A DNA stretch of 44,615 nucleotides from Deltaproteobacteria bacterium (GTDB lineage: Bacteria; Desulfobacterota; GWC2-55-46; DRME01). The notes beneath the pieces were generated by a model. It was not told the origin of the DNA and did no database searches. It saw only the letters and a list, made by a program, of their open reading frames with translations. The position numbers were made by a program, and so were the translations under genes. Each line of letters opens with the position of its first letter. Position 1 is the first letter of the stretch. Location of the stretch: assembly GCA_011375175.1 (NCBI GenBank), contig DRME01000045.1:1-44615 (forward strand). Direction: 5' to 3'. Positions 1 through 44,615 of this stretch are shown here, piece by piece.

Positions 1-169
1 CCACGTTTCCCCCAGACCCCCTTCAAAGACTTTTAATTCCCTGCGGATCATCCCGATTTTGCAGGCAAAATCGGGATGATCCGCAGGGCGTTAAAAGTTT
101 TTGGAGGGAGTCTGAGGGAACCTTTTTACAAAAAGGTTCCCTCAGGGTAATTAATCAGAGTTTCCTTAG
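1..169. repeat. E element copy 1 (nested palindrome, cut by window edge)
   Basis: Right-hand part of an E element in inverted orientation. It holds the centre palindrome at 39-88 (two 22-nt complementary arms, loop GCAGGC), the inverted spacers, hp1 at 112-145 (GAGGGAACC paired with GGTTCCCTC), and the terminal repeat ending TTTCCTTAG at 161-169. The terminal repeat contains the stop codon of the minus-strand rqcH gene at 166-168. The hp3 arm lies beyond the left window edge. Confidence 0.85.
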
Positions 170-1617
170 CTTTCTTTCAGGGGCGGCCCCGGGGTGACGC
201 GCAGTGTCCGGTATTCCATGGCGGTCACTGTGCCCGGCGGAGCGCCCTTTGGTTTTTTCACCTTTTCCGCCGGTGCGCAAATGACCTCGGCCCCGGCCTG
301 GTCCGGGAGTCTGCTGAAGCGGGCCGCCAGGGAGGCGGCTTCGATGATCGAGCGCTCGATGGTTTCGATGGGGCGGCCCGCGCACTTGAGCACCACGTGC
401 GAGCCCGGCGCGTCCTTTGCGTGGAACCAGAGGTCACCGGCCGAGGCGTGGCGGCGCAGGAGAAGGTCGTTTCCGGCGTCGTCTTTTCCGCAGAGTATGG
501 TGAGGCCTTCGGAGCTTTCGAACCTTCGAAACGGCGCGGCCTGTGTCTGCCGTCCTTGCGGCCCTCTTCCCTTGGGCAGGCGCGGCGCGGCGCTCCGGCC
601 CGCGGCGGCTTCGAGTTCGCGGCGAAGCGCCGGGAGTTCTTCCTCGGAGACGGCGGCGTCGATGCGGCGCAGGAGGCCGTCGAGGCGCTCGATCTCGGCC
701 GCCGTCTCCGGTATGCGGCTTTTCAGCAGTTCGAGGGCCCTTTGGGCCTTGCGGGCCCGCCTGAAGAGGCGCTCCACGTTGGCCTGGGGGGAGAGGGCCG
801 GGTCGAGCGCGACGGTCACGGGGCGGGGCGGCTCCTCGAACCAGTCGGTCACCTCCACCGACGCCGCCCCTTTCCTCAGCAGCCCGTAATTGGCGGCCAG
901 GAGCTCGGCGAGCCTGCGGCAGCGCAGCTCGCTTTCGGCCCTCGTCCTGTCGCCCTCGAGGTTTCGGAGTTTTCTCGCCGCCTTCTTTCTCGCCGCCGCC
1001 GCGGCCCTGCGAAGCGCCGCCCTCCCGGCGCGGAAGGCGTCGGCGTCGTCGAGCTCCCCGTAATAGCGCTCGGCGGCCTCGTTCCACGTCCCCTCTCCCC
1101 TGTCCAACGGCGGCCCTTCACGCCTGCCGCCCGGGGGAAGCGGCGCGAGCCTCTCGCCCGGCCACACGGCCCGCGGCGACCGGCCGGGCGCGTAGAGGCG
1201 CAGGGCGTCCACGACCACACCATCGCCGTCGACGAGTATGATGTTGCTCGACTTGCCGGTGAGCTCGCAGACGAGGCACATGGGCCGCGGCCCTTCTTCG
1301 CCGCGCACCGTGAGCCTCAGGCGCGCTATGCGCTCTCCCTCAACGGCCTCGACCCCTTCTATGCGGGCGCCCGTTATCCTGCTGCGCAGAAGGGCGCACA
1401 GGCGCAGCGGCGCCGGAGGGCTCGGAGGCCGCCGCGTGGTGAGATACATGGCCGGATGGACCCGGTGGGCCGAGACGAGGAGGCGCTTTTCGCCGCCGCG
1501 CGCGAAGACCTTGACTATGATGCGGTGATCGTCGGGCTGGTAGACCTTTGAAACGATCCCGCCCCGCAGGGCCCGGTCGAGCTCCGAAGTTATGGCGGCG
1601 AGAAGGATTGGGTCCAT
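166..1617 (-). CDS. rqcH: RqcH/NFACT-family ribosome quality-control protein
   Basis: NFACT (Fibronectin-binding-A-like, RqcH/Rqc2) protein of 483 aa. RqcH homologues bind stalled 50S subunits and recruit tRNA to add C-terminal Ala tails. Visible parts: NFACT-N from residue 1 (opens MDPILLAAITSEL), a charged helical middle at about 180-330, and NFACT-R at about 365-475 with LWFHAKDAPGSHVVL. It is shorter than the usual 550-590 aa. Where B. subtilis RqcH has its essential Asp-Arg pair, this protein appears to have E95-R96. The TAA stop lies in the terminal repeat of the adjoining E element. A likely promoter on the minus strand is TATATT at 1624-1629 with TTGCAA at 1649-1654 (spacing 19). Confidence 0.9.
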   Translation of the reverse strand: MDPILLAAITSELDRALRGGIVSKVYQPDDHRIIVKVFARGGEKRLLVSAHRVHPAMYLTTRRPPSPPAPLRLCALLRSRITGARIEGVEAVEGERIARLRLTVRGEEGPRPMCLVCELTGKSSNIILVDGDGVVVDALRLYAPGRSPRAVWPGERLAPLPPGGRREGPPLDRGEGTWNEAAERYYGELDDADAFRAGRAALRRAAAAARKKAARKLRNLEGDRTRAESELRCRRLAELLAANYGLLRKGAASVEVTDWFEEPPRPVTVALDPALSPQANVERLFRRARKAQRALELLKSRIPETAAEIERLDGLLRRIDAAVSEEELPALRRELEAAAGRSAAPRLPKGRGPQGRQTQAAPFRRFESSEGLTILCGKDDAGNDLLLRRHASAGDLWFHAKDAPGSHVVLKCAGRPIETIERSIIEAASLAARFSRLPDQAGAEVICAPAEKVKKPKGAPPGTVTAMEYRTLRVTPGPPLKES

Positions 1618-1623
1618 GAAGTG

Positions 1624-1654
1624 AATATACCACGAATCCGGGGGCCTTTTGCAA
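1624..1654 (-). promoter_or_regulatory. Likely rqcH promoter
   Basis: Minus-strand TATATT (1624-1629) with TTGCAA (1649-1654) 19 bp upstream. The -10 box is only 6 bp from the ATG, so the leader would be almost absent. The long spacing makes this a moderate call. Confidence 0.4.
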
Positions 1655-1667
1655 GAGAGCGCGGGTG

Positions 1668-1696
1668 TTGACTCGACGGGGCCGGGCGGTTATAGT
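1668..1696 (+). promoter_or_regulatory. Sigma-70 promoter reading into the M29 leader
   Basis: TTGACT (1668-1673), a 17-bp spacer and TATAGT (1691-1696). The predicted start near 1703 gives a leader of about 230 nt before the aminopeptidase gene, and that leader contains A hairpin 1. The match is nearly the same as the dnaK (7634) and zapB-like (14326) promoters, which supports a shared housekeeping consensus. Confidence 0.7.
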
Positions 1697-1750
1697 GTCG
1701 GGTGGAGACGCCTTGCGGAGGGCCTGCGCCGGGTCCGCTTGCGCGGCGCG

Positions 1751-1833
1751 CCTTCGAGCCCCCGGAGGGTTCGGGCCGCAAAGGCGTAACAGTCCCGCCT
1801 GGCGCGGCCCGAACCTTCCGGGGGGCTCGAAGG
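1751..1833. repeat. A hairpin copy 1, in the M29 leader
   Basis: Core CCGCAAAGGCG...CGCCTGGCGCGG between arms of 29 and 30 nt (left from 1751, right to 1833), complementary apart from one or two bulges. The arm sequence (TTCGAGCCCCCGGAGGG) differs from other copies. The core A-tract is degraded to TAACAGT, so the terminator-like reading on the minus strand is weak here. Next to it at about 1859-1889, GAAGCTCTGA is fused to AAGTCTTTAGAAGGGGG, which looks like an E-element terminal repeat joined to a spacer by deletion. Confidence 0.8.
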
Positions 1834-1932
1834 GGGCTGAAGTTCGGCTGCCTTCGGGAAGCTCTGAAGTCTTTAGAAGGGGGGGGGGCGGATGGAGCAT
1901 AGGGTGCCCTTATGGAAAAAAGAGAGGGATTC

Positions 1933-3054
1933 ATGAAGGACGTGCTCGAGAGGATATTCACCGTCAACCTCGGGGTGAGGCCGCACGAGCGGGCGCTCGT
2001 CTTTACGGACCTGCCGGCCGCGGGCGAAACGGCGCGTCCTGGCGGCGAGGGGGCGGATGCGCAGCTTCGCGGGATTGCGAGACTGACGGCCGAGGCGGGC
2101 CGGGCCTTATGCAGGGTCGACTACGTGGAGTTCCCTTCCACGGGCGGCCACGGCAAGGAGCCGCCCGAGCCGCTGTGGGAGGCCGCCTTCGGCTCCGAAG
2201 TCGTCTCGGAGCTCAGGGAGGCGGGGCTTCTGGGCCGCCTGCTCGCCAAGGAGGCGGATGCGGCCGATCTTGCGCGCGTGGAGGAGGTAGTCAGGGGCTC
2301 GGCCGCCGGGGGGCCTGACGCCGTGGTGGCGCTCTCCCGCTACTCGACGAGCCATACGAGGTTCCGGGACCTCCTTACAAGGTGTCTGGGCGCGCGCTAC
2401 GCCTCAATGCCGCTCTTCGAGAAGTCCATGATATACGGCCCCATGGCGGCCGACTGGCGCGAGGTCGAGGCCAGGACGCTGCGCCTTTGCAGGCTCGCCG
2501 ACGGCGGGGCGGAGGTCCATATAAAGGCTCCCAACGGCACGGACATACGCTTCTCCATCGAGGGCCGCTCCTTCATCGCCGACACGGGCATACTGACCGA
2601 GCCAGGCTCGTTCGGCAACCTGCCGGCCGGAGAGGCCTTCCTCGCCCCCGTGGAGGAGACGGCCGAGGGGGTGCTGGTGCTCGAGTGGGGACCGACCGGC
2701 AGGTTCGTCGAGCCCGTCGTCCTGAGGTTCGAGGGCGGTTTCGTTGCGGAGGTCTCCGGCGGCGACCCCTTCGCGGCAGAACTCGGCGGGAAGATAGCGG
2801 CCGAGCCGCTTGTCGGCAATCTCGCTGAGCTCGGCATAGGCACCAACGACAGGGCCGCAAGGCCCGACAACATCCTCGAGACCGAGAAGATACTGGGCAC
2901 GGTACACATGGCCATAGGCGACAACTCTTCGTTCGGCGGGCGCGTGAGCGTGCCCTACCACCAGGACTTCGTCCTCTACCGGCCCACGGTGGTCGTCACG
3001 AAGAGGGGAGGCGAAACAGTGAGGCTTTTGATCGATGGAAAACCGGCCTTTTGA
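1933..3054 (+). CDS. Aminopeptidase, peptidase family M29
   Basis: Thermophilic-type M29 aminopeptidase of 373 aa, a cytosolic metallo-exopeptidase. Family signatures are visible: EKSMIYGPMAADW, VHIKAPNGTDIRF, SFGNLPAGEAF (Glu metal ligand), ILGTVHMAIGDN (His and Asp ligands), and VSVPYHQDFVL close to the C-terminus. I chose ATG 1933 (MKDVLERIF) because AGAGAGGG precedes it and family members begin MKD. An in-frame ATG at 1912 would add seven residues. The gene has its own promoter and a long structured leader. Its TGA stop overlaps the TGATTACC end of the following E element. Substrate preference cannot be read from the sequence. Confidence 0.88.
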   Translation: MKDVLERIFTVNLGVRPHERALVFTDLPAAGETARPGGEGADAQLRGIARLTAEAGRALCRVDYVEFPSTGGHGKEPPEPLWEAAFGSEVVSELREAGLLGRLLAKEADAADLARVEEVVRGSAAGGPDAVVALSRYSTSHTRFRDLLTRCLGARYASMPLFEKSMIYGPMAADWREVEARTLRLCRLADGGAEVHIKAPNGTDIRFSIEGRSFIADTGILTEPGSFGNLPAGEAFLAPVEETAEGVLVLEWGPTGRFVEPVVLRFEGGFVAEVSGGDPFAAELGGKIAAEPLVGNLAELGIGTNDRAARPDNILETEKILGTVHMAIGDNSSFGGRVSVPYHQDFVLYRPTVVVTKRGGETVRLLIDGKPAF

Positions 3055-3259
3055 TTACCCTGAGGGAACCTTTTTGTAAAAGGGTCACAGACCCACGGTT
3101 CCCTCAGACTCCCTCCAAAAACTTTAACGCCCTGCGGCCCATCCCGATTTTGCTTGCAAAATCGGGATGAGCCGCAGGGAATTAAAAGTCTTTGAAGGGG
3201 GTCTGGGGGAAACTTTCTACAGAAAGTTTCCCCCGGTGAAATAAATCGGAGCTTCATTA
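3050..3259. repeat. E element copy 2
   Basis: Near-complete element between the M29 gene and the redox operon. hp1 at 3060-3107 has an extra small hairpin (GGGTCACAGACCC) in its tip. The centre palindrome is 3130-3179, with one mismatch near the GGCCC/GAGCC position. hp3 is 3203-3235. The right terminal repeat is AAATCGGAGCTTC at 3243-3255. The left terminal repeat is shortened to TGATTACC and includes the M29 stop codon. Confidence 0.88.
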
Positions 3260-3426
3260 AAATACTGTTGCCTGAATCATGGAAGTTTGTTAATGTAAAT
3301 TCTCTCGACCACCCCGTGGTATGACAAATGTCATGGTATGGCAACAAATCGCATCCGCGGTGGCGGCTTCGGGTGCACGGGGCCGAGGGGATGCGCAACA
3401 ATAAAAGAGACAGGGGGACTTGAACT
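3260..3426 (+). promoter_or_regulatory. Leader of the redox operon with a 14-bp dyad
   Basis: This AT-richer 167-bp stretch follows E copy 2. It contains the dyad ATGACAAATGTCAT at 3321-3334, flanked by a GGTATG direct repeat. The dyad has the shape of a dimeric regulator site, possibly CRP/FNR family, but the half-site TGACA is not specific enough to name one. A weak sigma-70 pair (TTGCCT 3268-3273, TAATGT 3291-3296, spacing 17) lies upstream of it. The ribosome site AGGGGGAC precedes the first gene. Confidence 0.45.
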
Positions 3427-3759
3427 ATGGAAAACGAGAGGCGAAGACCCGACGAGGCCGCAGCGTTGCGGGAGCTTCGGGAGGCCGTTGCGGCCGAGAG
3501 GAAAAAGAACGAGCTCTCGACAAGGCGCTCCATGCTCAAGAGCGCTGCTCTGGGCGCCCTTGCGCTTGTCACCACCGGGACTCTTGCCAAGAAGGTGGCC
3601 GACAAGGCGGTCGGCACCGACGCCCAGAGGGCGTACCTGGCCGACATAGTGCCGGGAGACGCCGTCTGGAAGGCGCGCAGGTTCGTCCTCATGACCGACG
3701 GCGAGAAGAGGGCCCTGGTCAGGAAGTTCGAGGACGACTACCGCAAAAGGCGCGCCTGA
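3427..3759 (+). CDS. Small Tat-signal protein of the redox operon
   Basis: 110-aa protein with a twin-arginine signal (STRRSMLKSAALGALAL at about residues 31-47) after an unusually long charged N-region. No cysteines or cofactor motifs follow. Its C-terminal part (VWKARRFVLMTDGEKRALV) resembles the segment just after the Tat signal in the next gene (WFQTNYRLMTDDEKKEAIA), so the two proteins share a short domain. It may be an accessory subunit or maturation partner of the Fe-S/NrfD complex. Position and shared domain support this, but function is unknown. The ribosome site AGGGGGAC precedes the ATG. Confidence 0.75.
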   Translation: MENERRRPDEAAALRELREAVAAERKKNELSTRRSMLKSAALGALALVTTGTLAKKVADKAVGTDAQRAYLADIVPGDAVWKARRFVLMTDGEKRALVRKFEDDYRKRRA

Positions 3760-3901
3760 GGGGCCGGGACGTCCCGAGATCCCGCTGCGCGGCAGAGGGC
3801 GCTCGCTTCGCAGCGCAGGCGGGACCGCTTCACTCCCTGGTCGTTCATCATGAGAGGGGGCATTCTCGAAGGTTCCCAATAAACATTCCTGGAGGACAGA
3901 A

Positions 3902-4924
3902 GTGGCCGAGGATAAGAATAAAGAAAAAAGATTGGACGGCAGTGTCACGCGCCGGGATTTCATGAAGAAGTCGGCGCAGGTCGGCGCGGCCTCCGTTGCC
4001 GGGGCCGCGGCTCTTCTCACGGGGTCGGACGACGCCGAGGCCAAGGCCACATGGGCCGAGTGGTTCCAGACCAACTACAGGCTCATGACCGACGACGAGA
4101 AGAAAGAGGCCATAGCGAGGCTCGAAAAACGCTACTCCGAGGAGTACGGCAAGCGCGTAACCGTAGACGGCTCTCCGCCCATGGAGGGCGTGCTCTTCGG
4201 CTACGCCCTCAACATACAGAAGTGCATAGGCTGCCGGCGCTGCGTGCACGCCTGCGTGCGCGAGAACAACCAGTCGCGCCACGACCCCGAGATCCAGTGG
4301 ATAAGGGTCATAAAACTCGAAAAGGGCAACTTCTCCGCCGACGACATGAACAGCGGCTACCCCGAGGGCCACGGCATACAGGTCGGCGGCAACGCCTACA
4401 AGAACGCCGGCGTCGTGCTCGAGGGCCAGCACTACTACGAGCCCGAGAAGGTGCCGGAAAAAGATCATTTCTACCTGCCCATCCAGTGCATGCAGTGCGA
4501 AAAGCCGCCGTGTGTTAAGGTCTGCCCCGTGCGGACCACCTATCGAGACCCCGACGGCGTGGTCGTCATCGACTACAACTGGTGCATAGGCTGCAGGATG
4601 TGCATGGGCGCCTGTCCCTACTGGGCGAGGCGCTTCAACTGGGCCGAGCCCAACCTGCCGCCCGACGAGATGAACCCGAGGACCCACTACCTGGGCAACA
4701 GGCCCCGCATGGTCGGCGTCGTCGAGAAGTGCACCTTCTGCCTGCAGCGCTCGCGCAAGGGCCGCTACACGGCCTGCGTCGAGGTCTGCCCCGTGGGGGC
4801 GCGCAAGTTCGGCAACCTCCTCGACCCCGAAAGCGAGGTGCGCAAGATACTGGACCGCAAGCGGGTCTTCAGGCTCAGGGCCGACCTCAACACCTATCCG
4901 AAGTTCTTCTATTTCATAGATTGA
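3902..4924 (+). CDS. Tat-exported four-cluster [4Fe-4S] ferredoxin subunit (DsrO/NrfC/CbcT type)
   Basis: 340 aa with a Tat signal (TRRDFMKKSAQ at about 16-26) and sixteen cysteines in four ferredoxin groups: CIGCRRCVHAC (about 108-118), CMQCEKPPCVKVCP (about 197), CIGCRMCMGACP (about 229), and CTFC...ACVEVCP (about 278-296). This is the electron-wiring subunit of periplasm-facing quinone oxidoreductases with an NrfD partner. The start is GTG, preceded by TGGAGGACAG. The next gene follows after 15 bp. An LMTDDEK segment between the signal and the first cluster is shared with the upstream small protein. The family (Dsr, Hmc, Nrf, Cbc4 or Psr-like) cannot be separated by eye. Confidence 0.9.
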   Translation: MAEDKNKEKRLDGSVTRRDFMKKSAQVGAASVAGAAALLTGSDDAEAKATWAEWFQTNYRLMTDDEKKEAIARLEKRYSEEYGKRVTVDGSPPMEGVLFGYALNIQKCIGCRRCVHACVRENNQSRHDPEIQWIRVIKLEKGNFSADDMNSGYPEGHGIQVGGNAYKNAGVVLEGQHYYEPEKVPEKDHFYLPIQCMQCEKPPCVKVCPVRTTYRDPDGVVVIDYNWCIGCRMCMGACPYWARRFNWAEPNLPPDEMNPRTHYLGNRPRMVGVVEKCTFCLQRSRKGRYTACVEVCPVGARKFGNLLDPESEVRKILDRKRVFRLRADLNTYPKFFYFID

Positions 4925-4939
4925 TAAGGGGATATCGCC

Positions 4940-6148
4940 ATGGTCAGTTTTGTCTTCGATTACGTAGGGTACATCCTCAAGGGCGGAAAGAAATACTACG
5001 CCTGGATGCTCTCGCTCCTGTTCTTCATGTTCATAATGGCCTTCTGCCTCGTCCACCAGTGGACGCACGGCATGATAGTGACGGGCCTCACCGATCAGGT
5101 GACCTGGGGCATCTACCTGGCTAACTTCGTCTTCCTCGTCGGCGTGGCCGCCGGAGCCGTGACCGTCGTCTTTCCGTCCTACGTATACCACAACAAGGAC
5201 CTCAAGAAGGTGGCCGTGCTCGGCGAGATGGTGGCCATCTCGGCCGTCATCATGTGCCTGCTCTTCGTCGTGGCCCACATGGGGCGCCCCGACAGGGCCT
5301 GGCACATGATACCGGGCATAGGCATCTACAACTGGCCCAACTCCATGCTGAGCTGGGACGTGCTCGTCCTAAACGGCTACCTGCTGCTGAACCTCATATG
5401 CGGCTTCTACTACCTCTACAAGAAGTACAGGGGCGACGAGCTCAACAAGAGCTTCTACATGCCGCTCATCTACATCTCCATCGTCTGGGCCCTGAGCATC
5501 CACACGGTGACGGCCTTCCTCATCAACACCATGCCGGCCCGTCCCATGTGGTTCCACGCCATAATGCCCATACGGTTCATCTCCACGGCCTTCGCCGCCG
5601 GACCGGCCCTCATCATCGTGGCCTTCATGATAATACGCAAGAACACGAACCTGGAGATCTCGGACAAGGCGATCGAGTTCCTTGCCCAGGTAATCGTCTG
5701 GTGTCTCGGCATCGGGCTCTTCCTCACGCTCTCCGAGGTCGTCACCGAGCTCTATCCGAGCACCGAGCACTCCTTCTCGCTCAAGTATCTCATGTTCGGC
5801 AAACACGGCCTCTACAAGCTCGTCCCATGGTTCTGGGCTTCGCTCCTCTTCCTCATCGTGCCCTTCGTCATGCTCATGAGCCCCAAGGTGCGCCGTGACC
5901 ACAAAAAGCTCGTCACGCTCTGCGTCATCGCCTTCCTCGGCGTGTGGATCGAGAAGGGCATGGCGCTCGTGCTGCCCGGCTTCATCCCAAGCCCCATAGG
6001 CGAGTTCAGCGAGTACTCTCCGTCGTGGATCGAGATATTCAACTCCATCGGTTTCTGGGCCACGGGATTCTTCGTGCTCACCATCCTGCTCAAGGGCGCG
6101 GTGGGCATACTGACCGGCGAGATAAAGTACTCCCACCTGCCCCGCTGA
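4940..6148 (+). CDS. NrfD/PsrC-family integral membrane quinone-binding subunit
   Basis: 402-aa polytopic protein with about nine to ten hydrophobic segments spread over the length, for example around residues 21-40, 52-80, 95-118, 140-160 and 370-390. The NrfD/DsrP/CbcU family exchanges electrons between menaquinone and a periplasmic Fe-S partner and may move protons. VTWGIYLANFVFLVGVAAG resembles the conserved N-terminal family region. It follows the Fe-S gene closely and precedes the cytochrome, giving the usual membrane anchor, Fe-S and haem set. No molybdopterin subunit is present, so the catalytic end is either the cytochrome or a partner elsewhere. Confidence 0.9.
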   Translation: MVSFVFDYVGYILKGGKKYYAWMLSLLFFMFIMAFCLVHQWTHGMIVTGLTDQVTWGIYLANFVFLVGVAAGAVTVVFPSYVYHNKDLKKVAVLGEMVAISAVIMCLLFVVAHMGRPDRAWHMIPGIGIYNWPNSMLSWDVLVLNGYLLLNLICGFYYLYKKYRGDELNKSFYMPLIYISIVWALSIHTVTAFLINTMPARPMWFHAIMPIRFISTAFAAGPALIIVAFMIIRKNTNLEISDKAIEFLAQVIVWCLGIGLFLTLSEVVTELYPSTEHSFSLKYLMFGKHGLYKLVPWFWASLLFLIVPFVMLMSPKVRRDHKKLVTLCVIAFLGVWIEKGMALVLPGFIPSPIGEFSEYSPSWIEIFNSIGFWATGFFVLTILLKGAVGILTGEIKYSHLPR

Positions 6149-6217
6149 TGCGGCCCGGCCCGCGTATGCGCAGGGGCCTGGAGGGATCTTCAAGAAACGC
6201 ATAAAAGGAGTGTTCCT

Positions 6218-7027
6218 GTGAAAAAGATCGATATCACCACAGCCGTTTTCGTGGTCCTCTTCACGGCGTCTGCGGCCCTCGCCGCCGAGGAGGGGCACGG
6301 CGCCCACGGCCTCGGCACCTCGGGCGAGGACACGACACCGCTCACCGAGTGCTTCGAGAGCAGGGAGAAGTACACCACCGTAGAGATAACGGAGATCGAG
6401 CCGGGCTGGCCCAACGTCAAGTGCTCGAGGCGCACGGGAGGGGTGCTATGGTGGGGAGACCCCTTCTACGGCACCGAACCCATGGGGGAGATGCCCATAG
6501 AGGCCGACTACAGCCACGAGGAGGCCGTCGTGAGGCCGCGCACCGAGAAGCTCCAGTACTTCATGCCCTGCTCGGTCTGCCACAACGGCGAGACCGTGCC
6601 GTTCCCCAAGGACAAGAAGCCCAGGCTGCTGCAGATGCACCAGGATATAGTGCCCAACTCGCTGGAGCTCAAGCACGGACGCGGCGCCATATGGTGCCTC
6701 GACTGCCATAACGCCAAGAACCGCGACACCCTCGTCGACCACTTCGGCGGCGAGATAAGCTTCAACCAGCCCCAGCGCCTGTGCGGCAAGTGCCACGGCG
6801 AGGTCTACAAGGACTGGCGCGACGGCATACACGGAAAACGCATAGGCATGTGGGTGAAGGGGGGAAAGAAGCGCTGGTGGGTCTGCACCGAGTGTCACAA
6901 CCCCCATACGGTCCAGACCAGGCGCTTCGACAGGCTCCGCCCCGAGCCGGCACCGGCCCTTCCCAAGGGCATGAAGAACGCCGACCATGAGCGCCACCAC
7001 GGCGGAGGTCACGGCGGCGGCCATTGA
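6218..7027 (+). CDS. Periplasmic tetrahaem cytochrome c
   Basis: 269 aa with a Sec signal peptide (ends near ALAAEE, about residue 23) and four CXXCH haem sites: CSVCH (about 119), CLDCH (about 161), CGKCH (about 188), CTECH (about 223). Two further cysteines (about 46 and 69) could form a disulfide. The tail is His/Gly-rich (HHGGGHGGGH), possibly metal-binding. Start GTG with AAAGGAG upstream. With the Fe-S and NrfD subunits it matches the composition of quinone:cytochrome complexes such as Geobacter Cbc4 (CbcSTU). Direction of electron flow is unknown. An intrinsic terminator follows 65 bp downstream. Confidence 0.9.
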   Translation: MKKIDITTAVFVVLFTASAALAAEEGHGAHGLGTSGEDTTPLTECFESREKYTTVEITEIEPGWPNVKCSRRTGGVLWWGDPFYGTEPMGEMPIEADYSHEEAVVRPRTEKLQYFMPCSVCHNGETVPFPKDKKPRLLQMHQDIVPNSLELKHGRGAIWCLDCHNAKNRDTLVDHFGGEISFNQPQRLCGKCHGEVYKDWRDGIHGKRIGMWVKGGKKRWWVCTECHNPHTVQTRRFDRLRPEPAPALPKGMKNADHERHHGGGHGGGH

Positions 7028-7091
7028 CGGGCCGGGGCCGGCTCGGCCTTAACGGCCGCGTCTGCTCCGGGGCCGGCTTCGAGGCTCCAGG

Positions 7092-7125
7092 CCCGGCACA
7101 GCTTCAAGCTGTGCCGGGTTTTTTT
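7092..7125 (+). terminator. Strong rho-independent terminator of the redox operon
   Basis: An 11-bp perfect stem CCCGGCACAGC/GCTGTGCCGGG with loop TTCAA (7092-7118), followed by seven T (7119-7125). It is a canonical intrinsic terminator unrelated to the E or A repeats. Confidence 0.95.
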
Positions 7126-7155
7126 CGCCGGAGGACCTTGCCGCCGCCCCGGGGC

Positions 7156-7184
7156 TTGACATGGGGCGGCGGCGTTCCTACATT
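7156..7184 (+). promoter_or_regulatory. Sigma-70 promoter reading into E element 3
   Basis: TTGACA (7156-7161), 17-bp spacer, TACATT (7179-7184). It lies between the redox-operon terminator and E copy 3. Its transcript would begin at about 7191, the first base of the element, and run towards dnaK, which has its own promoter at 7634. Confidence 0.65.
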
Positions 7185-7191
7185 AATATTT

Positions 7192-7495
7192 GGGAAAACT
7201 CTGACTGATTACCCTGATGGAACCTTTAACGCCCTGCGGATCATCCCGATTGTGCTTGCACAATCGGGATGATCCGCAGGGAATTAAAAGTCTTTGAAGG
7301 GGGGCTGGGGGAAACTTTCTACAGAAAGTTTCCCCCGGAACTGCTTTGGGGGAGACTTTCTGTAGAAGGGCCATAGGCCCGCGTTCCCCCGTACCCTCTC
7401 GTATGTTATCCGGATCTTCGGCGGCGGCGGATGCGGGCGGGAGCCCCCCTTCAGACTTGAAAAAGTTTTCCCCGGGGTGATTGATCAGAGCTTAT
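7192..7495. repeat. E element copy 3 (hp1 deleted, hp3-like unit duplicated)
   Basis: Left terminal repeat GGGAAAACTCTGACTGATTACC (7192-7213), then hp1 missing with the spacer fused directly. Centre palindrome 7232-7281 has a paired change: the tip reads GATTGTG...CACAATC instead of GATTTTG...CAAAATC. hp3 is 7305-7337. A second hp3-like hairpin (7348-7390) carries the inner GGGCCATAGGCCC hairpin. A GTATGTTATCCGGATCTTCGG module follows at 7401-7421, but the A hairpin that should come next is deleted. The right end is GATCAGAGCTTA. Confidence 0.82.
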
Positions 7496-7633
7496 GGCGC
7501 GCGGAAGCGTTTGCGAGGCTGCGGATAGGCCGGCTGCGGCGTTGTCTTCGCCGGCCGGTGTTGTATGCCGCAGGGAGGTGCTGTCAAGTCGCGGCGGTGC
7601 GGGAGGCGGAGGGTGCCCATCCTGTAAAGCGGT

Positions 7634-7662
7634 TTGACAAGGCCTGAAAAAAAATATATAGT
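7634..7662 (+). promoter_or_regulatory. dnaK sigma-70 promoter
   Basis: TTGACA (7634-7639), exact 17-bp spacer, TATAGT (7657-7662). The start near 7669 gives a leader of about 14 nt with AAGGAGG before ATG 7683. No CIRCE repeat (TTAGCACTC/GAGTGCTAA) and no clear sigma-32 element is seen, so this looks like housekeeping control. Confidence 0.85.
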
Positions 7663-7682
7663 ACAGACTCAAGGAGGCGCAG

Positions 7683-9596
7683 ATGGGCAAGATCATAGGA
7701 ATAGACCTGGGCACCACCAACTCGGTCGTCGCCGTCATGGAGGCGGGCGAGCCCAAGGTGATAGTGAACGAGGAGGGCCACAGGATAACCCCCTCGGTCG
7801 TGGCCTTCACCAAGGACAAGGAGATACTGGTCGGTCAGGTGGCCAAGCGTCAGGCCGTCACCAACCCGGAGAACACCATATTCTCCATCAAGAGGTTCAT
7901 GGGCCGCACCTACGACGAGGTCACCGAGGAGATGAAGATGGTGCCCTACAAGGTCCGCAAGGACGCCCAGGGCAGGGCCGTCGTACACTCGGACAACATG
8001 GGCAGGGACTATCTTCCGCCCGAGATATCGGCCATGATACTGCAGAAGCTCAAGCGCTCGGCCGAGGCCTACCTGGGCGAGTCGGTGACCGAGGCCGTCA
8101 TAACGGTGCCGGCCTACTTCAACGACAGCCAGCGCCAGGCCACAAAGGACGCTGGCAAGATAGCGGGCCTCGAAGTCAAGCGCATCATAAACGAGCCCAC
8201 CGCCTCGAGCCTCGCCTACGGGCTGGACAAGAAGAAGGACGAGATCATCGCCGTCTACGACTTCGGCGGCGGCACGTTCGACATATCGATCCTCGAGGTC
8301 GGCGAGGGTGTCTTCGAGGTGAAGAGCACCAACGGCGACACCCATCTCGGCGGCGACAACTTCGACCAGAGGATTATCGACTGGCTCGTCTCGGAGTTCA
8401 AGAAGGATCAGGGCATCGATCTCTCCAAGGACAGGATGGCGCTGCAGAGGCTCAAGGAGGCGGCCGAGAAGGCGAAGATAGAGCTCTCCAGCGTGGCGGA
8501 GACCGAGATAAACCTCCCCTTCATAACGGCCGACTCGACGGGACCCAAGCACCTTGTCATAAGGCTTTCGCGCTCCAAGCTCGAACAGCTCGTAAACGAT
8601 CTCGTCGAGCGCAGCCGCAAGCCCTGCGAACTCGCGCTCAGCGACGCCGGGCTCAAGGCGTCGGACATAGACGAGGTCGTGCTCGTGGGCGGCATGACGC
8701 GGATGCCGCTCATCCAGCAGATGGTCAAGGAGTTCTTCGGCCGCGAGCCCCACAAGGGCGTCAATCCCGACGAGGTCGTCGCCGTCGGCGCGGCCATACA
8801 GGGCGGCGTGCTCGCCGGAGACGTGCGTGACGTGGTGCTCCTCGACGTAACGCCGCTTTCGCTGGGCGTGGAGACGCTGGGCGGTGTTATGACGACCCTC
8901 ATCCCACGCAACACGACCATACCGACCAAGAAGAAGGAGACCTTCACCACGGCGGCCGACAACCAGTCGCAGGTGGAGATACACGTGCTCCAGGGCGAGC
9001 GCCCCATGGCGCGCGACAACCGCACGCTCGGAAGGTTCCATCTCATGGGCATACCTCCGGCTCCCCGCGGAGTGCCGCAGATAGAGGTGACCTTCGACAT
9101 TGACGCCAACGGCATCCTCAACGTCTCGGCCAGGGATACGGCCACGGGCAAGGAGCAGAAGATCACCATCACGGCCTCGAGCGGCCTCGACAAGGAAGAG
9201 GTCGAAAAAATGATCAAGGACGCCGAGGGACATGCCGAAGAGGATAGGAAGAGAAAGGAGCTCATCGAGCAGCGAAACCAGCTCGACTCGCTCATCTACT
9301 CCACCGAAAAGCTCCTCAAGGAGAACCGTGAAAAACTGCCCGAGGCCGAGCGCACCGAGATGGAGGAGGCCGTAAACTCCGCCAAGTCCACGCTCGAAAA
9401 GGAGGACATGGATGAGATAAAGGCGGCCGTGGAGAAGCTCAACTCGGTATCGCACAAGGTGGCCGAGCTCCTCTACAAGCAGGCGGCCGGGACCCCGGGA
9501 GCCGGCGCCCAGGCCGAGCAGCCGCGGGAAGAGGAAAAGCCCGCGGACGTGGTGGATGCGGAAGTGGTGGACGACGACAAGAAGGAGTCCGCATAG
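7683..9596 (+). CDS. dnaK: Chaperone DnaK (Hsp70)
   Basis: Full-length 637-aa Hsp70. The ATPase domain (1 to about 385) shows [16 protein letters not shown] at the N-terminus, the phosphate-2 motif [12 protein letters not shown] (about 197-208) and [10 protein letters not shown] (about 337). The linker [11 protein letters not shown] leads to the substrate-binding domain. The lid ends in an acidic tail ([12 protein letters not shown]). It binds unfolded segments in an ATP cycle driven by J-proteins and GrpE. A J-protein follows after a 338-bp gap, but no grpE or hrcA lies in this window. An 18-bp RBS-to-ATG region fits efficient expression. Confidence 0.98.
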
Positions 9597-9934
9597 CGTT
9601 GCGCGGCCCGGCCGCCCCGGCGGCGGGGCGGCCGGGCCGACCGCATCGCCCCTTCCTTCCACCCGTCCGCAAGCCCTCCCTGCCCGGCGCAACACCACGA
9701 GCCCGGTTGAACAAGAGCCCTTCAAGGAGGAAAGCCGTCCCTTGGGGAGGCCATCTGACAGAGGACCGCATGCCCCCTTTCCCCGTCCTTTCCGGGCCCC
9801 TCCGGTGTCGGCCGCGGTGACCCGGAGCTTTCTCTTCTCCCCGCGATCCTCACGGCAAGGGCTGCCTGGATCGACGGTTCGGGGAAACGTTAAAGGGGTG
9901 CCTGCCGGCGGACGCCGCACAGGGCAGTGACGTC
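9597..9934. other. dnaK-cbpA intergenic region with a GC-only hairpin
   Basis: 338 bp without a gene. It begins with a 14-bp perfect GC stem at 9605-9638 (loop GGCGGC) but has no T-tract, so its value as a terminator is uncertain. AAGGAGG at 9723-9729 is not followed by a usable reading frame. I see no E or A repeat here, in contrast to most gaps in the window. Confidence 0.6.
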
Positions 9935-10828
9935 ATGGTTCAGGGCAAGGATTATTACAAGATACTCGGCGTTTCAAAGGACGCGAGCGACGAGACCATA
10001 AAGAAGGCCTATCGCAGGCTTGCGCGCAAGTACCACCCCGACCTCCATCCCGGCGACAAGGAGATGGAGAGGAAGTTCAAGGAGATAAACGAGGCCTACG
10101 GCGTGCTGGGCAATCCCGACAGGCGCAAGGAGTACGATCTGTCGGGCAAGGTCTCCTTCGAGGGCATGGGGCCGGCCTACAGCGGCTTCGACTTCAAGGA
10201 CTTCGGCTTCAACTTCGGCGGCTTCGAGGACATATTCAGCGAGGTCTTCGGCGCCAGGGCGCGGCGCAAGGGACCGGTGCGCGGCAAGGACGTGGAGCAC
10301 GCGCTCCACATCGACTTCGTCGACGCCTGTCTCGGAACGGAGGTCGAGGTCGTCACCCCCAAGAGCGGTTTTCTGCGCGGCGGCGAGAAGGTGAAGGTCA
10401 AGATACCTCCGGGGGTGAGGAGCGGCACGAGGGTGCGCGTGGCGGGCCGGGGCGAGCCCGGTGTGATGGGGGGGCAGCCGGGTGACCTCTACCTGCGCAT
10501 ATTCGTCAACCCCCATCCCTACTTCAGGCGGGTCGACAACGACATATACCTCGATGTGCCCATAACCATCGGCGAGGCCATCACGGGCCGCGAGATCAGG
10601 GTGCCCACGCTGGACGGCATGGCCACCGTCAAGATACCGCCGGGCACGCAGGGCGGCCAGAAGCTGCGGCTCAAGGGCAAGGGCGTGCCCACCCCGGGCG
10701 GCAGGCGCGGCGACCAGTACCTCATCATAAAGGTCGCCATTCCGAAGAACATCGACGCCAAGTCCAGGCGGCTCATAGAGGAGTTCGAGAGTATAAATTC
10801 CTATGACCCGCGAAGAGGATTGTGGTAA
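9935..10828 (+). CDS. cbpA: CbpA-type DnaJ-like co-chaperone (no zinc finger)
   Basis: 297-aa type II J-protein. J-domain at 1-72 with HPD in KYHPDLHPGD (about 34-36). A Gly/Phe-rich linker (YSGFDFKDFGFNFGGF) follows, then two C-terminal peptide-binding domains (about 120-290). The CXXCXGXG zinc-finger repeats of canonical DnaJ are absent and length matches CbpA. It stimulates DnaK ATPase activity. The ATG comes after GGCAGTGACGTC with no strong ribosome site. clpA-like follows after 86 bp, so the genes probably form one stress block. Confidence 0.93.
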   Translation: MVQGKDYYKILGVSKDASDETIKKAYRRLARKYHPDLHPGDKEMERKFKEINEAYGVLGNPDRRKEYDLSGKVSFEGMGPAYSGFDFKDFGFNFGGFEDIFSEVFGARARRKGPVRGKDVEHALHIDFVDACLGTEVEVVTPKSGFLRGGEKVKVKIPPGVRSGTRVRVAGRGEPGVMGGQPGDLYLRIFVNPHPYFRRVDNDIYLDVPITIGEAITGREIRVPTLDGMATVKIPPGTQGGQKLRLKGKGVPTPGGRRGDQYLIIKVAIPKNIDAKSRRLIEEFESINSYDPRRGLW

Positions 10829-10914
10829 AATAAATCAAGGCCTTCCACTGCGGACAGGATGCGGCATGTGACCAGGCGGCTTCGGCGGCTGCGAATTTTC
10901 CCGAGGGGTTCACT

Positions 10915-13200
<2,286 letters not shown>

Positions 13201-13230
13201 AGGGGAGGCCGGGGCGGCGTCCGGGGGCGC

Positions 13231-13413
13231 GGCGGGCCGGTGTGGAGGGCGCCCCCGCCTGAGGCGACATGTCCCCGCGCCGGGGGCTTTGGGAGAGGCG
13301 GGCCCTCCGCACGAAGATGCGGCGGGCCGGGCGGGAGGGCGCCCCGCCTGAGACGAAATATCCCCAGCCCCGGAGGGCCTTGGGGAGAGCGCGGGCCCTC
13401 CGCACGAAGATGC
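13231..13413 (+). repeat. Two tandem copies of a 90-93 bp GC-rich repeat
   Basis: Copy 1 is 13231-13320 and copy 2 is 13321-13413. Both start GGCGGGCCGG and end CCCTCCGCACGAAGATGC. A third copy begins (GGCGGGA) and stops before the universal stress protein start. Matching blocks include GGAGGGCGCCCC and GGGCCCTCCGCACGAAGATG. Divergence is concentrated in the middle. It is not related to the E or A repeats. Confidence 0.85.
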
Positions 13414-13440
13414 GGCGGGAAATCCTACGGAGGTCTTCTC

Positions 13441-14271
13441 TTGATAAAGAACATACTCGTTGCTCTCGACGGCTCCGACCACTCCACGGCCGCAGCCGAC
13501 TGGGCCCTGTGGCTCGCCCGTCGCCTGGGGGCCGACCTCTCGGCTCTCCACGTCGTCGACATCGTGGCGCTCGAGGGGCCTTTCTTCCATGACCTCTCCG
13601 GTTCGCTGGGGTTCGAGCCCTTCCTCAACTTCTCTTCCAGCATGAAAGAGATAATGGAGTCCAACGGCCGCGAGATACTGGCCTCCTTCAAGGAGAGCTG
13701 CGGCGAGGCGGGTGTGGAGGCCCACGACCACATGGCCTACGGCGTTGTGACTACCGAGATATGCGAGCGCGCCACGGTGGCCGACCTCGTCATACTGGGC
13801 CGCCGCGGCGTCAACGCCAGGTTCGAGTACGGCATGCTCGGCTCGGTGACCGAGGGGGTCATCCGCAAGTCTCCCAAGCCGGTGCTCGTCGTGCCCGAGA
13901 AGTTCAAGCCCCCATGCAGGCCGCTTCTCGCTTACGACGGCGGCCACAGCGCCAGCAAGACCATGCACTCGGCCGCCGAGTTCGCAAAGGCCCTCGACCT
14001 CGCCCTCACGGTCGTCGCCGTCGGCGGGGAAGAGGCCGAATCGCTGCTCAGGGACGCCGAACACTACCTCGCCTCCTACGAGGTGGAGGCCGATTTCGTG
14101 AAGCTCGAGGGCGACCCTCCGACGGCCATAGCCGAGTATGCGCGAGGCGAGGGGAAGGACCTCCTCTTCATGGGGGCCTCCCACCACGCAAGGCTCGTGG
14201 AGATGGTGCTCGGCTCGACGACCGAGTACGTCATGAGGGCCGTGGAGCGGGCCTTCTTCATCGAAAGGTAG
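13441..14271 (+). CDS. Tandem universal stress protein (UspA family)
   Basis: 276 aa, two Usp domains. Domain 1 (about 1-150) opens IKNILVALDGSDHS and carries the ATP-loop pattern GRRGVNARFEYGMLGSV. Domain 2 (about 157-276) opens PLLAYDGGHSASKT and has GASHHARLVEMVLGSTTE. The start is TTG 13441, supported by CGGAGG 7 bp upstream and by family alignment at IKNILVAL. Longer in-frame starts would run through the tandem repeat and have no ribosome site. Position after the chaperone genes fits a stress role, though its ligand is unknown. Confidence 0.9.
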   Translation: MIKNILVALDGSDHSTAAADWALWLARRLGADLSALHVVDIVALEGPFFHDLSGSLGFEPFLNFSSSMKEIMESNGREILASFKESCGEAGVEAHDHMAYGVVTTEICERATVADLVILGRRGVNARFEYGMLGSVTEGVIRKSPKPVLVVPEKFKPPCRPLLAYDGGHSASKTMHSAAEFAKALDLALTVVAVGGEEAESLLRDAEHYLASYEVEADFVKLEGDPPTAIAEYARGEGKDLLFMGASHHARLVEMVLGSTTEYVMRAVERAFFIER

Positions 14272-14325
14272 GGCGGCGGAGCGGGGAAGGCCCGGCCGAC
14301 GCCGCCGCGAAGGGCCGGATAGTCC

Positions 14326-14354
14326 TTGACTTGCCGGGACAAAAGACGTACTAT
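14326..14354 (+). promoter_or_regulatory. Sigma-70 promoter of the zapB-like/zapA operon
   Basis: TTGACT (14326-14331), 17-bp spacer, TACTAT (14349-14354). AAAAGGAG precedes the ATG at 14379. Confidence 0.8.
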
Positions 14355-14378
14355 ATATATGTAGAAAAGGAGTCTTTA

Positions 14379-14600
14379 ATGGATCTCGAGACGTTTCGCA
14401 GGCTTGAGGAGGCTCTTGAGAAGCTGCTGCAAAGTCACGGTGCGTTAAAGGAGGAGAAGAGGTTACTTACTGAAAGGCTTAGGGAGAAGGAATCCGAGAT
14501 CGAAGGGCTCAAGGAGAGGCTCGAAAAGCTCGATTCGGAGAAGGAGCTTATCAGGGACAAGGTAGACGGACTTCTTAACAAGCTCGAGGGCTTCATCTAA
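14379..14600 (+). CDS. Short coiled-coil protein, ZapB-like
   Basis: 73-aa, almost wholly charged heptad-type helix (LEEALEKLL, LTERLREKESEIEGLKERL, LEKLDSEKELI) with no other domain. Size, composition and position directly before zapA match the ZapB-like division proteins that bridge ZapA-FtsZ to the nucleoid terminus in Proteobacteria. Coiled coils are compositionally alike, so homology is inferred mainly from context. It has its own promoter and a good ribosome site, and the zapA start is 18 bp downstream. Codon use is less GC-rich than the neighbours. Confidence 0.75.
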   Translation: MDLETFRRLEEALEKLLQSHGALKEEKRLLTERLREKESEIEGLKERLEKLDSEKELIRDKVDGLLNKLEGFI

Positions 14601-14618
14601 ACTTCCGGGGGTCTCGTC

Positions 14619-14885
14619 TTGGAAGGCGTCGTTGAAGTCAAGATACTGGGCCAGACGCTCATCGTCAAAAGCGATGGAGACGAAACCTATGTGCGCGCCG
14701 TCGAGGAGCACTTGAGAGAGCAGATAGAAGAGGTCAAGCGCTATACAAAGGCCGTATCCACACTCGATGTCGTACTGCTTACGGCGCTTAATATCACCGG
14801 AGAGCTTGTAAAGACGAAGAAGCAACTGGACAGCTTACTTGCAAGGTCGGAGGAACTTACGCGCCAGATTGAACAGAGGAGATGA
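14619..14885 (+). CDS. zapA: Cell division protein ZapA
   Basis: 88 aa. The N-terminal part reads VEVKILGQTLIVKSDGDETYV, the usual ZapA beta-hairpin start. It is followed by the long dimer helix with the family segment AVSTLDVVLLTALNITGEL. ZapA bundles FtsZ protofilaments at the division ring. The start is TTG 14619, with CCGGGGG upstream as a weak ribosome site. No ATG exists ahead of the conserved start. It lies immediately upstream of 6S RNA, the arrangement known from many Proteobacteria. Confidence 0.9.
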   Translation: MEGVVEVKILGQTLIVKSDGDETYVRAVEEHLREQIEEVKRYTKAVSTLDVVLLTALNITGELVKTKKQLDSLLARSEELTRQIEQRR

Positions 14886-14889
14886 CGGG

Positions 14890-15071
14890 CTTCTCCCCTG
14901 CGGTGTTCGTGATCGATTGGTGATTTTTAGAACCAACACAAACGGTCAGGGAGCCTGCTCTGTCCGTGGCCGGCGTATCCCCCTGCGGGAAGGCCGAAAG
15001 CGGTTACCGGGCGCCCACCTATGAACCACGGGTTCATAAATACTTTCGACACGGCACAGGCGGGGGAGAAC
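14890..15071 (+). ncRNA. ssrS: 6S RNA
   Basis: About 182 nt between zapA and the 5-formyl-THF cyclo-ligase gene, the classic ssrS position. The closing stem pairs CTTCTCCCCTGCGGTGTTCGTG (from 14890) with CACGGCACAGGCGGGGGAG (to about 15070), leaving small internal bulges. Internal 6S-like landmarks include GGGAGCCTGCTCTGTCCG, GGGCGCCCACC, and the hairpin TGAACCACGGGTTCA at 15023-15037. 6S RNA binds the sigma-70 holoenzyme through an open central bubble and represses transcription in stationary phase. Exact ends are estimates from the stem. Confidence 0.9.
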
Positions 15072-15252
15072 TTTATACGGCCCTTCCAAACCCTCCCGAC
15101 CAGCCCGCAAGTCCCTGCCCGCCTTCCTTCAGGCCGATCCGCCCATGCGGAGCCGCGCCTGTAGATTCCCACACTGCCGGTCCCTGGCCGTCCATCGGCC
15201 GTCCTTACCCGAAAGCCGAAGCATACACGGACGGACAGAGGTCTCCACTACC

Positions 15253-15843
15253 ATGGCGGCAGCCGCGGCCAAGAAACGGCTTAGAAGCGAGATGCTCGCA
15301 AGGCGTCACGCCCTTGCGCCCCGGTCGGTGAGCTCACTGGGCGAGGCGGTGCGGCTCAGGCTCGCATCGACGCCGGAATACGCGGCCGCCCGTACCGTGG
15401 CGCTCTACTGGGCCGTGGACAACGAGGTCCCCACGGCCGCCATAGTGGCCGACGCCCTGGCGGCGGGCAAGTCGGTCTGTCTGCCGAGGGTGAATGGGCG
15501 GAGCCTGAGCTTCCACAGGGTTCTCGACACGGCAACACTCCGTCCCGGCAGCTACGGCGTGCCCGAGCCCCCCGACGACGGCCAGCCCCTGCGGGCCTGC
15601 GACTTCGACCTCGTCGTCGTGCCCGGCGTGGCCTTCGACATGCGCGGCGCGAGGCTCGGCTACGGCATGGGCTACTACGACCGGTGGCTCGCCGGTGTGA
15701 GCGCGCCGGTGGCAGCGCTCGCCTACGACTTCCAGGTGGTGGAAGAGATGGAGACCGACGGTCACGACGTGCCCGTGACCGTCATAGTCACCGACAGGAG
15801 AGTACTCAGGCCGCGGCCGCGGGACCGCGGCCATCACATATAG
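15253..15843 (+). CDS. fthC: 5-formyltetrahydrofolate cyclo-ligase
   Basis: 196-aa MTHFS family enzyme that converts 5-formyl-THF to 5,10-methenyl-THF with ATP. Visible features: basic N-terminus [13 protein letters not shown], the mid-region [29 protein letters not shown], and the signature [14 protein letters not shown] chose ATG 15253 because the family begins just before the KKRLR helix. An upstream in-frame ATG at 15145 would add 36 low-complexity residues. Gene order 6S RNA then fthC is typical. Confidence 0.92.
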
Positions 15844-15860
15844 AAAGGGGTGTTGCGGAG

Positions 15861-17429
15861 ATGGGAATATCGATGGCGTTCACCGTCACGGCCGTGGCCG
15901 TGCTGGCCATGCTGGCCGGCGTGGCCCTGGGGTACGTATTCAGGAAGAGCTTTCTGGAGAAGAGCCTCGAAGGGGCCAAGAACTCTGCCGAGAACATCAT
16001 AGCCGATGCCAGGAAAGAGGCCGATAACATACTCAAGGAAGCGAGCCTTCAGGCCAAGGACAGGATATACCAGAGCAAGCTCGACCTCGAGCGGGAACTG
16101 AAGGAGAGCCGAAAGGAGATAAGCAACCTCGAAAAGAGGCTCGTGGCCAAGGAGGAGAGCCTCGACAAGAAGTTCGAGTCCCTGGACCGCCGCGACGCCG
16201 AGCTCAAAAAGCGCGAGAGGAACCTGGACAACCAGGAGCGCAGGCTCGCCGACAGGGAAAAACAGATCGAGAAGGTGCTTGCCGAGCAGAGGAGCAGGCT
16301 TGAGGGCATGGCCGGCATGACGGCCGAAGAGGCCAAGCGCATGCTGCTCGAGTCCATGGAGGAGGAGGCGAAGCTCGATGCCGCCAAGATGCTAAAACGC
16401 ATCGAGGAGGAGACCCGCGCCGAGGCCGACCGCAGGGCCAAGGACATCATAAGCCTCGCCATCCAGCGCTACGCGGGCGACTACGTCTCCGAGCGCACCG
16501 TCTCGGTCCTTGCCCTTCCGAGCGACGAGATGAAGGGCAGGATCATAGGACGCGAGGGCCGGAACATCAGGGCCATCGAGGCCGCAACGGGCATAGACAT
16601 CATCATCGACGACACCCCGGAGGCCGTCATCCTCTCGGGCCACAACCCCGTGCGCCGCGAGATCGCGCGGCTCGCCATCGAGCGCCTCGTCACCGACGGC
16701 AGGATTCACCCGGCCCGCATCGAGGAGATCGTCGGCAAGGTCGAAAAGGAGATCAACCAGGCCATAATGGAGGCCGGCGAGCGCGCCGTCTTCGACGCCG
16801 GGCTCCACGGCATACACCCGGAGATCCAGAAGCTCATCGGCCGGCTCAAGTTCAGGACCAGCTACGCCCAGAACGTCTACGCCCACTCCCTGGAAGTCGC
16901 CTTCATATGCGGCGTCATGGCCGCCGAGCTGGGCCTCTCGGTCAAGCAGGCCCGCAGGGCCGGCCTGCTTCATGACATAGGCAAGGCCGTCGATCACGAG
17001 GTCGAGGGCCCACACGCCGCCATAGGGGCCGATATAGCCAGAAAGTACAACGAGAGCCCCAGGATCGTCGCCGCCATCGCCTCCCATCACGACGACGAGC
17101 CGGGCTCGGTGCTCGGCGTGCTCGTCCAGGCGGCCGACACCCTCTCGGCCGCCCGTCCCGGGGCGCGCCGCGAGATGATAGAGACCTACGTGAAGCGTCT
17201 TGAAGACCTGGAGAAGATAGCAAAGAGCTTCAAGGGGGTCGAAAAGAGCTACGCCCTCCAGGCGGGCCGCGAGCTGAGGGTCATCGTCGAGAACAAGGCC
17301 ACGACCGATGAGGGCGCCGTCGTGCTCTCGAAGGACATAGCCAAGAAGATAGAGAAGGAGCTGAGCTACCCCGGCCAGATCAAGGTCACCGTCATAAGGG
17401 AGACGAGGGCCGTGAACTACGCCAGGTAA
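15861..17429 (+). CDS. rny: Ribonuclease Y
   Basis: 522-aa endoribonuclease starting mRNA decay. N-terminal membrane helix (about 5-26, [20 protein letters not shown]), long charged coiled coil (about 30-205), KH domain with [19 protein letters not shown] (about 222-240), then the HD domain with LLHDIGK and ASHHDDEPG (about 375-420). Start ATG 15861 gives the normal length and places the membrane helix at the N-terminus. It lies 17 bp after fthC. Its TAA stop is inside the end of an E remnant (GTAAGGGAAAGTCCGATTTG). Confidence 0.97.
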
Positions 17430-17498
17430 GGGAAAGTCCGATTTGCTTCGCCGGGGGGAACCGCGGGCCCGTGGCCCTTCTTCGGAAGTCTCCCCCGG
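17426..17498. repeat. E element remnant (terminal repeat plus hp3)
   Basis: Half-element between rny and ymdB. The terminal repeat TAAGGGAAAGTCCGATTTG (17427-17445) contains the rny stop codon. It is followed by an hp3-type hairpin at 17451-17498 with an inner GGGCCCGTGGCCC hairpin. The centre and hp1 are missing. Confidence 0.78.
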
Positions 17499-17519
17499 TT
17501 AAAGGGGGCCGGGGCGACG

Positions 17520-18311
17520 ATGGCCGACAAGGTGGGCATACTCTTTTTGGGAGACGTGATAGGGCGTCCCGGCAGAAAGGCCCTCAGGAGCGTTCTGCCG
17601 GCGCTGCTTGACCGTTACGACCCCGACGTGCTCGTGGCCAACGGCGAGAACGCCGCCGGAGGCTTCGGCATCACCCCTCAGGTGGCCGAAGAGCTCTTCG
17701 GTCTCGGCGTCCACGTCATCACCTCGGGAAACCACATCTGGGACAAGCGCGAGGTGCTCGACTACATCGACGGGTGCGAGCGGCTCATCAGGCCGGCCAA
17801 CTACCCCGAGGGGACGCCGGGCAGGGGCTCCGCGCTCTACCGCTGCCGCACCGGCGCCCTCGTCGCCGTCGCCAATCTTGCAGGCACGGTCTTCATGGAC
17901 CCCCTCGAGTGTCCCTTCCGGGTGGGCAAGGCGCTGGTGGAGAGGCTCAGGCGCGCCACACCGGTGGTGGTGGTGGACTGCCACTGCGAGACCACATCCG
18001 AGAAGGGGGCGCTGGGATGGCATCTCGACGGGCTTGCAAGCGCCGTCGTGGGCACCCATACCCATGTGCAGACCTCGGACGAGCGCATCCTGCCGGGCGG
18101 GACGGCCTACATAACCGACGCCGGCATGACGGGCTCCATGGACTCGGTCATAGGCGTAAAGAAAGAGGCGGCCCTTGCGAGGTTCCTCACCAGGATGCCC
18201 TCGAGGTTCGACCCCGCCACAAAAGACCTCGAGGTCCAGGGCCTGTGGATGGAGATCGACGGCGGCAGCGGCCGGGCCCTCTCGGTGGAGAGGGTGAAGG
18301 AGAAGGCATGA
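17520..18311 (+). CDS. ymdB: YmdB-family metallophosphoesterase
   Basis: 263 aa, calcineurin-like phosphoesterase of the TIGR00282 type. Metal-binding motifs: LFLGDVIGRPGR (about 8), ANGENAAGGFG (about 40), SGNHIWDKRE (about 67) and GTHTHVQT (about 177). B. subtilis YmdB is a cyclic-nucleotide phosphodiesterase affecting RNase Y-related gene expression, and the rny-ymdB pairing seen here is conserved in many phyla. An E remnant lies between the two genes, and a second E element follows. Confidence 0.93.
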   Translation: MADKVGILFLGDVIGRPGRKALRSVLPALLDRYDPDVLVANGENAAGGFGITPQVAEELFGLGVHVITSGNHIWDKREVLDYIDGCERLIRPANYPEGTPGRGSALYRCRTGALVAVANLAGTVFMDPLECPFRVGKALVERLRRATPVVVVDCHCETTSEKGALGWHLDGLASAVVGTHTHVQTSDERILPGGTAYITDAGMTGSMDSVIGVKKEAALARFLTRMPSRFDPATKDLEVQGLWMEIDGGSGRALSVERVKEKA

Positions 18312-18320
18312 GCCGCCGGA

Positions 18321-18637
18321 GAGTCCCCCCCCGGTTCCTCGCCCCATCGTATGTTATTCGGATCTTCGGCTGTACCGGGGAGTTCGGCCCGCGCCAGGCG
18401 GGATTTTTACGCCTTTGCGGCCCGAACTCCCCGGCACAGCCCCCCGAGGCAGCCGGCGTGGGCAGGACACCCCCTTCAAAGACTTTCAATACGAGTTGGT
18501 TTCCCCCTGTCTTGCGGAGCAAGACAGGGGGAAACCAACTCGCGTTAAAAGTTTTTGGAGGGAGTCTGAGGGAACCGGGGGTCTGTGACCCTTTTACAAA
18601 AAGGTTCCCTCAGTGCAATAAATCAGAGTTTCCTTAG
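18321..18637. repeat. E element copy 4 with A hairpin 2 and a different centre palindrome
   Basis: Between ymdB and tyrS. It begins with an hp3 remnant (AGTCCCCCCCCGG) and the ATGTTATTCGGATCTTCGG module (18351-18369). A hairpin 2 follows at 18368-18441 in the orientation that reads CCCGCGCCAGGCGGGATTTTT on the plus strand. The centre is a perfect 51-bp palindrome (18492-18542, arm GAGTTGGTTTCCCCCTGTC) unrelated to the usual CCCTGCGGATC centre. hp1 with an inner GGGTCTGTGACCC, and the terminal repeat AATCAGAGTTTCCTTAG, close the element. Confidence 0.88.
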
Positions 18638-18648
18638 CGTCAAAAGAC

Positions 18649-18677
18649 TTTTAACGCTGCGCCGTTTGTGCGATAAT
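18649..18677 (+). promoter_or_regulatory. Possible tyrS promoter
   Basis: GATAAT at 18672-18677 with a poor -35 (TTTTAA, 18649-18654, spacing 17), just after E copy 4. No T-box features (stem I, specifier, antiterminator) are seen in the 75 bp between repeat and gene. Confidence 0.35.
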
Positions 18678-18712
18678 CGTGCGCCGATATCACTTTTCGA
18701 GGTGGGCGGGAG

Positions 18713-19918
18713 ATGACTGGCGAGGTGAGGAGGCAGCTTGAGCTCATTAAGCGGGGCGCCGAGGGGGTGGTGAGCGATCAAGAGCTCGCCGCAAGGATCG
18801 AGGAGTCGGTGAATACGGGCAGACCCCTTCGTGTGAAGGCCGGTTTCGACCCCACGGCGCCGGACCTCCATCTCGGCCACACGGTGCTCATCCAGAAGCT
18901 CAAGCACTTCCAGGAGCTTGGCCACTGCGTCCATCTCATAATCGGCGACTTCACGGCCCGCATAGGCGATCCCACGGGCAAGAGCGAGACGCGCAAGCCC
19001 CTTACGCGCGAGGAGGTGCTCCGCAACGCCGGGACCTACCGCGACCAGGTCTTCAAGATACTGGACGAGTCGAAGACGGAAGTGGTCTTCAACGGCGAGT
19101 GGATGGACCGGCTCACGGCGGGCGAGCTCATAGGGCTCGCCGCCCGCTACACGGTGGCGCGCATGCTCGAGCGCGACGACTTCAAGAAGCGCTACGCCTC
19201 GGGCCGTCCCATCGCCATACACGAGTTCCTCTATCCGCTCATCCAGGGCTACGACTCGGTCATGCTCAAGGCCGACGTGGAGCTCGGCGGCACGGACCAG
19301 CTCTTCAACATGCTCGTGGGGAGAGAGCTGCAGCGCGACTACGGCCAGCGTCCCCAGGTGGTCATCACCATGCCCATACTGGAGGGCACCGACGGCGTGC
19401 AGAAGATGAGCAAGTCCCTGGGCAACTACATAGGCATAACCGAGCCGCCCTCGGAGATCTTCGGCAAGGTCATGAGCATATCCGACGAGCTCATGGTGCG
19501 CTACTACGAGCTTCTAAGCGACGTCGAGCCGGGCCGCCTCGAGGAGATCAGAACAGGCGCCGTCCATCCCAAGGAGGCCAAGGAGGCCCTGGCCCTGGAG
19601 CTCACGGCCCGCTTCCACGGCGAGGAAGAGGCCCGCAAGGCGCTCGAGGCCTTCAGGGCGCTCTTTGCAAGGAAGCAGACGCCCGACGACGTGGAGGAGA
19701 CGGGGATCAGGGCCGACGGCGAAGAGATGTGGCTTGCGCGGGTCATGGTGGAGGCGGGCCTTGTGTCGAGCACTTCCGAGGCGGCGCGCCTCATGACCCA
19801 GGGCGGCGTCAGGGTCGACGGACGGAGAGTGACCGATCGCAAGACCCGCGTTCCCACCAATAAGCCCATACTCATCCAGGTAGGAAAACGCCGTTTCCGA
19901 AGGGTCGTCTTCCGTTGA
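18713..19918 (+). CDS. tyrS: Tyrosyl-tRNA synthetase
   Basis: 401 aa class I synthetase. HIGH-type motif HLGH in [15 protein letters not shown] (53-56), KMSKS in [10 protein letters not shown] (about 231-235), and a C-terminal S4 RNA-binding domain (about 335-400). The [12 protein letters not shown] wording places it with the TyrZ-like bacterial branch. It has a GGGCGGGAG ribosome site. E copy 4 separates it from ymdB, and A hairpin 2 may stop ymdB transcripts, so an independent promoter is likely. It converges with lpxH. Confidence 0.96.
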
Positions 19919-19920
19919 GG

Positions 19921-20137
19921 GAATCGGAAGTCTTTGAAGGGGGCATCTTCCCGCCGTCCACGGCCCGCCCGGTGTCCCCGGCGTCGCGTGGGAGGTTCGG
20001 ACCGCAAAGGCGTAAAAAAACCCCGCCTGGCGCGGTCCGAACCTCCCACGCGACGCCGGGCGGCTATGAACAACACATGGAACACATGGGGGTGAAAGGC
20101 GGACCTGCGGCCCTTATGCAGAAGGCTTCTCCCCCAT
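19921..20137. repeat. E element remnant 5 with A hairpin 3
   Basis: Between convergent tyrS and lpxH. Spacer GGAAGTCTTTGAAGGGGGC (19924-19942) is followed by A hairpin 3 at 19977-20060: a perfect arm pair around GGCGTCGCGTGGGAGGTTCGG, with T7 after the core stem on the minus strand. An hp3 arm (GGCCCTTATGCAGAAGGC, 20110-20127, then TTCTCCCCC) overlaps the last codons of lpxH. Both terminal repeats are missing. Confidence 0.78.
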
Positions 20138-20863
20138 GAGATCATCGAGGGCGGCGATCCTGAAGCTGCCTTCTTCGTATACGAGGCAGGTCGGCTCCGT
20201 GGAGGCGCAGCTTCCGGGGTTGGCGTAGATGCCCCTGCGGTGCGCGCCTCTTTCTTCGCCGACGCAGGGGCGGTGTGTGTGGCCCGTGATCACCACATCG
20301 GCGCCCGCCGCTATCTTTCTTCTTGCGAAGGCCCGCATGGCGCGTTCCAGCGCGGCGGCCCCGCCTCCGCGCTTCCTGCGGCTTCTTCGGGAGAGGCGGG
20401 CCGCCGTGTGGAAGAAGAGGGCCGGCGGGAGGACGGTCTTCAGGAACCTGAAGACCGGACTGCGCAGGAAGGCCCTCCACAGGCTGTAGCCTGGTGTGCA
20501 CCCTATGGTGTCGCCGTGGATTGCGATGACCCTGCGGCCGTCGAGCGTGACGGTGCAGGCGTGGTCGTGGACACGGGCGCCGAGCACATCGGTGAAGAAG
20601 CGGCCCATGTGAAAGTCGTGGTTGCCCTCCACGTATACGATCTCCACGCCCTTTGCCCGCGCCTCCATGAGCGCCGCGAGAACGGGCAGGTAGCGAAGCG
20701 GGACCATCTCGCCGAAGCCGGTCCAGAACTCGAAGAAGTCGCCCACTATGACGAGCCGGCGCACTCCCGCGTCGTGGAAACTTTCCAGGAAGCGGACGAG
20801 GCGTTTCTGGGCGGGGTCGTCGAGGCCCCCGAGGTGGGCGTCGGCGATGAAGACGGTCTTCAC
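20114..20863 (-). CDS. lpxH: LpxH-like UDP-2,3-diacylglucosamine pyrophosphatase
   Basis: 249-aa calcineurin-like phosphoesterase. Motifs: IADAHLGG, IVGDFFEFW, GNHDFHMGRFF, IHGDTIG and ITGHTHRP. This motif set and length fit LpxH, which cleaves UDP-2,3-diacylglucosamine to lipid X in lipid A synthesis at the inner membrane face. The GTG start overlaps the aroE stop (GTGA), so translation is probably coupled. The last seven codons (MGEKPSA) and stop are written in the hp3 arm of the adjacent E remnant, so the native C-terminus may have been replaced. A different substrate is possible because the protein is diverged. Confidence 0.8.
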   Translation of the reverse strand: MKTVFIADAHLGGLDDPAQKRLVRFLESFHDAGVRRLVIVGDFFEFWTGFGEMVPLRYLPVLAALMEARAKGVEIVYVEGNHDFHMGRFFTDVLGARVHDHACTVTLDGRRVIAIHGDTIGCTPGYSLWRAFLRSPVFRFLKTVLPPALFFHTAARLSRRSRRKRGGGAAALERAMRAFARRKIAAGADVVITGHTHRPCVGEERGAHRRGIYANPGSCASTEPTCLVYEEGSFRIAALDDLMGEKPSA

Positions 20864-21750
20864 TTGCGCGGCTCCTTCAGGGCCCCTTCGAGGGCGGCGC
20901 GCATGGTCTCCACAGGCGCCTTGCGGCCCGTCCAGAGCTCGAAGGCCAGGGCCCCCTGGTAGAGCAGCATGCCCAGCCCCCTGTGGACCCTGAGGCCCCG
21001 CCGGGCTGCGGCCTTCAGGAAGTCCGTATCGAGGGGCCTGTAGACGATGTCGCTGGCCACCGCGCCGGGACGCATGGCCTCCACCGGCAGATCGGGGGCG
21101 CCTCGGCCCATCATGCCGAGCGACGTCGTGTTCACCACAAGGTCGGCCTCTCTCGCGTTCTCGACGAGCAGCCCCTTGGAGAGGACCATGGCCGTCATCC
21201 GGGCGTCCGGGAAGAGCTCGCTCAAGTCGTCGATGAGGGCCTCGGCCCTCTCCAGCGTCCTGTTGGCCACGGTTACGGACCCTATCCCCTCGCGCAGCAA
21301 GGTGTGGAGCACGGCCCTTGCCGAGCCGCCGGCCCCGGCCACAAGGCACGTCTTTCCCCTCGGATCAAAGCCCGTCTCCTCGACGAGGCTTGCAAGCCAG
21401 CCTCGGCCGTCGGTGTTGTGCCCCCTGAGCCGTCCGCCGTCGTTGACCACTGTGTTGACGGCCCCGATTGCGCGGGCCTCGTCGCTCACTTCGTCGAGAA
21501 GCCCCATGACCCGTTCCTTGTGGGGGATCGTGATGTTCACGCCCGGCATCTCAAGGCCCCTGACGGCCGTGACGGCGTTCACCAGCGACCCGGGCGCAAC
21601 GCGAAAGGGCAGGTAGACCATGTCGATACCGGTCGCCTCGAATGCGGCGTTGTGCATGACCGGCGAGAGCGACTGTTCCACCGGATCGCCGAATATGCCG
21701 GCAAGCCTCGTCCTGTTCGTTATCCTTACCTTGCCCAACCGTCCCCGCAC
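20860..21750 (-). CDS. aroE: Shikimate dehydrogenase
   Basis: About 296 aa, NADP-dependent reduction of 3-dehydroshikimate. Substrate site motifs SLSPVMHNAAF (about 28) and NITIPHKE (about 73), glycine-rich cofactor loop LVAGAGGSARAVL (about 136), and C-terminal GLGMLLYQGALAFELWTG. The GTG at 21750 is the longest start and overlaps ribF by 25 bp. A TTG at 21738 or a start nearer the conserved RLAGIFGDP would be shorter. Both overlaps, with ribF and lpxH, point to one tightly packed operon. Confidence 0.93.
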   Translation of the reverse strand: MRGRLGKVRITNRTRLAGIFGDPVEQSLSPVMHNAAFEATGIDMVYLPFRVAPGSLVNAVTAVRGLEMPGVNITIPHKERVMGLLDEVSDEARAIGAVNTVVNDGGRLRGHNTDGRGWLASLVEETGFDPRGKTCLVAGAGGSARAVLHTLLREGIGSVTVANRTLERAEALIDDLSELFPDARMTAMVLSKGLLVENAREADLVVNTTSLGMMGRGAPDLPVEAMRPGAVASDIVYRPLDTDFLKAAARRGLRVHRGLGMLLYQGALAFELWTGRKAPVETMRAALEGALKEPRK

Positions 21751-22697
21751 TCCTTTTCATCAGTCTCTTCGGCCGCCGCCTCTTCGTCGAATACCCGTCT
21801 GGCGGCGGCGCAGTCATCCCTTATGCGCGCCGCGAGCTCTTCCAGCGAGTCGAAACGCCGCTCGTCGCGCAGCCTCCTCAGGAAGCCCACGGCGACCCTG
21901 GAGCCGTAGAGGTCGCCGTCGAAGTCGAGGATGTGGACCTCCACGCCGAGGTCCTTTCCTCCCGCCGTGGGGGCGGTGCCCACGTTGGCCACGCCGCGGC
22001 GCGCCGTCGGGCCGCACTCCACCGCCGCGGCGTATACGCCGCGGCGCGGCAGGAGCTCGGTCTCGACCGCGATGTTGGCTGTGGGGAAGCCGAGCCTTGC
22101 GCCGAGCCCCTTGCCCCTCACCACCTCGCCGTAGACGGTGAAGGGCCTTGTCAGAAGGCGGGCGGCCTCGCCGACGCGCCCGTCGCCGATGAGACGCCGT
22201 ATGCGCGAGCTGCTCACCACCTCGCCGTCCACGGTGAGCGCCCCTATGACGGTGACGGCAAAGCCCAGTTCGCGGCCCAGTTCGGCGAGCTGCTCCACCG
22301 TACCGCCCTTTCCCTTGCCGAAGGAGAAGTCGTGGCCCACCATGACCTCGCGCACGGCGAGCCTCTCGACGAGCTCGTCCACCACGAACCGGCGCGGCTT
22401 CTGGGAGGCGAACTCCTTGGTGAAGTCGGCGAGCACGAGGTAGTCGATGCCGAGCCCGCCGATGAGCCGTATCTTCTCCTCCAGCGGCAGGATGAGCGGC
22501 GGACTCTTCTCCGGGGCCACCACCTTGAGCGGGTGGGGCTCGAAGGTGTAGACCGTGGACGGCGCGCCGAGCTCGCGGGCCCTCGTCCGCACCCGCTCCA
22601 GTATGCGGCGATGACCGAGGTGTATGCCGTCGAAGTTGCCGAGCGTCACGACAGAACCCCTGGCCGCCGCAGACTCCTCTCTCTTCAGTACCTCCAT
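21726..22697 (-). CDS. ribF: Bifunctional riboflavin kinase/FMN adenylyltransferase
   Basis: 323 aa. N-terminal FAD synthetase domain with TLGNFDGIHLGHRRIL (about 18-33) and SSSRIRRLI (about 160). C-terminal riboflavin kinase domain with GKGLGARLGFPTANI (about 187) and VANVGTAPTAGG (about 225). It makes FMN then FAD. First gene of the minus-strand ribF-aroE-lpxH set. AAGGA precedes the ATG by 9 bp. No FMN riboswitch is seen in the upstream 50 bp before E copy 6. Confidence 0.96.
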   Translation of the reverse strand: MEVLKREESAAARGSVVTLGNFDGIHLGHRRILERVRTRARELGAPSTVYTFEPHPLKVVAPEKSPPLILPLEEKIRLIGGLGIDYLVLADFTKEFASQKPRRFVVDELVERLAVREVMVGHDFSFGKGKGGTVEQLAELGRELGFAVTVIGALTVDGEVVSSSRIRRLIGDGRVGEAARLLTRPFTVYGEVVRGKGLGARLGFPTANIAVETELLPRRGVYAAAVECGPTARRGVANVGTAPTAGGKDLGVEVHILDFDGDLYGSRVAVGFLRRLRDERRFDSLEELAARIRDDCAAARRVFDEEAAAEETDEKECGDGWAR

Positions 22698-22734
22698 GAA
22701 AATCCGTCCTTACAGAGAGGAAGTTCCCACTCTC

Positions 22735-23061
22735 CGCTTCCGATTTGTTGCGCCGAGGGAACCTTTTTACAAAGAGGAAACGGCCCTCGGCTGTCGGGCC
22801 GCGCCAGGCGGGATCTTTTTACGCCTTTGCGGCCCGACAGCCCGCGGGCCGTAAAGGATTGAGAAGGGCTTCCCAGCCCCCACGGTTCCCTCAGACTCCC
22901 TCCAAAAACTTTTAACGCCCTGCGGTTCATCCCGATTTTGCTTGTAAAATCGGGATGAACCGCAGGGAATTAAAAGTCTTTGAAGGGGTCTGGGGGGAAC
23001 GTGGGCCTATGGCCCTTCTGCAGAAAGTTTCCCCCAGGGTAAATAAGCGGAGCTTCCTTAG
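22735..23061. repeat. E element copy 6 with A hairpin 4 nested in hp1
   Basis: Between ubiB and ribF. Left terminal repeat CTTCCGATTTGTTG, then hp1 opened by A hairpin 4 (22780-22852) and closed again at GGTTCCCTC (22884-22892). The A core reads as a terminator on the plus strand (GGCGGGATCTTTTTACG). Centre palindrome 22918-22967 shows a paired change (CGGTTCATC with GATGAACCG). hp3 carries an inner GGGCCTATGGCCC. The right terminal repeat GCTTCCTTAG ends 8 bp from the ubiB stop. Confidence 0.88.
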
Positions 23062-23068
23062 AGGTTCC

Positions 23069-24754
23069 CTAATACTTCCCCGATCTTATTATGAGGAAAG
23101 CGAGCCACAGTCCCAGCACGGCGGCTATGGAGAAGCCCACCATGCCGAGCACGGGGTAGCCCATGAATGTGGGCCCGCTCTCCGACGCCGTTATCATCGA
23201 CGAGCCCACCACCATGGCCGCCACGATGAGGCCGAAGGTGAGCCTGTTGGACGAGCGGTCCATCTCGCCCATGAACTCTTCCAGGCCCCTGTGGACGAAC
23301 TGGACGCGCATCTTGTCGCTCAGGACCTTTTTCAGGAGCTGCCCCGAGAGCGCCGGGAATCTTTCGATGAACTCCTTGTACTCCCTCATCGTCTCCAGCC
23401 CCTCGCGGGCGAGCGTTTCGGGGCTCAGGCGTCTTTTCACCAGGCTCTTCACATAGGGCTCGCTCTCGGCCACGATGTTCTGGTGGGGATTCAGGAGCCG
23501 GCCCAGGCCCTCGAGCTCCATGAGGCACTTGTCGAAGAGGAGCAGGTCCCGCGGCATCCTTATGTTGTAACGGGCCGAGAGCTTCGCGTACTCCCTGAGG
23601 AAGTCGTCGAGCCTTGCGGCGCCGAGGGGGCGGCCGAAGTAGTGGAGGAGTATGTCCTGGTAGTCGCGCCTGAAGGCGGCCTCGTCGATCTCTTCGGGCA
23701 GGATGCCGAGCCTGAGGTAGACGTCGGTGAGCCTCTCGTAGTCCTCCTTCACTATGCCGATGAATATGTCGGCCAGGTTCTCCTGCATCTGCCTGTCGAT
23801 GCGGCCCACTATGCCGAAGTCGACGAGCGCTATCCTCTCCTCGCTCAGGACGAAGATGTTGCCCGAGTGGAGGTCGCCGTGGAAGAGTCCGAACTCGAAG
23901 ACCTGCCGGAAGAAGACGTCGGCCAGAAGCCTTGCGAGCTTTCTGGTGTCCATGCCCGCCTCGCGCAGCCGCTCGACCTGGTCGATCTTGATGCCCGTCA
24001 CCGGGTCCATGGTGAGGACCTTGCGTCCCGTGCGGCTCCAGCAGACCTTCGGTATGATCACCCTCGGGTCGTCGGCGAAGTTGCGCCGGAAGCGCTCCAT
24101 GAAGCTTGCCTCCATGGAGAAGTCCATCTCGCGGCGCACGGTCACGTCGAACTCGTCGACTATGGCCACCGGGTCGTAGAGCCTGCTCTCCGGCACGTAG
24201 CGGTGGAGCAGACCGGCCATGTACCTCAGTATGGCCACGTCCGTTGTTATCTTTTCTTCGAGGCCCGGGCGCTGGACCTTTATGACCACATCGCGCCCCC
24301 CGGTCGTCACGGCCCGGTGGACCTGGGCTATGGAGGCGGCGGCCAGGGGCGTTTCGTCGATGCTCTCGAAGAGCTCCCCGGCGGGCCTCGAGAACTCCTC
24401 TTCTATTACGGCCCTCACCTCTTCGAAGGGTATGGGCGCCACCTCGTCCTGGAGCTTGAGGAACTCCGCGACGAACTCCTCGGGCACTATGTCCGGTCTC
24501 GTTGAGAGTATCTGGCCGAACTTTATGAAGGTGGGCCCCAGCTGCTCGAAGGCCATGCGCGCCCTGGCCGGAAGGGTGAAGGCGTCGCGCTCCCTGGCCC
24601 GTTTGCGCCCGAGCAGCCGCTCGGGCAGGGAGACGAGTCCGCCGAGGCGGAGGCGCTCCATTACGGGGTAAAAACCGTGTCTGGCGAGGGTCGTCACGAT
24701 GGTGCGCAGCCTTCGCACGTTGCGGTAGGCGAGATGTATGCCCAGGGGACTCAC
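23069..24754 (-). CDS. ubiB: UbiB/AarF family atypical kinase
   Basis: 561 aa. Begins with the family KxGQ segment in the form FIKFGQILSTRPDI (about 75-88). Atypical kinase core motifs: VVIKVQRPG (about 150), LFHGDLHSGNIF (about 293) and ALVDFG (about 315). Two C-terminal hydrophobic helices follow (about 508-525 and 533-556). UbiB proteins are ATPases tied to extraction of quinone-biosynthesis lipids from the membrane. The GTG start overlaps the rnr stop (GTGA), showing coupling with rnr. The stop lies 8 bp from E copy 6. Confidence 0.92.
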   Translation of the reverse strand: MSPLGIHLAYRNVRRLRTIVTTLARHGFYPVMERLRLGGLVSLPERLLGRKRARERDAFTLPARARMAFEQLGPTFIKFGQILSTRPDIVPEEFVAEFLKLQDEVAPIPFEEVRAVIEEEFSRPAGELFESIDETPLAAASIAQVHRAVTTGGRDVVIKVQRPGLEEKITTDVAILRYMAGLLHRYVPESRLYDPVAIVDEFDVTVRREMDFSMEASFMERFRRNFADDPRVIIPKVCWSRTGRKVLTMDPVTGIKIDQVERLREAGMDTRKLARLLADVFFRQVFEFGLFHGDLHSGNIFVLSEERIALVDFGIVGRIDRQMQENLADIFIGIVKEDYERLTDVYLRLGILPEEIDEAAFRRDYQDILLHYFGRPLGAARLDDFLREYAKLSARYNIRMPRDLLLFDKCLMELEGLGRLLNPHQNIVAESEPYVKSLVKRRLSPETLAREGLETMREYKEFIERFPALSGQLLKKVLSDKMRVQFVHRGLEEFMGEMDRSSNRLTFGLIVAAMVVGSSMITASESGPTFMGYPVLGMVGFSIAAVLGLWLAFLIIRSGKY

Positions 24755-26919
24755 GGCGAGCGTCTCCTCCCCCCGCGCCTTCCCCTGCGCCGCCCCTTTG
24801 CGCCGGCTTGCGCCGCGCCCTCGACGAGCCTCATCTCTATGCGCCTTCGCTCGAGATCCACGGCCTCGATCCTCACCTTCACCTCGTCGCCGGGACGGAA
24901 GCTCCTCTTGGTGTGCTCGCCCCTGAGCGTATGGCGCTTGTCGTCGAATATGTAGTAGTCGTCGCCCAGGCTCGTCACATGGACGAGCCCCTCGACGAAG
25001 TACTCCCTGAGCTCGACGAAGAAGCCGAAGGAGGTCACGCCGGAGACGAAGCCCTCGTACTCCATGCCCACCTTGTCCTTCATGAACTGGGCCTTCTTGA
25101 GGTCCGCTATCTCCCTTTCGGCCTCCATGGCCTTGCGCTCCCTCGCCGACGCGTGGGCCGCCACGGCGGCGAGCCTCTCTTCGGCCTCCTCGCCCCTGGG
25201 CCTGCGGCGGCGAAGCGCCGCCTTGACGAGCCTGTGGACCACGAGGTCGGGATAGCGCCGGATTGGAGAGGTGAAGTGTGTATAGTTCCTGAAGGCCAGG
25301 CCGTAGTGGCCGATGTTCTCCACCGAGTAGACGGCCTGTTTCATGGAGCGGAGCAGGAGGTGGTTTACGAGTCTTTCCTCGGGGCGTCCCTCGGCGGCGC
25401 TCAGTATGCGCTGCATGGCCTTGGGTCCCGTGCCCTTCTTCCCCGGCGGGTAGCCGAAGCAGGAGACGATCTCGAGGAAGTCGCGCAGCTTATCCTCGTC
25501 CGGTTCCTCGTGGACCCTGAATATGAAGGGTTTCGTGCGGCCGAAGCGTTCGGCCACGGCCCGGTTGGCGGCGAGCATGAACTCCTCGATGAGCCGGTGC
25601 GAGGCGAGGCGCTCGGAGCGCACGATGTCCTCGATGCGCCCTTCCATGTCGATTATTATCTGAGGCTCGGGCAGGTCGAAGTCGATGGAGCCGCTGCGCA
25701 TCCGCCGTCCGGTCAGGGTCTGCGCCAGTGCGGCCATGGTCTTAAGGTCCGATACGACGGCCCTTCCCACTCCTTTCGCCGCCCGCCTGTCGCCGTCGAG
25801 CACCTGCTGGACCTGCCGGTAGGTGAGGCGCTTTACGCTCCTTATGACGCTTTCGTAAAAGCTCTTCTTCACCGCCCGTCCGCCGGCGTCGAACTCGATC
25901 TCCGCGGTGAGCGTGAGCCTGTCCACGCCGGGGTTGAGGCTGCATATGCCGTTTGAGAGCGGCTCGGGAAGCATCGGTATGCAGCGGTCCGGGAAGTAGA
26001 CGCTCGTGGAGCGCGAGCGGGCCTCGGCGTCGAGGAGCGAGCCCTCCTTGACGTAGTGTGCCACGTCGGCTATGGAGACGTAGAGGCGCAGCCCCCCGCC
26101 GCCGGTCTCCTCCACGGCCACGGCGTCGTCGAAGTCCTTGGCCGTCTCGCCGTCTATGGTGAAGACCCTCTTTTTTCGCAGGTCCACCCGGCCCTCGGTC
26201 TCGGCGTCCGTCACCTCCTGTGGGACGGCCTCGGCCTCCTCCATAACTTCGGCCGGAAAGCGGTGGGGCAGCTCGTATTTCCTGACTATGACCTCTATCT
26301 CCACGTCCGGGTCGTCGGGGTCGCCGAGCACGGCGGTGACGCGGCCCGCGGGGGCCATGTGCTTTGCCGGCCAGCGGGTGATCTCGCACTCCACCATACG
26401 GCCCGCGCCGGCGCCCATGGAGCGCCCGGACGGTATGATGATCTCGTAGAGGAGCCGCTCGTCGGCGGGCACCACAACGCCGAAGCCCTTGCCCCGCTCG
26501 AAGCGGCCCACCACCGTGCGGTGGGCCCTCTTCAGTATCCGTATGATGCGTCCTTCCCGCTTGCCGCCGGGCTTGATCCCCTCCACCCGGCTTACCACCT
26601 GGTCGCCGTGCATGGCGCCGCCGAGCTTCCTCGGCCCGATGAAGACGTCCTCGCCGCCCTCCTCGGGACGGACGAAGCCGTAACCGTCGGGATGGCACTC
26701 GAGGGTGCCGCGCACGAGGTTCATCTTCGAGGGAAGACCGAGACGGCCGCCCCTTATCTTCACCAGCAGCCCCTCGGCCACGAGCCCCTTTATCATGCGC
26801 TTGAAACCCTCGCGCCGGTCCCTGGGCACCTCGAAACGGCGGACCAGCTCCTTCAGTCCCACGGGGCCCTCCGCCTCGCTCTCCATGAAGGAGAGCACGG
26901 CCTTTGAGTCGATCTTCAT
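24751..26919 (-). CDS. rnr: Ribonuclease R
   Basis: 722-aa 3'-5' exoribonuclease. N-terminal winged helix (about 1-70), cold-shock domains (about 75-230), RNB catalytic core with TAKDFDDAVAVE (about 256-267), YVSIADVAHYV and PMLPEPLSNGICSLNPG, S1 domain at about 620-705 (YEGFVSGVTSFGFFVEL) and a basic tail. It degrades structured RNA, including hairpin-rich transcripts. It has its own promoter (26949-26977) and AAAGGA before the ATG. The coupled ubiB gene is downstream. Confidence 0.96.
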   Translation of the reverse strand: MKIDSKAVLSFMESEAEGPVGLKELVRRFEVPRDRREGFKRMIKGLVAEGLLVKIRGGRLGLPSKMNLVRGTLECHPDGYGFVRPEEGGEDVFIGPRKLGGAMHGDQVVSRVEGIKPGGKREGRIIRILKRAHRTVVGRFERGKGFGVVVPADERLLYEIIIPSGRSMGAGAGRMVECEITRWPAKHMAPAGRVTAVLGDPDDPDVEIEVIVRKYELPHRFPAEVMEEAEAVPQEVTDAETEGRVDLRKKRVFTIDGETAKDFDDAVAVEETGGGGLRLYVSIADVAHYVKEGSLLDAEARSRSTSVYFPDRCIPMLPEPLSNGICSLNPGVDRLTLTAEIEFDAGGRAVKKSFYESVIRSVKRLTYRQVQQVLDGDRRAAKGVGRAVVSDLKTMAALAQTLTGRRMRSGSIDFDLPEPQIIIDMEGRIEDIVRSERLASHRLIEEFMLAANRAVAERFGRTKPFIFRVHEEPDEDKLRDFLEIVSCFGYPPGKKGTGPKAMQRILSAAEGRPEERLVNHLLLRSMKQAVYSVENIGHYGLAFRNYTHFTSPIRRYPDLVVHRLVKAALRRRRPRGEEAEERLAAVAAHASARERKAMEAEREIADLKKAQFMKDKVGMEYEGFVSGVTSFGFFVELREYFVEGLVHVTSLGDDYYIFDDKRHTLRGEHTKRSFRPGDEVKVRIEAVDLERRRIEMRLVEGAAQAGAKGRRRGRRGGRRRSP

Positions 26920-26948
26920 CAGCGTCCTTTCACATTTTTTGGTTCCCT

Positions 26949-26977
26949 ATTATAACCCCAAAAGTCCCTTATTTCAC
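26949..26977 (-). promoter_or_regulatory. rnr-ubiB promoter
   Basis: Minus-strand consensus TATAAT (26949-26954) with GTGAAA (26972-26977) 17 bp upstream. The transcript would start near 26942, giving a leader of about 22 nt. Confidence 0.7.
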
Positions 26978-27045
26978 GCATATTTTTAACCCTCGCCGCC
27001 CCGCCCCTTGAAAAGACCCCCGCCCTTGTGTTAGCCTCAATGGTC

Positions 27046-27202
27046 TTGGGGGGGAGCTTTTCGCAGAAGGGTCATGGACCCGTCCTTTCCCGCTCCCCCT
27101 TTCGTATGCTGCCCGTCTAATGCGGCGGTCCATGGGAGGTTCGGCCCGCAAGGGCGTAAAAAAAAACCGCCTGGCGCGGGCCGAACCGCCGCCGCGGCCG
27201 GA
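27046..27202. repeat. E element remnant 7 with A hairpin 5
   Basis: Between the divergent rnr and gatC starts. A decayed hp3 (GGGGGGAGC... with inner GGGTCATGGACCC) runs to about 27100. CGTATGCTGCCCG, a decayed form of the ATGTTATTCGG module, comes next. A hairpin 5 is at about 27134-27195: the inner arms GGTTCGGCCCGC/GCGGGCCGAACC are intact, while the outer arms no longer pair fully. On the minus strand its core is CCGC-GCCAG-GCGG followed by nine T. No terminal repeats remain. Confidence 0.72.
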
Positions 27203-27281
27203 TTGACGCAGAAGAGGGGCCGGGGCGGCCGCGGTACTTTTACGGAGGGCTCCTTCAGGCCCGTAAGCAAGGAGGAAGGTG

Positions 27282-27569
27282 ATGGCCATAAGTGTCGAAG
27301 ACGTCGAGCACGTAGCCGAGCTTGCGAGGCTTGAGCTTACCGACGGGGAGAAGCGTCTTTATGCGAGCCAGTTGCAGCGCATCCTCGAGTACGTGGAGAA
27401 GCTCTCGGCCGTGGAGACGGACGGCGTGGAGCCCACGTTTTCCACGGTGCCGGGGCCGCAGCGGCTGCGCGAGGACCGCGTCGAGCCCTCGCTCGAGCGC
27501 GCGAAGGCGCTGGAGAACGGCCCCGACTGCGAGGGCGGCACCTTCAGGGTTCCGAGGATAATAGAGTAG
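27282..27569 (+). CDS. gatC: Asp/Glu-tRNA amidotransferase subunit GatC
   Basis: 95 aa small subunit that stabilises GatA in the complex turning mischarged Asp-tRNA(Asn) or Glu-tRNA(Gln) into the amidated form. Family features: [19 protein letters not shown] at the N-terminus, [20 protein letters not shown] in the middle, [10 protein letters not shown], and FRVPRIIE at the end. ATG 27282 follows AAGGAGGAAGGTG. A GTG three bases earlier is less likely. It lies 40 bp before gatA. Confidence 0.95.
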
Positions 27570-27609
27570 GGGCCCTTTTGATGGAGTCGATGAGAAAGGG
27601 ACGGTCCCG

Positions 27610-29070
27610 ATGGATATAAGGGGAAGGAAGGTAGGCGAGCTTTCGTCGCTTCTCGCCTCCGGCGAGGTGAGGAGCGTGGAGCTTACGCGCTCTTATCTCG
27701 AACGTATAGATGAGCTCGACGGCAGGCTCGGCGCGTACGTGACCGTGACGGCCGGCGAGGCGCTCGAGGCCGCCGCCCGCGCCGACGAGCGTATAAGGGA
27801 GGGCCGCGACGTAACGGCCCTTACGGGCGTGCCCATATCGGTGAAGGACATATTCTGCACCGAGGGCGTGGAGACGACCTGTTCGTCGAGGATACTCAAG
27901 GGGTTCAGGCCGCCCTACGACGCCACCGTCGTAAAGAGGCTCAAGGACGCCGGGGCGGTCATCCTCGGCAAGAACAACATGGACGAGTTCGCCATGGGGT
28001 CGTCCACCGAGACATCGGCCTTCGGGCTGACGCGAAACCCCTGGGACCTCGAGCGCGTGCCGGGAGGCAGCAGCGGGGGCTCGGCCGCCGCCGTCGCCGC
28101 CTCGCTCTGCGCCGCCTCGGTGGGCACCGACACGGGCGGCTCCATCCGCCAGCCCGCGGCATGCTGCGGCGTCGTGGGTCTCAAGCCCACATACGGCAGG
28201 GTCTCGCGCTACGGCATGGTCGCCTTCGCCTCGTCGCTCGACCAGGCGGGCCCCCTCACCGCCGACGTCACCGACGCCGCCATTATGCTCTCCGTGCTCG
28301 CCGGTCACGATCCCCTCGACTCGACCTCCATGGACGCGCCGGTGCCCGACTACACGGCGGCGCTCGACCGCGGCGTCAAGGGCCTGCGGCTCGGTATGCC
28401 CAGGGAGTACTTCGTCGAGGGGCTCGACGCCGAGGTGGATGCCGCCGTGCGCCGCGCCGTCGGGGCCCTCGAGAAAGAAGGCGCCGAGGTGGTGGAGGTG
28501 AGCCTGCCCCACACGGAATACGCCGTGGCCGTCTACTATCTCGTGGCCACGGCCGAGGCGTCGAGCAACCTGGCGCGCTACGACGGCGTAAAATACGGCC
28601 TCCGGGTAGACGACGGCGGGGGACTGCGCCGCATGTACTGCAGGACCCGCGACAGGGGCTTCGGGGCCGAGGTGAAGCGCCGCATCATGCTCGGTACCTA
28701 CGCGCTCTCGGCGGGCTACTACGACGCCTATTACAAGAAGGCCGCGCAGGTGAGGACCCTCATAAGGCGCGACTTCGAGGAGGCCTTCGCCAGATGCGAC
28801 GTGGTAGTCACGCCCACGGCGCCGGGGCCCGCCTTCGGCATCGGCGAGAGGACCGAGGACCCGCTCACCATGTACCTCTCCGACATCTTCACCATCTCCT
28901 GCAACCTGGCGGGACTGCCGGGGCTCTCCATGCCCTGCGGCCTCACGGGCGGAGGACTGCCCATCGGCTTGCAGATCATAGGCCGTCCCCTCGACGAGGA
29001 GACGGTGCTCGCCGCGGCGCGGGCATACGAAAAGGTCTCGGACTGGAACGATAAAAGACCGGCGCTTTGA
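27610..29070 (+). CDS. gatA: Asp/Glu-tRNA amidotransferase subunit GatA
   Basis: 486-aa amidase-signature subunit that hydrolyses glutamine. Catalytic residues are visible: Lys in [10 protein letters not shown] (about 80), cis-Ser in [11 protein letters not shown] and the nucleophile region [13 protein letters not shown] (about 150-178). Full length. The TGA stop (29068-29070) is the TGA of the E terminal repeat, directly adjoining E copy 8, which separates gatA from gatB. Confidence 0.97.
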
Positions 29071-29437
29071 TTGCTTGCCCTGAGGGAACCTTTTTGTAAA
29101 GGGTCACAGACCCACGGTTCCCTCAGACTCCCTCCAAAAACTTTTTGTTTGCTCTTCGAGCCGCGTTGGTTCTCATGATCGCTGAGGAAACGAGGTTCTT
29201 CAGCCCAAGTTAAAAGTCTTTGAAGGGGGTCTGGGGGAAACGTGGGCCTATGGCCCTTCTACAGAAATTTCCCCCAGAGTATCGGGGGGCTGTGCCGGGG
29301 GTTCGGGCCGCAAAGGCGTAAAAAAATCCCGCCTGGCGCGGCCCGAACCCCCGGTACGGCCGAAGATACGAATAACATACGATGGGGCAGGGGGGGAGAC
29401 GCGGGCCTGTGGCCCTTCTTCAGAAATTTTTCCCCGG
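29068..29437. repeat. E element copy 8, inserted between gatA and gatB, with A hairpin 6
   Basis: The left terminal repeat TGATTGCTTGCCCTG supplies the gatA stop. hp1 with inner GGGTCACAGACCC follows. The centre is not a palindrome but a segment of about 70 bp (29146-29211, TTGCTCTTCGAGCCGCG...), which recurs inverted in E copy 10. hp3 with inner GGGCCTATGGCCC is at about 29233-29276. A hairpin 6 (29288-29361) has its terminator reading on the minus strand. The inverted module CGAATAACAT and a second hp3-like arm end right at the gatB ribosome site. Confidence 0.86.
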
Positions 29438-29450
29438 GGAGGAAGTCTTC

Positions 29451-30896
29451 ATGGGATACGAAGCTGTCATAGGTCTCGAGGTTCACGCCCAGCTCCTGAC
29501 GGAGTCCAAGCTTTTTTGCCGGTGTTCGACCCGTTTCGGCTCGGAGCCGAACACCCAGGTCTGTCCCGTCTGTCTCGGCATGCCGGGGTCGCTTCCCGTG
29601 CTCAACGCAAGGGCCGTGGAGTACGCCTTGCGCATGGCCCTGGCAGTCGGTTGCCGGATCAACCCCGCGAGCGTCTTCGCCCGCAAGAACTACTTCTACC
29701 CCGACCTGCCCAAGGGCTATCAGATATCGCAGTACGAGCAGCCGCTGGCCGAGGCCGGCCATGTGGAGATCGAGGCCGAGGGCGGGGGGCTCAAAAAGGT
29801 GGGCATCACCCGCATCCACATGGAGGAGGACGCGGGAAAGCTCCTCCACGGAGAGGCCGCCGGCTCCGACACGTCGAGCTTCGTGGACCTCAACCGCACG
29901 GGCGTGCCGCTCATAGAGATCGTCAGCGAGCCCGACATATCGAGTCCCGCCGAGGCCGCCGCCTACCTCAAGGAGCTGCGCGACATACTGGTCTATCTCG
30001 AGATATGCGACGGCAACATGGAGGAAGGGAGCTTCCGCTGCGACGCCAATGTCTCCGTAAGGCCAGAGGGCTCGGCAGGGCTCGGCACCAAGACGGAGCT
30101 CAAGAACCTCAACTCCTTCAAGTTTATAAAGGACGCCGTGGCCTACGAGATAGAGCGCCAGATCGAGGTCATCGAGGACGGCGGCCGGGTGGTGCAGGAG
30201 ACAAGGCTCTTCGACGTCTCCAGAGGCGTTACCGTCTCCATGCGCAGCAAGGAGCAGGCCCACGACTACCGCTACTTTCCCGACCCCGACCTCCTGCCCC
30301 TCGCAGTCGGCGACGCCATGGTCGACGAGGTGCGCTCCTCGCTTCCCGAGCTGCCCGCCGACAAGCGCAGGAGGTTCGTCGAGCAGTACAGCCTGCCCGC
30401 CTACGACGCCTCGGTGCTCGCCTCGCAGCGTCAGCTCGCCGACTGGTACGAGGCGTGCGTAAAGCTATGCGGCGAGCCCAAGCTCGCCTCCAACTGGGTG
30501 ATGGGCGAGCTCCTGCGGCTCCTGAAGGAAGAAAACCTCTCCATCACCGACGCGCCGGCGACCCCGCGGATGCTCGCCGAGCTCATAGGGCTCGTGAAGA
30601 ACGGCACCATAAGCGGCAAGATCGCCAAGGGTGTTTTCGAGGAGGCCTTCAGGACCGGCAGATCGCCCAAGGCCATAGTCGAGAGCAGGGGGCTTACCCA
30701 GATATCGGACGAGGCGGACCTTGAAAGGATCGTCGACGAGGCCGTAAAGGCCGACCCCGAGAGCGCCGCCCGCTACAGGGCCGGCAAGACCAAGCTCCTC
30801 GGCTACTTCGTGGGACAGGTGATGAAGGCCACCAGGGGCCGCGCAAACCCGCAGGTAGTCAATAGACTCGTCAAAAGACGCCTCGAAGAGGATTGA
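29451..30896 (+). CDS. gatB: Asp/Glu-tRNA amidotransferase subunit GatB
   Basis: 481-aa tRNA-binding/kinase subunit. It opens [21 protein letters not shown], then [20 protein letters not shown] (about 27-46) with a CxC...CxxC cysteine cluster. [10 protein letters not shown] and [12 protein letters not shown] follow, and the YqeY-like tail ends [14 protein letters not shown] 29451 follows GGGGAGG, which touches the end of E copy 8. Longer in-frame starts would lie inside the repeat. The TGA stop is the GATTGACT end of E copy 9. Confidence 0.96.
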
Positions 30897-31180
30897 CTCG
30901 GCCGAGGGAACTCTTTTGATGATCCTGGGGGAAACGTGGGTCTGTGACCCTTTTACAAAAAGGTTCCCTCAGGGTAATGAATCAGAGTTTCCTTTGCCTG
31001 GGGGCGCTCCACCTGGAGGTTCGGGCCGCAAGGGTGTAAAACGATCCCGCCCGGCGCGGGCCGAACCTCCAGGTGGAGCGCCCCCACATGCGCACAACAG
31101 GCAAAGGGGGGCCGGGGGAACGCGGCCCCGTGAACCTTCTGCAGGAAGTCTCCCCCCGGAGCAGTCAGTCAGAGCTTTCC
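30894..31180. repeat. E element copy 9 with A hairpin 7
   Basis: Between convergent gatB and the Nudix gene. It includes a hybrid hairpin in which an hp3 left arm (GGGGGAAAC, 30928-30936) is joined to an hp1 right arm (AAAAAGGTTCCCTCAG, 30956-30971), with inner GGGTCTGTGACCC. Next come the terminal repeat AATCAGAGTTTCC and A hairpin 7 (30999-31086). The A7 arms pair over about 25 bp, and an outer stem CCTTTGCCTG/CAGGCAAAGG (30991-31000 and 31098-31107) adds more. A final hp3-like unit and terminal repeat AGTCAGAGCTTTCC end 7 bp before the Nudix stop. Confidence 0.84.
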
Positions 31181-31187
31181 CGGTTCC

Positions 31188-31622
31188 TCACGGAGCGAGG
31201 CCGAAGGCGGAGAAGCCGGTGCGGCGCCATTTGAAGTAGTCTTCGAGGATCCTGCGGTGGTCGAAGGCTATTGTTTCGGGCAGGGTCGATTCGGTGAAGA
31301 CGGCGGCCCTTGCGGCGTCGTCTGCGCCTTTCGGTTCCCCCTGCGCCTCGGCGACGAAGACGACGGAGATGGTGTGGAAGCGGGGGTCGCGGTCGGGGTC
31401 GGAGTAGGCGTGCATCTGGGCGAGGAGCCTTACGTCCAGCCCCGTCTCTTCTCTCGCCTCCCGCCGGGCCGCGTCCTCGAGGCTTTCGCCGTAGTCGACG
31501 AAGCCTCCCGGTATGGCCCATCCAGGCGGAGGGTTCCGGCGCTCGATGAGGACGATGCCGCGCCGCGGCAGCTCGATGATGATGTCTACGGTGGGAATGG
31601 GATTGCGGTAGCGGGCGGACAT
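31188..31622 (-). CDS. Nudix hydrolase
   Basis: 144 aa. The Nudix box is complete: [24 protein letters not shown] (spans about residues 33-57, key residues G, E, R-E-x-x-E-E-x-G). It opens [25 protein letters not shown], typical of ADP-ribose or nucleotide-sugar pyrophosphatases, and ends with a [12 protein letters not shown] segment. Substrate cannot be assigned. The ATG at 31622 has no clear ribosome site and lies 23 bp after the rubrerythrin-like stop, so the pair is probably co-transcribed. Confidence 0.9.
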
Positions 31623-31645
31623 GGCGAAGAGATCGGACGCCGGCC

Positions 31646-32140
31646 CTACACCGACTCGGCGAGAGCGTCGAGCAGGGCCTTGAGCCTGCGGGCGTGGCCC
31701 CGTTCCTCCTCGGCCAGGTCGAGCCATATGGAGCGGGCCGCCTCGCTTCCGCTCTTCTCGGCCATGGAGGTGAAGTACTCGGCCGCGTAGCGCTCGGCGT
31801 CGAGGGCTATAATGACGGCCTGGCGCGGATTGTCTATGGTCTCGACGAGGCGTTCCATGCTTATGCGGCGCGTGAAGATGTCGGGGCTCGCCTTCTTGAC
31901 GTACTCTTCCATGTCCAGCTCCTCGTCGGTCACGGCGTCGCCGAGACCGGCCCTGGGATAATAGGAACTCTCGATATTGGCGAGGTGTCCCTTCTCTTCG
32001 CTTGCCAGGGCGGAGAAGACTTCGCTTATGCGGGGGTCGTCGATCCTCTCCTTGAGGAGCGAGTAGAAGGCCATTCCGTTGTTTTCTATGAGTGCGGCCG
32101 TCTTGACGGCCTCGAGCTCCTCGGTATGCTCGAAGGGCAT
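31646..32140 (-). CDS. Rubrerythrin-like ferritin-fold protein
   Basis: 164 aa four-helix ferritin-like protein with di-iron-type motifs: a first-helix Glu in [22 protein letters not shown] (EExxH, about 55), an Ala-rich helix with [10 protein letters not shown], and [10 protein letters not shown] (about 145-154). The rubredoxin-like C-terminal domain of classical rubrerythrin is absent. Likely roles are peroxide reduction or iron handling in anaerobes. ATG 32140 follows a perfect AAGGAGG. It heads a two-gene unit with the Nudix gene. Confidence 0.88.
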
Positions 32141-32196
32141 GGCGTCCTCCTTGGGGGCTTTTGAACGTCCCGGCCCGCGGGACGGGACGATGTTAC

Positions 32197-32225
32197 AATT
32201 TATCAGAACTCCGGCGGCGCTGCAA
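32197..32225 (-). promoter_or_regulatory. Possible promoter of the rubrerythrin-Nudix pair
   Basis: Minus-strand TTGCAG (32220-32225), 17-bp spacer, TAAATT (32197-32202). It matches consensus only moderately. The rest of the 275-bp gap to the HEAT gene (32141-32415) holds no repeat and no obvious RNA. Confidence 0.4.
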
Positions 32226-32415
32226 CCCAAAAGCTGTGAGGGAGGTGCGCGGCGGCGTCCGCTTCGGGCGGCGGCCCCTCAAGGAGGGGAAACCCTCGAA
32301 GCGGAGAAAGAAGAGTTTGTCTGGATTTTTCTGAATCCATGGGTTAAATTTTTCGTGATCCGTGTCGATTAATAATGATGAAGCCCGGTTCGGTGGAGCC
32401 TGAGAGGTAGAGGAG

Positions 32416-33213
32416 ATGGCGACCATAAGGGAGTATCTTGTAGAGATGTTCAACAAGGTCCTGGCCAAGACCATCACCCGGGAAGAAGGGACCATGCTCT
32501 TGAACGACCTCGTCAAGCGCGACAAGGTGACGACCCTCAAGGAGATTGCTTCGCTCATACGGACCCCGCCGCCCGGCGTCTTTCCCAAGACCATACTCCA
32601 TACGGTGGTCCTTGCAAACAACAAGGTCTTCAACGATCTGCTCATCGCCAGTCTCGATCACAGGGACGAAAGCGTCACCATACTCGCCGCCGAGGGGCTG
32701 GCCAAGCTGCGCACCGACGACGCCAAGGAGGTGCTCAAGGGCCACATCGACAGCGACATCTACCACGTGCGCAAGGCCTCTGCCGCGGCGCTCGTCATGG
32801 GCTTCGGCAAGGAGGGGGTCGAGATACTGAAAAAGCACGTGCTCACCCACCCCGAGCCCTTCTACCGGCTCACCTCGGTCATGGCCATCATAGGCGCGGG
32901 CGCCATGGGCAAGCAGGCCCTCCTCGAGATACTGGCTACCGGCGACGTGCCAGCCATAGAGAGCGTTGCCGAGGGGCTCGCCGACGCCCCGGTGGACTTC
33001 GACGAAGAGGAGATACCGACGCTTATCGAGGCCATGGTGGCGGCGGCGGACAACGAGAAGTTCGAGGCCGTCGAGAGGCTGCTCGGCGTGCTCGGTTCGC
33101 TCGGCTCCAAGGCGGCAAGGTACGAGCAGTACCTAAGTGTCTTCCTCGAAAGCCCGTCTCCCGCGGTAAGAGAGGCCGCCACGACGGCGGTGAGGCGCAT
33201 AAGATACTCCTGA
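32416..33213 (+). CDS. HEAT-repeat protein
   Basis: 265 aa built of helical pairs about 31-37 residues apart, for example FNDLLIASLDHRDESVTILAAEGLAKL, VLKGHIDSDIYHVRKASAAALVMGF and YLSVFLESPSPAVREAATTAVRRI. Such solenoids are protein-binding scaffolds, and no catalytic motif or signal peptide is present. The partner is unknown. GTAGAGGAG precedes the ATG. The TMTC-like gene follows after 60 bp in the same direction and could be co-transcribed. Confidence 0.85.
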   Translation: MATIREYLVEMFNKVLAKTITREEGTMLLNDLVKRDKVTTLKEIASLIRTPPPGVFPKTILHTVVLANNKVFNDLLIASLDHRDESVTILAAEGLAKLRTDDAKEVLKGHIDSDIYHVRKASAAALVMGFGKEGVEILKKHVLTHPEPFYRLTSVMAIIGAGAMGKQALLEILATGDVPAIESVAEGLADAPVDFDEEEIPTLIEAMVAAADNEKFEAVERLLGVLGSLGSKAARYEQYLSVFLESPSPAVREAATTAVRRIRYS

Positions 33214-33273
33214 GGGGAGCGGCGCTCCGGCCGCGGGCGGCGGAGCGCCGAGGCGGGAAGGCGGTTTTTTCAG

Positions 33274-35127
33274 GTGGACGGGCTTCGACGCTTCTTCGAG
33301 ACGAACAGGGCCGCCGCGGCCCTCATCCCCTTCGTCCTGTCGGCGCTCGCAGTCCTTGCCCTCTACTCCCATGTCCTCCATGGCCCGTTCCTCTACGACG
33401 ACCTCATCTACATCGTAAGAAACGGCAGGATCCGCGACCTCGGCGCGCTCACCGACTTCACGAGCTCGCGCTACGTGACCTTCGCCACCTTCGCCCTCAA
33501 CTACGCCGTCGGCGGGCTCTCCACCTTCGGCTACCACCTGGTGAACGTGGCCGTCCACGTCTTCAACGGCTGGCTCGTCTACGCGCTCGTAAGGCTTACG
33601 TGGAGGACGCCCGTGGTGGCGAGGGCCGCCGCCGGCGCGAGCGCGAGGGGCCTCGCCCTGACGGCGTCCCTGCTCTTCGCCGTCCACCCCCTCCAGACCC
33701 AGGCCGTAACGTACATAACCCAGCGCTTTGCTTCGCTTGCAACCTTCTTCTACCTCGCTTCCCTCGTCTGCTACGCCGCGGCGAGGCTCGACGTGGAGCG
33801 CAGCGACGGCGGCCTTCTCCGGCGCCACGGTCTCTACGTCCTCTCGGTAGCCGCGGCCCTGGCCGCCCAGAAGACGAAGGAGATAGCCTTTACGCTCCCC
33901 TTCGTGATCGCTCTCTACGAGCTCGCCTTCTTCAGCGGCTCCGTGGCGTCCGCCCGCCGCCGGGCGGCGCTGCTCGTTCCGTACGGCCTTGCGGCGCTCG
34001 TCATTCCGCTGTCGTTTCTTCTCGTCAGCCCCGGCGCCGTCTCCTACGCATCGGGCATAGAGAACTGGATAACGGAGCTCCAGAAGGCCGAGCTCGGCAC
34101 GCTCTCCAAGTACGTCTATTTCCTCACCGAGACGAGGGTGCTCGTCACCTACCTGAGGCTTCTGGTGCTGCCGGTGAACCAGATGCTCCTCTACGACTTC
34201 CCGGCCTCCCACTCGATCCTCGAGCCCGCGGTCCTCGCTTCGCTGGCCTTTCTCTCTCTTCTCCTCTTCGGCGCCCTCTATCTCTTCTTCCGCGCGAAGA
34301 GGCTCGGCGAGCCCTACCTTCTCGTCGCCTCGGCCGGCGTGATCTGGTTCTTCGTCACCTCGTCGGTGGAGTCGTCGGTCATACCCATAATGGACCTCAT
34401 CTACGAGCACAGGGTCTATCTGCCCTCGGTCGGGGCGCTCACGGCCCTTGCGGCCCTCGGCGCCGCGGCCCTTGAGCGGCTCGGCGCGCGGCCCCGGACC
34501 GGTGTAGCCCTGACGGCGGCGGCCGTCGTCCTGTTGTCGGTGCTGACTTACCAGCGTAACCTCGTCTGGACCGACGCGCTCGCCTTCTGGGCCGACGGGG
34601 CGGCCAGGGCCCCTGCTCTCGCAAAGCCCCGTATAAACCTCGCCATCGAGCTCATGCGCCTGGGCCGCTACGACGAGGCCGTCGTCGAACTCGAGAAGGC
34701 CAAGCGCTCGGAGCCCCGCTACCTCGACATATACTATAACCTCGGCATAAGCCACGTTAACCGCCGGGACTACAGGAGCGCGCTGCGGGAGTTCAACCGC
34801 GCCCTCGAGGTCCTGGAGGTCCTCAAAGAGGGTCACTACTTCGCCGCCGCCTCGCTCGAATACGAGATGATCATCAACTCCTACCTCGGCAACCTCTACG
34901 TAAGACTCGGCGAGCCCGAGCGGGCGCTCGCGCACTTCGAGCGGGCCCTGGCCATAAAGGCCGACAACAACGCGGCCCGCTACAACTACGCCGTGGCCCT
35001 CGATATGCTCGGCCGCTACGAGGATGCGGCGGCCCAGCTCCGGATACTCCTCGGCTCAGACCCGTCGGACAGCGGGGCGAGAGCCTACCTCGACGCCCTG
35101 CTCTCCCGCATCGGACGGGACCGCTGA
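33274..35127 (+). CDS. TMTC-like multi-pass membrane protein with C-terminal TPRs
   Basis: 617 aa. About ten hydrophobic segments fill residues 17-430, and tetratricopeptide repeats fill about 450-610 (YYNLGISHVNRRDYRSALREFNRAL, NLYVRLGEPERALAHFERALAI). First-loop FLYDDLIYI, AVHPLQTQAVTYITQR and YEHRVYLPS match the GT-C glycosyltransferase layout of TMTC/PMT-type proteins, where an acidic pair in the first loop is catalytic. It may transfer sugars from a polyprenyl donor in the inner membrane. The start is GTG 33274, chosen because it precedes the first membrane helix. The acceptor is unknown. Confidence 0.85.
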   Translation: MDGLRRFFETNRAAAALIPFVLSALAVLALYSHVLHGPFLYDDLIYIVRNGRIRDLGALTDFTSSRYVTFATFALNYAVGGLSTFGYHLVNVAVHVFNGWLVYALVRLTWRTPVVARAAAGASARGLALTASLLFAVHPLQTQAVTYITQRFASLATFFYLASLVCYAAARLDVERSDGGLLRRHGLYVLSVAAALAAQKTKEIAFTLPFVIALYELAFFSGSVASARRRAALLVPYGLAALVIPLSFLLVSPGAVSYASGIENWITELQKAELGTLSKYVYFLTETRVLVTYLRLLVLPVNQMLLYDFPASHSILEPAVLASLAFLSLLLFGALYLFFRAKRLGEPYLLVASAGVIWFFVTSSVESSVIPIMDLIYEHRVYLPSVGALTALAALGAAALERLGARPRTGVALTAAAVVLLSVLTYQRNLVWTDALAFWADGAARAPALAKPRINLAIELMRLGRYDEAVVELEKAKRSEPRYLDIYYNLGISHVNRRDYRSALREFNRALEVLEVLKEGHYFAAASLEYEMIINSYLGNLYVRLGEPERALAHFERALAIKADNNAARYNYAVALDMLGRYEDAAAQLRILLGSDPSDSGARAYLDALLSRIGRDR

Positions 35128-35150
35128 GGGAGCGGAGGACCCCGACTTTG

Positions 35151-35626
35151 GGGAAGCTCCGATTGACTACCCTGGGGGAAACTTTCTGAAGAAGGGGCAC
35201 AGGCCCGAGGGCCATAGGCCCACGTTTCCCCCCTGCCCCTATGTTATTCGGATCTTCGGCCGTACCGGGGGTTCGGCCCGCGCCAGGCGGGGTTTTTTTT
35301 ACGCCTTTGCGGCCCGAACCCCCGGTACGGCCCCCACGAGGCAGCCGGCGCGGACAGGACGTCCCCTTCAAAGACTCTTAACTTGGGCTTAAGGAGCTCG
35401 TTGCCTCGGCGATCATGAGAGCCAACGCGGCTCGAAGAGCAAACAAAAAGTTTTTGGAGGGAGTCTGAGGGAACCTCGGGGGCTGGGAAACCTCTGTCAA
35501 TCCTTTACGGCCCGCGGGCTGTCGGGCCGCAAAGGCGTAAAAAATCCCGCCTGGCGCGGGCCGACAGCCAAGGGCCGTTTCCCCTTCGTAAAAAGGTTCC
35601 CTCGGCGCGATAAATCAGAGTCTCCT
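35151..35626. repeat. E element copy 10, composite with A hairpins 8 and 9
   Basis: The largest copy, between the TMTC-like gene and the DHH-CBS gene. Terminal repeat GGGAAGCTCCGATTGACTACC, an hp3 enlarged by two inner hairpins, and the ATGTTATTCGGATCTTCGG module (35241-35259) come first. A8 (35258-35332) has its terminator reading on plus, with T8. Next is an inverted copy of the E8 centre segment (about 35389-35448). The opened hp1 holds A9 (35507-35578) with terminator reading on minus. The AAATCAGAGTCTCC end closes it. A9 with its hp1 flanks is a near-identical inverted copy of the A4 block in E copy 6. Confidence 0.88.
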
Positions 35627-35655
35627 CGGTTCTTTTCTGTGGTATCATCCTCTTC

Positions 35656-38277
35656 ATGGAAGTCATCACCTCCCACGTCAACGCCGATTTCGACACCCTG
35701 GCGTCCATGGTGGCCGCCAAGAAGCTCTACCCCCGTGCGGTGCCCGTCTTTTCCGGGTCCCTCGAGAAGCCGCTTCGCGACGCCCTGCCCGCCCTCGAGC
35801 TGCCCTGCGTCATAGAGCGCGCGAGGAACGTGGACCTCGACGCCGTGACCCGTCTCATACTCGTCGACATAAGGAGCGCTGCGCGCCTCGGTCCTTTCGC
35901 GGCCGTGGCCGGACGTCCGGGCGTGGACATACACATATACGACCACCATCCCGGCGGCGACGCGGACCTCCACGGCTCGGTCGAGGTCATAGAATCCTGC
36001 GGCTCGACAACGACGATCCTCACGCTCATCCTGAAAGAGCGGGGCATGGGGCTCACGGCCGCCGAGGCGACGATCCTCATGGCGGGCGTATACGAGGACA
36101 CGGGTTTTTTGAGCTACCCCACGACGACGACCCGCGACTACGAGGCCGCCGCCTTCCTGCTCGCCGCCGGCGCTGACCTGTCGAGGGTGTCGGATCTTCT
36201 GAGAAACGAGCTCACCACGGCCGAGATATCGACGCTCAACGAGCTCATCCAGAGCGAGACGGTCTACACGATAGGCGGCGTGGACATCTCCGTTGCGAGC
36301 GCCGACGTGGAGAAGTATCCGGCCGACGTTGCGTCGCTTGCCCACAGGCTGCGCGACATAAGGGGCATGGAGTGTCTCTTCCTGCTCGGCGACATGGGGG
36401 ACAGGGTCCATATCGTGGCCCGCAGCCGCACCCCGGCCGTCAATGTCGGCGAGGTGATGCGCAGGCTCGGCGGCGGAGGGCATCCGAGCGCCGCGTCGGC
36501 CACGCTCAAGTCGACGACGCTCGTCGAGGCCCGCGAGAGGCTCCTTGCGGCGGTGCGGGAGGTCGTGAGTCCGGTGCGCACGGCCTCGGAGGTGATGAGC
36601 TCGCCGGCCATAACGGTGGGCGTGGAGACCACGCTCGCCGACGCGGAGCGCACGCTCATGCGCTACAACATAAACGCCGCGCCCGTGGTGGACGACGGGG
36701 GGGCGCTCATGGGGGTCGTCACCAGGCAGGTGGTGGACAAGGCCGTCTATCACGGCCTCGGAGAGGCGCCGGTGCGCGACTACATGACGACCGACTGCCA
36801 GCACGTCAGCGTCAGCTCGGGGCTCGACGAGGTGAGGGAGAAGGTCATCGTCCACGGCCAGAGGCTTCTTCCCGTGCTCGGCGACGCAAGGGTGGAGGGG
36901 GTCATAACGAGGACGGATCTCTTGAAGCTCCTCCACGAGGAGCTGGTCGAAGAGCCGAGGGGGCCGAAAAAACGCAAGAACCTCAGGAGCCTGATGGAGG
37001 AGATGCTGCCGCGCTGGGCGCTCCGGATCCTCAGGGACGCGGGCGAGGTCTCCGAAGAGCTCGGCTACCGGGCCTACGTGGTGGGCGGTTTCGTGCGCGA
37101 CCTGCTTCTGCGGCGCGAAAACCTCGACATAGACATCGTCATCGAGGGCGACGGCATCAGGTTCGCAAAGGTCATGGCCGAGCGTCACAGGCTGCGCGTG
37201 CGCAGCCACGAGCGCTTCAAGACGGCCGTGCTCGTCTATCCCGACGGCTACAAGGTCGACGTGGCCACGGCGAGGCTCGAGTACTACGAGAGGCCGGGGG
37301 CGCTTCCCACGGTGGAGCACTCGTCGCTCAAGCTCGACCTCTACCGCCGCGACTTCACCATCAACACGCTGGCCGTCTCGCTCGAACCGTCGCGCTTCGG
37401 CCAGCTCATAGACTTTTTCGGGGCCAGGCGCGACATCAAGGAACGCACCATAAAGGTGATCCACAACCTGAGCTTCGTCGAGGACCCCACCCGCGTGCTC
37501 CGGGCCGTGCGTTTTTCCCGGCGATTCGGCTTCCGCATAGCCAGGCACACGGCCAACCTCATGAAGAACACCATGAAGCTCGACCTCATGGGAAAGGTCT
37601 CGGGCTCGCGGCTCCTCGAGGAGCTCAAGAACATACTCTGCGAGGAGGACATCGCCGTCGAGGCGCTGAAGACGCTCTCCGAGCTGGGGCTGACCGGCCT
37701 GCTGCATCCGCAGATGAGACTCGACGAGGCGGCCTTCGATCTCCTCGAAAGGGCCCGCTCCACGCTCCAGTGGCACAGGCTCCTCTACCTGGACGACCGC
37801 ATCGAGCCGTGGCTCGTCCTCTTCCTGGCGCTCACCGACGGGCTCGGCGAGGAGGAGCTCGACGAGTACGCCCGCCGGTTGACCATCTCGGGAAAGCACA
37901 GGCTCGAGGTGTTGCGGGCAAGGGGGGCCGGCCTGCGGGCCCTCTCGGCCATGGAGACCGCCGCCGCCTCCGACACCCCCCTTCTCGGGAGCACCATATA
38001 CAGCCTGCTGAGGCCCCTGCCGCTGGAGGTGACGCTCTATCTCATGGCCAAGACCGCCTCGGAGAAGGCGCAAAAGGCCGTCTCCCTTTACGTAACGAGG
38101 CTGCGCTTCGTGAAGACGGAGCTCCGGGGCCGCGACGTCATGGCCCTCGGCGTACCCCATGGCCCGGCCGTTGGCGAGGTCCTGAACCTCCTGCTCAAGA
38201 TGCGCCTGGACGGCCAGCTCCGCTCGCGCGGAGACGAAGAGGCCTTTGTGAGGGACTTCCTGCTGAGGGAGCCTTAA
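35656..38277 (+). CDS. DHH-CBS-CBS-poly(A)/CCA-type nucleotidyltransferase fusion
   Basis: 873 aa. DHH phosphoesterase (1 to about 310) with SHVNADFDTLASM, IYDHHPGGD (DHH box, about 95) and DHHA1 GGGGHPSAA (about 275). Two CBS domains follow (about 315-430). Then a class II-type nucleotidyltransferase head, YVVGGFVRDLLLRRENLDID (about 474-493), with RRDFTINTLAV and DPTRVLRAVRFSRRF, and a helical tail. Related fusions act as A-adding or CCA-adding enzymes. The DHH part may hydrolyse oligo-nucleotides. ATG 35656 has no ribosome site, and a TATCAT box at 35643-35648 could make it leaderless. Confidence 0.9.
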   Translation: MEVITSHVNADFDTLASMVAAKKLYPRAVPVFSGSLEKPLRDALPALELPCVIERARNVDLDAVTRLILVDIRSAARLGPFAAVAGRPGVDIHIYDHHPGGDADLHGSVEVIESCGSTTTILTLILKERGMGLTAAEATILMAGVYEDTGFLSYPTTTTRDYEAAAFLLAAGADLSRVSDLLRNELTTAEISTLNELIQSETVYTIGGVDISVASADVEKYPADVASLAHRLRDIRGMECLFLLGDMGDRVHIVARSRTPAVNVGEVMRRLGGGGHPSAASATLKSTTLVEARERLLAAVREVVSPVRTASEVMSSPAITVGVETTLADAERTLMRYNINAAPVVDDGGALMGVVTRQVVDKAVYHGLGEAPVRDYMTTDCQHVSVSSGLDEVREKVIVHGQRLLPVLGDARVEGVITRTDLLKLLHEELVEEPRGPKKRKNLRSLMEEMLPRWALRILRDAGEVSEELGYRAYVVGGFVRDLLLRRENLDIDIVIEGDGIRFAKVMAERHRLRVRSHERFKTAVLVYPDGYKVDVATARLEYYERPGALPTVEHSSLKLDLYRRDFTINTLAVSLEPSRFGQLIDFFGARRDIKERTIKVIHNLSFVEDPTRVLRAVRFSRRFGFRIARHTANLMKNTMKLDLMGKVSGSRLLEELKNILCEEDIAVEALKTLSELGLTGLLHPQMRLDEAAFDLLERARSTLQWHRLLYLDDRIEPWLVLFLALTDGLGEEELDEYARRLTISGKHRLEVLRARGAGLRALSAMETAAASDTPLLGSTIYSLLRPLPLEVTLYLMAKTASEKAQKAVSLYVTRLRFVKTELRGRDVMALGVPHGPAVGEVLNLLLKMRLDGQLRSRGDEEAFVRDFLLREP

Positions 38278-38280
38278 TCA

Positions 38281-38310
38281 TAGCTTCCTTAATGGATTAA
38301 TGGATTAATC
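38281..38310 (+). repeat. Solo E terminal repeat and 9-bp tandem repeats
   Basis: TAGCTTCCTTAATGG (38281-38295) matches the right-end terminal repeat of E elements. It is followed by ATGGATTA repeated (TTAATGGATTAATGGATTAA, 38289-38308) and then the complete E copy 11, which looks like an older end left behind. Confidence 0.55.
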
Positions 38311-38523
38311 CTAAGGAAACTCTGATTAATTACCCTGAGGGAACCTTTTTGTAAAAAGGTTCCCTCAGACTCCCTCCAAAAACTTTTAACGCCCTGCGGA
38401 TCACCCCGATTTTGCTTGCAAAATCGGGGTGATCCGCAGGGAATTAAAAGTCTTTGAAGGGGGGCTGGGGGAAACTTTCTACAGAAAGTTTCCCCCAGTG
38501 TAATAAATCAAAGCTTCCCTAAG
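38311..38523. repeat. E element copy 11 (reference, complete)
   Basis: 213 bp. Left end CTAAGGAAACTCTGATTAAT (38311-38330). hp1 (38334-38367) is a perfect 14-bp-arm palindrome. Centre palindrome 38392-38441 has the paired change ATCACCCC/GGGGTGAT. hp3 is 38465-38498. The right end reads, in reverse complement, CTTAGGGAAGCTTTGATTTA. The two halves align base for base over about 105 nt (roughly four-fifths identical), so the whole element is also one large palindrome. No target-site duplication is evident. Confidence 0.93.
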
Positions 38524-38574
38524 ACTCAGATGCTATATTGAAGTGTACCTATAATATAGAGGGGATGTCCGGCT

Positions 38575-39759
38575 ATGGCAAAGCCTGATTATAATAAGAT
38601 AAGCCCCAAGAGGACCGGCCGTTACGTGAGCCAGGTCACGGGATATCGGGCGTTTTATCCGGCACCGCTTCCACCCGATCCTCCTGTAAAGATTGAAGGG
38701 GACTTGCAGGCTCTGCTATCGCAGGCCGACCGAGCCTTGGGACGGCTCGACGGTTCGATTACCACGCTCCCAAACTCCGACCTCTTCGTGATGATGTACG
38801 TCCGCAAGGAGGCCGTGCTATCCAGCCAGATCGAGGGTACCCAGAGCTCACTGCAAGACCTGCTTGCGGCCGAGGCCAAAGTGTTTTCCGATACTACGCC
38901 CCGAGATGTTGACGAAGTGATCAACTACGTGCGGGCCATGAATCACGGCCTTGCAAGGTTGCGGGAACTGCCGGTATCTGTTCGCCTGATTCGAGAGATC
39001 CATGCGATATTGCTTGAGAACGTTCGGGGCCGTCATGCAGTGCCTGGCGAGTTGAGGCGGAGCCAGAACTGGATTGGTCCTTCTGGATGCACGCTTGCTG
39101 AAGCGACCTTCGTGCCGCCCCCGCCCGATGTTGTGCCGGAGACGCTCGGTCAATTGGAAAGGTTCCTGCACAGGAAGGACGATTTGCCGGTCTTGATCAA
39201 GATAGGTCTGGCCCACGCTCAGTTCGAGACGATTCACCCCTTTCTCGACGGCAATGGACGCATTGGTCGATTGCTCATCGCTTTTCTTCTCACCGAGCGT
39301 GGTGCACTCCAAAAGCCGGTTCTCTATATATCCCATTATTTCAAGCGCCACCGCCAGGCCTACTATGACCACCTTCAGAACATCCGTGACACCGGCGATT
39401 GGGAGTCATGGCTCGAATTTTTTCTTAGGGGCGTGGCGGAGGTCAGCAACGAAGCCGCCAAAACCGCCCGGAGAATCCTGCAACTTCGAGAATCCCACCG
39501 CCTCGCCATAACCGAGCGCTTGGGACGGGCGGCCGGCAACGGTCACAAGGTGCTGGAAGACCTCTATAAACACCCTCTCGTTACCGTGAAGAATGTTCAA
39601 ACTATTACCGGAACCACGTATGCCGCAGCCAACCAGCTCATCGGACGGTTCGTTGAGCTGGGCATCCTGGAGGAGATTACAGGGTATGCCCGCAATCGGC
39701 GATTCCTGTACGCGCCGTACATTGCGCTTTTCCGGGACGATGAGGGGGATATGCCATGA
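38575..39759 (+). CDS. Fic-domain protein with self-inhibitory motif and C-terminal winged helix
   Basis: 394 aa. N-terminal Fic_N with inhibitory SSQIEGT (about 82-88, Glu that blocks ATP binding). Catalytic Fic motif HPFLDGNGRIGR is complete (about 221-232, His and Asn/Arg present). A C-terminal winged-helix part (about 320-385) ends GILEEITGYARNRRFLYA. Fic enzymes transfer AMP or other NMP groups to protein hydroxyls. Base composition is clearly lower in GC than all neighbours, suggesting transfer. TATAAT at 38550-38555 lacks a clear -35. Flanked by E copy 11 and a decayed A hairpin. Its stop overlaps the next small frame (ATGA). Confidence 0.92.
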   Translation: MAKPDYNKISPKRTGRYVSQVTGYRAFYPAPLPPDPPVKIEGDLQALLSQADRALGRLDGSITTLPNSDLFVMMYVRKEAVLSSQIEGTQSSLQDLLAAEAKVFSDTTPRDVDEVINYVRAMNHGLARLRELPVSVRLIREIHAILLENVRGRHAVPGELRRSQNWIGPSGCTLAEATFVPPPPDVVPETLGQLERFLHRKDDLPVLIKIGLAHAQFETIHPFLDGNGRIGRLLIAFLLTERGALQKPVLYISHYFKRHRQAYYDHLQNIRDTGDWESWLEFFLRGVAEVSNEAAKTARRILQLRESHRLAITERLGRAAGNGHKVLEDLYKHPLVTVKNVQTITGTTYAAANQLIGRFVELGILEEITGYARNRRFLYAPYIALFRDDEGDMP

Positions 39760-39806
39760 GCGTTGGACTCAGGCCCTATTCAGAATACAGAACACCGGCG
39801 CCTTGA
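39756..39806 (+). pseudogene. Possible hsdS N-terminal remnant
   Basis: A 16-codon frame, MSVGLRPYSEYRTPAP, starts at the ATGA overlapping the Fic stop. The LRPYSEYR wording resembles the N-terminus common to many type I restriction specificity subunits (…KPYPEYKDSGVEWLG…). Fic genes are often found inside type I restriction operons ahead of hsdS. This is therefore read as the cut end of an hsdS that was once translationally coupled to fic. It is very short and the match could be chance. Confidence 0.4.
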
Positions 39807-39920
39807 CCAGACCTGACTGCCGCGAGATCGCTTGCGCGATGAGCTTCAAGTTTGAAAAGAGGACCGTAGAGAGACGGCCGCCCTTGTATGCCGGTCCGCC
39901 CTTGGAGCGGCGACGGTTGA

Positions 39921-39970
39921 GGACGCCCGCAAGGGCGTAACAGCCCCGCCTGACGCGGCCCGGCGCCCCC
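39921..39970. repeat. Decayed A hairpin 10
   Basis: Core CCCGCAAGGGCGTAACAG...CCCGCCTGACGCGG between fic and radC. The outer arms are nearly gone and the A-tract is broken (TAACAGC, as in A hairpin 1). No E terminal repeat is recognisable in this 222-bp gap. Confidence 0.65.
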
Positions 39971-39981
39971 CGGCCCCGCCG

Positions 39982-40716
39982 CTACTCCTCCTCGCCCACG
40001 CCCGCTATCCTCCTCTCCGGGTCGGCCCGGCGGCCGACCCAGCCCTCGCTCTTTCCGCTCCTGAAGGAGTTTCTGCCGATTATGATGTGGTCGAGGACCG
40101 CGAGCCCCACGCCCTCGGCGGCCCGTTCGAGCGAGCGGGTGAGGAGCTTGTCGTTGCGTGAGGGGGCGGGGTCGCCGCTGGGGTGGTTGTGGACGAATAT
40201 TACGGATCGGGCGTTGTGCTTGAAGGCCCGCTCCACCACGGTGCGGGGGTAGACGGCCGTCTCGTTGAGCGTGCCTTCGTGGAGGGTCTCGACCTCGATG
40301 ATCTCGTTCTTCGTGTTCAGGTATACGGCCAGGAACTTCTCGTTGCGCTCGCCTGCAAGGCGCACCGAGAGGTAGTCGACGAGGTCCTTGGGGGTGCCGA
40401 CGCAGGTGGAGCCCATGACCTTGTCGTAGAGGTAGAGGGCGCAGCACTCCTTTACGAGGGTTGCAAGGAGCGCGGCGTTCTCGCCCATGCCCCTGACCGC
40501 GGCGAGCTCGTCAATGGGGGCGTCGAGCACGCCGCGGAAGCCCTTGAAGCGGCGGATGAGCTCCTTTGCCAGCGGCTTTACGTCGCGGCGCGGTATGGCG
40601 TAGGTGAGGAGCAGCTCGAGGACCTCGTAGTCGTGCAAGGCCCTCAGGCCGCCCTTTTTGAAGCGCTCGCGCAGCCTGCGCCTGTGTCCGGCGTTGGGGT
40701 TCCTGCCCTCGCTCAT
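39982..40716 (-). CDS. radC: RadC/JAMM-family protein
   Basis: 244 aa. Helix-hairpin-helix region (about 20-90, ending VRGMGENAALLATL) and a JAB/MPN metalloprotease fold with a Glu in EVETLHEGTLNETAVYPR and the zinc motif HNHPSGDPAPSRND (about 174-187). Despite its name the family role in DNA repair is unproven. It ends the minus-strand UDG-like/nfeD/slipin/radC series, 15 bp after the slipin stop. Confidence 0.94.
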   Translation of the reverse strand: MSEGRNPNAGHRRRLRERFKKGGLRALHDYEVLELLLTYAIPRRDVKPLAKELIRRFKGFRGVLDAPIDELAAVRGMGENAALLATLVKECCALYLYDKVMGSTCVGTPKDLVDYLSVRLAGERNEKFLAVYLNTKNEIIEVETLHEGTLNETAVYPRTVVERAFKHNARSVIFVHNHPSGDPAPSRNDKLLTRSLERAAEGVGLAVLDHIIIGRNSFRSGKSEGWVGRRADPERRIAGVGEEE

Positions 40717-40731
40717 GGCGGTTTGCGGCTC

Positions 40732-41550
40732 TCAGGCGGTGCGTTCCGGCGGCGTCTTTTCCCTTGCTTCCCCGCCCCCGCCGCCGTCCGTTGCGGCCTT
40801 GAACTCGAGGAAGGGCCGTATGAGGTCCATGGGCACCGGGAATATGGTGGTCGAGTTCTGCTCGGCCGCTATCTCGGTGAGGGTCTGGAGGTAGCGAAGC
40901 TGAAGGGAGACGGGGTTGCGGCTCAGCACGTTGGCGGCCTCGAATATGCGTTGCGATGCGCTGAACTCGCCGTCGGCGTGTATGATCTTGGCCCTCTTCT
41001 CGCGCTCGGCCTCGGCCTGCTTGGCCATGGCGCGCTTCATCTCCTCGGGCAGGTCTATGGCCTTTATCTCCACGACCGTCACCTTGACGCCCCAGGGGTC
41101 GGTCTGGCGGTCCAGTATCTCCTGGAGCTTCTTGTTGAGCTTTTCGCGCTCGGCGAGGAGCTCGTCGAGCTCGGCCTGGCCGCAGACGCTGCGAAGGGTG
41201 GTCTGGGCGAGCTGGCTCGTGGCGTAGAGGTAGTTCTCCACCATGATGATCGCCTTCTCCGGCACTATGACGCGGAAATAGACTACGGCGTTGACGCGCA
41301 CCGATACGTTGTCCTTGGTGATGACCTCCTGGGGCGGCACGTCCATGGTGATGGTCCTCAGGCTCACCCGCACCATGCGCTGGAGGCCGGGGATGATGAT
41401 CACCAGCCCCGGGCCCTTTACGGTCTGGTAGCGGCCGAGGAAGAAGACGACCCCCCGTTCGTACTCGGGCAGTATCTTTATGGCCGCCCAGAGAAGCATG
41501 ACGACGGCTACGACGAGAAACAGGATTCCGGGACCGACGCCGACAGTCAT
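40732..41550 (-). CDS. Slipin/stomatin-like SPFH protein
   Basis: 272 aa. N-terminal membrane helix (about 8-26), then the SPFH domain starting [16 protein letters not shown] (about 28-43) with [20 protein letters not shown] and [20 protein letters not shown], and a charged coiled coil ([17 protein letters not shown]). Slipins form membrane microdomain oligomers and pair with NfeD proteases, encoded just upstream. ATG 41550 is preceded by AAGGAGG at ideal distance, so it is preferred over the TTG two codons earlier. Confidence 0.94.
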
Positions 41551-41595
41551 AGTCAACCTCCTTGTCTGTTGGGGGTGGACGCAGGGACGCCTCTT

Positions 41596-42909
41596 TCAGA
41601 GGCGTCTCACCTTCAAGGTCATGGAATCGACGGACGTGACCTCGATCTTCGAGCCCTTTTCTATGAACTCGTCGCTCACGGCGTTCCAGTACTCGCCGAC
41701 GACGAAGACCTTGCCCTCGCGTCCTGGCGCGAGGTCCTCCACGGCCGCGCCCCGCTCGCCCACGATGGCGCCGTCTCCGCTGACGGGGCGGCGGCGGTGG
41801 ATCATGACGGCGTAGTACATGGCCGCCAGGAAGAAGAGCGCCGTCACGGCCACGGTGGGGAGCATGACCCACAGCGAGAGCCGCATGAAGGGCAGCGGCG
41901 ACTCGAAGAGCATGAGCGAGCCGAGGGTGAGCGCCACCACGCCGGCCACGGCGAGAAGCCCGAAGCTCGTCACCTTCACCTCGGCTATGAAGAAGACGAC
42001 GGCGAGCGCGATGAGTATGAGCCCGGCGTAGTTGACCGAGAGGGTCTGGAAGGCGTAGAAGGCGAGCACCAGGCAGATGGCCCCTATGACGCCGGGCAGC
42101 ACGGCCCCTGGGTTGGAGAGCTCGAAGTACAGTCCCACGAGCCCTATCATCATGAGGATGTAGGCCACGTTGGGGTTGGAGATGGCGTCGAGGATCCTCA
42201 GCCTCACGCCCATCTCTATCTCCTTCACCTCGGCCCCCTCGGTCCTGAGGGTCCGCCTGCCGGTGACGGTCTCCACCGCCCGCCCGTCGATGGCCGTGAG
42301 CAGGTCGTCCCTGCCGTCGACGAGCAGGTCGATGATGTTGAGCTCCAGGGCCTCGTCGGCCGTGACGTTGACGCTTTCGCGCACGGCCTCTTCGGCCCAT
42401 TGCGCGTTGCGGCCCCGTTTCGCCGCAATGCCGCGCAGGTAGGCGACGGCGTCGTTTTCGACCTTCCTGCTCATGGTCTCGTCCATCTCCTCGCCGCCCA
42501 TGGCCACGGGGTGGGCCGAGCCTATGTTGGTGCCCGGGGCCATGGCCGCTATGTGGGCCGCGTAGGTGATGAAGACGCCGGCGGAGGCGGCCCGCGCGCC
42601 CGAGGGCGCCACGTAGACCACCACCGGCACCTCGGAGGCGAGCACGGCCTTTACTATGCGGCGCATGGAGAGGTCGAGGCCGCCCGGCGTGTCGAGCTCG
42701 AAGACCACGGCCTCGGCGCCGTCGTCGGCGGCGTCCTCGATGCAGCGGGTGACGAACTCGGCCATCACGGGGTTTACGATGCCCTCGACCTTGACGTAGT
42801 GGACGGGTCCCGCCGCATCCTCCGCGCCGCTTTGCGGCGCGGCCGGGACCGCAAGGAGGGCGGCGGCCGCGAGGGCCGCCCATGCGGCGATGGCGCGAAG
42901 GCGCTTCAT
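41596..42909 (-). CDS. NfeD1b-type membrane serine protease
   Basis: 437 aa. Signal peptide (about 1-25), ClpP-like protease domain with ELDTPGGLDLSMR, nucleophile Ser109 in GARAASAGVF and candidate base Lys149 in MSRKVENDAVAYL (spacing as in the Pyrococcus 1510-N enzyme). Four to five membrane helices follow (about 245-385), then an NfeD OB domain (about 393-437). Family members cleave the hydrophobic C-terminus of their stomatin partner. The slipin gene follows after 45 bp. It lies 52 bp downstream of the UDG-like gene. Confidence 0.94.
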   Translation of the reverse strand: MKRLRAIAAWAALAAAALLAVPAAPQSGAEDAAGPVHYVKVEGIVNPVMAEFVTRCIEDAADDGAEAVVFELDTPGGLDLSMRRIVKAVLASEVPVVVYVAPSGARAASAGVFITYAAHIAAMAPGTNIGSAHPVAMGGEEMDETMSRKVENDAVAYLRGIAAKRGRNAQWAEEAVRESVNVTADEALELNIIDLLVDGRDDLLTAIDGRAVETVTGRRTLRTEGAEVKEIEMGVRLRILDAISNPNVAYILMMIGLVGLYFELSNPGAVLPGVIGAICLVLAFYAFQTLSVNYAGLILIALAVVFFIAEVKVTSFGLLAVAGVVALTLGSLMLFESPLPFMRLSLWVMLPTVAVTALFFLAAMYYAVMIHRRRPVSGDGAIVGERGAAVEDLAPGREGKVFVVGEYWNAVSDEFIEKGSKIEVTSVDSMTLKVRRL

Positions 42910-42961
42910 GATGGAATTCTATCAGGAATCGGCCGCGAAGGCAATACGGACCGGTCCCGGG

Positions 42962-43609
42962 TCAGCGGCCCCTGAGCCCGAGGGCGGCCATGACGGCCTG
43001 AACGTCGCTCCACGTCTCTTTCTTGAGCTCCTTTCGGGCGAGCAGCGTCTCGGGGTCGTGGGTCGCAACGGCCGGGACGCCGGCGAGCAGCCTGACCTCT
43101 CCGCGCAGCTCCCCGACGCTCGAACCGACAAGGGCCGCGGCCTCGTCCCCCATGAGAAGCACCATGGCGGGGCGCACCGCCCTCACTTCCTCCTCCACGT
43201 GGACGCGGCAGGAGGATATCTCGGCCTCTTCGGCGCGCCTTCCGTCCGGCGGCGGGCACTTTACGGAGCTTGTCACGTAGAGCGCCTTCCCGTCGAGGCC
43301 CATGGAGGCCACTATCCTGTCGAGCAGCCCTTCGGCTTCCGCGCCGAGGCGGCTCGTCCCGCCTCCGTCGACGGCCCTGGCCGCCGGTCCCACTATCATG
43401 AGAGCCGCGCCCTCGGCTCCACGCCCCCCGGCCCTGTCGGCCGCCGCCAGCGGGCAGCGGGTGCAGGCCGCCACCGCGTCGTGCACGGTCCGGAGACTCG
43501 GCGGAGCCTCCAGAGCCGTGTCCACGAAGCCCTGGCCTCTCAGGAAATCGATCCTTTCGGCCGTATCCTTCACCAGCGCGAGGTAGCGTCCGAGCACGTC
43601 CAAAATCAT
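42962..43609 (-). CDS. Family 4 uracil-DNA glycosylase-like protein, catalytic motifs altered
   Basis: 215 aa. The four [4Fe-4S] cysteines of family 4 UDGs are kept (C49-x2-C52, C118 in SSVKCPPPDGRR, C134), and AALVGSSVGELRGEV matches the SIGKLRGR region. Motif 1, normally GEAPG, reads GPAAR (74-78), and motif 2, normally HPAALLR, reads HDPETLL (184-190). It may be inactive or have another specificity. ATG 43609 follows AAAGGAG. Confidence 0.8.
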   Translation of the reverse strand: MILDVLGRYLALVKDTAERIDFLRGQGFVDTALEAPPSLRTVHDAVAACTRCPLAAADRAGGRGAEGAALMIVGPAARAVDGGGTSRLGAEAEGLLDRIVASMGLDGKALYVTSSVKCPPPDGRRAEEAEISSCRVHVEEEVRAVRPAMVLLMGDEAAALVGSSVGELRGEVRLLAGVPAVATHDPETLLARKELKKETWSDVQAVMAALGLRGR

Positions 43610-43646
43610 TCTCCTTTACAAGAGGGCGCAATTTCTGTATCCTGTG

Positions 43647-43674
43647 ATTATATAATGTTTGCAGTCGCGGTCAT
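43647..43674 (-). promoter_or_regulatory. Promoter of the UDG-like/nfeD/slipin/radC operon
   Basis: Minus-strand TATAAT (43647-43652) with ATGACC (43669-43674), spacing 16. ATTATATAAT at 43647-43656 is itself palindromic, so the box can serve both strands. The -35 lies inside the divergent phospholipase-like gene. Confidence 0.5.
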
Positions 43675-44533
43675 AGCTTTTTTGACGGTGCTCCTTTCGG
43701 CCGACGAGGCCCTCGCCTGGGGGCCGGCCACCCACCTCGAGCTCGGAAGAGAGGTGCTCGGCAACCTCGGGCTCATCGCGGCCCCGGTGCGCCCGCTTCT
43801 CGAACGCTTTCCCTACGACTTTCTATACGGCAACATAAGCGCCGACATAGTGGTTGGCAAGAACCTCGTCGAGGAGCTCAAGCACTGCCACAACTGGCGC
43901 ATCGGCTTCAGACTCCTCAAGAAGACCCACTCCGACTCCCAGCGGGCCTTCGCCTACGGCTACCTCTGCCACCTGGCGGCCGACACGGTGGCCCACAACC
44001 TCTTCATCCCGGAGATGATGATCCGCTCCTTCAAGACCAGGATGCTCAGGCACATCTACTGGGAGCTTCGCTTCGACGCCCTGGCCGACAAGCGCGTCTG
44101 GAGGCTGCCGGAGAAGATAGGGCGCTCCATGAACGGCGACAACGACCGCCTCCTCGAATCCCTCTTCGAGGACACACCCTTTTCCTTCAAGACCAACAAG
44201 CGCATCTTCTCGGGTATGATCAACCTCCACAAGATAGAGCGCTGGCACAGGATGATGGGGCTCATCTCGAAGACCTCGAAGTGGACGATAGACGGCGCCG
44301 ACAAGCGCCGCTACTTCGACCTCGCCATGGACGCCGTCCAGGCCGTGCTCCGTGACGGCGAACATGCCTGCTGCACGGCGGTAGATCCCACGGGCAGGCT
44401 CTCCATCCACTCAGCCAAAACGGCCAGAAGGCGGCTCAAGGCCATGCGCCGCTACGGCCTCGACTGGGAGAAGGAGATGGACCGGGCCCTCGCCGAACTC
44501 TCGCCTCCCCCGGCCAGGACCGTCAACGAGTAG
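43655..44533 (+). CDS. Exported zinc-dependent phospholipase C-like protein
   Basis: 292 aa. Signal peptide ending LSADEALA (about 21), then WGPATHLELGREVL with the N-terminal Trp-plus-His arrangement of zinc-dependent phospholipase C/S1-nuclease folds. HCHNW, YGYLCHLAADTVAHN (about 104-118) and further His residues complete the metal-site pattern. The lipid substrate is unknown. No ribosome site precedes ATG 43655, and a plus-strand TATAAT (43651-43656) overlaps it, so either the mRNA is leaderless or the start is slightly downstream. Diverges from the UDG-like gene across only 45 bp. Confidence 0.78.
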   Translation: MFAVAVIAFLTVLLSADEALAWGPATHLELGREVLGNLGLIAAPVRPLLERFPYDFLYGNISADIVVGKNLVEELKHCHNWRIGFRLLKKTHSDSQRAFAYGYLCHLAADTVAHNLFIPEMMIRSFKTRMLRHIYWELRFDALADKRVWRLPEKIGRSMNGDNDRLLESLFEDTPFSFKTNKRIFSGMINLHKIERWHRMMGLISKTSKWTIDGADKRRYFDLAMDAVQAVLRDGEHACCTAVDPTGRLSIHSAKTARRRLKAMRRYGLDWEKEMDRALAELSPPPARTVNE

Positions 44534-44552
44534 TTCTTTTGCCCAAGCTCAC

Positions 44553-44615
44553 CTTGGGAAGCTCTGATTTATTGCACTGAGGGAACCTTTTTGTAAAAAG
44601 GTTCCCTCAGACTCC
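44553..44615. repeat. E element copy 13 (cut by window edge)
   Basis: Left terminal repeat CTTGGGAAGCTCTGATTTAT (from 44553) and a complete hp1 (CTGAGGGAACC... to CCCTCAG, about 44577-44611). Starts about 20 bp after the phospholipase-like stop codon. The centre and hp3 are outside the window. Confidence 0.85.

Follow-up and report, generated by a model that had tools for sequence, protein, structure and literature searches.

The DNA analysed here, referred to as the window, is contig C45 (44,615 nt) of a deltaproteobacterial genome of 2.49 Mb in 138 contigs, which is 98.6% complete. It contains five copies of a 50-bp palindrome, at 39-88 (reverse strand) and at 3130-3179, 7232-7281, 22918-22967 and 38392-38441 (forward strand), all of which carry CCCTGCGG...CCGCAGGG. 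A preliminary description of the window had located these copies correctly and reported that they differ by paired changes, in which both arms are altered so that they still match; the changes quoted for the copies at 7232, 22918 and 38392 are exact. They are T-A to G-C at pair 21 in the third copy (private among 116 counted length-50 centres), A-T to T-A at pair 9 in the fourth and T-A to C-G at pair 13 in the fifth. The second copy had been named as the only one with an unpaired difference. It does have an unpaired C/A at pair 10 beside a paired change to C-G at pair 9, but the fourth copy is also unpaired, with G/T at pair 23 (GCTTGT). The first copy, near the contig start, has the loop CT in scaffold orientation and lies in the opposite orientation by its flanks. 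The observation is sound, with small corrections, one of which concerns its extent: the 50-bp palindrome is real and forms the middle of a longer, MITE-like nested palindrome of about 204 bp.

In the fifth copy the whole element spans 38315-38518 (forward strand). It consists of a terminal inverted repeat (TIR), a left hairpin, a linker, the centre, a second linker, a right hairpin and a TIR, and it is flanked by the target-site duplication CTAA at 38311-38314 and 38519-38522. The TIRs read GGAAACTCTGATT. The left side hairpin CTGAGGGAACC...GGTTCCCTCAG (38335-38368) and the right side hairpin CTGGGGGAAAC...GTTTCCCCCAG (38465-38498), both on the forward strand, served as internal control. As a single strand this copy is predicted to fold into the left hairpin, the centre hairpin on a stem of the two imperfect linkers, and the right hairpin, at -80.3 kcal/mol versus -24.8 +/- 3.3 for shuffled sequences (z -16.8). 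The two linkers are not alike, which allows the orientation of a copy to be read independently of its centre.

The same scaffold carries several centre types: type I, which is the palindrome of the five copies, type II (CGAGTTGGTTTCCCCCTGTTTTGCC...), type III and type IV. A type II centre with the paired change TCTTGC/GCAAGA lies at 18491-18543 on the reverse strand (linkers 18470-18564), and type IV centres are found, linkers included, at 29128-29229 (forward strand) and 35362-35463 (reverse strand). Types I to III are alike next to the tip (..GATTTTGC or ..TGTTTTGC), which suggests that they are diverged forms of one hairpin. The window also contains nine copies of a second hairpin repeat family with a constant interior, GCAAAGGCGTAAAAA..CCGCCTGGCGC, and variable outer arms (1763-1818, 18378-18434, 19991-20046, 22788-22844, 27135-27190, 29297-29352, 31015-31070, 35267-35324 and 35515-35570; 73 copies in 758 kb), and a 6S RNA at 14892-15070 (RF00013, 82 bits). 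This 6S RNA is the window's only Rfam match at the gathering score; the element itself gave nothing but hairpin matches below threshold.

Copy number and genomic context

The genome contains 136 copies with exact ends, and a pattern of the linkers only finds 271 scaffolds; the set extracted for comparison holds 128 copies, 118 of them with exact ends. A core-blind sample, in which copies were not chosen by their palindrome, was obtained by a linker-only search of 758 kb (15 contigs, window included). It gave 83 matches, one a duplicate, and hence 82 elements, of which 70 are interior and 12 lie near contig ends. In position the elements are intergenic: ORFs, called by a simple GC3 rule, contain 8 of 70 element midpoints but 81% of random points. 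Among TIR pairs, 18 of 47 have an exact 4-bp target duplication versus 3.5 expected from shuffled pairing, which shows past transposition. Some TIR pairs in the 758-kb sample are shorter, at about 74 and 88 bp; they too have 4-bp target duplications and could represent reduced forms of the element. Contig C54 has, at 22215-22300, an otherwise normal centre next to which the end of the right arm and its flank are tandemly duplicated (14 bp).

The 61 elements that could be placed between genes lie in divergent (11), convergent (5) and tandem (45) contexts. A role as intrinsic terminator was rejected, as the elements are not depleted between divergent genes (11/61) and the stem is followed by AATTAAAAG, which has no T-run. 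Concerning hairpin-processing enzymes, SbcD (TIGR00619) had no match in this 98.6% complete genome in one search, versus matches in 13 of 14 control genomes. A genome that has lost SbcCD, the hairpin nuclease, could be expected to tolerate such elements.

Paired changes in the centre hairpin

The 116 length-50 type I centres were partly gathered by exact-end patterns, and the argument therefore rests on the core-blind sample. From its 70 interior elements we set aside four type IV centres, one type III centre and the four of 65 type I and II centres with another length (2/31 and 2/34). The remaining 61 centres show 18 distinct paired and 16 unpaired states, versus 3 and 37 in the accompanying side hairpins (Fisher p=1.9e-5; shared variants make the cells non-independent), which were recognised in 67 (left) and 56 (right) of the 70. 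The 29 type I centres (length 50) contribute 11 paired and 8 unpaired derived states, the 32 type II centres (length 51) 7 and 8. States private to a single copy are divided 12 paired to 16 unpaired in the centre and 2 to 26 in the side hairpins (p=0.004). When right-arm letters were shuffled among copies, a control that ignores the relatedness of copies, type I gave a mean of 2.7 distinct paired states (maximum 7) versus 11 observed, and type II a mean of 1.0 (maximum 3) versus 7.

The paired excess proposed in the preliminary description is thereby confirmed, far above independent double hits, and since the side hairpins of the same elements are without it, it is a property of the long-armed centre hairpin with its tip of 1-3 nt and not of every hairpin in the element. 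The preliminary description had also held that unpaired differences as common as paired ones across many copies would speak against it. Among private changes of this genome, 12 paired and 16 unpaired, that is nearly what is found. As a yardstick it is too strict, because far less than one paired case would be expected from independent double hits: for 1464 pairs at the side-hairpin rate of 0.018 the expectation is about 0.16 (1464 x 0.018 squared / 3). Chance double hits are ruled out by the core-blind paired and unpaired rates.

Other changes also involve both arms. One copy of other length (contig C88, position 9362) lacks one base from both arms, a paired deletion, and another (contig C27, position 20762) has a loop lengthened by arm-copied sequence, GCTTCAAGC, as though copying of the tip had continued into the opposite arm. 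Per site, one-sided states are rarer in the centre than in the side hairpins.

Inversion of the tip

Relative to the fixed flanks the tip is inverted about half the time. The 116 length-50 type I copies have TT in 55, AA in 54 and other tips in 7, and TA or AT in none. Type II tips (n=32) are CAG in 11, CTG in 11, CAA in 4 and TTG in 3, with three singletons. Both orientations occur within five type I arm haplotypes (four if interior copies only are used), so that at least as many flips took place, if each haplotype arose once. The bases just outside the core stay AACG and AATT in 108 of 128 copies; the 2-bp mismatch there is kept in nearly all copies and is rarely homogenised, and any copying between the arms must therefore stop inside the core or be selected against. 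In one copy (contig C43, position 2314) the inner block as a whole is inverted relative to the outer linkers. We rejected reciprocal exchange between inverted copies, since it would give symmetric flanks and none of the 82 core-blind elements has them (83 matches: AB 45, BA 38).

Short-read assembly might imitate both patterns, if its graphs merged an arm with the reverse complement of the other arm and left the loop in random orientation. The fragmentation of this genome, with many of its contigs ending inside elements, would suit such an artefact. Graph simplification should, by our reasoning, favour the common allele and erase private changes, and the pattern is also present in interior copies and in G009, a single-contig genome of 2.75 Mb whose weight here depends on how it was sequenced, so that we regard this explanation as very improbable.

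Sister genomes and orthologous loci

Searched with the 214-bp element, 32 of 48 genomes from this order give a match; copy numbers there are lower bounds, as at most 16 candidates were scored per genome. The side hairpins and the right linker are near identical across genera. The centres differ copy by copy and consist of TTCC, about eight variable pairs and CCCCC-loop-GGGGG: 79 sister copies from 21 genomes (82 less 3 duplicate loci) have 74 distinct left arms, and the stem is perfect in 40. In the 76 copies that could be parsed (three of 79 could not), the first 12 pairs from the base hold 236 paired and 47 unpaired derived cells of 912, while the side hairpins hold 52 and 134. An order-wide scaffold thus carries copy-specific stems that are mostly paired. 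Each of the four Watson-Crick pairs is seen at pairs 4 to 12, and the whole centre is inverted within its scaffold in 7 of 79 copies (six of the parsed count and L281). Insertions of about 70 bp, common to several loci, are seen in the tips of the left (L282, L281, L302) and right (L284, L302) side hairpins. Named relatives from the genome scan have 41-61% protein identity only, and one of them has a related scaffold (L182:12655-12860; JACRCB010000098.1) with a much smaller centre hairpin, GTGGGC-ACA-GCCCAC, directly after the same gene as the element at window position 38315.

The unpaired sister positions are G.T in 12, A.C in 13 and other mismatches in 22 cases, and transitions and transversions stand at 129/107 for paired and 25/22 for unpaired changes (p=0.87). 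If paired changes arose through G·U intermediates in an RNA, G·T should prevail on one strand and transitions should be the more frequent among the paired changes. This route was rejected because neither is found, with the reservation that mixed transcription directions could hide a one-strand G·T excess.

These data bear on selection for the folded form as well. If the hairpin were functional, as DNA in transposition or protein binding or as RNA, one-sided mutations would be purged and compensated ones would persist. This agrees with a scaffold that is nearly constant across genera while the flanks at one locus are 85-90% identical, with the intergenic position of the elements and with the scarcity of one-sided states in the centre. 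It would have to act on each of hundreds of dispersed copies and leaves the loop inversion unexplained; moreover, G.T is not in excess, transversion-type compensations are not depleted, the side hairpins next to these centres show no paired excess and no Rfam family is reached at threshold. We consider selection of the fold an unlikely main cause, though one with an appreciable chance.

At 11 loci the flanking sequence shows two or three species to carry the element in a shared position, giving 17 comparisons. Ortholog pairs of the same orientation differ in the stem by 24 two-sided and 11 one-sided changes, 8 of the latter from L261/L339, where a stem indel puts the arms out of register. Pairs of inverted orientation differ by 35 two-sided and 6 one-sided changes, a further inverted pair (L324/L333) being left out of the count. 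Linker differences between orthologs number 25 in 578 positions. Where three species share a locus, the comparisons depend on one another, and ortholog pairs give end states only, not single events. At L263/L308 (G009 and G035) the 7-nt tip is GGAAGCT in one genome and its reverse complement AGCTTCC in the other; apart from one missing G, the rest of the element is identical. In at least one comparison at 5 of the 11 loci the whole element is inverted relative to the genes; opposite orientations between species are found at L284/L290/L301, L281/L302/L292, L254/L337/L257, L288/L291 and L285/L293. We read these cases as pointing to inversion at three nested levels, of the tip, the centre and the whole element. 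Alternatively, the whole-element inversions could be independent re-insertions at the same site.

Pairing might also be kept in a few master copies, or whole hairpins might be swapped by conversion or re-insertion, so that differences arrive as a block. At orthologous loci, blocks of adjacent pairs do differ, and since some stems, such as TGAGAAAACCCCC, recur in several sister copies, stem differences between orthologs could be whole-hairpin exchanges. In the genome of the window, type I copies fall into shared subfamilies (ATCATC, ATCACC, TTCATC, TTCCTC), and the target duplications attest to transposition. Against this stand 11 paired changes that are private to one copy among 70 interior type I copies, with no donor among the copies examined, and the diversity of left arms in the sister genomes. 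By itself exchange neither makes new paired stems nor flips the loop, and we judge it quite improbable as the general cause.

Probable hairpin-templated strand switching

Of the two causes that the preliminary description offered, selection on the folded form keeps the small probability given above, and self-templating is favoured because of the tip inversion without intermediates, the paired one-base deletion, the missing G.T excess and the contrast with the side hairpins. We think it probable that hairpin-templated strand switching is responsible. During DNA synthesis, or during processing of a cruciform or hairpin, the polymerase would switch strand inside the hairpin and copy one arm from the other arm or from the opposite parental strand. 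A one-sided mutation would then be erased, or written into both arms, in one step; a switch spanning the tip would invert the loop, and the arms would stay paired while their sequence drifts. A single step would account for the pairing, the inversions and the paired deletion, and likewise for the need for long arms and a short tip, and we infer that a single strand-switch process, acting in place, lies behind both pairing and inversion.

Several points weigh against strand switching. All events are inferred from copies. Some two-sided differences between orthologs may be whole-hairpin exchange, as the recurring sister stems indicate, and selection would equally give fewer one-sided states in the centre than in the side hairpins. 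The genome is in 138 contigs, often ending in these elements. Furthermore, the second hairpin family, with a spacer of about 30 nt, is likewise rich in paired changes (126 derived cells are paired and 110 unpaired, and one conserved G/G accounts for 42 of the unpaired) and is less well explained by a short-spacer mechanism alone.

A more far-reaching and speculative reading, which we hold only tentatively, is that of a conserved, order-wide mobile scaffold with a hypervariable centre, whose stem would be rewritten as a pair by self-templating, giving every copy a paired stem of its own, and which would invert at three nested levels. Covariation would then be a product of mutation and not of selection on the fold, and the absence of SbcCD may permit it.

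Covariation is normally taken as proof of a selected RNA fold. In this family, covariation accompanies loop inversion across hundreds of natural replicates, with the side hairpins as an internal control. Whether compensatory changes can arise by mutation alone can thereby be tested directly. Should the mutational reading prove right, short-loop palindromes in bacterial genomes would call for a DNA-level null in tests of covariation.

Comparison with known systems

The element shows the features by which MITEs are recognised: it is short and non-coding, with TIRs, fixed-length 4-bp target duplications and many intergenic copies. IS5-like MITEs use the 4-bp target YTAR. Unlike MITEs, the element has three internal hairpins and exchangeable centres. 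A search for one DDE transposase family, PF01609, had no match in the genome, while the control search matches 9 of 14 genomes.

REP, REPIN and BIME sequences, as far as they are described in the parts of the sources consulted, are likewise dispersed extragenic palindromes in mosaic arrangement (PMC8266576, PMC3733652, PMC2817692). An assignment to REP/REPIN was rejected: the Y1 transposase (PF01797) is absent from the genome, with 5 of 14 genomes matching in the control search, and the foot of the palindrome has no GTAG/CGTC tag, reading AACG-CCC...GGG-AATT in 108 of 128 copies. In contrast to these families, a conserved scaffold carries a changing stem. The small inversions flanked by hairpins in chloroplasts and birds are reportedly also associated with stem-loops and in part recurrent (PMC12928735, PMC3123225), but they concern organelle or eukaryotic loci and not a repeat family.

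Quasipalindrome template switches leave two signs, both of which are found here: two-sided changes in excess of independent double hits, and inversion of the spacer between intact arms. In yeast genes, according to the sections consulted, arm homogenisation and spacer inversion occur together, including an AA/TT flip of two bases (PMC8604942), and E. coli reporters revert through such a strand switch (PMC7202029). These systems share with the element inverted repeats with short spacers, reverse-complemented loops and recurrent flips; their arms become perfect in one event, as is proposed here. As presented there, each case is a single locus in a coding gene or reporter whose ancestor is known or whose revertants were selected, whereas the events here are deduced from hundreds of dispersed copies and from a whole bacterial order. 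Template switching has further been proposed to create and maintain the stems of RNA hairpins (PMC8794818). There, too, compensatory changes come from copying between strands and loop inversion marks the interstrand route; in the material consulted, that system comprises rRNA and microRNA genes with very rare loop inversions, whereas the loops described here are near 50:50. No description of the element was found in the open-access literature searched. While the mechanism has been described in other systems, the element family and the extent of its record appear to be new.

Follow-up and report, generated by a model that had tools for sequence, protein, structure and literature searches.

We describe a family of hairpins, designated A, whose copies probably go back to a single ancestor and are dispersed through one bacterial lineage, with a core constrained in sequence and arms constrained in structure. 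In the scheme that we favor, one ancestral element would have spread within the lineage to yield the present intergenic family; its core would be a recognition sequence for a protein, read in single-stranded DNA or in RNA, and its arms would be under no constraint beyond forming a stem of about 20–27 bp. The match between the arms would be kept jointly by selection for a foldable stem and by template switching in which one arm is copied off the other; in about ten copies the core has been turned round inside the stem. The core changes little while the arms diverge, a pattern that suggests recognition of the core sequence within a stem of which only the structure matters.

Copies in the Window and in the Genome

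All ten places at which A hairpins had originally been predicted in the window (the whole analysed stretch of 44,615 nucleotides) exist (Table 1). The core that was thought to be common to them is exact in seven, with variants at 27134 (CCGCAAGGGCG), 30999 (CCGCAAGGGTG...CGCCCGG), and 39921 (CGCCTGACGCGG). Pairing of each left arm with its right arm likewise holds in most copies, but there is no stem at 39921 and a stem of only 11 bp at 27134 and about 10 bp at 35507; genome-wide, the stem is broken in 12 of 187 copies. In the hairpin at 35258–35332, whose core lies on the minus strand, arms of 24 nt are 96% complementary and enclose a spacer of 27 nt. The window also contains a 6S RNA at 14892–15070 (RF00013, 82 bits).

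Table 1. A hairpins and associated repeats in the window
Feature	Position	Strand	Remarks
A hairpin	1751..1833	+	25/26-nt arms
B and C repeats	3065-3271, 18542-18638, 22905-23062, 29055-29275, 38310-38533		also at many loci
Core-less A module	7392..7441	-	module flanks joined; arms and core gone; no hairpin
A hairpin	18368..18441	-	arms of major subfamily
A hairpin	19977..20060	+	outer arms perfect, 25 bp
A hairpin	22780..22852	-	arm subfamily GGGCTGTCGG
A hairpin (27134)	27135..27190	+	short outer stem
A hairpin	29288..29361	+	arms of major subfamily
A hairpin	30999..31086	+	27-bp arms; variant core GGGTG/CGCCC
Approximate A module	35233..35357	-	left flank CTGTCCGCGCCGGCTGCCTC.., right flank CGAAGATCCGAATAACATAGGGGCAG; limits inferred from comparison with other copies
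A hairpin of this module	35258..35332	-	19-24 bp arms; core 35278-35312
A hairpin	35507..35578	+	arm subfamily GGGCTGTCGG; paired segment inside broken outer stem
A core, matching arms absent (39921)	39927..39958	+	decayed copy

A search with the core pattern found 201 strict copies in the source assembly (2.49 Mb, 138 contigs, 98.6% complete), evenly split between the strands (102/99). This number is a lower bound, since contigs break near A hairpins (C2, C6, C22, C43, C50, C61, C64, and others end within about 200 bases of one), and the repeats thus limit the assembly. One copy at a contig end (C2), with a perfect match of 80 bp between its arms, was treated as an assembly artefact. All 187 copies extracted for analysis are intergenic, none being located in a gene predicted by a simple codon-usage script, which was used instead of an annotation pipeline.

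As far as is visible, the family is restricted to the source lineage. The core pattern has no match among 38 genomes of the same order and none among 394 genomes of the phylum, and scanning 19 same-order genomes with a covariance model of 36 copies brought up no relative. The core pattern matched once in a set of 84,980 genomes and once among viral contigs; both matches lack matching arms and are ascribed to chance; no A hairpin was found in phages and plasmids. About 350 kb of same-order genomes sampled for long hairpins yielded none with the A geometry and two unrelated hairpins with short loops.

Structure and Covariation of the Hairpin

The fold is a single long stem with the core CCGC-AA-RGGCG-loop-CGCCY-GGC-GCGG, in which an asymmetric internal loop (AA/GGC) separates CCGC/GCGG from RGGCG/CGCCY and the terminal loop is rich in A. 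Both strands of the copies fold, under RNA and DNA parameters alike; fold z-scores are -6 to -11, and the outer stem measures 20–27 bp in most copies. In an alignment of 36 copies, standard pairs fill 95.3% of the stem cells, compared with 74.0 ± 0.9% when the letters of the 3' side are re-dealt among copies; when the stem partners are slid past each other, pairing falls to 36–47%. Changes in this alignment are two-sided in 220 cells and one-sided in 8, and the covariation score is 0.53 versus 0.13 in the control. The fold z-scores and the excess of pairing over the re-dealt control exclude chance as the source of the stem. Among the stem cells of 145 copies, 2625 are Watson-Crick pairs, 65 G.T, 14 A.C, and 51 other; in 89 of these copies, G faces G at the stem position adjacent to the core, a mismatch.

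The core varies little, and the arms vary at almost all positions yet keep their pairing. Because most copies were found through the core, its conservation is exaggerated; a small check in the window, made without reference to the core, gave six inverted repeats of the A geometry, each of which carries it. Arms of unequal length occur in 12 of 51 copies of the major subfamily, and these, together with the broken stems mentioned above, indicate that neither correction nor selection is strict.

Inheritance of the Arms and Inversion of the Core

The impression that the arms are specific to each copy, on which the original prediction was built, is an artefact of a sample of ten. Over 145 copies the arms form a continuum: every arm has a nearest neighbour differing at 0–7 of 19 positions, closer than shuffled arms (mean 8.5). 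Moreover, even the most isolated arms fit the family profile better than shuffles do (combined p ~1e-5), and conservation drops with distance outward from the core. The arms have thus been passed down together with the core, and such common descent is what the original prediction named as its own refutation. In two copies (L235, C110 near 42200, and L193:566) the left and right arms belong to different subfamilies and do not pair; these are apparent recombinants between copies.

The core is inverted relative to the flanks in nine of 97 copies that could be anchored by their flanks, and also in L237, giving ten in all, distributed over at least two arm subfamilies. The inversion events may be fewer than ten, as an inverted founder could have several descendants. 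Known effects of template switching at inverted repeats are homogenised arms and inverted spacers (PMC8604942, PMC8794818), and inversion of the core against its flanks is the expected product of this process. Snap-back copying therefore survives in a weaker form, as template switching that helps to keep the arms matched, and not as the rebuilding of arms in blocks: double changes at two positions are not clustered (6 adjacent versus 9.3 expected) and so leave no positive footprint of block copying inside the arms, and the arms of unequal length also speak against it.

Stems one step apart differ by 19 distinct two-sided changes versus 25 one-sided ones, counted as distinct contexts and not as events on a tree. 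Eight of the 19 are purine-pyrimidine flips, which cannot proceed via a wobble pair, and the two-sided changes including these flips point toward templated exchange. On the plus strand of the core, G.T stands in 38 distinct contexts and A.C in 13 (p 6e-4, which is indicative, contexts not being tree events), and this excess of G.T points toward selection on the folding of one strand. We retain both processes and make no claim to separate them.

Composite Modules and the Search for a Spreading Agent

A module of about 130 bp surrounds many of the A copies, in the order CTGCCCGCGCCGGCTGCC ... hairpin ... CGAAGATCCGAATAACATACGATGGGGCAG; in many copies it ends in CTGCCC / GGGCAG, and these ends are absent from diverged copies. 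The modules are flanked by, and also found inside, other palindromic families, B and C, so that mosaic clusters are formed. The B repeats (CTCTGATTAATTACCCTGGGGGAAACTTTCT..AGAAAGTTTCCCCCAGGGTAATTAATCAGAG) often contain an inner GTGGGCCTATGGCCC hairpin. The C repeats (CTCCCTCCAAAAACTTTTAA..TTAAAAGTCTTTGAAGGGGG) have an inner palindrome that varies between copies and is nevertheless complementary, a layout opposite to that of A, with the outside fixed and the inside variable. Tandem arrays of A with B at a spacing of about 174 bp comprise five copies in L142 (C134:1768-2540) and three in L171 (C80:11610-12037).

It is quite possible, if somewhat less likely than not being so, that A is a non-autonomous MITE-like element whose transposase has been lost or escapes recognition, the covariation being a by-product of the structure used in transposition. 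This explanation is compatible with the one that we prefer and is not opposed to it. It would account for the copy number, the intergenic dispersal, and the restriction to one lineage, as well as for a module with defined ends that occurs in several contexts, B repeats and tandem arrays included. On the other hand, the hairpin itself has no conserved ends, and no clean target duplication was seen by eye. In addition, the two kinds of enzyme sought are both absent from the 98.6%-complete assembly, the Y1/RAYT transposase (PF01797), for which positive controls were detected, and TnpB (PF07282); with neither present, mobility is argued solely from copy number and dispersal. The one reverse transcriptase found, a 700-aa protein of the UG19 defence group (507 bits; L200 / L238, C20:26415-27041), was considered as a spreading agent and set aside, having no evident link to the A hairpins.

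Possible Roles of a Transcript

Selection on a transcript of the CCGCAARGGCGUAA strand, that is, ordinary covariation of a structured RNA, is a less likely explanation of the family. The strong covariation beyond the controls agrees with it, as do the conserved internal loop and loop start, and the excess of G.T over A.C on the core strand is not predicted by strand-neutral DNA processes. There is also a slight excess of copies in the same sense as the downstream gene (103 versus 70). However, the hairpins occupy divergent, convergent, and co-directional gaps in both senses (57 versus 41 between co-directional genes), and their orientation relative to genes is nearly neutral, which argues against a role as leader or terminator. 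Furthermore, G.T makes up just 2.4% of the paired cells, and an Rfam search gave nothing at threshold; weak scores of one copy against microRNA precursors reflect a GC-rich hairpin.

More doubtful is an undescribed kind of hairpin element, in which some enzyme or RNA-binding protein would read the fixed, asymmetric core in single-stranded form and the element would spread through the genome, its arms being re-templated at each replication or transfer.

We regard a family of intrinsic transcription terminators as improbable: the minus strand of many copies does contain CCCGC-GCCAG-GCGGG followed by a T run (three in 27000-36000), but terminator-like matches are not above those in shuffles (8 versus 6.6), the T run lies in the main loop and is often interrupted, the orientation to genes is neutral, and the G that forms the small hairpin, mispaired with G next to the core, shows no association with the run of A on the other strand (p 0.77).

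Core-Less Modules and Loop Insertion

Two core-less A modules were found among about 100 related ones, the comparison of empty sites being made between paralogous sites within one genome. In the module near 7392-7441 of the window, the flanks are joined and the hairpin is gone. The other (L221, C85:4467-4505) has a short, perfect hairpin of 8 bp, GGCTGCCC-GCG-GGGCAGCC, which agrees with the occupied arms in its outer 5 bp alone and differs in the remainder, so that it resembles a rearranged deletion. Long palindromes are prone to deletion, and from their sequences we read both modules as probable deletions, two cases being too few to settle the direction.

The idea that the core drops into the loop of a pre-existing hairpin, each copy retaining the arms of its target, is in our judgment very improbable: the dissimilar arms in the window and the perfect hairpin at L221 speak for it, but the arms are related across the 145 copies compared, L221 lacks the full arms that loop insertion predicts, no hairpin is left in the second core-less module, and GGTTCGG(0-28)CCGAACC, the hairpin that the common inner arm would form if the core were lacking, is absent genome-wide. 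Moreover, two B repeats contain a whole A module within their left arm, which is uninterrupted in 73 of 86 B copies, and in both cases the two A arms belong to the inserted module.

Discussion

Several aspects of the A family have counterparts in known systems. REPINs and REP sequences with their RAYT (Bertels and Rainey, PMC3116915) likewise comprise hundreds of short, lineage-specific intergenic hairpin repeats per genome, and for REPINs, compensatory changes in both halves of the hairpin are reported, with spacer length and foldability described as critical (PMC3116915). The A palindrome shares with them its high copy number, short length, and intergenic location. In contrast to REPINs, in which the outer REPs are conserved and the spacer is variable, A has a conserved centre and variable outer arms; no Y1/RAYT gene accompanies it, and no conserved GTAG or CGTC tag stands beside the palindrome, whose arm ends are unconserved, CGTC occurring near A chiefly in copies whose module follows a C repeat. 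As the tag, the transposase, and the layout with a conserved outside are all missing, A is not a member of REP/REPIN, and we place it beside them by its manner of life. Covarying arms are accordingly not new in themselves; what sets A apart is its inside-out layout together with the inversions of its core.

The stem-loop repeat families of bacteria (PMC2267715) likewise have a common secondary structure and are mostly intergenic, but in A the arms vary far more than the core, and A was matched here to no described family. Hairpins maintained by template switching (PMC8794818; PMC8604942) likewise undergo homogenisation of arms and inversion of spacers; they are single sites followed across species or strains, whereas A offers about 200 paralogues in one genome, with covarying arms and ten core inversions. 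BIMEs are likewise mosaic clusters of palindromic units, as A is with B and C; no REP transposase was found in the genome with A. To our knowledge, none of the three families is related in sequence to the enterobacterial BIMEs.

A methodological lesson is that samples of ten copies can make inherited arms seem independent. Some 200 paralogous hairpins with a fixed centre and drifting, matched arms constitute a natural experiment on compensatory changes in stems, for which it is a standing question whether such changes arise by two mutations and selection or in one templated event. In A, the ten inverted cores point toward templated exchange between the arms, and the excess of G.T over A.C suggests an additional part for the single-strand folding of one strand.
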